A stretch of DNA of 32,923 nucleotides from Candidatus Kapaibacterium sp. (GTDB lineage Bacteria > Bacteroidota > Ignavibacteria > Palsa-1295), in the NCBI GenBank assembly GCA_017882165.1, contig JADGPZ010000018.1:1-32923 (forward strand), written 5' to 3'. Below, piece after piece: positions 1-32,923 of this stretch. The notes beneath the pieces are model-generated. The model was not told where the DNA came from, did no database searches, and saw only the letters and a list, made by a program, of their open reading frames with translations. Each line of letters starts with the position of its first letter. Position 1 is the first letter of the stretch. The position numbers and the translations under genes are program-made.

Positions 1-426
1 ATCTCGAATCCGGCCTCGCCGGTCAGTGTGGGATCGGTTTCGACCGGCGCGAACTCATATCCTTACGGCGTCTATGTCAGCGGCCGGTATGCGTACACGA
101 CGAATCAGGGCGCCAACACACTTGGCGTGTTCGATCTTGGCGGGACCTACTCGCAATCGCTCGAAGCCGGCAGCACGGAGACCGGGCAGCTCCAGGTGCG
201 TAATGATGTGCAGGTTGGTGGCGAAATGTCGGTGAAGGGGAGTGTCACTGCCATGACAGGAAATTTCAGCAATGGCCTCACGGTGGGCGGTAACAGCGGG
301 ATGGTTATTCCTGCCGGTACTACCGCGCAGCGGCCGAGCACACCCGTGCAAGGGACCATCCGGTACAATACCACAACGAGCAAGTTCGAAGGCTGGGATG
401 GCGTAGCCTGGTCAGATTTGAATTAA
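1..426 (+). CDS. C-terminal part of a secreted beta-propeller / adhesin-like protein (5' truncated)
   Basis: The frame is open from the window edge to TAA at 424-426, so only the last ~141 residues are present. The first part (GVYVSGRYAYTTNQGANTL..VFDL) resembles one blade of an LVIVD-type repeat, as found in surface beta-propellers. A glycine- and valine-rich stretch follows (VRNDVQVGGEMSVKGSVTAMTG) that looks like a beta-helical or trimeric fibre stalk. The end, GTIRYNTTTSKFEGWDG, is a motif common at the C-terminus of tail-fibre-like and Bacteroidota surface proteins. No T9SS sorting domain is visible in this end. A surface or secreted location is inferred; the ligand and partner are unknown. 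A strong terminator follows 24 nt after the stop. Confidence 0.6.
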   Translation: MSNPASPVSVGSVSTGANSYPYGVYVSGRYAYTTNQGANTLGVFDLGGTYSQSLEAGSTETGQLQVRNDVQVGGEMSVKGSVTAMTGNFSNGLTVGGNSGMVIPAGTTAQRPSTPVQGTIRYNTTTSKFEGWDGVAWSDLN

Positions 427-449
427 CATCGCAAGAGAGAGTTCAAAGA

Positions 450-482
450 AAGAGGCCAGCAACCCACGGTTGCTGGCCTCTT
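450..482. terminator. Bidirectional intrinsic terminator
   Basis: A perfect 13-bp stem (452-464 with 468-480, loop CAC) extends by two A-T pairs. TTCGATTTTT follows on the plus strand and TTTCTTT on the minus strand. It lies between the convergent ends of the adhesin-like gene and pyrD, so it can stop both. Confidence 0.9.
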
Positions 483-530
483 CGATTTTTGAGTTCTTAA
501 ATGTGAAAGACGTGTTTCGCTACTGTCTCC

Positions 531-1505
531 TCACCACCCCGCCGCCTTCAACTCTGCTCTGATCCGAAGAGAATTCACCAAATCGCCGACTGCGGAGATA
601 TTCTGCTTCTGCAAGAACTCCGCGAGGCCACGCGCAACACGGATCCCCGCATCGGGGTGGACGAAATTCGCGGTGCCGATCTGCACCATGCACGCGCCGG
701 CAATGAGAAACTCGACGGTATCCTCTGCACTCACAATGCCGCCGATGCCGATGATCGGAATGCCACATGCTTTGCGCGCCTGATACACTTGCGCGAGCGC
801 AATGGGCTTGATCGCCGGTCCAGAGAGACCGCCGGTGACGGTGTTCAGTCGTGGCTCGTGCGTGTAAATATCAATCGACATTCCGACCAGCGTGTTAATC
901 AGGCTGATCGCATCCGCTCCGGCGCGCTCGCAGGCCTGCGCGAACGGCGCGACGCTCGTGACGTTCGGTGTGAGCTTGATAATGAGCAGCCGGTCAGTCG
1001 ATGCACGCAGGAGCGTCGTCAGCTCTTCTGTCCGCTCGACGTTCGTGCCGAACGAGAGTCCGCCATCTTTCACGTTCGGGCAACTGATGTTGATCTCATA
1101 GCCGACGAGGTTGGGCGTCGCGTGCTGCTCGATATGTTCGAGCACATCGCGGTATTCTTCCATCGAGCTGGCGGCGATGTTTGCAATGATCTTTGTATCG
1201 AACTTCGCGAGATAGGGGAGCTTCTCGCTCACAAACGTGTGGACTCCGACGTTCGCCAGTCCGATCGAGTTGAGCATCCCGCTCGCCGTCTCGATGATGC
1301 GGTGTGGCGGATTGCCGGGACGCGGCTTCCAGCTTACCGATTTCGTGACGATGCCGGCAAGCTGCTCGATGTCGCAATACTTTTTGGCCTCTGCGCCGTA
1401 ACCGAACGTGCCGCTCGCGACGAGGACTGGATTTTTGAATTCGACACCGCGCAGCCGGACGCGCATGTCCGCCTTGGCCTGCCCGTTTGATTCTACACCG
1501 TTCAT
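531..1505 (-). CDS. pyrD: Dihydroorotate dehydrogenase, class 1B catalytic subunit
   Basis: This enzyme oxidises dihydroorotate to orotate in pyrimidine synthesis, using FMN; with PyrK it passes electrons to NAD+. Visible motifs in the TIM barrel are SGTFGYG (31-37), NSIGLANVG (79-87), NISCPNV (139-145) with the class 1 catalytic base Cys142, IIKLTPNV (175-182), SLINT (201-205), GGLSGPAIKP (225-234) and IGIGGI (252-257). The 324-residue length suits class 1. The frame is open upstream to 1547, but ATG at 1505 is chosen because it overlaps the pyrK stop as ATGA, the spacing used throughout this operon. Cys at the base position plus the adjacent pyrK identify class 1B rather than the membrane-bound class 2. 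It is the last gene of the operon and is followed by a terminator. Confidence 0.96.
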   Translation of the reverse strand: MNGVESNGQAKADMRVRLRGVEFKNPVLVASGTFGYGAEAKKYCDIEQLAGIVTKSVSWKPRPGNPPHRIIETASGMLNSIGLANVGVHTFVSEKLPYLAKFDTKIIANIAASSMEEYRDVLEHIEQHATPNLVGYEINISCPNVKDGGLSFGTNVERTEELTTLLRASTDRLLIIKLTPNVTSVAPFAQACERAGADAISLINTLVGMSIDIYTHEPRLNTVTGGLSGPAIKPIALAQVYQARKACGIPIIGIGGIVSAEDTVEFLIAGACMVQIGTANFVHPDAGIRVARGLAEFLQKQNISAVGDLVNSLRIRAELKAAGW

Positions 1506-2296
1506 ATCGTGATCGTTTCCGCAGAGAAGGAGGGGCCATCCATGCACACAAGCCGGAATCGCTTGCCAGTTTTTTGGAACGTCGTGTCATCGGTCGGGAC
1601 CGGACATCCCTGACAAATCCCGATGCCACAGGCCATTTCTGTTTCCAGGCTGACTTCACATGGGATTCCATATTCCGCCGCGAGCACAGCAGCGGCGCGC
1701 ATCATGCCAGTCGGTCCGCAGACGAACAACTTTGGCTGCTCGATCTTACGAGCTTCCAGATCTTTCCGAAGCATATTAATCACGGAGCCGTGAAAGCCTT
1801 CCGAGCCATCGTCGGTTGCGACGTGAAGATTCGTGAGATCTTGCAGCGCGAGCAAATCTTTCGTGCGTGCGCCGTAATAGGACTGGACAGGGAGCCCTTC
1901 CTTCACGAGCGCTCGCGTGAGCAGCAGCATCGAAGCCACCCCAACGCCGCCGATGACAAGCACTGCGGTTTTGAAATCACCCGACTTGTAATTCCACGGA
2001 TTCCCGAGCGGACCCAGAACATCGAGCATCTCGCCCTCGGCGGTGTCGGCAAGGATGTTTGTTCCTCGGCCATGAGCCTGAATGATAATCTCCGCCTCGT
2101 CGCCGTCCGTATTGTACACCGAGAACGGTCGGCGCAACATCGGGTCGATGGCTCCGGCCTTTGGCAAGACATTTACAAATTGCCCGGCGATGGTTTCTCT
2201 CGCAACCTTCGGATTATGGAAGCGGAGGGTCACAAGACCGGGCGCAAGCACGCGGCGGCGTGTGACTCTGGAAAGAGTGGTTGATGGTTCGATCAC
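1502..2296 (-). CDS. pyrK: Dihydroorotate dehydrogenase electron transfer subunit
   Basis: This FAD and [2Fe-2S] subunit carries electrons from PyrD to NAD+. The FAD-binding RPFS motif is at 56-59, the nucleotide-binding GGVG at 116-119 and CGPTGM at 193-198. Four iron-sulfur cysteines are visible near the C-terminus (Cys223, 228, 231 and 251, spaced C-x4-C-x2-C-x19-C), as expected for PyrK. The length of 264 residues is normal. The start is GTG at 2296, overlapping the stop of the upstream lipoprotein gene as GTGA; its own stop overlaps pyrD as ATGA. Both overlaps suggest translational coupling and matched amounts of PyrK and PyrD. Confidence 0.96.
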   Translation of the reverse strand: MIEPSTTLSRVTRRRVLAPGLVTLRFHNPKVARETIAGQFVNVLPKAGAIDPMLRRPFSVYNTDGDEAEIIIQAHGRGTNILADTAEGEMLDVLGPLGNPWNYKSGDFKTAVLVIGGVGVASMLLLTRALVKEGLPVQSYYGARTKDLLALQDLTNLHVATDDGSEGFHGSVINMLRKDLEARKIEQPKLFVCGPTGMMRAAAVLAAEYGIPCEVSLETEMACGIGICQGCPVPTDDTTFQKTGKRFRLVCMDGPSFSAETITI

Positions 2297-4689
2297 TTAT
2301 GCGGTATCGTTAGCGTGGAATCGAGTGGCAGCGGTGGTGGCGAGCCGGGTGTACCCGGCGGCATACCGGGGCGTCCTCTCGGGCCAACCGGTGGCCGCGA
2401 GCGTGGCATGTTCCCTCGCTGGCCGGGTTGTTGTCCCGGCTGCTGGCCGGGTGAATTTAGCATTCGCGGTCCCGGCGGATGCGTTGCGTCCTGTGAGTGC
2501 AGCGTCGGATCGATCGTGGCGGGCGGAGCGTGAGGAAGTCCGCTGGCCGTTTCCGCAAAACGCGGATGCAGCGCGACGGCATACGCTGAATAGGGGTAGT
2601 CGTGCAGGACGCGCCGGTAATAAACGACTGCGCTATCGTAGCGAGTGGAATCTTCATAGCTCAATCCGATCGCATAGAGTGAACGCGGCGCGGCGTCCTC
2701 CTCGAGAAACGCTGCAACGACGGCAAGCAGCGCGGACTTCGCGGCATCGAGTCCATGACCGCGCAGAGTAGCGTATGCGCTTTCGTATGCGGTCTCGCCC
2801 GGCGTGTGCTTGAGCTTCGCTGCAAACAGCGACCGCGCCTGTTCGGCATACATTGTTTGTCCGTAATGCGAAAGCAGATCGTCAAGGAGTGAGTCACCAG
2901 CGGCCTGATTCTTGTCGCGGTATTCGAGTTGCATCAGGGCGTAGATCGCCTGCGCGCGCATTGCGTGAACGGCGGTGTCGGGCTTCGGAAACGAAACGGC
3001 AAGCGCGCCGCTATATTGCGTCTTGGCCTGCGGGCTCTCCGAGAACGTCTCGTAGGCCCGGCCTAATTGATAATGTGCGGTCGCGGCAAGCAAACTGAGG
3101 CTATCAAGCGTTCGGCCTGTATCGGCAACGGCAAAACTTGGTCCGCCCGGCCGCTGTTTCTGGAGATCGGCGAGTGCCTTATCATAATTGAGGGAATCAG
3201 CCTTCGTCATCTCCGTCGGGATCGTCGGATTAAATCGGGGGCCGAGTACCTGCTGCAACGCTTTCAGTTTCAGACTCGACTCCTCGCGGGCCGGACCTTT
3301 CGTCTTGATCCGCTCAATCAGGGAATCGACATGCCCCAGCTCCGTACGCCACTTGGCAAAGCTTGCCAGCGAACTTGCGCGCGCCGAGACGTAGTCGTTC
3401 ATCGCCGGCGTTGAAAAATCCCTGGTGTTGATGAGCATCGCGGCCGCTTTGGCGGCGGAGTCGTAGAGTCCCATCTCCCGGTACATCTCGGCTTGCCGGT
3501 AACGCGAGTGCGCGATCATGAGCGCGCTCGAATTCCGGAACGACGTATCGATCGCAATGTATTCGAGTTGCAAGGCCGGATGATAATCGTTCTTGAATTG
3601 CTTCGAGCGGAGATCGTCCGCGACGTCATGTCGAGCGGCATATTCGTCAGTCAGTGCCAACTCGTATCGTGCCGCCGCTGCGGATGCGCCATACTTCGCC
3701 TTCTCTACAACAGACTTCAGTTCGGTGCGGGCCTCATCGAACTTTGCCTCGCGCCGGAGTGCCTGTGCATGAGCCACATGTGCTTCGCCAGCAAGCCAGT
3801 CGTCCTTTGTGGATGCGATGACCGTCGCGAAGGCGCGCTCGGCCTCCGGCCATTGGGCGTTCATATAATCGAGCGCCCCTTCCTCGAAGGCAAGCTTCGC
3901 GAGGTCTTGACCCGAAAGATTCTCCTCAGCTTTGCGAAGCTCTTCACCAACGGCCGCCAGTGAATCGGGATTCTTCACGTAGATATACTCCGCATACGTG
4001 CGATGGATTTCCGCGAGCGCGTTCTTGTCGCCAGAGGTAGTTGCGCTTCTTAGTCCTGCCGTGAGTGCAATCTCGGCCGTGTCCAAGCGTTTGTCGGCCA
4101 GCATCGAGCGGGCGAGCAGCATCTGCACCTCCGCGCCGTATTTCGTCTCTGGGAATTTGTAGAGTAGCTCCAGGAATTTGCGGCGCGCGCCAGCGAAATC
4201 GTTCTTGTAGTACTGCGACTTTCCGACGACAAAAAGCGCGTCCTCGATATACTTGCTCGGCTTCTTGTCCGCCAGGATTTTCGAGCCGAGTATGATCGCC
4301 GAATCGAGGTGCATATTTGTCACCTCTTTGGTCGAGCCGAGCACGCGAGAAAAACTCGGCGGGATGTTCTGTGTGCGGCCTTCGTAAAGCGCGCGCTGAC
4401 GGAGATCGTACTCCTCATCGAGCCAGCGGTGGTTGGCTACGGCGATGGCGCCGTTCGCATTCGGCGGCACGATGGACCGCTGCTGGTCCTCGTAGAACTC
4501 GAGGTGCTTCTCGGCGAGATACAGCGTGTTGAAGTTGGTCGAGAAGTTGTGCCAGAAGGTACAACCACCCATTGATAGAGCGACAACCAGGAGGCTTAAA
4601 ATACGAATGAGGAATGAGGAATGAGGAGTGGGAATTCCTCGGAATCCACCCTGATTCGTCATTCGTAATTCGTCATTCGTAATTGGCAT
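2293..4689 (-). CDS. Large TPR-repeat outer-membrane lipoprotein, possibly SprE/PorW-like
   Basis: A hydrophobic segment (LIRILSLLVVALSM) ends in a lipobox-like MGGC with Cys43, so the mature protein would be an outer-membrane lipoprotein of ~755 residues. Most of it is alanine-rich helical repeats of TPR type (for example YYKNDFAGARRKFLELLYKFPETKYGAEVQMLLARS around 155-195, quoted here only as a class of repeat). The last ~60 residues are a Pro/Gly/Arg tail with repeated GQQP. The stretch just after the lipid Cys (FSTNFNTLYLAEKHLEF) recalls the N-terminus of SprE/PorW, a T9SS lipoprotein; that is inference, supported by T9SS cargo elsewhere in the window. It is first in the operon with pyrKD. 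The first ~28 codons are made of heptamer repeat DNA, so the original start is uncertain. Confidence 0.72.
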   Translation of the reverse strand: MPITNDELRMTNQGGFRGIPTPHSSFLIRILSLLVVALSMGGCTFWHNFSTNFNTLYLAEKHLEFYEDQQRSIVPPNANGAIAVANHRWLDEEYDLRQRALYEGRTQNIPPSFSRVLGSTKEVTNMHLDSAIILGSKILADKKPSKYIEDALFVVGKSQYYKNDFAGARRKFLELLYKFPETKYGAEVQMLLARSMLADKRLDTAEIALTAGLRSATTSGDKNALAEIHRTYAEYIYVKNPDSLAAVGEELRKAEENLSGQDLAKLAFEEGALDYMNAQWPEAERAFATVIASTKDDWLAGEAHVAHAQALRREAKFDEARTELKSVVEKAKYGASAAAARYELALTDEYAARHDVADDLRSKQFKNDYHPALQLEYIAIDTSFRNSSALMIAHSRYRQAEMYREMGLYDSAAKAAAMLINTRDFSTPAMNDYVSARASSLASFAKWRTELGHVDSLIERIKTKGPAREESSLKLKALQQVLGPRFNPTIPTEMTKADSLNYDKALADLQKQRPGGPSFAVADTGRTLDSLSLLAATAHYQLGRAYETFSESPQAKTQYSGALAVSFPKPDTAVHAMRAQAIYALMQLEYRDKNQAAGDSLLDDLLSHYGQTMYAEQARSLFAAKLKHTPGETAYESAYATLRGHGLDAAKSALLAVVAAFLEEDAAPRSLYAIGLSYEDSTRYDSAVVYYRRVLHDYPYSAYAVALHPRFAETASGLPHAPPATIDPTLHSQDATHPPGPRMLNSPGQQPGQQPGQRGNMPRSRPPVGPRGRPGMPPGTPGSPPPLPLDSTLTIPHK
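4605..4681. repeat. Heptanucleotide tandem arrays, locus 1
   Basis: Three perfect copies of GAATGAG lie at 4605-4625. A second array of four heptamers (ATTCGTC, ATTCGTA, ATTCGTC, ATTCGTA) lies at 4654-4681, forming a perfect 14-bp tandem duplication. Both fall inside the open frame of the TPR lipoprotein, upstream of its signal sequence, and are translated as residues of unlikely biological meaning. The same kind of array occurs at 17737-17764 and 22694-22728. Confidence 0.9.
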
Positions 4690-4755
4690 AGCGTCGTGAC
4701 CTGATTCAACGCCCTCCCATGTCGATTTCGTTCAAAAGTTACGACTCAGGGTTAC

Positions 4756-5154
4756 TCAGGGTCGCTTTCCGAGTGAGATACTGCCTAATCGTGACTTGTT
4801 AGCCGATAACACCGGCACGGAAGGCACAGGCGCGGATTCAAACGCTTCCGGTTCTTTCACCCAAATGCCATCACCGATGATGAAGGTTACCTTCTCCGTC
4901 TCGATCCCCTCATGTGCCAGGATGACAGCTTGTTCGATCTCCTTAATGTCGCACTTAATGCTGACCATCTCGCCCTTCACCTGGCACGGCCCGAACGCGC
5001 GGACGTCCTGTCCGTCTTTCCGTTTCGCTTCGAGCATGAAGCGGCTGTCCGGTTGCGTTTCGAGCAATAATTCGTTCGATGCCAAATCGAATTGCTTCTG
5101 TAAAGCTTCTAAGGTCGCCAGAAACGTGCGCTTATCAAAGGTTACTTCGGTCAT
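4756..5154 (-). CDS. Hypothetical protein, 132 aa
   Basis: I do not recognise this protein. It is soluble, with no signal peptide or membrane segment. It begins with a predicted amphipathic helix (FDKRTFLATLEALQKQFDLA), continues with alternating charged strands containing several Lys, Glu and Asp, and ends in a low-complexity tail rich in Pro, Val and Ser. Cysteines are few (two visible) and no catalytic motif stands out. The start ATG is clear, but there is no Shine-Dalgarno sequence: CCCCTCCC precedes it. It follows the secreted protein at 5244-5822 on the same strand after an 89-bp gap and precedes the lipoprotein operon, so it could be transcribed with either or alone. Confidence 0.6.
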   Translation of the reverse strand: MTEVTFDKRTFLATLEALQKQFDLASNELLLETQPDSRFMLEAKRKDGQDVRAFGPCQVKGEMVSIKCDIKEIEQAVILAHEGIETEKVTFIIGDGIWVKEPEAFESAPVPSVPVLSANKSRLGSISLGKRP

Positions 5155-5243
5155 GGGAGGGGAAAACAGTTTGGGCGGGAAATGGTGCTCAATGAGGGCA
5201 GAAGGGTATGCCTTATTAAGATGGCACCAGACCTAAGCTTCAT

Positions 5244-5822
5244 TCATTTGCAACGCCTCACTTCGAACATCGGATGAATCTCTCTCCCATTAGGTGCGGC
5301 ATCATTCGTCTTAGGCCCATGAGTTTTATCCCAGAAGCCCAGTCCCACAATTACCACTCGCATCGGTGCGACACTCTTAAGGTGGCCTTTGCTCAGTGCC
5401 TGTTTCCATAGCGTGTAAACCACCAAGCGTGCCTTGCGGTATGACTCTATGAATTCGGACGAGGTGGATGAATCTGGGTCTGGTATCTCTATCGTCATAG
5501 TGGAATCCTTGCAGCAGGTATCGGCGAGTACCAAATGATAATCGCCATCCGGTTCAAGACCAATCTTCACGACGTTTCCACAAAGAATGAGTGTATCCTT
5601 CTCATCCTCCTGTCGATGCGCATGTGCCCATCTGGCTTTCCGACCCCAATCGGGTTTGTGGAGGCTTCGCTGAAGAATGACGCTCGTAGAATCCAATCCT
5701 GCGTGAAGCGGCACCGTATCCATCCGTGTCTTCACTTCCCAACGCTGACGATGGTCGTTCTCTTGCGCGAGTGCAGTCTCGTTCACAGAGAGAATCAACA
5801 GAGCCGCCACGATTATCTTCAT
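5244..5822 (-). CDS. Secreted hypothetical protein, 192 aa
   Basis: A signal peptide is visible (MKIIVAALLILSVNETALAQ, with probable cleavage after ALA or LAQ). The mature part contains DGDYHLVLAD, then TIEIPDP, then VVIVGLGFWDKTHG and finally NGREIHP. This order of motifs (a strand ending DYHLVLAD, a proline turn, G-x-G-F-x-D-x-x-H-G, then a terminal APNG-x-E-x-HP) is one I associate with a widespread uncharacterised secreted bacterial domain; its activity is not known to me. Two adjacent Cys (CCKD) and a Cys near the C-terminus could form disulfides. It is divergent from the XRE regulator at 5894 across a perfect inverted repeat and may be that regulator's target. Its base composition looks more AT-rich than the flanking operons. 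Confidence 0.6.
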   Translation of the reverse strand: MKIIVAALLILSVNETALAQENDHRQRWEVKTRMDTVPLHAGLDSTSVILQRSLHKPDWGRKARWAHAHRQEDEKDTLILCGNVVKIGLEPDGDYHLVLADTCCKDSTMTIEIPDPDSSTSSEFIESYRKARLVVYTLWKQALSKGHLKSVAPMRVVIVGLGFWDKTHGPKTNDAAPNGREIHPMFEVRRCK

Positions 5823-5842
5823 GGCTGCAAAGATACGGAATT

Positions 5843-5885
5843 ATAGCCAGTATGCTGACCACTCAAAAGCCACCATACTGGCTAT
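5843..5885. promoter_or_regulatory. Inverted repeat operator between divergent genes
   Basis: The 12-bp arms ATAGCCAGTATG (5843-5854) and CATACTGGCTAT (5874-5885) are perfect reverse complements separated by 19 bp, so their centres are 31 bp apart, about three helical turns. The site fills the gap between the secreted protein (start 5822, minus) and the XRE regulator (start 5894, plus). A TATAAT hexamer for the minus strand lies at 5845-5840, inside the left arm. TATCTTTG, a Bacteroidota-like -7 element, lies at 5835-5828 just before the minus-strand start. Control by the XRE protein is inferred. Confidence 0.6.
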
Positions 5886-5893
5886 CATGCCGA

Positions 5894-6121
5894 ATGGATA
5901 TTCGACGTGTGACCGGGGACAACATCCGGTTTATCAGACAGAAGCGTAAATTGAGCCAAGAGGCGCTGGCAGCAATAGCCGGGATCTCGCTTTCCTATGT
6001 GAAGTATGTTGAGAAAGGTGAATACGCAGTCTCGATCGTAAAGCTCGAAAAGATTGCGAAGGCGCTTAAGGTCGCACCGGGACTACTGTTGGAACAAGGC
6101 GCGCACCACGGAGTCAAGTGA
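5894..6121 (+). CDS. XRE-family helix-turn-helix regulator
   Basis: The protein is 75 residues and almost entirely one HTH_3 (Cro/C1) domain: GDNIRFIRQKRKLSQEAL, then IAGISLSYVKYVEKGEY, then LEKIAKALKVAPGLLLEQ, the five helices of the fold. Size and layout resemble single-domain dimeric regulators such as restriction-modification controller proteins, although no methylase or nuclease is nearby. The frame is open upstream to 5726 with ATGs at 5726 and 5852; ATG at 5894 is chosen because homologous folds begin just before GDNIRF and because the earlier starts would place the inverted repeat inside the gene. It probably binds that inverted repeat and controls itself and the divergent secreted protein. 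Confidence 0.85.
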   Translation: MDIRRVTGDNIRFIRQKRKLSQEALAAIAGISLSYVKYVEKGEYAVSIVKLEKIAKALKVAPGLLLEQGAHHGVK

Positions 6122-6229
6122 GGGCGAGTTGGCAAAGTGCGGACGGTGAAGCTGGTGAAAGAATAATCACGCCGTTCGCGGCAAAACTAAGTCCGGCGTT
6201 CGAGAGTTTAGTCAATTCATAATATCACA

Positions 6230-6457
6230 ATGGCTATGATGGAACAGATTGCTATCGAACTGCCTGAGGAGCACGCTCGCTTTTTGGCTGATTTTGCGAT
6301 GCGACAGGGCATGACGGTCTCGGAAACGGTCGACCGGCTCGTCTCATTTTTGGCTCGAGTACGAAATCAAAAAGCCGATGCTAAGACGGTATCACTGATA
6401 GGCGTACTTACGGAGAATCCCTCGATGTGGGATTACTTGTCACAGAAGTATCAGTGA
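6230..6457 (+). CDS. Antitoxin, ribbon-helix-helix-like
   Basis: This 75-residue protein opens with a short strand (EQIAIELPEEHARFLADFA), followed by a helix-turn-helix pair around GMTVSETVDRLVSFLARV, the pattern of MetJ/Arc-type antitoxins. The C-terminal half (SLIGVLTENPSMWDYLSQKY) would be the toxin-binding tail. It directly precedes and overlaps (GTGA, 6454-6457) a PIN-domain gene, the standard order of a VapBC-like type II toxin-antitoxin pair. The start could be ATG 6230 or ATG 6236 (or 6239); there is no Shine-Dalgarno sequence. The 108-bp gap upstream holds no recognised promoter. Confidence 0.8.
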   Translation: MAMMEQIAIELPEEHARFLADFAMRQGMTVSETVDRLVSFLARVRNQKADAKTVSLIGVLTENPSMWDYLSQKYQ

Positions 6458-6873
6458 GAGTCGTTCTCGATCTGAATATTATTCTGGACGTGCTCCTCGC
6501 AAGGAAGCAATTCCTCGAGAGTGCGGAGGTACTCATCCTCGCCGAAGAGGGCCAACTCGATGCGGTTCTCCCTTTGCACGCCGTTTCCACCATTTATTAC
6601 TTTTGTCGGAAGGAGATGTCGGATGCGGCGGCTCGCACTCAACTGGCTAAACTCCTGGAGATTGTTGAGGTACAGTCGATTGATTCTAATGGTCTGAAGG
6701 TTGCTATCGCCTCACCCATTGCAGACTTCGAGGATGCCATCGTAGCAGAAACAGCTGTTGCCGCGCACGCAGATTTCATCATCACTCGCAATACCCGCGA
6801 TTACTCGCACTCCGTCGTTTCCGCTATCACTCCGCAAGATTTTATCGCTCGTTATTTCCCGATCTCGCAATGA
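6454..6873 (+). CDS. PIN-domain toxin (VapC-like ribonuclease)
   Basis: The 139-residue length is typical of single PIN domains. From GTG 6454 the protein begins VRVVLDLNIILDVLL, with the first acidic residue Asp6 and conserved Asn8. The central DFEDAIVAETA supplies Asp91, Glu93 and Asp94, and the end FIITRNTRDY supplies Thr111, Asn113 and Asp116. PIN toxins use these residues to hold Mg2+ or Mn2+ and cut RNA. GTG 6454 is preferred over ATG 6427 because PIN domains start directly with this strand and because GTG overlaps the antitoxin stop. The gene's own stop overlaps pta as ATGA, so the toxin is wired into the following operon. The RNA target cannot be told from sequence. Confidence 0.86.
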   Translation: MRVVLDLNIILDVLLARKQFLESAEVLILAEEGQLDAVLPLHAVSTIYYFCRKEMSDAAARTQLAKLLEIVEVQSIDSNGLKVAIASPIADFEDAIVAETAVAAHADFIITRNTRDYSHSVVSAITPQDFIARYFPISQ

Positions 6874-7529
6874 CACCTCTTGCACGGATCGAGAACAACG
6901 CTCGCCGCTTGAACCGGAGGATTGCACTGTCCGACACAACCGACGCGCGCATTCTCGCCGCTGCGCGTGAGGCCGCAGACCGAAAGATTGCGCGAATCAT
7001 ACTCATTGGAGAGAGCGATGAAGTTCAGGAAGCTGCACGCAAAGCGGATGTGAGTCTGGATGGCCTCGAGACTCTTGGGTCGAAGAGCTATCCGCGGTTC
7101 GACGAGCTTGCCAATCGCTATTATCAATCGCGCAAAGACAAGCTCGCTTCGCTTACTGAAGCAGCAGAAGAGATTCGCGCAAATGATCTACTTCTCGCGG
7201 CATTGCTTGCCAGCGTGGGTGAAGTAGATGGTGTGCTGGCCGGAGCGGTCTCGACGACCGGCGAAGTCATACGCGCCGCGCTACGTGGCATCGGACTGGC
7301 CGACGGAATGTCGGTGCTGTCCAGTCTTTTCTTGCTCGATTTTCCAAAGATTCCCGGACATCGCCATCTCGACCGCCACAAATTACAGAACGCTCACCGG
7401 AATCGATCCACGCGTTGCGATGCTTTCTTTTTCGACGAACGGCAGTGCCACCAGTCCATCCACCGAGAAGGTGAGGGAAGCGACGGCACTCGCGAAGTCC
7501 AAAGCGCCGAAACTTATTCTCGATGGTGA
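6870..7529 (+). CDS. pta: pta N-terminal fragment with frameshifted tail
   Basis: If translated, this frame yields 219 residues, of which about 159 are Pta-like (IARIILIGESDEVQEAA.. , GEVDGVLAGAVSTTGEVIRAAL, where the substrate-binding region lies). About 60 nonsense residues follow, rich in His and Arg, from the shifted reading frame. It lacks the C-terminal half of the active site and is unlikely to be functional. Confidence 0.6.
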   Translation: MTPLARIENNARRLNRRIALSDTTDARILAAAREAADRKIARIILIGESDEVQEAARKADVSLDGLETLGSKSYPRFDELANRYYQSRKDKLASLTEAAEEIRANDLLLAALLASVGEVDGVLAGAVSTTGEVIRAALRGIGLADGMSVLSSLFLLDFPKIPGHRHLDRHKLQNAHRNRSTRCDAFFFDERQCHQSIHREGEGSDGTREVQSAETYSRW

Positions 7530-7791
7530 GATGCAGTTCGATGCCGCGTTTGTGCCGGATGTGGCGCGGCGGAAGATGGCAGGAAGTTCGGTGGCGGGCC
7601 GAGCGAACGTGTTTATCTTTCCGAATCTCGATGCCGGCAACATCGGCTACAAGATCGCCGAGCGTCTTGGCATGGCGCAGGCCATCGGACCCATATTGCA
7701 AGGACTTCGCAAGCCGATGAATGACTTATCGCGCGGCGCGAGTGTTAGGGATATTGTGACGATGATAGCGGTGACGGCAGTACAAGTATGA
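7357..7791 (+). pseudogene. pta: pta C-terminal fragment
   Basis: This frame carries the Pta C-terminal half: PRVAMLSFSTNGSA, then LILDGEMQFDAAFVP, VAGRANVFIFPNLDAGN, IGPILQGLRKPMNDLSRG. These are highly conserved acetyl-CoA- and phosphate-binding segments, so the mutation is probably recent. There is no convincing start; translation would have to begin at an internal ATG such as the one in RVAMLSF. Confidence 0.7.
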
Positions 7792-8579
7792 ACATTCTCG
7801 TAACCAACGACGACGGCATCAACTCCCGAGGCATCTACGACCTTGTCGTGGCGCTACGGGAGATCGGTGATGTCATCGTGATCGCCCCGCTCGGGGAGCA
7901 GTCCGCTGTCGGGCACGCACTTACTGTGAGCCTGCCGCTGCGCGTGACGGAGTTTCACAAGAATGGCCAGTTCTTCGGTTTTGCCGTGAGCGGCACGCCG
8001 GCCGATTGCGTCAAGCTTGCTCTCCGCACGTTCCTGGAAGAGCGCGGACTTGCGAGGCCCGACATTGTGGTAAGCGGCATCAATCATGGGCGCAATACCG
8101 CCGTGAATATAATTTATTCCGGCACGGTTAGCGCGGCGACGGAGGCGACCGTGCTCGATGTGCCGGCGATTGCGGTCTCACTTACGAGTTATCATCCCGA
8201 CGCGGATTTTGGCGCGGCTGCGGAATTCATGAAGCGATTCACGCCGCATGTAGCGCGCACGGGACTTCCGCGCGGGACGCTGCTGAATGTCAATGTGCCC
8301 GCCGTGCCGGCAAAGCAGATTCGTGGTGTTGCCTACACGCGGCAAGGCGCATCGTATTGGGAGGATGAATTCGAAAAGCGAGTCGATCCGCAGGAGCGGC
8401 CCTATTATTGGCTGAAAGGGCAGTACGTCCTCGAAGATAGCGCCGAGGACATTGATGACATTGCTATACGCGAGCAGATGATCAGCATCACACCGATCCA
8501 CTACGATCTCACGAACTACCAGTTCCTCAAAGAACTTCGAGAGAATTGGCCGGATGGCCGCGAGGCATTCTTCGAATGA
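7788..8579 (+). CDS. surE: 5'/3'-nucleotidase SurE
   Basis: SurE is a metal-dependent nucleoside monophosphate and exopolyphosphate phosphatase linked to stationary-phase survival. The N-terminus MNILVTNDDGINSRGI carries the metal-binding Asp-Asp pair (8-9). GEQSAVGHALT, SGTPADCVKLAL and SGINHGRNTAVNIIYSGTV are the other family motifs, with the Ser and Asn metal ligands. At 263 residues the length is usual. The start overlaps the pta stop as ATGA and the end overlaps ftsX as ATGA, which places it in one transcript with the TA module, pta and ftsX. It appears intact. Confidence 0.96.
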   Translation: MNILVTNDDGINSRGIYDLVVALREIGDVIVIAPLGEQSAVGHALTVSLPLRVTEFHKNGQFFGFAVSGTPADCVKLALRTFLEERGLARPDIVVSGINHGRNTAVNIIYSGTVSAATEATVLDVPAIAVSLTSYHPDADFGAAAEFMKRFTPHVARTGLPRGTLLNVNVPAVPAKQIRGVAYTRQGASYWEDEFEKRVDPQERPYYWLKGQYVLEDSAEDIDDIAIREQMISITPIHYDLTNYQFLKELRENWPDGREAFFE

Positions 8580-9439
8580 TGTTCTTATTCCGAGAAACAT
8601 GGCGCGCGATCCGCAATGCGCCGATGACGTGGGTGATGAGCTGCGTCACGCTTGCCGTTGCGCTTTCCGTCACGGGCCTCCTTGGCGGCGCTGCGTGGAA
8701 AGCACGGACAACGCTTCGCACAGCGCGCGAGACTTTACCCATCGAGGCGTTCTTCGCAACGAATGTGTCGAATGAAGATGCTTCGGCTGCTGTCGATCAA
8801 TCCATCCGGTCCATGCCTGGCATTCGCTCCGTCACATTCACATCGCGTGAAGAAGCACTCGCCGATTACACGCGCAGCTCGGGCGAAGATGTTGAGAGAA
8901 TTCTTGGATTGAATCCACTACCGGCAAGTGCGACCGTCCGGCTTGCCGATGCGTCTGCCGAAGCAGCCGAGCATATCATCGAGCGACTCCGCGCGACGAG
9001 CGGAATTGCCGAAGTGCGGGCCGATCTTGGACTTCTGCGAATACTCGAAGCGCGCTCGCTTGCGCTCAATCGTCTCGCGCTCATCTTTGGTGGACTCTTG
9101 CTTGCCTCTTCAATCTTCTTTCTCGTTACCGCCGCGCGGCTGACGATGCTGGCGCGCAAGAACGCGGTCCGTGTGATGAAGCACCTCGGTGCGCGCCGCT
9201 GGCAGATCGTGCTGCCGGTCGCACTCGAAGGAGGATTCGCTGGACTCGTCGCTGGAATTCTGGGATGGGGACTCTTGCTCCTATTGACACGGAGCACCGC
9301 AGGCATCACCGGGATTTTCATCGCCGCCCCACGGCCGGAGCACTATGCGTTGCTTCTTGCGGCGATGAGCGGAGTCGGAACTGCGCTCGGGCTTGTGCCT
9401 ACCGCATTGGTCGGCTATGCAACGAGCCGCAGGCGATAG
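8576..9439 (+). CDS. ftsX: Cell division protein FtsX
   Basis: FtsX is the membrane half of the FtsEX complex, which activates peptidoglycan hydrolases at the septum. This 287-residue protein has the usual layout: an N-terminal membrane helix (WVMSCVTLAVALSVTGLLGG), an extracytoplasmic domain with PGIRSVTFTSREEAL and LGLNPLPASATVRL, then three C-terminal membrane helices (LALIFGGLLLASSIFFLVT, GLVAGILGWGLLLLLT, YALLLAAMSGVGTALGLV). The cytoplasmic loop between them contains KHLGARRWQI, a FtsX feature. ATG 8576 (ATGA overlap with surE) is chosen over the in-frame 8546; ATG 8579 is also possible. No ftsE is adjacent. Confidence 0.9.
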   Translation: MMFLFRETWRAIRNAPMTWVMSCVTLAVALSVTGLLGGAAWKARTTLRTARETLPIEAFFATNVSNEDASAAVDQSIRSMPGIRSVTFTSREEALADYTRSSGEDVERILGLNPLPASATVRLADASAEAAEHIIERLRATSGIAEVRADLGLLRILEARSLALNRLALIFGGLLLASSIFFLVTAARLTMLARKNAVRVMKHLGARRWQIVLPVALEGGFAGLVAGILGWGLLLLLTRSTAGITGIFIAAPRPEHYALLLAAMSGVGTALGLVPTALVGYATSRRR

Positions 9440-9459
9440 CAACGCGATACACGAATCTT

Positions 9460-9480
9460 GCGCAGGCAGGATGCCTGCGC
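9460..9480. terminator. Hairpin between convergent ftsX and the S1-domain gene
   Basis: GCGCAGGCA (9460-9468) pairs perfectly with TGCCTGCGC (9472-9480) around a GGA loop. It sits in the 48-bp gap between two convergent stops. There is no T-run on either side, so it is either a weak terminator or a short palindromic repeat. Confidence 0.55.
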
Positions 9481-9487
9481 TTCACCC

Positions 9488-10855
9488 TTAGTTACCTTGC
9501 GCTTCGAGCTGTGCCTTGAGGGCGGCGAGTGAATCGGAGAGTGAGTAGCGCGATTCTTTCGGCGCGGCGCGATACTCGCGAAGTGTGGTCCGCTGGGCTT
9601 CGCGCTCGGCGGCGATGAGCGAAAGTGTGATGCGCGGTCCGCCATCGCGGTTGCCACGGCGGTCGAACTCGATCACGCGCAGTCCTTCGAGCGGCTTGCC
9701 AGCCTTAAAGAGATCCTCTAAGCGGTCGATCTTGTCGTGTGAAAGCTCGCGGCGAGGGATGAAGCCTTCGGCTCCGTGCTCCAGCGCGACGACGAGTCCG
9801 CCGCGTGTGACTTCCTTGATCGTCCCATCGTGATCGGTGTTGACGCGGAACGTGCTCTCGATGATGCGTGCCGGGTTCTCGATCATGAGCTTGCGGCTGG
9901 CGGTGATGCGCCGGTCGACAGCCTCAACAGTGAGCAGTTTCACCTTCAATTCATCGCCGACGTTCAGCACATCGCTGACCGCGCCAATGCGCTCCCACGC
10001 AATCTCAGAGATCGGCACAAATGCGATGAGGCCGTTTGGCAACTCGATCTCCGCGCCGTACGAGCCGAGCGAGGCGACTTTTGCATCAATCACTTGCTCG
10101 GGTTGATACTCGGCGTACATCTCCAGTTCGGGGTCTGGCGTGAGATGCCGGATGCTAAGTTGCACGTGCCGGCGGCCGCGATCGAGACTGATAATCTTCG
10201 CCTGCACCGACTCGCCGCGTTTCACAAGTTCGTAAGGATGCTCGACGTGCTGCCACGAAAGATCGCGCAGCCGAATCACGGCGTCTATTCCGGGTCCCAG
10301 ATCGACGAGGATATTATCCTTGCTAAAGGACTTAATTTTTACATCGATGACATCTCCGACGCTAAGATCCTTGATTCGTTCGCGGCCGGCGGTGCGAAGT
10401 TCGTCCTCAAGGACCGCGCGGTGGCTGACGGTAATCCGTTGCTCGTCGCCCGCTGCGCTGCCGCGAACATTCGTGATCTGAACTGGAACGGTCTTGCCAA
10501 AGTAATTCGCCACGTTCCGGTTCGGGTCGCGGTCGATATTATCGTTCGGCATGAATGCGAGCACCGGGGGGGCACCTGCAATCCCGCTTTCCAGCTCGAC
10601 TTCCAAGCCATTCCGTTGCCATTTAACCACTCGCGCCTGAACGGATTCCTTCATGCGCATCTTTTCCCGAAACGATTCGAGGGGATCCACAGCCTGGGCG
10701 CTGGGCGGAGCAGTGGAGTCCGGAGCGGCGGAGTCCTGTGCTGGCGTGGCTTCGAGCGGAGGAGTAAATTCCTGGACAGCAACCTCCGCGGCAGGCTCCG
10801 TTTGGGAGTTCATTGCGGGTTCTGTTGCGACGAGATGTTCCATGTGTTCAGTCAT
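9488..10855 (-). CDS. Protein with four S1 RNA-binding domains (ribosomal protein S1-like)
   Basis: Four S1-type OB folds can be read at about residues 69-146, 165-236, 253-322 and 341-414. Examples are VGDVIDVKIKSFSKDNILVDL and then RGESVQAKIISLDRGRRHVQLS, each ending in the typical R-x-x-x-S strand. An acidic, Pro/Ala/Glu-rich N-terminal ~60 residues precedes them. S1 proteins hold mRNA on the 30S subunit, which matters where Shine-Dalgarno sequences are rare, as here. Canonical S1 in related bacteria usually has five or six domains, so this may be the organism's shorter S1 or a paralogue; the symbol rpsA is therefore withheld. ATG 10855 is preferred over 10924 because residues before it look non-coding. 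Confidence 0.8.
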   Translation of the reverse strand: MTEHMEHLVATEPAMNSQTEPAAEVAVQEFTPPLEATPAQDSAAPDSTAPPSAQAVDPLESFREKMRMKESVQARVVKWQRNGLEVELESGIAGAPPVLAFMPNDNIDRDPNRNVANYFGKTVPVQITNVRGSAAGDEQRITVSHRAVLEDELRTAGRERIKDLSVGDVIDVKIKSFSKDNILVDLGPGIDAVIRLRDLSWQHVEHPYELVKRGESVQAKIISLDRGRRHVQLSIRHLTPDPELEMYAEYQPEQVIDAKVASLGSYGAEIELPNGLIAFVPISEIAWERIGAVSDVLNVGDELKVKLLTVEAVDRRITASRKLMIENPARIIESTFRVNTDHDGTIKEVTRGGLVVALEHGAEGFIPRRELSHDKIDRLEDLFKAGKPLEGLRVIEFDRRGNRDGGPRITLSLIAAEREAQRTTLREYRAAPKESRYSLSDSLAALKAQLEAQGN

Positions 10856-11020
10856 TGGGCTTCCGTGAATGATTAGCCGCGGACGATTGGTCCTACATAC
10901 GGGTAATCCGTGCGGGGAGTGCAAAAGGCGTTGAGCGTGAAGGCAGTTCCATTTGTGTCTATGGAAACGCGAAATGCTCGCATCTCCTATCAGAGGGATA
11001 CCTCAGAAGGACACCGTCCG

Positions 11021-11455
11021 TTACTCGTTTGTGACGTGATAGGCCTGAAGAGCGGTACGCAATGCGTCCGGGATTGGGGCTGGCCGATAATGCTCGCGAT
11101 CGACCGCCACGAGCACGCAATGCCCGGTAATGAGCCGCTCGCCAACGCGCCCTTGCGTCGAAAGCGCGCGGTCCATTTCGAAATCCAAACGAAACGAGGT
11201 CGTGCCGATATGGGTCACCCAGAGATGTGCACGAATGAGATCGTCGAGAAATGCCGGCGCCTCAAAATCGACGTGAAACTGTGCCCGAACGGCATACATA
11301 TTGAGTTCATCGTTGGCCATAGAGAATGGGAAGCCCATTTCTCGGAACATCTCGGTCTCGGCGATCTCGAAAAACCGAACGTAGCTGCCAAAATAAATAA
11401 TGCCGGCCCGATCGACATCGGACCAACGGACTCGCTCTTCAATGGAGAATTTCAT
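11021..11455 (-). CDS. Acyl-CoA thioesterase, hotdog fold (YbgC / 4-hydroxybenzoyl-CoA type)
   Basis: The 144-residue protein opens with MKFSIEERVRWSDVDRAGII, then YFGSYVRFFE. The motif D-x-D-x-A-G-I-I-Y (Asp13 and Asp15) matches the catalytic Asp region of the YbgC thioesterases, and the helix FFEIAETEMFRE follows as expected. It would hydrolyse short-chain or aromatic acyl-CoA in the cytoplasm; the natural substrate is not evident, and no tol-pal genes are adjacent. Its ATG lies 3 bp from a long inverted-repeat element that it shares with the divergent zinc-ribbon gene. The 165-bp gap downstream, to the S1 gene start, holds only weak dyads. Confidence 0.88.
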   Translation of the reverse strand: MKFSIEERVRWSDVDRAGIIYFGSYVRFFEIAETEMFREMGFPFSMANDELNMYAVRAQFHVDFEAPAFLDDLIRAHLWVTHIGTTSFRLDFEMDRALSTQGRVGERLITGHCVLVAVDREHYRPAPIPDALRTALQAYHVTNE

Positions 11456-11458
11456 AAG

Positions 11459-11669
11459 AGAACCTGGATTACACGGATTTGAGGGGATTACGCGGATTGA
11501 TTTTATGGATTCTATAACATTACTCTGGCGAGGAGTAGGAAACTATTACGGGCACGCAAACGTCCCGCTCATTCCATTTAACAATTCCGGGAGTGCGCGC
11601 GATGGAAGTCAATCATAATCCGAAAAATCAATCCGCGTAATCCCCTCAAATCCGCGTAATCCAGGTTCT
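11459..11669. repeat. Long inverted-repeat element filling a divergent promoter region
   Basis: The two 46-nt arms, 11459-11504 and 11624-11669, are reverse complements with one mismatch and are separated by 119 nt. Each arm contains two copies of GGATTACRCGGATT around TGAGG. The element begins 3 nt from the thioesterase ATG and ends 4 nt before the zinc-ribbon ATG, so both mRNAs would carry the same leader, ending CCAGGTTCT just before the start. The 119-nt spacer must hold any promoters; no clear TAnnTTTG was seen there. Confidence 0.92.
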
Positions 11670-11673
11670 ATCT

Positions 11674-11982
11674 ATGCAACTCAACCAAGAAGGCCGCGCC
11701 CGGCTGCAAGCCCATCTCCAGAACGTTCTCCGCAATCCGTGTGCCGTCTGCGGCAGTGCCCAGTGGCAGGTCGAAGACACGATGTTCGAGCTTCGCGAGT
11801 TCGCCGGCGGCGCGGTCGCGACGCAAGGCTCGGTGAAGCCAGTCGTCACGGCGACCTGCAATGGCTGCGGACACATCCTTTTCATGAGTCCGCTGACGAC
11901 CGGTATCGTCCAAGTGAATCAGCAACCCGCGGCGGCCACAGAGCCTGCCGCCATCGAAGAGACGGCCGAGACGATCCAGTAA
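11674..11982 (+). CDS. Small zinc-ribbon protein, 102 aa
   Basis: Two CxxC pairs (CAVCG near residue 23 and CNGCG near residue 63) with ~38 residues between form a probable zinc ribbon. The middle section VEDTMFELREFAGGA..VKPVVTATCNGCGHILFMSP matches small uncharacterised zinc-ribbon proteins in which the second knuckle precedes a hydrophobic strand. The C-terminal ~25 residues are an Ala/Glu/Thr-rich flexible tail. There is no signal peptide, so a cytoplasmic location is expected. Function is unknown; a nucleic-acid or protein adaptor role is possible. Start ATG 11674 lies directly after the inverted-repeat element. Confidence 0.75.
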   Translation: MQLNQEGRARLQAHLQNVLRNPCAVCGSAQWQVEDTMFELREFAGGAVATQGSVKPVVTATCNGCGHILFMSPLTTGIVQVNQQPAAATEPAAIEETAETIQ

Positions 11983-12000
11983 TTTCTCCTCGTGTGAGCT

Positions 12001-12034
12001 CGCTCAGCGTGGGCGCTGAGCGTGGTCGCTCAGC
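12001..12034. repeat. GC-rich hairpin with a third copy of its arm
   Basis: CGCTCAGCG (12001-12009) pairs with CGCTGAGCG (12014-12022) around TGGG, and CGCTCAGC recurs at 12027-12034, so two alternative hairpins can form. It follows the zinc-ribbon stop by 18 nt. No T-run is present, so termination is doubtful. Confidence 0.6.
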
Positions 12035-12046
12035 AAGTATCCTGCG

Positions 12047-12274
12047 ATGACCATCGCCGGAATCTCCGCGCGCACCAATAATGCTCGCGAGATGTCCGGC
12101 GAGGGATCATTGGTACGCTTTGTCCGAAAAGTCGCGGAAGAAGGCGAATACACCGAACTCGCCCGCAAAGCCGAAGGTCTCCATTCCACTCATGAAGACC
12201 CGATTATGAGTTACCTTGCGACTACAAATCGCTTCGTCGAGATCATCCCGCTCGCACCCCGCGCCCGGATGTAA
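12047..12274 (+). CDS. Possible small basic protein, 75 aa
   Basis: This ORF starts shortly after the hairpin that follows the zinc-ribbon gene and overlaps the 3' end of the opposite T9SS gene by 64 nt. The stretch GEGSLVRFVRKVAEEGEYTEL reads like a plausible amphipathic helix and has a faint resemblance to ribosomal protein S21, but the C-terminal part is simply antisense to the T9SS domain. There is no signal peptide. I give it low confidence; it may be chance. If it is not real, 11983-12210 holds only the hairpin. Confidence 0.3.
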   Translation: MTIAGISARTNNAREMSGEGSLVRFVRKVAEEGEYTELARKAEGLHSTHEDPIMSYLATTNRFVEIIPLAPRARM

Positions 12275-12684
12275 TAGACCCCGCTCGGCCACGAGCTGAC
12301 ATCGATTTCCGATTGGCTGGACGTTGCGGAGTTGCGTTCGCGGAGGATGCCCAGCGCGTCCGTAATGTCGTACGTCACACCGCCGCCGTTCCATCGCACA
12401 AGGAGCGAACTCACGACAGGGTTTGGCGCGATGCTCGCAATCGCCATTGGGAATGTCCCGTCCTTCATGAAGCGGAGAAGTGTGGAATCGCCGCGGCCGG
12501 TGAGAGCGATGTTCACGGCATTCTGCTGAAGCGAAAGCGAGACGCAGCGCGAGTCTTCGCTGCTCAGCGTTGCGGCCACGAGCGAGACAGATGTTTGCAG
12601 CGTATCCGCAAGATAGACAATGCACCGGAGGGTGCCAAGCAGCGTCTCGCCATTCACCGTGAGGTCCGAAGCCTGTAGTGGCAC
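12211..12684 (-). CDS. C-terminal fragment: T9SS type A sorting domain
   Basis: It is in the same frame as the middle fragment, after the TAG; ATG 12684 is only the first methionine after the stop. The end carries a clear Por secretion system sorting domain: IAPNPVVSSLLVRW, a short YDITDALG strand, then WPSGVYYIRARGASGMISTKRFVV. On full T9SS cargo this domain directs outer-membrane passage and is removed by PorU. Confidence 0.75.
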   Translation of the reverse strand: MPLQASDLTVNGETLLGTLRCIVYLADTLQTSVSLVAATLSSEDSRCVSLSLQQNAVNIALTGRGDSTLLRFMKDGTFPMAIASIAPNPVVSSLLVRWNGGGVTYDITDALGILRERNSATSSQSEIDVSSWPSGVYYIRARGASGMISTKRFVVAR

Positions 12685-12729
12685 GGTCTCCGTGCCTTTT
12701 GAGTAAGCAAGCGCACCAACAGTAATACC

Positions 12730-13650
12730 CTACACCGCCGGATTGAACGACAGCACCCGCAGCACATTCGTATCCAGCGCAAAGGGCAGCAGAATGGAAG
12801 TTTCGCCAGTAAGCGTCACATTGCCGGCGAGATAGACTGGAATATCAATCGTGTCGCCGCCGCGAGCGAGGATCGTGCTCTGCTTCATGTACATGTTGAG
12901 CAATACGCTCGTCCCACCCGGCTTCACGACAAGTGTGATCTTGATGCTCGTGTCGATCTGATTGAACTCGTCGTCGGTGAAGTGGTAGTGGATCGTAACA
13001 TCGCGTATGACAGCCGTCTTCGGTTGCAACGTGATGAAGGATGTATCCGGCATTGGCTGGCACGCGCAGTGGTGTGTCGAGACGACCGAATATTCCACTG
13101 GATCAAGACCGACGATTGAAATACTATCGAACTTGCCGTATGAGCAGGCGATGTTTTGGCTATAGACTTGCAAGGAGTCAGGTGCGCATGGATCAAACAC
13201 AAATGTATCCTGCGCGCCCGGGAAAACACGATGGCTAAGATCGAATCGAGGCCCGAGAACACTCGCACTCAATGTGCCATCACCTCCATCGGTAGTCTTC
13301 CACAAACGATAGAATACATTGCTGCCTGAATTGATTAGCGTGTCACTGCAAGCATACACGATTGCACCGTGCCCGACCACTGAGAGATTGTGCACGATGA
13401 GGTCATCACATTCTTGGAAAACTGGCCCAGGAAGGTTAAGTCCAGGAGTCGCCCATATCCGTCGAACGAAGGACGCCATGATTGCTAACGATGTGGCTCC
13501 TGATCGGGGGGTAGATCGCTGATGGAACGTAGAGCGCGCATCGCTTACCATCCATGAATTGGCCCATCTCCCACCCGTGGATCGACGTAGTCCACGAATT
13601 CGACTGCAAATTACCGCGAAGGAAGTCGTTCTCATCTTCCTGGTCTCCAA
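12730..13650 (-). CDS. Middle fragment: end of propeller and beta-sandwich region
   Basis: Only the part from about 13450 downward is meaningful; the residues before that are the shifted frame of the first fragment. It contains one more propeller unit (FYRLWKTTDGGDG) and an Ig-like section (SISIVGLDPVEYSVV, TSIKITLVVKPGG, DTIDIPVYLAGNV) typical of the region before a T9SS domain. It ends at the amber codon at 12730-12732. Confidence 0.6.
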   Translation of the reverse strand: METRKMRTTSFAVICSRIRGLRRSTGGRWANSWMVSDARSTFHQRSTPRSGATSLAIMASFVRRIWATPGLNLPGPVFQECDDLIVHNLSVVGHGAIVYACSDTLINSGSNVFYRLWKTTDGGDGTLSASVLGPRFDLSHRVFPGAQDTFVFDPCAPDSLQVYSQNIACSYGKFDSISIVGLDPVEYSVVSTHHCACQPMPDTSFITLQPKTAVIRDVTIHYHFTDDEFNQIDTSIKITLVVKPGGTSVLLNMYMKQSTILARGGDTIDIPVYLAGNVTLTGETSILLPFALDTNVLRVLSFNPAV

Positions 13651-14512
13651 GTGACGCGACTAATGGGAATACCGAGCAGCTCGACGGAGGGATATACAAT
13701 CCTGGCTCGAACCAATGTCGAAAATTCCAGGCGTTATGGAGTAGTCTTGATTCCCAGTGCCTTCCTCGATCCGTGGAATAGACTAAGTATCCACCGCGAG
13801 TTGAATCAACAATGTCGGGGGAAAGGAGCCAGGTGTCAACGACGGTATCAATGGCAACGGCAGCGACCAAACTGTCGCCATCACCGCAGACATTTGAAAA
13901 GCGAAGCAAGAAGGCTGTAGAATGACCACTGATTTGTGTCATAGAGTCCCATGTCACTCCGCCGTCGTTGGAGAAGTAGAGCGGTCCCTTCGAACTGCCA
14001 TCCTCGTCAGGGCCGACGTCAGCAGTCCCGGCAATAAAGCTTCCTGCCGCGTAGACCGAGCGAAACGAAACTTGAAACGGAGAGACTTTTCTCCATGTGT
14101 TGCCCGTATCGACTGTCTCGTAGATTCCCCCTGGCGTATTTGGAATCGCGAGATTATTCACGATGGCTGCATAACCATGAGAAGGATTGGCAAAATACAA
14201 TTGCCCGATTGGACGCCAGGTGGGATGAGAGGCTGTAGAATCGAAGGATGTGATCGCATTCCAGGTCTTTCCTCCATCTGTCGTACGATGGAGCTGGGGA
14301 TGGCTCCATTCGTCTGAATTGATGACATCGTAGGAAGGACAGAAAATAAAACCGAGATCGCCGTTAAGGAAATAGGGCGTGATTGGTTTATTGCTTACAG
14401 AAGAACCACTCCTGGAAGACCAATCAGTTGGGAGCGGAATCTCCGTCCAATGCTGCCCCCTCGCAGACGATGCGAGACACAAGACCGCAAGCACGAGGAG
14501 GAGCCGCTTCAT
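13436..14512 (-). CDS. N-terminal fragment: signal peptide and BNR propeller repeats
   Basis: The 358-residue ORF has a cleavable signal peptide and at least four Asp-box/BNR units (S-x-D-x-G-x-T-W type), like the propellers of photosystem II stability factor HCF136 and sortilin-like proteins. It ends at a frameshift just after the last repeat and would be released in the periplasm without a sorting domain. Confidence 0.75.
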   Translation of the reverse strand: MKRLLLVLAVLCLASSARGQHWTEIPLPTDWSSRSGSSVSNKPITPYFLNGDLGFIFCPSYDVINSDEWSHPQLHRTTDGGKTWNAITSFDSTASHPTWRPIGQLYFANPSHGYAAIVNNLAIPNTPGGIYETVDTGNTWRKVSPFQVSFRSVYAAGSFIAGTADVGPDEDGSSKGPLYFSNDGGVTWDSMTQISGHSTAFLLRFSNVCGDGDSLVAAVAIDTVVDTWLLSPDIVDSTRGGYLVYSTDRGRHWESRLLHNAWNFRHWFEPGLYIPPSSCSVFPLVASLGDQEDENDFLRGNLQSNSWTTSIHGWEMGQFMDGKRCALYVPSAIYPPIRSHIVSNHGVLRSTDMGDSWT

Positions 14513-14559
14513 GCCATAAAGAACACGCGCGGCGGGCGAAAGTTACAAGGGGCTAGAGT

Positions 14560-14674
14560 AGTGGCACAGCCGTTCTCAGCTGTGAGGTCGATCTTTTAGA
14601 TCGACGCAGCGCAGATTGGCCGAACAATCGCGGACTAAAAGTCCGCTCCCACAGCCGAGAACGGCTGTGCCACT
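14560..14674. repeat. Nested palindromic element with three stem-loops
   Basis: The outer arms 14560-14584 and 14650-14674 (25 nt) are reverse complements with one mismatch. Each arm is itself nearly palindromic around CACAGCCG..CGGCTGTG. Inside lie two small hairpins: GTCGATC/GATCGAC (14587-14605, loop TTTTA) and GCGGACT/AGTCCGC (14630-14646, loop AAA). Their loop regions CTTTTAG and CTAAAAG are complementary to each other. The element fills the gap between the broken T9SS gene and the M50 protease gene. It has the form of a REP/BIME-type or MITE-like intergenic repeat. Confidence 0.88.
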
Positions 14675-14710
14675 GCTGCTGAGTGTGTCGATCAGAAGCG
14701 AGAACTTCCC

Positions 14711-15760
14711 CTATTGCACCACCAGTGGCGATGGCGTGAAGCAGAGCACGAAGATCGCGATTCCGATGTAGCCGATGATTTTGCGGCGCAGGTCCAAAGG
14801 GCTTTCGTCTTCGGTGGGTGGATGATGGAAGCGGATGACGAGCGTCGTGATGATCGCCCACATGAGCCACATCTCTCCGCCGGGGATCATCAATGCTCGC
14901 AGCCAGGCGGGTGGGTTGTCGATGATGAGTAGCGAGGCGGAAGGCAGCGAAATTGCGAAGAGTCCGAGCGCGGTCAGTTGTCCGAGCGTCCGGTGCGTGC
15001 GGCGACCGAAGAGGGTGTAGGTCAGGTGACCGCCATCGAGCTGTCCGACCGGCAGGAGATTCAGCGCGGTCACGAACAACCCGAACCACCCGGCGCAGAG
15101 CATCGGATAGTGGTACATTTCCGTCATCGGCGGAATGTATCCGTTCGGATTCGCGAAGAGCTTCTCCATTGCGGAGTAGAGGAGCGTCTTGCCGAACGTC
15201 AGCTCGACCATGCCGGGTCCGTGGGGCATGTCCGGGTAGCCGGGATGGATCTGCTGTAGGTAGCTGATGCCCGGCAGCGTCGCAAATCCGATGGCCAGCA
15301 CGATGAGGCACACAATGAATCCCGAGATCGGTCCCGCGACTCCTATATCGAACATGATTTTGTTCGATTGCACACGCGATCGCGTGCGGATCACCGCGCC
15401 GAGCGTGCCGAAGTTGATCTGGCCATACATGTAGCCCGGAAACGGGATGTAGTAGGGGAGTGTCGCATCGACGCCATGAATGCGCGCGGCGATGAAATGG
15501 CCGAACTCGTGCGCGGTGAGGAACGCCATGATGAGCGTGGCGTATTCAAGCCCGAGACTCAGGTTCGATATATCACCGAGGTCATGAGCGAGTCCACGCC
15601 ACTGCACTCCTGCAACCGTTGTCGTGAAAAACGCGAGGACAAAGAGCAGGATGTGCAGCCACAGCCGCTGCTTGCCGAGCAGCCGGAAGACCACCCCCTG
15701 CCCCCTCCTTCTTAAGGAGGGGGTGTCTTCCACAATGATTGGGTTAGAGTCCTCGGACAT
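14711..15760 (-). CDS. Membrane-embedded site-2 protease family zinc metallopeptidase (M50)
   Basis: The HExxH zinc motif is HEFGH at 84-88, within a membrane helix (ATLIMAFLTAHEFGHFIAAR), and the second zinc-ligand motif is LNLLPVGQLDGGH (233-245). These are the two signature motifs of intramembrane M50 proteases. Several other membrane helices are visible (WLHILLFVLAFFTTTVAG; FIVCLIVLAIGFATL; C-terminal IGYIGIAIFVLC). No PDZ domain is present, and the length of 349 residues suits the compact family that includes plant EGY-like proteins. The substrate is unknown. The first ~22 residues (DTPSLRRRGQGVV) are encoded by a GC-rich palindromic repeat, so translation may really start at GTG 15694. 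With ATG 15760 it overlaps the upstream gene by 17 nt. Confidence 0.9.
   Translation of the reverse strand: MSEDSNPIIVEDTPSLRRRGQGVVFRLLGKQRLWLHILLFVLAFFTTTVAGVQWRGLAHDLGDISNLSLGLEYATLIMAFLTAHEFGHFIAARIHGVDATLPYYIPFPGYMYGQINFGTLGAVIRTRSRVQSNKIMFDIGVAGPISGFIVCLIVLAIGFATLPGISYLQQIHPGYPDMPHGPGMVELTFGKTLLYSAMEKLFANPNGYIPPMTEMYHYPMLCAGWFGLFVTALNLLPVGQLDGGHLTYTLFGRRTHRTLGQLTALGLFAISLPSASLLIIDNPPAWLRALMIPGGEMWLMWAIITTLVIRFHHPPTEDESPLDLRRKIIGYIGIAIFVLCFTPSPLVVQ
15685..15731. repeat. GC-rich palindromic repeat inside the M50 protease 5' end
   Basis: CCCCCTCCTT (15701-15710) pairs with AAGGAGGGGG (15714-15723) around CTT, and outer arms GGAAGA (15685-15690) and TCTTCC (15726-15731) pair as well. Two heptamers CCCCCTG/CCCCCTC stand in tandem at 15694-15707. 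On the minus strand it reads AAGGAGGGGGCAGGGG just before GTG at 15694-15692, a Shine-Dalgarno-like sequence in a genome that mostly lacks them. Confidence 0.85.
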
Positions 15761-16580
15761 CGAGTTGTAGTTTGAGTTGACTTACTTTCAGGCCAGCATC
15801 CGTGCCAGCCCAGGAGGCGCCGTAGTAATAGAATAGTTCAAGTCCAGTATTTGTGTCATCAAGATGAATGCCCCTTTGAACACGTAGCCCTGCGGCTATT
15901 GACGGCCATACCGGACCATCGGCACTCGAAACGAACGCGAAAATTCCATCTTGATCCCAAAATGAGATAGGGATGGAAAGAGAAGCAGGGAAAGCGATCG
16001 AGGGTTCGATCTTTGTCACTTGATGAAAATAAGTACGAATCCCGACCGTCGCAAAAATTTCTGTCCGATTCAACACGCGGAATCGACGAGTCAATTCAAC
16101 AAACTCTCGGCTATAGCGGCTACTGGATCCCCCTGTAATAGAGTCCTTACCATCGACATCGTGAGATGAAATGTGACTGATTCTGAATCGCCAATGTTCT
16201 CCGGCGGATAAGATACTATCTCCATCTACCTCACGATGGTCATGGCCATTCCATACCACATACGCCCCGAAAAAATAATCTGCATTCTCGACGGGAAACC
16301 GAAAATCAGAGAGGACGCCGAGACGGCTCCAGACCAAGGCCTCTAGGCCAATTAGAATGCTTCCGCCACTAGGATAAATCTTGAACAGGGGATTCCCATA
16401 ACCTACTTCAAGCCACATGGAACGGTCATTGATTTCTTTTACGACACCGAACCGGTTGGGTTCGAGAAATAAGCCTGGGTCTTCTTTCCAATGAGTCGGG
16501 CGCCAATATTCATGAGCAAATTGTGCTCGGGCGTTACAGCTAAGCACCGATATGAAAATGATAAGAAGGATACTCCTCAA
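15744..16580 (-). CDS. Outer-membrane-associated protein, DUF1207-like, 278 aa
   Basis: A signal peptide is visible (RSILLIIFISVLSCNARAQ). The mature protein is rich in amphipathic beta strands ending in aromatic residues, as in small outer-membrane barrels. The section VENADYFFGAYVVWN followed by GEHWRFRISHISSHDVDG, then SREFVELTRRFRV and IFATVGIRTYFHQV, follows the order seen in DUF1207 proteins, and the end (TNTGLELFYYYG) fits too; this assignment is by memory. The start codon is TTG at 16580, overlapping the glycosyltransferase stop as TTGA. Base composition appears lower in GC than both neighbours, which may indicate transfer. Function is unknown. Confidence 0.7.
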   Translation of the reverse strand: MRSILLIIFISVLSCNARAQFAHEYWRPTHWKEDPGLFLEPNRFGVVKEINDRSMWLEVGYGNPLFKIYPSGGSILIGLEALVWSRLGVLSDFRFPVENADYFFGAYVVWNGHDHREVDGDSILSAGEHWRFRISHISSHDVDGKDSITGGSSSRYSREFVELTRRFRVLNRTEIFATVGIRTYFHQVTKIEPSIAFPASLSIPISFWDQDGIFAFVSSADGPVWPSIAAGLRVQRGIHLDDTNTGLELFYYYGASWAGTDAGLKVSQLKLQLDVRGL

Positions 16581-17713
16581 TGCTTATACACCCGTCCCTT
16601 CCACTTGACATTCTTCTGCATCAGCATCACCGGAATCGAAAAGACGAAGAGGGAGAGGTAAAGTTCGTAAAGCGGAAAGAATTTGAGCAGCGTCCACTTC
16701 TTCGTTCGCCCGAGGACGGGCATGATGATGCACAGATCGGCGGCCCACTTGATCGCGATGACGGTCAGCGCGGTTGCGAGCGGCAGCAGGAAGAGCGCGG
16801 AGAACATCGCCAGATTGCCGAGCGTCGCAGAGACTAAGATCACATAGCCGATGAACTTCAGGCTTTGGCCACCCTTGACCCAACGATGCTTCTGTCGCCA
16901 CCAGGTGCGGAAATCGGGGCAGGGCTGACTCATCACGGTCAGGTCCTCATGCAACGGGAAGTAGACCTTCCACGGCTTCTTGTGCCAGATTGCCTGGAAG
17001 AGGGCGTAGTCCTCGGTCACGCTGAAAGGAATCTTCCGGTAGCCGCCGACATCCTCGTATGCCGCGCAGCGCACCGAGATGTTGTTGCCGATCACGCTGA
17101 GCGGAATCTTCACATTCACGCTTGCCGATGCAAGTCCAAGCGTGTACGCCCAGTCGATGGACTGCAGGCCGTCGAAGAAATACTTCGTATCGAGCAGTGT
17201 AATGCTCGCGACCATGCCGGTATCTTCGCGATAATACTTCAAGTATTCCCTCACCCAATTTGGCCGCACGTGACTATCGGCATCGGTAATCATGATGAAC
17301 TCGCCGGTGGCCACATCCAGACCTTGTGTCAGTGCATTGACCTTCCCACGCATGTGCAGGATTTCCTCGCCGGTGCGGATCACTTCCAGGTTCGGCATTC
17401 TCTGCTTCCATGCTTGCAGGATTTCGGGCGTCTGGTCGGTCGATTTGTCGTCAACAATCAGGACTTGCAGGCGGTCGGTGGGATAGTCGATCTTCTGGAG
17501 CGATTCGAGACATCGCTCGATGTTGTGCTCTTCATCGCGCGCGCAAACGAGAACGGTACAATGCGGAAGCGCGGAAGGATCACTCAGTTCGGAAGCGGTG
17601 CCACCACTCGGCGATCTCATCGCACGCAGCACGCCAATCGAATAGATTGCGTGCTCGACAAAATAGATCAGAACGACCAGCAGAAACAGGTCGGAAAGAT
17701 AATAGATGTTCAT
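16577..17713 (-). CDS. Membrane glycosyltransferase, family 2
   Basis: This 378-residue protein has an N-terminal membrane helix (FLLVVLIYFVEHAIYSIGVL), a GT-A catalytic domain and C-terminal membrane helices (FIGYVILVSATLGNLAMFSALFLLPLATAL; LYELYLSLFVFSIPVMLM; both listed as regions). Catalytic motifs are DDKST (88-92), DAD (144-146, nucleotide-sugar and metal binding), TED (233-235, catalytic base region) and QKHRW (274-278, the QxxRW motif of processive enzymes). The layout resembles cellulose/hyaluronan synthase-like enzymes and ceramide glucosyltransferases, acting on the cytoplasmic face on a lipid or polymer acceptor. The acceptor cannot be told. It is translationally coupled (TTGA) to the DUF1207-like gene. 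Confidence 0.9.
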   Translation of the reverse strand: MNIYYLSDLFLLVVLIYFVEHAIYSIGVLRAMRSPSGGTASELSDPSALPHCTVLVCARDEEHNIERCLESLQKIDYPTDRLQVLIVDDKSTDQTPEILQAWKQRMPNLEVIRTGEEILHMRGKVNALTQGLDVATGEFIMITDADSHVRPNWVREYLKYYREDTGMVASITLLDTKYFFDGLQSIDWAYTLGLASASVNVKIPLSVIGNNISVRCAAYEDVGGYRKIPFSVTEDYALFQAIWHKKPWKVYFPLHEDLTVMSQPCPDFRTWWRQKHRWVKGGQSLKFIGYVILVSATLGNLAMFSALFLLPLATALTVIAIKWAADLCIIMPVLGRTKKWTLLKFFPLYELYLSLFVFSIPVMLMQKNVKWKGRVYKH

Positions 17714-17736
17714 GCTTTAGGATTGCGACCTCTAAA

Positions 17737-17764
17737 CCCTCATCCCTCATCCTTCATCCCTCAA
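17737..17764. repeat. Heptanucleotide tandem array, locus 2
   Basis: Four tandem heptamers, CCCTCAT, CCCTCAT, CCTTCAT and CCCTCAA, fill most of the 67-bp gap between the FAH-family and glycosyltransferase genes. Read on the minus strand the unit is ATGAGGG, close to the ATGAGGA unit at 4605-4625 and 22694-22728. Confidence 0.85.
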
Positions 17765-17780
17765 CCTTCTCCATAAAGGG

Positions 17781-18467
17781 TCATCCCCATTCCGTCACCT
17801 GCGCGTGGAAATCCAACAGAATTTCGTCGGGATTCGAGGTGTGGAGCTGCATGATGATCTTGTCCTCAACGGCCAGCGGACCGGTCCCGCGCGGTGTTCC
17901 GGTGAAGAGTAAATCGCCAGGCCGCACAGAGAAGAACTTGGAGATGAACGGCATCAGCATCTCCGGAGAAAAAATCATCTGATTGGTACTCGCCCGCTGT
18001 CGAAGCTCGCCGTTCACCCAGAGCGAGAAGCCAAGCTCCTCGAACGGCGGCGCGGATTCGAACGGAATGAAATGGCTGATCTGTGCGGCGCCATCGAAGC
18101 CTTTTGCGACAGTCCACGGCAACCCCTTTCGCTTTGCCTCGGTCTGAAAATCGCGCATGGTCAAATCGAGTCCGACGCCATAACCCGCGATCACATCGGC
18201 GGCGCTGTAGGCGTGGATATTGCGCCCGCCGCCACGCAGCAGCAGCACCAGCTCGCCCTCGAAGTGGAACTCCTTGGTGCGCGGCGGATACTCGATGATG
18301 TTATACGAGCCATGCCGGATGGCATTGTAGGGCTTCGTAAAAATGATCGGGTCCTGCGGCACCTCGTTGCCAAGTTCCTCGGCGTGCTCGACGTAATTGC
18401 GTCCGACGCAGAAAACGGTCCCTGCCTCGTACTCTTCCTGACTCGGGCGTTCAAAAATAAGCCTCAT
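17781..18467 (-). CDS. Fumarylacetoacetate hydrolase family protein
   Basis: The 228-residue protein is one FAH catalytic domain, the compact form found in acylpyruvases and in 2-keto-4-pentenoate or oxaloacetate-type hydrolases and decarboxylases. CVGRNYVEHAEELGNEVP (20-37) is the signature opening. FHFEGELVLLL supplies metal ligands Glu70 and Glu72, Asp101 in GVGLDLTMRD supplies the third, and WTVAKGFDGAAQ carries the conserved Lys122. The end includes PGDLLFTGTPRGTG, the standard substrate-loop motif. The likely reaction is hydrolysis or decarboxylation of a short beta-diketo acid such as acylpyruvate. It stands after ruvX on the same strand with an 82-bp gap that contains a tandem 14-bp duplication. 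Confidence 0.92.
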   Translation of the reverse strand: MRLIFERPSQEEYEAGTVFCVGRNYVEHAEELGNEVPQDPIIFTKPYNAIRHGSYNIIEYPPRTKEFHFEGELVLLLRGGGRNIHAYSAADVIAGYGVGLDLTMRDFQTEAKRKGLPWTVAKGFDGAAQISHFIPFESAPPFEELGFSLWVNGELRQRASTNQMIFSPEMLMPFISKFFSVRPGDLLFTGTPRGTGPLAVEDKIIMQLHTSNPDEILLDFHAQVTEWG

Positions 18468-18480
18468 AGATGTGATAACA

Positions 18481-18508
18481 CTCGAAATTTATGCCTCGAA
18501 ATTTATGC
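18481..18508. repeat. Perfect 14-bp tandem duplication upstream of the FAH-family gene
   Basis: CTCGAAATTTATGC occurs twice without a gap, 14-41 bp before the ATG at 18467. It could be a duplicated regulator site or a simple replication slip. Confidence 0.8.
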
Positions 18509-18549
18509 AATATAACATGCAATTGCCTGCTGGCAGTCCGTTTTTGCCA

Positions 18550-18996
18550 TTATCCCGGTCGCGGTAGCGAATCCAGATACTCCTGCAAAATAATCCGTGC
18601 CGCCTCTTCATCGTGAATGCCCTTCTGCTCGCGGCGCGATTTGCTCATCCCCCGTTCGGCGATATTTGTTCCGGCAATGATCGAAGTCAGCCGCTCATCG
18701 CGCGTTTCGAGTTGGACGCCGATTGGCTCAAGGGCGGTCTGGAGACGATTTCGGAATTTTGTAACTTCAAGAGTCATCGCACTCTCCGTGTTCCGCAACG
18801 TGCGCGGCATTCCGAGCAATACAGTACGGACATTCTCTTCGGTGACGAGTGAAAGAATACGCTTGATGAGCTGCTGGTTATTCTCGATGGTCCCGCGAGC
18901 CGTAGCAAGCATTCGTCCCTCATCGGAGACAGCTACGCCGACACGCTTGGTGCCGTAGTCGAGCGCAAGGATGCGATAGCGGTTACTGTCCAGCAC
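18550..18996 (-). CDS. ruvX: Putative pre-16S rRNA nuclease / Holliday junction resolvase YqgF
   Basis: The RNase H-like fold opens with RILALDYGTKRVGVAVSD, carrying the first catalytic Asp (13). VLLGMPRTL is the family GxP strand motif, DERLTS carries the second acidic residue, and DEEAARIILQEYLD near the end the third. The 148-residue length is normal. In E. coli this protein trims the 5' end of pre-16S rRNA and was named for resolvase similarity. Its start lies inside the end of the HIT gene (14-nt overlap), so the two are probably co-translated. Confidence 0.94.
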   Translation of the reverse strand: MLDSNRYRILALDYGTKRVGVAVSDEGRMLATARGTIENNQQLIKRILSLVTEENVRTVLLGMPRTLRNTESAMTLEVTKFRNRLQTALEPIGVQLETRDERLTSIIAGTNIAERGMSKSRREQKGIHDEEAARIILQEYLDSLPRPG

Positions 18997-19447
18997 TCAG
19001 TATTAGGTTTTGGATTCGCGTAAGTTCGGCATCCGGCATTCGTGGACCATCATGTGTAGTGAGATAGCCCTCATAGATTTCAGTGAAATGTGGCTCCTCG
19101 CTGATTAACGGTTTCCACGGACCATCGGGGATTCCGTGCATCGGAATGAGTTTGACGTGCGCATGATCCACACCCATCCCTTCGGCGACAAGCCCAATGC
19201 GCTTGCAATGAAAAGCCCGTTCCAGAACACCTGCCACGGCCTTGGCAGCCGACATCAGGGCTAAGTAATCCTCATGCGGGAGAGATAAGATGGCGCTCGG
19301 CAGATGTGCCTTTGGGATCAATACGGTAAAGCCAGGCGTGTTCGGAAATGGTGTTAGGAATGCGAGGTGTGATTCTGTCTCAAACACCTTCCAGCATGGA
19401 ATGGCGCCAGTGACAATTTTACAAAAGAGACAGTCTTCGATTATCAT
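18983..19447 (-). CDS. HIT-family nucleotide-binding protein
   Basis: The 154-residue protein has the HIT layout: CLFCKIVTGAIPCWKVFE at the start (CxxC, Cys6 and Cys9), PNTPGFTVLIPKAH in the middle and GMGVDHAHVKLIPMHG as the His-triad region. The triad reads H-A-H-V-K, so the third His is Lys; a subfamily with this HAHxKLxPMHG signature exists, so it need not be inactive. HIT proteins hydrolyse AMP-linked or dinucleotide substrates. It follows relA by 7 nt and overlaps ruvX by 14 nt, which suggests one transcript. Confidence 0.88.
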   Translation of the reverse strand: MIIEDCLFCKIVTGAIPCWKVFETESHLAFLTPFPNTPGFTVLIPKAHLPSAILSLPHEDYLALMSAAKAVAGVLERAFHCKRIGLVAEGMGVDHAHVKLIPMHGIPDGPWKPLISEEPHFTEIYEGYLTTHDGPRMPDAELTRIQNLILSAGQ

Positions 19448-19454
19448 AGTTGGT

Positions 19455-21764
19455 CTACTCTTCGAATCGCTCTACACTCGTGACGCCACGGACTTTCCGA
19501 AGCTTCTCCACCAGACGGGCAAGATGATACGTGTTCTTGACAAACACGGTCATTTTCCCATCAAACATCGCATCGCGCGAGTCGATATTGACCGAGCGGA
19601 TATTCGTATTGTTGTAACTTGATATGACGTGCGTCAGATCGCTCAGCATTCCGGGCCGGTCCTCGCCGAACACGCGAACGCCAACCAGATAGTCCGCGCC
19701 TTCTTCCGTGCTCGGCCAGGAAACATCGATCAGACGCTCTTCGCCACTGGCTTGCAGCTTCTGGATGTTCTTGCAACTCGTTCGGTGAATCTTGACGCCC
19801 TTGCCAACGGTCACCACTCCAATCACTTCGTCTCCCGGCACAGGATTGCAGCACTTCGCATAGCCGTAGAGCAGATTATCCCGGCGGCCCTGTATAAGGA
19901 TGCCCGTTGTCGCGCGAGAGTGATCCATATAGGATACCGTCGCTGCCTCTTCGCGCTTTTCCACGCCTCGATCGTCCTTCGCGCTACCGGGCCGGAGCCA
20001 CTCTTTCAAGCGCTTCAGATAATCTTCGATCTCGATGTCCGCAGCAGCTATGGCCGCATAAAACCGGCTGAGCGTTCCCAGCGGAGTCGAGGAGGCAAAA
20101 CGGACAAGCATGTCGTCATTGACGTGCAGCCGAGCCTTATCGAGACGCTTTTTCCACAATTCACGGCCCTGCTGGATGCGTACGCGCTGCTCGTCGTTCA
20201 GGAAGCGGCGAACGTGTGAACGCGCCTTGTGCGTGACGACAAACTTCTCCCAGTCCGCCGTCGGCGATTGGTTCTTGGAGGTGATGATCTCGATCTGATC
20301 ACCGCTCGATAGCTTCTGATGCAGTGGGACAATGCGGCCATTGACCTTCGCGCCAATCGTTCGCAAACCGATCTGCGAGTGAATATCGAAGGCGAAATCA
20401 ACTGCGGTTGCACCCTTCGGCAGAATACGAAGCTCACCTTTCGGCGTAAAGACGTAGATCTCGTCTTGATAGAGATTCAGCTTGAAGCTTTCGAGCAGTG
20501 CGCTTGGGGCGTCATCGCCGTGCTGCTCGAAGACGTCACGGACCCACTTCACCCATTCCTCGAGATCGGGATCGGAGGCGGTTATATGCTCTTTATATTT
20601 CCAGTGTGCGGCGACGCCTTTCTCGGCAATCTCGTTCATCGCCCGCGTGCGGATTTGCACTTCGACCATACGCCCGTTTGGGCCGATCACCGTCGTGTGG
20701 ATGGACTGATAGCCATTCTTCTTCGGCAGCGAGATGTAATTCTTGAATCGCTCGGGGACGGGGGTGTAAATGGAAGAGACGAGTCCGTACACTGCGAAGC
20801 AATCGTTATCGTTTTGGGTATCGAGCAGAATGCGAATCGCAAAGAGATCGTAAACTTCATCGAGACCTTTGCCCGAGCGGATCATCTTGTTATAGATGGA
20901 GAACAGATGCTTCGGGCGGCCGATGATCTCGAATTTGAAATGCTGCTCGTTCAGCGCTTCGACGATGGGCTCGATGAAGCTGGCAATGTAGGTCTCGCGC
21001 TCATTCCGCTTTTCGGCCAGCGACTTTTTGATGTCGTTGTATGCCTCGCGGTTCAGGACCTTGAAGGCGAGATCTTCCATCTCCCACTTGATCCGGCCGA
21101 GACCAAAACGATGGGCGAATGGCGCGTAAATATCGAGCGTTTCCTTCGCCATGCGGAACTGGCGTTCCGGCGGCAGGTACTCGATCGTCCGCATATTGTG
21201 CAAGCGATCGGCGAACTTGACGAGCATGACCCGAACATCACCCACCATGGAAAGCAAAAGCTTGCGGTAACTTTCGGCCTGTGTGATCTCGCGTGATTTG
21301 AAGATGTCGGTGATCTTCGTTGCGCCATCAACAATATCCGCGACTTCGTTTCCGAATTCCTCACGGATTTCCTCCAATTGATAGACCGTATCCTCCACCA
21401 CATCGTGCAGCAGTGCCGCAACGATTGAAATATCATCGAGCGGGATTTCCTGCGCGACGATCATCGAGACTTCGAACGGATGGATGAAGTATGGTTCGCC
21501 GGAGGCGCGGCGATCGTTCTTGTGCGCTTCGTAACAAAGCCGGAAGGCGCGGATGATCAGTTCTTCGTCGAGCGCGCGGAGGTTCTTGCGGCAGGCGGCG
21601 AGAAGATCGTTGAGTTTGTCGGCATATAGCTCGTCGTTTGTCGCGCTGCTCCATCGTGCGGCCCGACCTTCCGCAGTGTGGCCGGTTGGCAGGGGCAAGC
21701 GGCGTCCCTCGCCATCAAGTGGCGGCGCGTTTGTTCTCTCGATTGCTACTGTCTCTGCGGCCAT
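19455..21764 (-). CDS. relA: Bifunctional (p)ppGpp synthetase/hydrolase, Rel/SpoT type
   Basis: This 769-residue protein controls the stringent response. An HD hydrolase domain is visible with His95 (YFIHPFEVS) and His120-Asp121 (ALLHDVVEDT), and a second part in KFADRLHNMRTIEYL (183-197). The synthetase domain follows (GRPKHLFSIYNKM, 282-294; LPKKNGYQSIHTTVIG; VEVQIRTRAMNEIAEKGVAAHW). Then come a TGS domain (IYVFTPKGELRILPKGATAVDFAF), a Cys-containing helical region (GYAKCCNPVPGDEVIG) and a C-terminal ACT domain. The bifunctional RXKD motif reads RFKN (339-342), an Asp-to-Asn change. An intact HD centre argues for true hydrolase activity. The symbol follows common usage for single Rel enzymes. 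Confidence 0.94.
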   Translation of the reverse strand: MAAETVAIERTNAPPLDGEGRRLPLPTGHTAEGRAARWSSATNDELYADKLNDLLAACRKNLRALDEELIIRAFRLCYEAHKNDRRASGEPYFIHPFEVSMIVAQEIPLDDISIVAALLHDVVEDTVYQLEEIREEFGNEVADIVDGATKITDIFKSREITQAESYRKLLLSMVGDVRVMLVKFADRLHNMRTIEYLPPERQFRMAKETLDIYAPFAHRFGLGRIKWEMEDLAFKVLNREAYNDIKKSLAEKRNERETYIASFIEPIVEALNEQHFKFEIIGRPKHLFSIYNKMIRSGKGLDEVYDLFAIRILLDTQNDNDCFAVYGLVSSIYTPVPERFKNYISLPKKNGYQSIHTTVIGPNGRMVEVQIRTRAMNEIAEKGVAAHWKYKEHITASDPDLEEWVKWVRDVFEQHGDDAPSALLESFKLNLYQDEIYVFTPKGELRILPKGATAVDFAFDIHSQIGLRTIGAKVNGRIVPLHQKLSSGDQIEIITSKNQSPTADWEKFVVTHKARSHVRRFLNDEQRVRIQQGRELWKKRLDKARLHVNDDMLVRFASSTPLGTLSRFYAAIAAADIEIEDYLKRLKEWLRPGSAKDDRGVEKREEAATVSYMDHSRATTGILIQGRRDNLLYGYAKCCNPVPGDEVIGVVTVGKGVKIHRTSCKNIQKLQASGEERLIDVSWPSTEEGADYLVGVRVFGEDRPGMLSDLTHVISSYNNTNIRSVNIDSRDAMFDGKMTVFVKNTYHLARLVEKLRKVRGVTSVERFEE

Positions 21765-21801
21765 AACGAAGTACTCATAGGTGCAACGTACCGCCGCGCG
21801 T

Positions 21802-21830
21802 GCCTGGTTTCAATGGGGCATTAACCAGGC
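21802..21830. repeat. Hairpin between mqnD and relA
   Basis: GCCTGGTT (21802-21809) pairs perfectly with AACCAGGC (21823-21830), loop 13 nt. It lies after the mqnD stop and before the relA start on the minus strand. There is no T-run, so it may be a weak terminator for mqnD or a leader structure for relA. Confidence 0.5.
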
Positions 21831-21853
21831 GTCATAAATCGTGGCAAACACAA

Positions 21854-22693
21854 TCAATAAAGCGTGATTTCGCCGACTTCTGGTATAATACCGGCTTGGT
21901 GGCCCATGCGGAAAAGATAGTCTAATGCCTGCTTGCCACGCTCGCCCATGTCGATCGTCACGTCGTTGACGTACATTTTGACGAAGGTTGCGCCAGTTGC
22001 CGCGTCGATTCCTCGGCCCCATTGCAGGGCATACTCGACCGATTCCTTCTCTTCCGCATAGGCCCACTTGATCGAATCACGAAGCGCCTGCGAGACCGTT
22101 CGAGCCATATCTTCGCCTAAATCCTTGCGAACACAGTCCAGACCGAGTGGCAGCGGCAAGCCGCCGGTCTTCTCCTGCCAGATCTCGCCAAAGTCTGCGA
22201 GCTTGTTCAGGCCATAATCTTGCCAGGTGATTTGACCCTCATGAATGAGCAGTCCGGCATCGACCGAGCCATCGAGCACTGCGCCGATGATCGCGTCGAA
22301 TGCCATCTCGCGGGATTGAATATGTCCGAACCACGATCGGAGCAGGAGATTCGCGGTCGTGAGCTTTCCCGGTTGCGCGATGACGGCGTTCGGATCGGCT
22401 TCGAGTTCGGCAAGCGTCTTATACTTCTTCGAGACGATGATCGGGCCGTAGCCTTCGCCCATCGAAGCGCCGGTTTTCATGATCCAGTATTTGTCGGCGA
22501 CATATGGATAGGCGTGAGCGCTGATCGCCGTCACGGGCAGCTCGCCCGTCATTGCGCGAACGTTCAGCGATTGAATATCATCGAGCACGTGATCGATCTC
22601 GTAGCCCGGAATCGTTGCCTTCTTCGTGGCAAACCCATAGAACATGAAGGCATCGTCGGGGTCAGGGGAGTGGCCGATTTGGAGCGATTTCAA
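21854..22693 (-). CDS. mqnD: 1,4-dihydroxy-6-naphthoate synthase
   Basis: MqnD converts cyclic dehypoxanthinyl futalosine to 1,4-dihydroxy-6-naphthoate in the futalosine route to menaquinone. The N-terminus LQIGHSPDPDDAFMFYGF is the family signature. AMTGELPVTAISAHAYPYV, MGEGYGPIIVSKKY, LLIHEGQITWQDYGL and PLPLGLDCVRKDL follow in the expected order, as in periplasmic-binding-protein-like MqnA/MqnD folds. The frame is open to 22816, but the extra residues are encoded by heptamer repeat DNA. TTG 22693 gives 279 residues, the family's normal size, and abuts the repeat array exactly. No other menaquinone gene is in the window. Confidence 0.88.
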   Translation of the reverse strand: MKSLQIGHSPDPDDAFMFYGFATKKATIPGYEIDHVLDDIQSLNVRAMTGELPVTAISAHAYPYVADKYWIMKTGASMGEGYGPIIVSKKYKTLAELEADPNAVIAQPGKLTTANLLLRSWFGHIQSREMAFDAIIGAVLDGSVDAGLLIHEGQITWQDYGLNKLADFGEIWQEKTGGLPLPLGLDCVRKDLGEDMARTVSQALRDSIKWAYAEEKESVEYALQWGRGIDAATGATFVKMYVNDVTIDMGERGKQALDYLFRMGHQAGIIPEVGEITLY

Positions 22694-22728
22694 ATGAGGA
22701 ATCTGGAATTTGGAATGAGGAATGCGGA
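22694..22728. repeat. Heptanucleotide tandem array, locus 3
   Basis: Five contiguous heptamers ATGAGGA, ATCTGGA, ATTTGGA, ATGAGGA and ATGCGGA (consensus ATnnGGA) lie immediately upstream of the inferred mqnD start. The array is in the open frame upstream of mqnD. The first and fourth units equal the unit at 4605-4625. Confidence 0.9.
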
Positions 22729-22845
22729 ATTGTGCCGCGCTGAACGAAGGGGGAGCGGGAGGAAGTTCACAGCACCACGTGCCATTCACGCGAACGCGTG
22801 AATCACCAAGCGACAACTGCGAAGACCCGCTATGCTGGGTTCACT

Positions 22846-23151
22846 TCACGGCAGTGCCTGTTCCATCGCGTCCTTGAACTCGTTGTAGTCGTTCGTGACG
22901 CCAAGGACAATGGTCTTGTCATCGACGCCGCGTGAGGGCGAACCAAAATAGATTCGCGTGTTCGCACCGTCCATATTTGGCTGCGCCTGCTCGAATCCGA
23001 CGACCTGATTGGGATTAACGTAGATCGTCGTGTGCCAGCCGGTGCCGGCGCGCTCCACCGCGATGAGTTTCTTTCTATCGCTGCCTTCGAATCCCATGAT
23101 AAGCAGCGCAATAACCGCTACGGAACTGCCGATAAGTAGTGTCTTTTTCAT
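22846..23151 (-). CDS. Small membrane-anchored or secreted protein, 101 aa
   Basis: The N-terminus MKKTLLIGSSVAVIALLIMGFEG is a signal peptide or single membrane anchor. The rest (VERAGTGWHTTIYVNPNQVVGFEQ, then TRIYFGSPSRGVDDKTIVLG and NEFKDAMEQAL) is a short alpha/beta domain facing the periplasm, without Cys or a known catalytic motif. I do not recognise the family. It lies alone between mqnD (152-bp gap to the mqnD start, containing the heptamer array) and a divergent Lys/Asp-rich protein. Confidence 0.65.
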   Translation of the reverse strand: MKKTLLIGSSVAVIALLIMGFEGSDRKKLIAVERAGTGWHTTIYVNPNQVVGFEQAQPNMDGANTRIYFGSPSRGVDDKTIVLGVTNDYNEFKDAMEQALP

Positions 23152-23296
23152 ACCGTTGATGAATTAGAGTTGAACAGTGTGGGCGGAGACGACATTGCGC
23201 CGCCGCTCTTGGACCGAAAGATACGAAGAAAATTTGTCTCAACCGGCAAACTCGACATCACACACTTAAACCAACGGGTCAATTGTGCGTCTATTT

Positions 23297-23350
23297 GGCA
23301 ACGACGAAGGCGTTGCCTTCACTTCTATCAACTAACTTCGCTATGGAGGT
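23297..23350 (+). promoter_or_regulatory. 5' leader with hairpin and strong Shine-Dalgarno
   Basis: GGCAACG (23297-23303) pairs with CGTTGCC (23311-23317), loop 7 nt. GGAGGT at 23345-23350 lies 4 nt before ATG 23355, near-perfect for the 16S anti-SD. The rest of 23152-23354 shows no recognised promoter. Such an SD is exceptional among the genes of this window. Confidence 0.6.
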
Positions 23351-23354
23351 ACTT

Positions 23355-23729
23355 ATGAAACTTCAATCGAAACACACCAGTCACCGGATGTTCGGGCTGA
23401 TCGTTCTCGCTCTGTTTGCGTTCGGAGCATACTTCCTAGTAATCCAAACCGCGCAGGCAAGCACGATCGCATTCGCGTCTGATTCGGTCAAGCACGACAT
23501 GAAGCAGGACGCTAAGGCGGTGCGCCGCGACAAGCGTCTGCAACACGCCCTGCGTAAGGACATCGCCAAGGACAAAGCCACGTTTCGGAACGATGTCAAG
23601 AACGGAAACGCGGCGGCAGCCAAAGCCGACGCGAAGGACATCAAGAAAGACGTAAAGAATATCCGCAAAGTACACCGCAATCTGGTCAAGAACAGACGCG
23701 ATCTGCTCAAGGACAAGCAGGGGAAGTAA
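23355..23729 (+). CDS. Exported Lys/Asp-rich helical protein, 124 aa
   Basis: The start ATG 23355 is fixed by a strong Shine-Dalgarno sequence; the in-frame GTG upstream at 23283 lacks one. A signal peptide or anchor follows (FGLIVLALFAFGAYFLVIQTAQAS, cleavage likely after QA or AS). The mature ~85 residues are almost only Lys, Arg, Asp, Asn and Ala in a repeating pattern (MKQDAKAVRRDKR, RKDIAKDKATFRND, KADAKDIKKDVKNIRK), predicting one long, highly charged, strongly basic helix with no Cys. A role in binding DNA, polyanions or the envelope is possible but unsupported. A bidirectional terminator follows. Confidence 0.75.
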   Translation: MKLQSKHTSHRMFGLIVLALFAFGAYFLVIQTAQASTIAFASDSVKHDMKQDAKAVRRDKRLQHALRKDIAKDKATFRNDVKNGNAAAAKADAKDIKKDVKNIRKVHRNLVKNRRDLLKDKQGK

Positions 23730-23752
23730 CCGGATTGCTGCTCCAGCAAAAA

Positions 23753-23779
23753 AAAGGGACGTACTGCGCACGTCCCTTT
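23753..23779. terminator. Bidirectional intrinsic terminator
   Basis: AAAGGGACGT (23753-23762) pairs with ACGTCCCTTT (23770-23779), loop 7 nt. An A-run (23748-23755) gives a U-tract for minus-strand transcripts, and TTTCCTATTTG follows on the plus strand. It separates the convergent Lys/Asp-rich protein and the 74-residue membrane protein. Confidence 0.85.
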
Positions 23780-23795
23780 CCTATTTGTTGCGCTT

Positions 23796-24020
23796 TTATT
23801 CGGATTGTTTACTTAGTGCTTCCTCGACTCTGTTAAGGGTACCCGGGTCACCAGGGTTGCCAACGGTCGCGGCAGTAATTGGAATCGTGCGCCCGATCGT
23901 ATTCAGGTCGACTTCATAGCTCTCTTTGCCACGCGTTCGACCTTTGGTCCAGAAATATCCTGTCCCAATTAAGGTGCCAATCACGAAGACGACGACGATA
24001 CTAATGGTGAGAATATTCAT
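23796..24020 (-). CDS. Small single-pass membrane protein, 74 aa
   Basis: One N-terminal membrane helix (ILTISIVVVFVIGTLIGTGYF) is followed by a basic turn (TKGRTRGKE) and a soluble ~45-residue tail without Cys. The positive charges after the helix suggest that the tail is cytoplasmic. I do not recognise the family. It follows tdh on the same strand (48-bp gap) and ends at the bidirectional terminator. Confidence 0.6.
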   Translation of the reverse strand: MNILTISIVVVFVIGTLIGTGYFWTKGRTRGKESYEVDLNTIGRTIPITAATVGNPGDPGTLNRVEEALSKQSE

Positions 24021-24068
24021 TCTTCCGAATCCTTTCTTAATTCTGCCACGAATCAGAATGGAGTGTGC

Positions 24069-25151
24069 TCAAGGATGATTCCCGTTCGTCATCGCCGCCG
24101 CATCCGGAAAGAATACGATCTTCCCGACTTTCTTCGGACTCTCGATCATCATCTCGAAGGCTTCTTCGAAATTGGCCAGCGGCATTTTGTGCGTTACGAC
24201 GGGGCGAACATCTAAGCGGCCTGAAGAGAGCAGGTTCGAGACCGTGAACCACGTGTCCATCATGAGTCGGCCATTGATGCCGTAGAAGCGGCCACCATTG
24301 AAGATGATGTCGTTAAGTGGCGTCGGAACGAGGTTCTCCTTGAAGATGCCGAAGAAGCAATATCGCCCGCCGCGCCGAAGCATCGCGATACCATTCTGCA
24401 TTGCGGATGCAACGCCTGACATTTCGATCACCACGTCCGCGCCAATGCCGCCGGTCGCATCCTTGATGATTTGAACGGCGTCTTCTTTGGCCACATTGAT
24501 GATGCGGTCGGCGCCCATTTGCTTGCCTATGTTGAGTCGGAACGGCTCGATGCCGGTCAGGAAAATCTGCGTGGCGCCCGATGCGCGTGCCACGCCAACC
24601 GAGAAGAGGCCGATCGGCCCATCGCCCAGGATCGCGACGCTCTTGCCATGCACTGGTTCGATCAGCGTGGCATGGACAGCATTGCCGAGTGGCTCCTGAA
24701 TGCTGAGATACTCGGGCGGGATCGAGGTGTCGTTTTTCCAGAGTACGATCTCCGGCACAGCGAGATATTCCGCAAACGCACCGTCCGTATCGACGCCGAG
24801 AATTTTCAGGTTGTGGCAGATGTGCATTTGTCCGGTCATGCATTGCTTGCAGTGCATACACGGAATGTGCGTCTCGACGGATACAACGGCACCATCCTCG
24901 ACGCGAGAGACCATGCTGCCTTTCTTCACCACGATGCCGGTCGTTTCATGTCCGACAGTGTACGGAATGTTCTTGACGCGGGACTGCGCCCAGCCGTCCC
25001 ACTCATAGATGTGTACGTCGGTGCCGCAGAGGCTGGAGGCTTGGACCTTGATGAGGACCTCGTTCGGCTTGATTTCGGGAATCGGAATTTCCTGGAGTTC
25101 GGCTCCGCGCGCGCGTTTGGTCTTGCGGAGTGCAATCATCGTTTCTGGCAT
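24069..25151 (-). CDS. tdh: L-threonine 3-dehydrogenase
   Basis: This zinc-dependent medium-chain dehydrogenase oxidises threonine to 2-amino-3-oxobutanoate with NAD+. Catalytic zinc ligands are Cys42 (LCGTDVHIYEWDGW) and His68-Glu69 (VGHET); four structural zinc cysteines are at 98, 101, 104 and 112. The nucleotide-binding GDGPIG is at 176-181. GTDVHIYEWD, LGNAVH and YGINGRLMMDTW match E. coli Tdh closely at positions that separate it from sorbitol or alcohol dehydrogenases. It is 360 residues including a short extra tail after VFFPD. ATG 25151 is chosen because the upstream extension is not Tdh-like. No kbl (2-amino-3-ketobutyrate CoA ligase) is adjacent. Confidence 0.9.
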   Translation of the reverse strand: MPETMIALRKTKRARGAELQEIPIPEIKPNEVLIKVQASSLCGTDVHIYEWDGWAQSRVKNIPYTVGHETTGIVVKKGSMVSRVEDGAVVSVETHIPCMHCKQCMTGQMHICHNLKILGVDTDGAFAEYLAVPEIVLWKNDTSIPPEYLSIQEPLGNAVHATLIEPVHGKSVAILGDGPIGLFSVGVARASGATQIFLTGIEPFRLNIGKQMGADRIINVAKEDAVQIIKDATGGIGADVVIEMSGVASAMQNGIAMLRRGGRYCFFGIFKENLVPTPLNDIIFNGGRFYGINGRLMMDTWFTVSNLLSSGRLDVRPVVTHKMPLANFEEAFEMMIESPKKVGKIVFFPDAAAMTNGNHP

Positions 25152-25330
25152 GGGAGTGTATGTTTCCTTTCGTAAGCGCCCCTGAACAAGCAGCAGGCGG
25201 CAAGGATTCTGCCCAGAGTAAATTTCGACTCTTGATTGCCAGAGCCGCCTCGAAATCAAATCGTATTCCTTCCGGTTATGGCACTTCCGCGCCCTTTGTT
25301 TGTGGGGATCGTCACCATTATCCTGCATCC

Positions 25331-27268
25331 ATGACCTCAATCATCACGACTCGATTTCGCCATTCGATATTGTTTTTTTCGCTGATTGCGATAGTGCCCG
25401 CGTCGAGTCTGGCGCAATCGTCCGCGCGAATTCAGACCCAAATTGAGCGTTATGTATCACCGTGCCCGGCGGTATCTTCGAAGTTTGCTCGGCCTGCTCC
25501 GTGTCCAGCCATCGTTGGCCGTTCACAGGTGAAACCCGCAGAGATCGCACCGGAGCAGACGCTTTCCATCTACAGCCACGGCGATCCGACCGACGAGGAG
25601 CAGTACATGCTGGAACTCATCAATCGCGCCCGCGCCAATCCGGACTCGGAGGGGATTCGGCTGCAAACGACTACCGACGCAAACATCACGCAGTCCTACC
25701 AATACTGGCAATCGCCAACCCCTGCACAAGTCGGGGCCGATTTTCACACCTATCCGGCCAAACCACCTCTGGCGTTTAACGCCAAGCTCATCACCGCAGC
25801 TCGCGGCCACGACCAGAAGATGATCCAGGTGGACAGCCAATATCATGTTGGTCCCGATGGCGATCCCGGCTCTCGCATATCGAATGCTGGGTACAATGTC
25901 ACGGGCGGTTGGGGTGAGAACGTCTTCGCCTTTGGCAACACTGACATCTGGTATGATCATGCGACATTCCAGATCGACTTCGGCAATCCAAGTCTGGGAC
26001 ACCGCCACAACATTATGAATTTTGATGCTGGTGACATCCTATTCACCGAAGTCGGTCTCGGCATCGTCCATGGTGGAAGCGGTTATCCGCATGTTGGGAC
26101 TGTTCTGACGACTCAGGACTATGGCAACAGGCCCGAGCGCTTCATTCTCGGTGTCGTCTATGTCGACGCGAACCACAATGGCATGTACGATCCCGGCGAA
26201 GGAATTTCCGGAATTACAATCACTGCGAGCGGCGGGCAGTACTCAGCAATGACCTCCACTTCCGGTGGCTATGCGATTCCGTATAGCGGCTCCGGCAGCG
26301 TAATGGTAACTGCATCCGGCAGCTCAATCGGCGGCTCGATCCAGCAGACCATTCAGTTCAGCGGTGATAACGTGAAAGTTGACTTCATCCCATCGACCGC
26401 GTTACAGGTCTCGTTGCTTTCGCCACCTGCCGACACACTGCTGAACACCAGTTCGTTCAACTTCTCGTGGAGTTCCGTGACGGGTGCCTCCAAGTACCGG
26501 ATTCAGGTTGCGACGGATGCCCAAATGAAGAATCTTGTGGTGAATGACTCATCGCTGAGTTCGACCTCGAAGCTTGTCACCGGCTTGAAGGACGATTCGA
26601 CGTATTACTGGCGAGCCCAAGCGAAGACATCATCCGGTTGGGCGCTCTATTCCGGGATCGCTTCATTCAGTGTAATACTTCCACCGGGAGCCGTGACCCT
26701 GCTCACCCCTGCTAATGGTGCAGGTATTGGCTCAGCGGATGCAGCGCTCTCGTGGCGTCAGACTTCGCCGCGTGTCGCGGGATATTGGGTGATCCTTGCC
26801 GACAATAAGGCGCTCACCAATCCGCTCATTTCCGATTCCACGTCTCTCAGCTATCCTTCCGACACCAGCTATAACGCCGGTGCAGGGCAGCTTCAACCAA
26901 GCCAGAGATATTATTGGACCGCTCGCGCCGAAAACGATGGCGGCTGGAGCGCAGTTGGGCAGACCTGGAGCTTCGCTACCGGGACCCTATCCGTAACGGA
27001 TCAGACGCAAAGGGAGTCTGTCACCATCTCACCGAACCCGGCGAACGAGCAGGCAAACTTGGCATTCTCGTTGCCGAGCGACGAGCAAGTCTCGATCCGC
27101 ATCTTCAATAGCTTGGGTGAAGAATTGGCCTCGCAGGAGCTTGGACGTCTTTCCGCCGGAGCGCACAATTGGACATGGAACGCAAGCACGCTTCCAGCCG
27201 GGAGCTACGTTTATGAGCTTCGTGCTGGCGAGCGACTCGATGTGGGGAGAATTCAGTTAGTCAAATAG
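25331..27268 (+). CDS. Secreted CAP-domain protein with Fn3-like repeats and T9SS sorting domain
   Basis: 645 residues. A signal peptide (HSILFFSLIAIVPASSLAQ) leads to a CAP/SCP domain at ~86-265: EEQYMLELINRARANP, then LAFNAKLITAARGHDQKM, GWGENVFAFG (Glu196) and SLGHRHNIMNF, the CAP signatures with the His/Glu pocket. A Cna-B/SdrD-like beta domain follows (GVVYVDANHNGMYDPGEGI, ~273-355), then two Fn3-like domains (VSLLSPPADTLL.., VTLLTPANGAGI..) and a T9SS type A sorting domain (ISPNPANEQANLAFSLPS .. AGSYVYELRAG) at the end. It would be exported through T9SS and attached to or released from the cell surface. The upstream open frame to 25130 is discarded. Its end overlaps the convergent esterase by 8 nt. 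Confidence 0.9.
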   Translation: MTSIITTRFRHSILFFSLIAIVPASSLAQSSARIQTQIERYVSPCPAVSSKFARPAPCPAIVGRSQVKPAEIAPEQTLSIYSHGDPTDEEQYMLELINRARANPDSEGIRLQTTTDANITQSYQYWQSPTPAQVGADFHTYPAKPPLAFNAKLITAARGHDQKMIQVDSQYHVGPDGDPGSRISNAGYNVTGGWGENVFAFGNTDIWYDHATFQIDFGNPSLGHRHNIMNFDAGDILFTEVGLGIVHGGSGYPHVGTVLTTQDYGNRPERFILGVVYVDANHNGMYDPGEGISGITITASGGQYSAMTSTSGGYAIPYSGSGSVMVTASGSSIGGSIQQTIQFSGDNVKVDFIPSTALQVSLLSPPADTLLNTSSFNFSWSSVTGASKYRIQVATDAQMKNLVVNDSSLSSTSKLVTGLKDDSTYYWRAQAKTSSGWALYSGIASFSVILPPGAVTLLTPANGAGIGSADAALSWRQTSPRVAGYWVILADNKALTNPLISDSTSLSYPSDTSYNAGAGQLQPSQRYYWTARAENDGGWSAVGQTWSFATGTLSVTDQTQRESVTISPNPANEQANLAFSLPSDEQVSIRIFNSLGEELASQELGRLSAGAHNWTWNASTLPAGSYVYELRAGERLDVGRIQLVK

Positions 27269-27962
27269 TCAGGCCTAGTTTCGAGTACCAGCTTTGGATG
27301 TCCTCGATGGTTTCTGGCAGGACGCCGTGACCGGTTTGGTACATCTTATGGGTCACGGAGGCCCCAGCGCGAGATAGAAGGCGCGACGCCTCTTCGAGCG
27401 CGATGTTCGGGATTAGCTCGTCGTACTCGCCGTGGCTGAGGAAGAAGAGGAGTCCGGCGAAGTCCTTCTGCGAAACCGCTCCGAGAATGTCGCGGGGCAA
27501 GTAACCGGACATTGCGATCACGGCCCGGACGCCAAGACCATACTGAGCAAGGTTGTAGGTCGAGACGAGCGAGTAACTCATCGCAGCCCCCTGACTGAAG
27601 CCCATGAGGATCACATTCGATGGGTCGCCGCCTTCGCTGCGAATGATGGCGGCAAGTTCGTGGACCAGCAGATCCTCGCTTTCGTGGCGGCTGAGATCGT
27701 CGGGCACGAGTCCGGTTGCCAACTGCTTAAGGTGATACCAAGCATAGCCGCCTTGCAGAAGCTCGATGGGAGCCTGAATGCTGATGATAAGCAGGCGCGG
27801 GTCAAGTTGCTCGGCGATTGGCACCAGATCGTGCTCATCAGCCCCATAGCCGTGAAGCACGACGAGAGTTCGAGGATTCGGACTTGGAAGCTCTGGAGGG
27901 CGGACGATGTAATTCACTGGATTCTTAAGATTGGTCAGGGAAAGCTTAGACGAAAATACCAT
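27261..27962 (-). CDS. Phospholipase/carboxylesterase family hydrolase
   Basis: An alpha/beta hydrolase of 233 residues with VVLHGYGADEHDLVPIA (oxyanion-hole motif HGYG, 37-40), the nucleophile elbow GFSQG with Ser123, Asp181 in HGEYDELIP and His212 in TGHGV. This is the arrangement of the bacterial carboxylesterase/acyl-protein-thioesterase-like family. No signal peptide is visible, so it should be cytoplasmic. The likely substrates are short-chain esters or lysophospholipids. It is divergent from purN and convergent with the T9SS cargo gene, so it is probably monocistronic. Confidence 0.88.
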   Translation of the reverse strand: MVFSSKLSLTNLKNPVNYIVRPPELPSPNPRTLVVLHGYGADEHDLVPIAEQLDPRLLIISIQAPIELLQGGYAWYHLKQLATGLVPDDLSRHESEDLLVHELAAIIRSEGGDPSNVILMGFSQGAAMSYSLVSTYNLAQYGLGVRAVIAMSGYLPRDILGAVSQKDFAGLLFFLSHGEYDELIPNIALEEASRLLSRAGASVTHKMYQTGHGVLPETIEDIQSWYSKLGLTI

Positions 27963-27965
27963 CTA

Positions 27966-27998
27966 TTTGTTTTGCATGGGGCGACCGCCGTAATTTTG
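27966..27998 (+). promoter_or_regulatory. Bacteroidota-type sigma-70 promoter before purN
   Basis: TAATTTTG (27991-27998) matches the TAnnTTTG -7 consensus perfectly. TTTG at 27966-27969 is 21 nt upstream (another TTTG at 27971-27974 is 16 nt away), a suitable -33 element. Predicted transcription would begin near 28005, giving a ~40-nt leader to purN. This pattern supports placement near Bacteroidota. Confidence 0.65.
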
Positions 27999-28057
27999 CA
28001 GCGGATTTTCAGTATTAGTTTACGAAAGAAGAAGGAGTCAATATCAAGCAATTAGCA

Positions 28058-28669
28058 GTGCTGGCATCGGGCCGAGGGTCGAATCTCGCGCATATTCACG
28101 GCGAGATCGTGGCGGGACGGCTTGCGTCCGTCGAACTGGCGCTGGTTATTTCGAATAACTCGGGCTCCGGCGCGATGGAGTATGCGCACGTACATGGCAT
28201 ACCATCGCAGCATGTTTCTCTTGTGAAGTTTGGAGCGGATGCGGAGCTGTATGAGCACGCCTTGCTCTCCACGCTGCGAGAAAACCAGATCGAGATCATC
28301 GTGCTCGCCGGGTACATGAAGCGTTTGCCGGACGCGATCATTGAAGCCTTTGAGAATAATATTCTCAACGTGCATCCGGCGCTTCTCCCAAGGTTTGGTG
28401 GGAGTTCCATGTATGGCCGGAATGTGCATGAGGCCGTGCTGTCGGCGGGCTGCAAGGTGAGTGGCGCGACCGTTCACCTCGTAACCAGCGAGTTTGACGC
28501 GGGGGCCATCCTGATGCAAAAGTGCTGCGCCGTTCGCGAGGACGATACACCGGAAAGCCTTTCTCAGCGTGTGCGGAAGCTTGAGTTTGAACTGTATCCC
28601 GTCGCTATTGATTTGGTAGCACGCGGCAAAGTAATCGTGGAAGGCAAACGAGCGAGAATTCTCAAATAA
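28058..28669 (+). CDS. purN: Phosphoribosylglycinamide formyltransferase
   Basis: PurN transfers a formyl group from 10-formyltetrahydrofolate to GAR in purine synthesis. LASGRGSNL opens the fold; IIVLAGYMKRLP, NVHPALLPRFGG (catalytic Asn and His) and SGATVHLVTSEFDAGAIL (catalytic Asp) follow. Length is ~203 residues. The annotated GTG at 28058 would cut the first beta strand; the frame continues upstream as IKQLAV from ATC at 28043, preceded at 5 nt by GAAGGAG (28031-28037). The true start may therefore be the rare codon ATC 28043. The stop overlaps the purH start as TAATG. Confidence 0.93.
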   Translation: MLASGRGSNLAHIHGEIVAGRLASVELALVISNNSGSGAMEYAHVHGIPSQHVSLVKFGADAELYEHALLSTLRENQIEIIVLAGYMKRLPDAIIEAFENNILNVHPALLPRFGGSSMYGRNVHEAVLSAGCKVSGATVHLVTSEFDAGAILMQKCCAVREDDTPESLSQRVRKLEFELYPVAIDLVARGKVIVEGKRARILK

Positions 28670-30288
28670 TGTCAACGGAAACGAAGAGCGAGCAGACCAT
28701 CTCAATTGATAGAATACCGATCCGCCGGGCGCTGATCAGCGTCTTTGATAAGACGAGATTGGACCGTCTGGCGAAAGCCCTGGCCGATCGCGGTGTTGAG
28801 ATTTGGTCGACCGGCGGGACGGAAAAGTACCTGCGTGGCCTGGGCATCCCGGTCCGCTCGGTCAGTGACATGACGCAATCCCCCGAGGTATTCGATGGCC
28901 GCTTGAAGACGTTGCACCCGATGGTACACGGTGGCTTGCTCTTTCGACGGGAGTTGGCATCGCATGTCGAGCAAGCGGCCGCGCACGGCATCCCGCCGAT
29001 CGATCTGCTCATTGTCAATCTTTATCCGTTCGAGGAAACGCGGGCCAAAGCCAGCGCGACGCAAGAAGACATCATCGAGCAGATCGACATCGGCGGACCC
29101 GCGATGCTCCGCAGCGCGGCGAAGAATTTTCGTGGTGTGGCGCTGCTCACTTCGGCAGCGCAATATGGACGATTGATGGACACCATGGACGCAATGGACG
29201 GCGCGACCGATCTTGCGCTCCGCTTTGAGCTGGCGCGCGAAGGATTTGCATGCGTCGCGCACTACGACAACGCGATCGCTGACTATTTCCGGAGCGTGTC
29301 ACAGAATGGCTCGCACCATCCATCCGACCGGCTTCAGATTTCGCTGCCGCTGATACAGTCCCTCCGCTATGGCGAAAACCCGCAGCAGCAGGCGGCGCTC
29401 TATGGCGAAGACCTTCCGAAGATTTGCCAGCAGCTTTGGGGCAAGGAGTTGTCGTACAACAATATTCTCGATATGTCATCGGCGCTCGGGCTGATCGCAG
29501 AATTCCTGCCGGCCGAGCGACCCATTGCCGCGATCATCAAGCACACGAATCCCTGCGGCGTCGCGGAAGGGGATAGTCCGCTCGATGCCTTCAACCGGGC
29601 ATTCGAGACCGACCCGGAAAGCCCATTCGGGGGGATTATCGCGCTGAATGTCCCGATTGACGCGCCGCTTGCGGAGCGGCTCAATGCCTTTTTCAGTGAA
29701 GTCATCCTTGCCCCGGAGTTTTCGCCCGAAGTGCTGGAGATTCTGAAAAAGAAGAAGGACCGCCGACTGATCCGGTTCGATCCTGCACAGTTACGCCGTG
29801 CCATTGATGGAATGGTCGAGATTCGCTCGGTCGTGGGCGGCGTGCTTCGCCAAAGCGCGGACAGAGATTTATTGAGCAATTCCGCGTTGACCTCTGTTAC
29901 ATCACGTCCGGTCACGGACGAGCAACGGCGCGGGCTGGGCTTTGCCAACAAAATCGTCAAGCATTTGAAGTCGAATGCGATTGCATTCTGCGGTACGCAA
30001 GACGGTTATGCACGGACGCTCGGCCTCGGGGCAGGACAGACTTCCCGCGTCGAATCGGTGCGAATTGCCATCGAGCATGCAAAACGGAATAGTCTGAATT
30101 TACATGGCTCCTTCGTGGCAAGCGATGCGTTCTTTCCGTTTGCGGACAGCCTGAACGCTATTGCGGAGTCTGGCGCCGCAGCCGTGATCGAGCCGGGCGG
30201 TTCGGTGCGCGACGCGGAAGTCATTCAGGCAGCGGAGCAGAGCGGTATTGCACTTGCAATGACCGGGCAGAGACACTTCAGACACTAA
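28669..30288 (+). CDS. purH: Bifunctional AICAR transformylase / IMP cyclohydrolase
   Basis: This enzyme catalyses the last two steps of purine synthesis. The N-terminal MGS-like cyclohydrolase domain shows RALISVFDKTRLDRLAKAL, WSTGGTEKYL, FDGRLKTLHPMVHGGLL and IDLLIVNLYPFEET. The transformylase domain shows SLRYGENPQQQAALYG, IIKHTNPCGVAEG, ESPFGGIIALN, LGLGAGQTSRVESV and SDAFFPFADSLNAIAESG, with the catalytic Lys-His in the IKHTNPCG motif. At 539 residues it is full length. It follows purN with a 1-nt overlap (TAATG), so the two are co-translated. Confidence 0.97.
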   Translation: MSTETKSEQTISIDRIPIRRALISVFDKTRLDRLAKALADRGVEIWSTGGTEKYLRGLGIPVRSVSDMTQSPEVFDGRLKTLHPMVHGGLLFRRELASHVEQAAAHGIPPIDLLIVNLYPFEETRAKASATQEDIIEQIDIGGPAMLRSAAKNFRGVALLTSAAQYGRLMDTMDAMDGATDLALRFELAREGFACVAHYDNAIADYFRSVSQNGSHHPSDRLQISLPLIQSLRYGENPQQQAALYGEDLPKICQQLWGKELSYNNILDMSSALGLIAEFLPAERPIAAIIKHTNPCGVAEGDSPLDAFNRAFETDPESPFGGIIALNVPIDAPLAERLNAFFSEVILAPEFSPEVLEILKKKKDRRLIRFDPAQLRRAIDGMVEIRSVVGGVLRQSADRDLLSNSALTSVTSRPVTDEQRRGLGFANKIVKHLKSNAIAFCGTQDGYARTLGLGAGQTSRVESVRIAIEHAKRNSLNLHGSFVASDAFFPFADSLNAIAESGAAAVIEPGGSVRDAEVIQAAEQSGIALAMTGQRHFRH

Positions 30289-30310
30289 GTTACGACTTTT
30301 CACTTTTTTC

Positions 30311-31330
30311 ATGTTAAGCCTTTTTAGCGCGGACATTGCGGTTGACCTCGGGACGGCCAATACGCTCATCTACATGAAGGGCAAGGGCATCGTGCTGAAC
30401 GAGCCCTCGATCGTCGCGTTCGACTCGACCACGAAGAAGATCGTTGCCATTGGCCGCGAGGCGCAGGCGATGGTCGGCCGGACACACCGCGACATCCAGA
30501 CGATCCGTCCGATGAAAGACGGCGTCATCGCGGATTTCGAGATCGCCGAAGGGATGCTCCGGATGCTGATCAAGAAGGTCCATCCCTCATGGCTGCCGTC
30601 GCGCCGGATCGTCATCAGCGTGCCATCCGGCATTACGGAGGTCGAAAAGCGCGCCGTGCGCGATTCTGCGGAACATGCCGGTGCGAAGGAAGTCCACCTT
30701 ATCGCGGAACCGATGGCCGCCGCAATCGGCATCGGGCTCGATGTCGAGGCGCCGGTCGGGAATATCATCATTGATATCGGCGGCGGAACGACGGAGATCG
30801 CCGTCATCGCACTTTCCGGTATTGTCAATCAGGAGTCGATCCGTGTGGCGGGCGATGAGTTGACGATGGCGGTGATGCAGTTCTTCAAACGCAATTACAA
30901 TATCCTGATTGGCGAGCGAACTGCAGAACTCATCAAGTGTCAGGTTGGAAGTGCGATGCCCCTCGAAGAAGAGCTGATGGTGGAAGTAAAGGGCCGCGAT
31001 CTCGTTGCCGGCATTCCGAAGACGATCGAGGTCAGTTCGACCGAAGTCCGAGAGGCGCTTGCCGATCCGGTGAATTCGATCGTCGAAGCCGTTAAGGTCA
31101 GCCTTGAACGAACACCACCGGAGCTTTCGGCTGACATTCTCGACCGTGGCATGATGCTCTCTGGCGGAGGCGCGCTGCTCAAAGGTCTCGACGAGCGGCT
31201 CCGTTTGGAAACGAACCTTCCGGTTCATATCGCCGACGATCCGCTCACGGCCGTCGTGCGCGGCACCGGCAAGGTGCTCGAAGATCTTTCGCACTATATG
31301 AAAGTGCTCATAAAGAGTAGACGATACTAA
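30311..31330 (+). CDS. mreB: Rod shape-determining actin homologue MreB
   Basis: MreB forms membrane-bound filaments that direct cylindrical wall growth. The actin-fold phosphate loops are visible as DIAVDLGTANTLIY and DIGGGTTEIAVI, and the adenosine loop as SGGGALLKGLDERL. LIAEPMAAAIGIGLDV is the connect region. The N-terminal MLSLFSADIA suggests a short membrane-touching segment. At 339 residues it is the usual size. A 22-nt gap separates it from purH, and mreC and mreD follow, the classical order, so the run from purN is probably one transcriptional unit. Confidence 0.97.
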   Translation: MLSLFSADIAVDLGTANTLIYMKGKGIVLNEPSIVAFDSTTKKIVAIGREAQAMVGRTHRDIQTIRPMKDGVIADFEIAEGMLRMLIKKVHPSWLPSRRIVISVPSGITEVEKRAVRDSAEHAGAKEVHLIAEPMAAAIGIGLDVEAPVGNIIIDIGGGTTEIAVIALSGIVNQESIRVAGDELTMAVMQFFKRNYNILIGERTAELIKCQVGSAMPLEEELMVEVKGRDLVAGIPKTIEVSSTEVREALADPVNSIVEAVKVSLERTPPELSADILDRGMMLSGGGALLKGLDERLRLETNLPVHIADDPLTAVVRGTGKVLEDLSHYMKVLIKSRRY

Positions 31331-31339
31331 TAAGAACGA

Positions 31340-32197
31340 GTGCGCCGTTTTCTCGATCTCCTCATTGCGTTCAAAGAGTACGTCGCTCTGACGATCTTCG
31401 TCGCTGCGTCGCTCACGATGATCGCCGTTTCGCGAACGACGGATGTCATGCCGCTTCGGGCCTTTACGACCGGCATTGTCGGTGGGGTTCAATCCATATA
31501 TGCATGGATTCCGAACCCGATCACGCTTGGGCGGGAGAACAAGGAGCTTGAAGCGAAGTCAATCGAGTTAGCGGCAGAAGTGGGTCGTCTTCGCCGCGCG
31601 CAAGCCGAGAATACAGAGCTGCGGCGTCTGCTCGGCATTGCTCCACATCCCCGTTGGGCGCTCGCTGCAGCGGAGGTCGTTGGCAAGACAACGACCTATC
31701 AGCGCAACATGCTCACCATCGATCTTGGCGCGAAGGACCATGTGATTCCCGGAATGGCCGTCATCACCGATGCCGGACTCGTTGGCCGGATCTATGCGAG
31801 AAGCACGAATTTCTCGCTCGTCCAGATGCTGTTCAACACCGATCTGCGCATCGCATCAAAGATTGCGCGCACGCGCGTCGAGGGCATCATTGCGTGGGAT
31901 GGCGGTCCGACGCTCGTCATGCGGAATGTTCCGAAGGCGCTCGACGTGGAGGTTGGGGATCTCGTCGTTTCAAGCGAATACTCCTCGTTCTTCCCTCCGG
32001 ATGTCCCGATTGGCACGATCATTCGTATGCAGCCGGAGCCGAACTCGCTCTTCCGCCGCATCACCGTCGATCCATCGGTGAATTTGTTCCGTGTCGAGCA
32101 CGTCTTTGTCATCCTCAAGGATGAAGTGCGTGAGCGCGAGCGGCTGTCGCTCGAGGCGTTGCCCGAGCAGCAGTCCACCAAGCCTCCGAAACGCTAA
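31340..32197 (+). CDS. mreC: Rod shape-determining protein MreC
   Basis: MreC is a periplasmic scaffold with one N-terminal membrane helix (YVALTIFVAASLTMIAVS). A coiled coil follows (LGRENKELEAKSIELAAEVGRLRRAQAENTELRRLLG, ~66-102), then two beta barrels, with VVGKTTTYQRNMLTIDLG, VIPGMAVITDAGLVGRI and VEVGDLVVSSEYSSFFPPD as typical family strands. At 285 residues the length is normal. The start is GTG at 31340, 9 nt after mreB. It would link MreB filaments to PBP2/RodA. Confidence 0.94.
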   Translation: MRRFLDLLIAFKEYVALTIFVAASLTMIAVSRTTDVMPLRAFTTGIVGGVQSIYAWIPNPITLGRENKELEAKSIELAAEVGRLRRAQAENTELRRLLGIAPHPRWALAAAEVVGKTTTYQRNMLTIDLGAKDHVIPGMAVITDAGLVGRIYARSTNFSLVQMLFNTDLRIASKIARTRVEGIIAWDGGPTLVMRNVPKALDVEVGDLVVSSEYSSFFPPDVPIGTIIRMQPEPNSLFRRITVDPSVNLFRVEHVFVILKDEVRERERLSLEALPEQQSTKPPKR

Positions 32198-32202
32198 CGA
32201 CC

Positions 32203-32685
32203 ATGCAATTCGCGGCTTACGGAGGGATCGGACTCCTCATCATCATCGTGCAGGTCCTCATTAGTAGGTTCCTCTCGATCGCAGGTGTTTCGCCGGACTT
32301 CCTGCTCATCTTCCTCATGTATGTGACGATGCGGGAAGGCCAATTTGCCGGCATTATCAGCGCCTTTGTGCTCGGGTTATTGCTCGATGTGATGTCGAGC
32401 GGCATCCTCGGCGCGCATGCGCTTTCGGTGACGGTCGCGTGCTTCCTTGCGGGGATGTTTTACGACCGGGAGCGCGTCGAGCAGAATATTCGCAACTGGC
32501 CGTTTCTCGTGCTGACGCTTCTCGGAGCGATTGTCAACAATGGTCTCTATTACTTCCTGATGACGCGCGGAGGTGAAATGTCCTTCGAGGAATTTGCGTT
32601 TCGATACGGTGCCGTTGGCGCACTCTACACGGTGTTCATCGCAATCTTTCCGCTCCTCTATTGGTCGAGAAAGCGAGCATACTAA
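32203..32685 (+). CDS. mreD: Rod shape-determining protein MreD
   Basis: This 160-residue, highly hydrophobic protein has about five membrane helices (GGIGLLIIIVQVLISRFL; FLLIFLMYVTM; GIISAFVLGLLLDVMSS; ALSVTVACFLAGMFY; FLVLTLLGAIVNNGLYYFL). The motif LGLLLDVMSSGILGAHAL, with the conserved Asp and Gly-x-x-Gly, is diagnostic for MreD. It starts 5 nt after mreC and completes mreBCD. No pbp2 (mrdA) or rodA follows; gpmA does. Confidence 0.92.
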   Translation: MQFAAYGGIGLLIIIVQVLISRFLSIAGVSPDFLLIFLMYVTMREGQFAGIISAFVLGLLLDVMSSGILGAHALSVTVACFLAGMFYDRERVEQNIRNWPFLVLTLLGAIVNNGLYYFLMTRGGEMSFEEFAFRYGAVGALYTVFIAIFPLLYWSRKRAY

Positions 32686-32692
32686 TCTCACA

Positions 32693-32923
32693 ATGGGCAA
32701 ACTGATTTTGCTTCGGCACGGCGAATCGCAATGGAATCTTGAGAACCGGTTTACCGGCTGGGTCGATATTCCGCTTACCGACCAGGGGCGCCAGGAAGCC
32801 TTGATGGCCGGACGTCGCATCAAGGATATTCCGTTGAATCATGGATTCACCTCCGTGCTCGTTCGCGCGATCGAGTCCATGGAACTTGCTTTGCGAGGCG
32901 CGGGACAACCCGGCGTTCCTGCC
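32693..32923 (+). CDS. gpmA: 2,3-bisphosphoglycerate-dependent phosphoglycerate mutase (3' truncated)
   Basis: GpmA interconverts 3- and 2-phosphoglycerate in glycolysis. LLRHGESQWN near the start carries the phosphorylated catalytic His9, and FTGWVDIPLTDQGRQEA is the GpmA-specific continuation. Only the first 77 residues are present; the gene leaves the window. It follows mreD by 7 nt and may belong to the same transcript. The segment after VRAIESM fits less well to what I recall of GpmA, which may reflect local divergence. Confidence 0.88.
   Translation, partial: MGKLILLRHGESQWNLENRFTGWVDIPLTDQGRQEALMAGRRIKDIPLNHGFTSVLVRAIESMELALRGAGQPGVPA

Follow-up and report, generated by a model that had tools for sequence, protein, structure and literature searches.

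The locus and its predicted fold

The stretch of DNA analysed here (32,923 nucleotides, referred to as the window) contains a palindromic element in a 198-nt gap between two minus-strand open reading frames (ORFs; 13436-14512 and 14711-15760). Its Pfam-supported neighbour is an M50-peptidase gene, and the ORF overlapping the element in the window is out of frame with that gene. Elsewhere in the window, a T9SS sorting-domain protein (25130-27268) and a PorW/SprE-like TPR protein (2293-4689, below the cut-off) suit a Bacteroidetes-type host. No Rfam RNA family matched at gathering score in the window, and plasmid records searched in distant mode gave no match.

Table 1. Features of the window element and of contig C205, which carries a transposase-like gene among copies of the same repeat.
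Feature	Sequence	Position	Strand	Description
Whole element	Window	14560-14674	none	Inverted R dimer with inner hairpins H2 and H1; edges A-GTGG ... CCAC-T
R	Window	14561-14584	+	REP unit: GTGG foot, 8-nt stem halves, TTCT loop; 7/8 pairs
H2	Window	14587-14605	+	Hairpin GTCGATCTTTTAGATCGAC, loop 3 nt
Spacer	Window	14606-14629	none	Separates H2 from H1; small GATTG/CAATC hairpin in this copy
H1	Window	14630-14646	-	Hairpin GCGGACTTTTAGTCCGC, loop 3 nt
R'	Window	14650-14673	-	Second, inverted REP unit; 8/8 pairs
R units (array)	C205	274-375		Downstream of the RAYT-like ORF
RAYT-like ORF	C205	441-971	-	176 aa
R dimer	C205	1014-1117		42 nt upstream of the RAYT-like ORF

The element consists of two inverted REP units around two smaller hairpins and a spacer (Table 1). 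R and the inverted R' agree at 23 of 24 positions, and the arms of the longer inverted repeat (14557-14599 and 14635-14677) are complementary at 84% over 43 nt. The RNA fold of the palindrome reaches -83.6 kcal/mol, whereas shuffled sequences average -44.1 (z -10.85) and none of 200 did as well; the palindrome therefore exceeds chance folding. The small hairpin within the spacer had, by eye, no counterpart in the spacers of the other copies.

With the outer stem and both inner hairpins formed, the predicted energy is -75.3 kcal/mol as RNA and -40.6 as DNA; in this fold the H2 and H1 loops are 3 nt long (TTT and AAA), and CT/AG make up the uppermost stem pairs. The motif CTTTTAG (14593-14599) has an exact complement, CTAAAAG (14635-14641), because the two hairpins carry the same CT-TTT-AG tip in opposite orientation. 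Pairing these two motifs with each other inside the outer stem yields -57.4 kcal/mol (RNA) or -31.8 (DNA), and folding the element as four separate hairpins, with each R on its own, yields -44.5 or -29.4. The initial annotation had described a three-hairpin palindrome with complementary loops and two exclusive folds, one of them a kissing complex. The palindrome, its near-perfect outer arms and the inner hairpins hold up, whereas the exposed 7-nt loops do not, and the second fold is not supported energetically, the cross-paired structure being weaker by about 18 kcal/mol in RNA and about 9 in DNA. The alternative of greater relevance is the one in which each R forms its own hairpin.

Copies in the host genome and its relatives

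The host genome (G000) comprises 3,457,814 bases in 249 contigs. BLAST of the element against it returned 12 places on 11 contigs (29 rows, some of them fragments or opposite-strand duplicates of one place), and a scan for R with at most three mismatches gave 25 matches at 12 places, while the reversed pattern gave none. Eleven of these places are inverted dimers of 96-125 bp (copy edges drawn by hand), two inverted REPs folding into one hairpin as in a REPIN, and the twelfth is an R array on C205, in which three intact R units stand among altered ones. H1 matched 13 times, at all 12 R places and on C76, and H2 matched 12 times, being intact at 11 of the 12 R places and again on C76, a thirteenth place that retains both inner hairpins with no recognisable R. 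On C185 (L017, 1486-1610), a second palindrome-like sequence (CTTGTCCTGAGCCTGCCGAAGG) splits H2, which looks like the insertion of one small repeat into another's hairpin. Spacers are mostly variable, with one of about 14 nt common to C185, C76 and C205b. ORFs of at least 110 codons overlap seven of the 13 listed places, gene calls being limited to the window.

DNA matches to the element were found in four of 61 genomes, all of one genus, and R with at most three mismatches was present in three of 13 genomes of the family (25 matches in G000, nine in G006 and three in G001). A scan of genome contigs with GTRGCACAGSCGTTCTCGSCTGTG identified five stretches in a single MAG (Bacteroidetes bacterium WY3.bin23). 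In some copies of G006, and in the copies of G004, both inner hairpins are H1-like, and in G012 hairpins of the H1 type, footed by GT[AG]G, form a repeat in their own right, at 24 places. At the orthologous M50 gene, six of six relatives were without the element in the 330 nt 3' of the gene, but the downstream gene order differs, so that this lack carries no weight. Neither an insertion polymorphism nor a clean empty site came to light. Target-site duplications were likewise not seen by eye in the flanks of the 13 listed places.

Anatomy and covariation of the R unit

We compared 41 R units from four genomes (25 from G000, 12 from G006 and two each from G001 and G004), one GTGT candidate having been dropped. 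In all 41, GT[AG]G directly adjoins an 8-nt stem whose loop is TTCT, although GT and TTCT were themselves selection criteria, and in foot, stem and loop R corresponds to the published GT[AG]G-type REPs; as the foot is GT[AG]G throughout, R is not a CGTC REP. An A precedes the foot in 41 of 41 units while positions -2 to -10 are mixed, a pattern that marks the edge of the unit. The invariant A possibly belongs to a recognition or target site.

Counting identical rows once left 16 distinct units, in which 93.8% of stem cells are paired. Two-sided changes affect 13 cells, where shuffles average 3.4 and slid controls give 1-2. The covariation score was reached by none of 500 shuffles; the count of pairs with two-sided change was reached by 38 of them and the pair-type count by 152, and one control of this test can be exceeded through relatedness alone. 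On C246 and C199 each arm has 8/8 pairs though the arms agree at only 22 of 24 positions, and in G004 the arms agree at 16 of 24 with 8/8 pairs in each. Since these arms diverge yet each keeps its pairs, the single R hairpin, and not just the long stem, is maintained. Against this stand the arms on C116, each of which lost one stem pair, and the incomplete R stem of the window copy.

A RAYT-like gene flanked by R

Reading the DNA between the R copies on C205 revealed a RAYT-like gene with R on both sides (Table 1). Its protein carries the motifs MPDHVH and YILYNP and, judged by model and profile matches, the HUH/Y1 fold with REP-transposase signature of a RAYT, although its score against the RAYT model NF047646 (E 8e-22, 77.7 bits) is 2.3 under the curated cut-off of 80; the match to PF01797 is weak (15.9, cut-off 23). 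NF047646 matches seven of seven aligned homologues, and a profile built from the C205 protein and six homologues leads to the E. coli TnpA-REP 4ER8 (E 7.9e-16), with IS200-type transposases next at 0.001 or weaker. The stretch WQDERFDRIIR aligns with the foot-reading stretch of 4ER8, and its D and R occupy positions for which PMC6006769 gives D and sometimes R in subclasses 2.5 and 2.7. By chance, 0.0025 of the 12 places would be expected within 100 bp of one such gene, a figure to be multiplied by about six for the RAYT or Y1-type genes of the genome, and R here lies on both sides of the gene.

A PF01797 search of the host genome gave five genes, none of them near R, and missed the putative cognate gene because its score is below the model cut-off. 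Four other Y1-type transposase genes in the host genome (L020 on C154, L021 on C153, L022 on C43 and L023 on C125) are each bracketed by their own distinct inverted palindrome pair, and the genome thus appears to hold several REP/RAYT families; the fifth Y1-type gene, L024 at the contig edge of C39, has no palindrome pair. In the C205 array (L015, 188-424), the outermost R-like units have part of the stem replaced by CCCGCCGCGGCGGG, and the inner R units repeat every 39 bp.

The closest homologue of the C205 RAYT (70%) is found in the congener G006, on C201; three R units lie upstream, and about 51 nt separate the nearest from the start codon. On another G006 contig, C98, one R lies downstream, and the end of C98 is identical to C201 over 126 nt, as it would be if assembly had split a single gene. 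In two species, judging from these contigs, the same REP flanks a RAYT-like gene on both sides, as expected of a cognate RAYT. In G007, G005 and G003, all six homologues that were inspected sit between inverted palindromes of other sequence, and by eye GT[AG]G lies beside the hairpin at each. G001 and G004 contain R-like units and no close homologue of the C205 RAYT (best E 2.7e-12 and 1.0e-19). The initial annotation had guessed at something BIME-like and had proposed searching for further copies and for a RAYT; with 12 genomic places and the same repeat on both sides of a RAYT-like gene, the guess is borne out, and the isolated chance structure that it would have accepted had no other copies existed can be set aside.

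Interpretation and alternative explanations

We interpret the element, with a probability of roughly 0.87, as a REPIN/BIME-like non-autonomous miniature element made of two inverted REPs around a structured spacer, the RAYT on C205 being the probable cognate transposase of R. Its anatomy and gene association agree with the sequence criteria for REPs and REPINs in the available portions of PMC6006769, PMC3116915 and PMC3733652. Against this reading, 12 places are few for a REP family. The C205-encoded RAYT would recognise the foot and hairpin of R in single-stranded DNA, such as the lagging-strand template, and cut beside it via the HUH/tyrosine site, after which the R dimer would be copied or moved elsewhere. 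The effect at the window would be secondary, namely a stable hairpin in RNA running from the M50-peptidase gene toward the next gene.

The element could also be a nested composite of two REP types, with the outer R serving the C205 RAYT and the inner H1 derived from a sister REP type, in which case cuts in the dimer could fall at both of the nested hairpins and two enzymes might be involved. We regard this as possible but doubtful. At seven of the 12 R places in the host genome, GTGG stands two nt before H1, formed by the R end and the base that follows it; in G007, a homologous RAYT lies between copies of a hairpin resembling H1, CACGGACTCTTAGTCCGTG, which has a GTGG foot; and of the 24 matches to the H1-like hairpin in G012, 10 of the 12 rows shown are preceded by GT[AG]G. 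However, H2 has no such foot, five of the 12 places lack GTGG before H1, and no RAYT match was found in the 92%-complete genome of G012, which speaks against a simple nested version.

That the element serves the host as RNA, either ending transcription or shielding the 3' end of the M50-peptidase transcript, is improbable as its main explanation, even though the fold is very stable and lies in an intergenic gap. The single terminator-like match inside the element (minus strand, 14664-14643) takes the H1 loop as its T-run with no T-tract following the stem, and an intrinsic terminator was rejected on this ground; such matches number four in the region against 2.0 in shuffles. Moreover, the copies are alike in sequence, not in structure alone, and bracket the RAYT-like gene. 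A host role may exist on top of the mobile-element nature.

Still less probable is a classical MITE whose terminal inverted repeats would be acted on by a DDE transposase. A length of about 115 bp, perfect terminal inverted repeats and repeated copies would suit it, but the flanks of the 13 listed places are, by eye, free of target-site duplications, the R stem covaries within one arm, as expected of a hairpin read in single-stranded DNA, and the gene that R flanks resembles a RAYT and not a DDE transposase. Finally, an RNA switch, in which the inner hairpins kiss or refold to one long cruciform, draws on the exact complementarity of the two motifs and is hardly credible, being rejected on energy (-57.4 against -75.3 kcal/mol) and having 3-nt loops of A/U only, while the H1-like inner pairs of some G006 copies and of the G004 copies make the complementarity a by-product of inversion.

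Comparison with known systems

In E. coli BIMEs, other motifs lie between two inverted REPs, and the REPIN/BIME-like element described here shares this layout. Its R stem is perfect, without the mismatch bulge required by the E. coli enzyme as described in the available text of PMC8266576. As in the REPINs of Pseudomonas fluorescens SBW25 (PMC3116915, available part), an inverted REP pair with ends more conserved than the spacer forms a long hairpin, and a specific RAYT nearby and compensatory changes are shared as well, as may be the extragenic spread. The present element differs from these REPINs in occupying 12 places, which is far fewer, in its length of about 115 nt against a 71-bp end distance for GI, in having two constant hairpins within the spacer and in its mostly GTGG foot.

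The GTAG-tagged REP families of PMC3733652 share the GT[AG]G foot, 8-bp stem, 4-nt loop and inverted dimers, and in the same source, as far as its available text goes, most GTAG-20 elements of O. terrae have GTGG, dimers with structured spacers are noted, and GTAG repeats are listed for Proteobacteria, Cyanobacteria, Chloroflexi and the PVC group, not for Bacteroidetes. The GTGG foot is within the published range: the accessible part of PMC6006769 describes REPs as GTAG or GTGG placed 0-2 nt 5' of a 7-20 nt stem with a 2-5 nt loop, and a Marinomonas system is reported in part of PMC8266576 to have a GTGG substrate cut at CA, less efficiently, or at CC. The CGTC-3 REP dimers of A. tumefaciens (PMC3733652, same portion) have two distinct stem-loops at the spacer ends, 20-23 bp apart, compared with 24 nt in the present element, but differ in their CGTC foot and in having no dedicated transposase known according to that text, whereas the present element combines GT[AG]G with a RAYT-like gene. 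Since dimers with two spacer stem-loops have already been described there, this composite form, though uncommon, is of a known kind.

The C205 protein resembles TnpA-REP/RAYT subclass 2.7, as presented in the available sections of PMC6006769, in DHVH, WQ, D plus R and GT[AG]G REPs flanking the gene, and differs in having YILYNP instead of YI[LR][NQ]NP, the subclass being assigned by motif only; Bacteroidetes are named in those sections among the hosts of subclasses 2.4 and 2.6. The element is real and ordinary in kind, a new example of a known element type, and with it an uncultured, little-studied Bacteroidetes-type lineage gains a family of GT[AG]G REP dimers together with a probable cognate RAYT. 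The homologous RAYTs across the family, each with its own bracketing hairpin, provide material for studying how hairpin and transposase change together.
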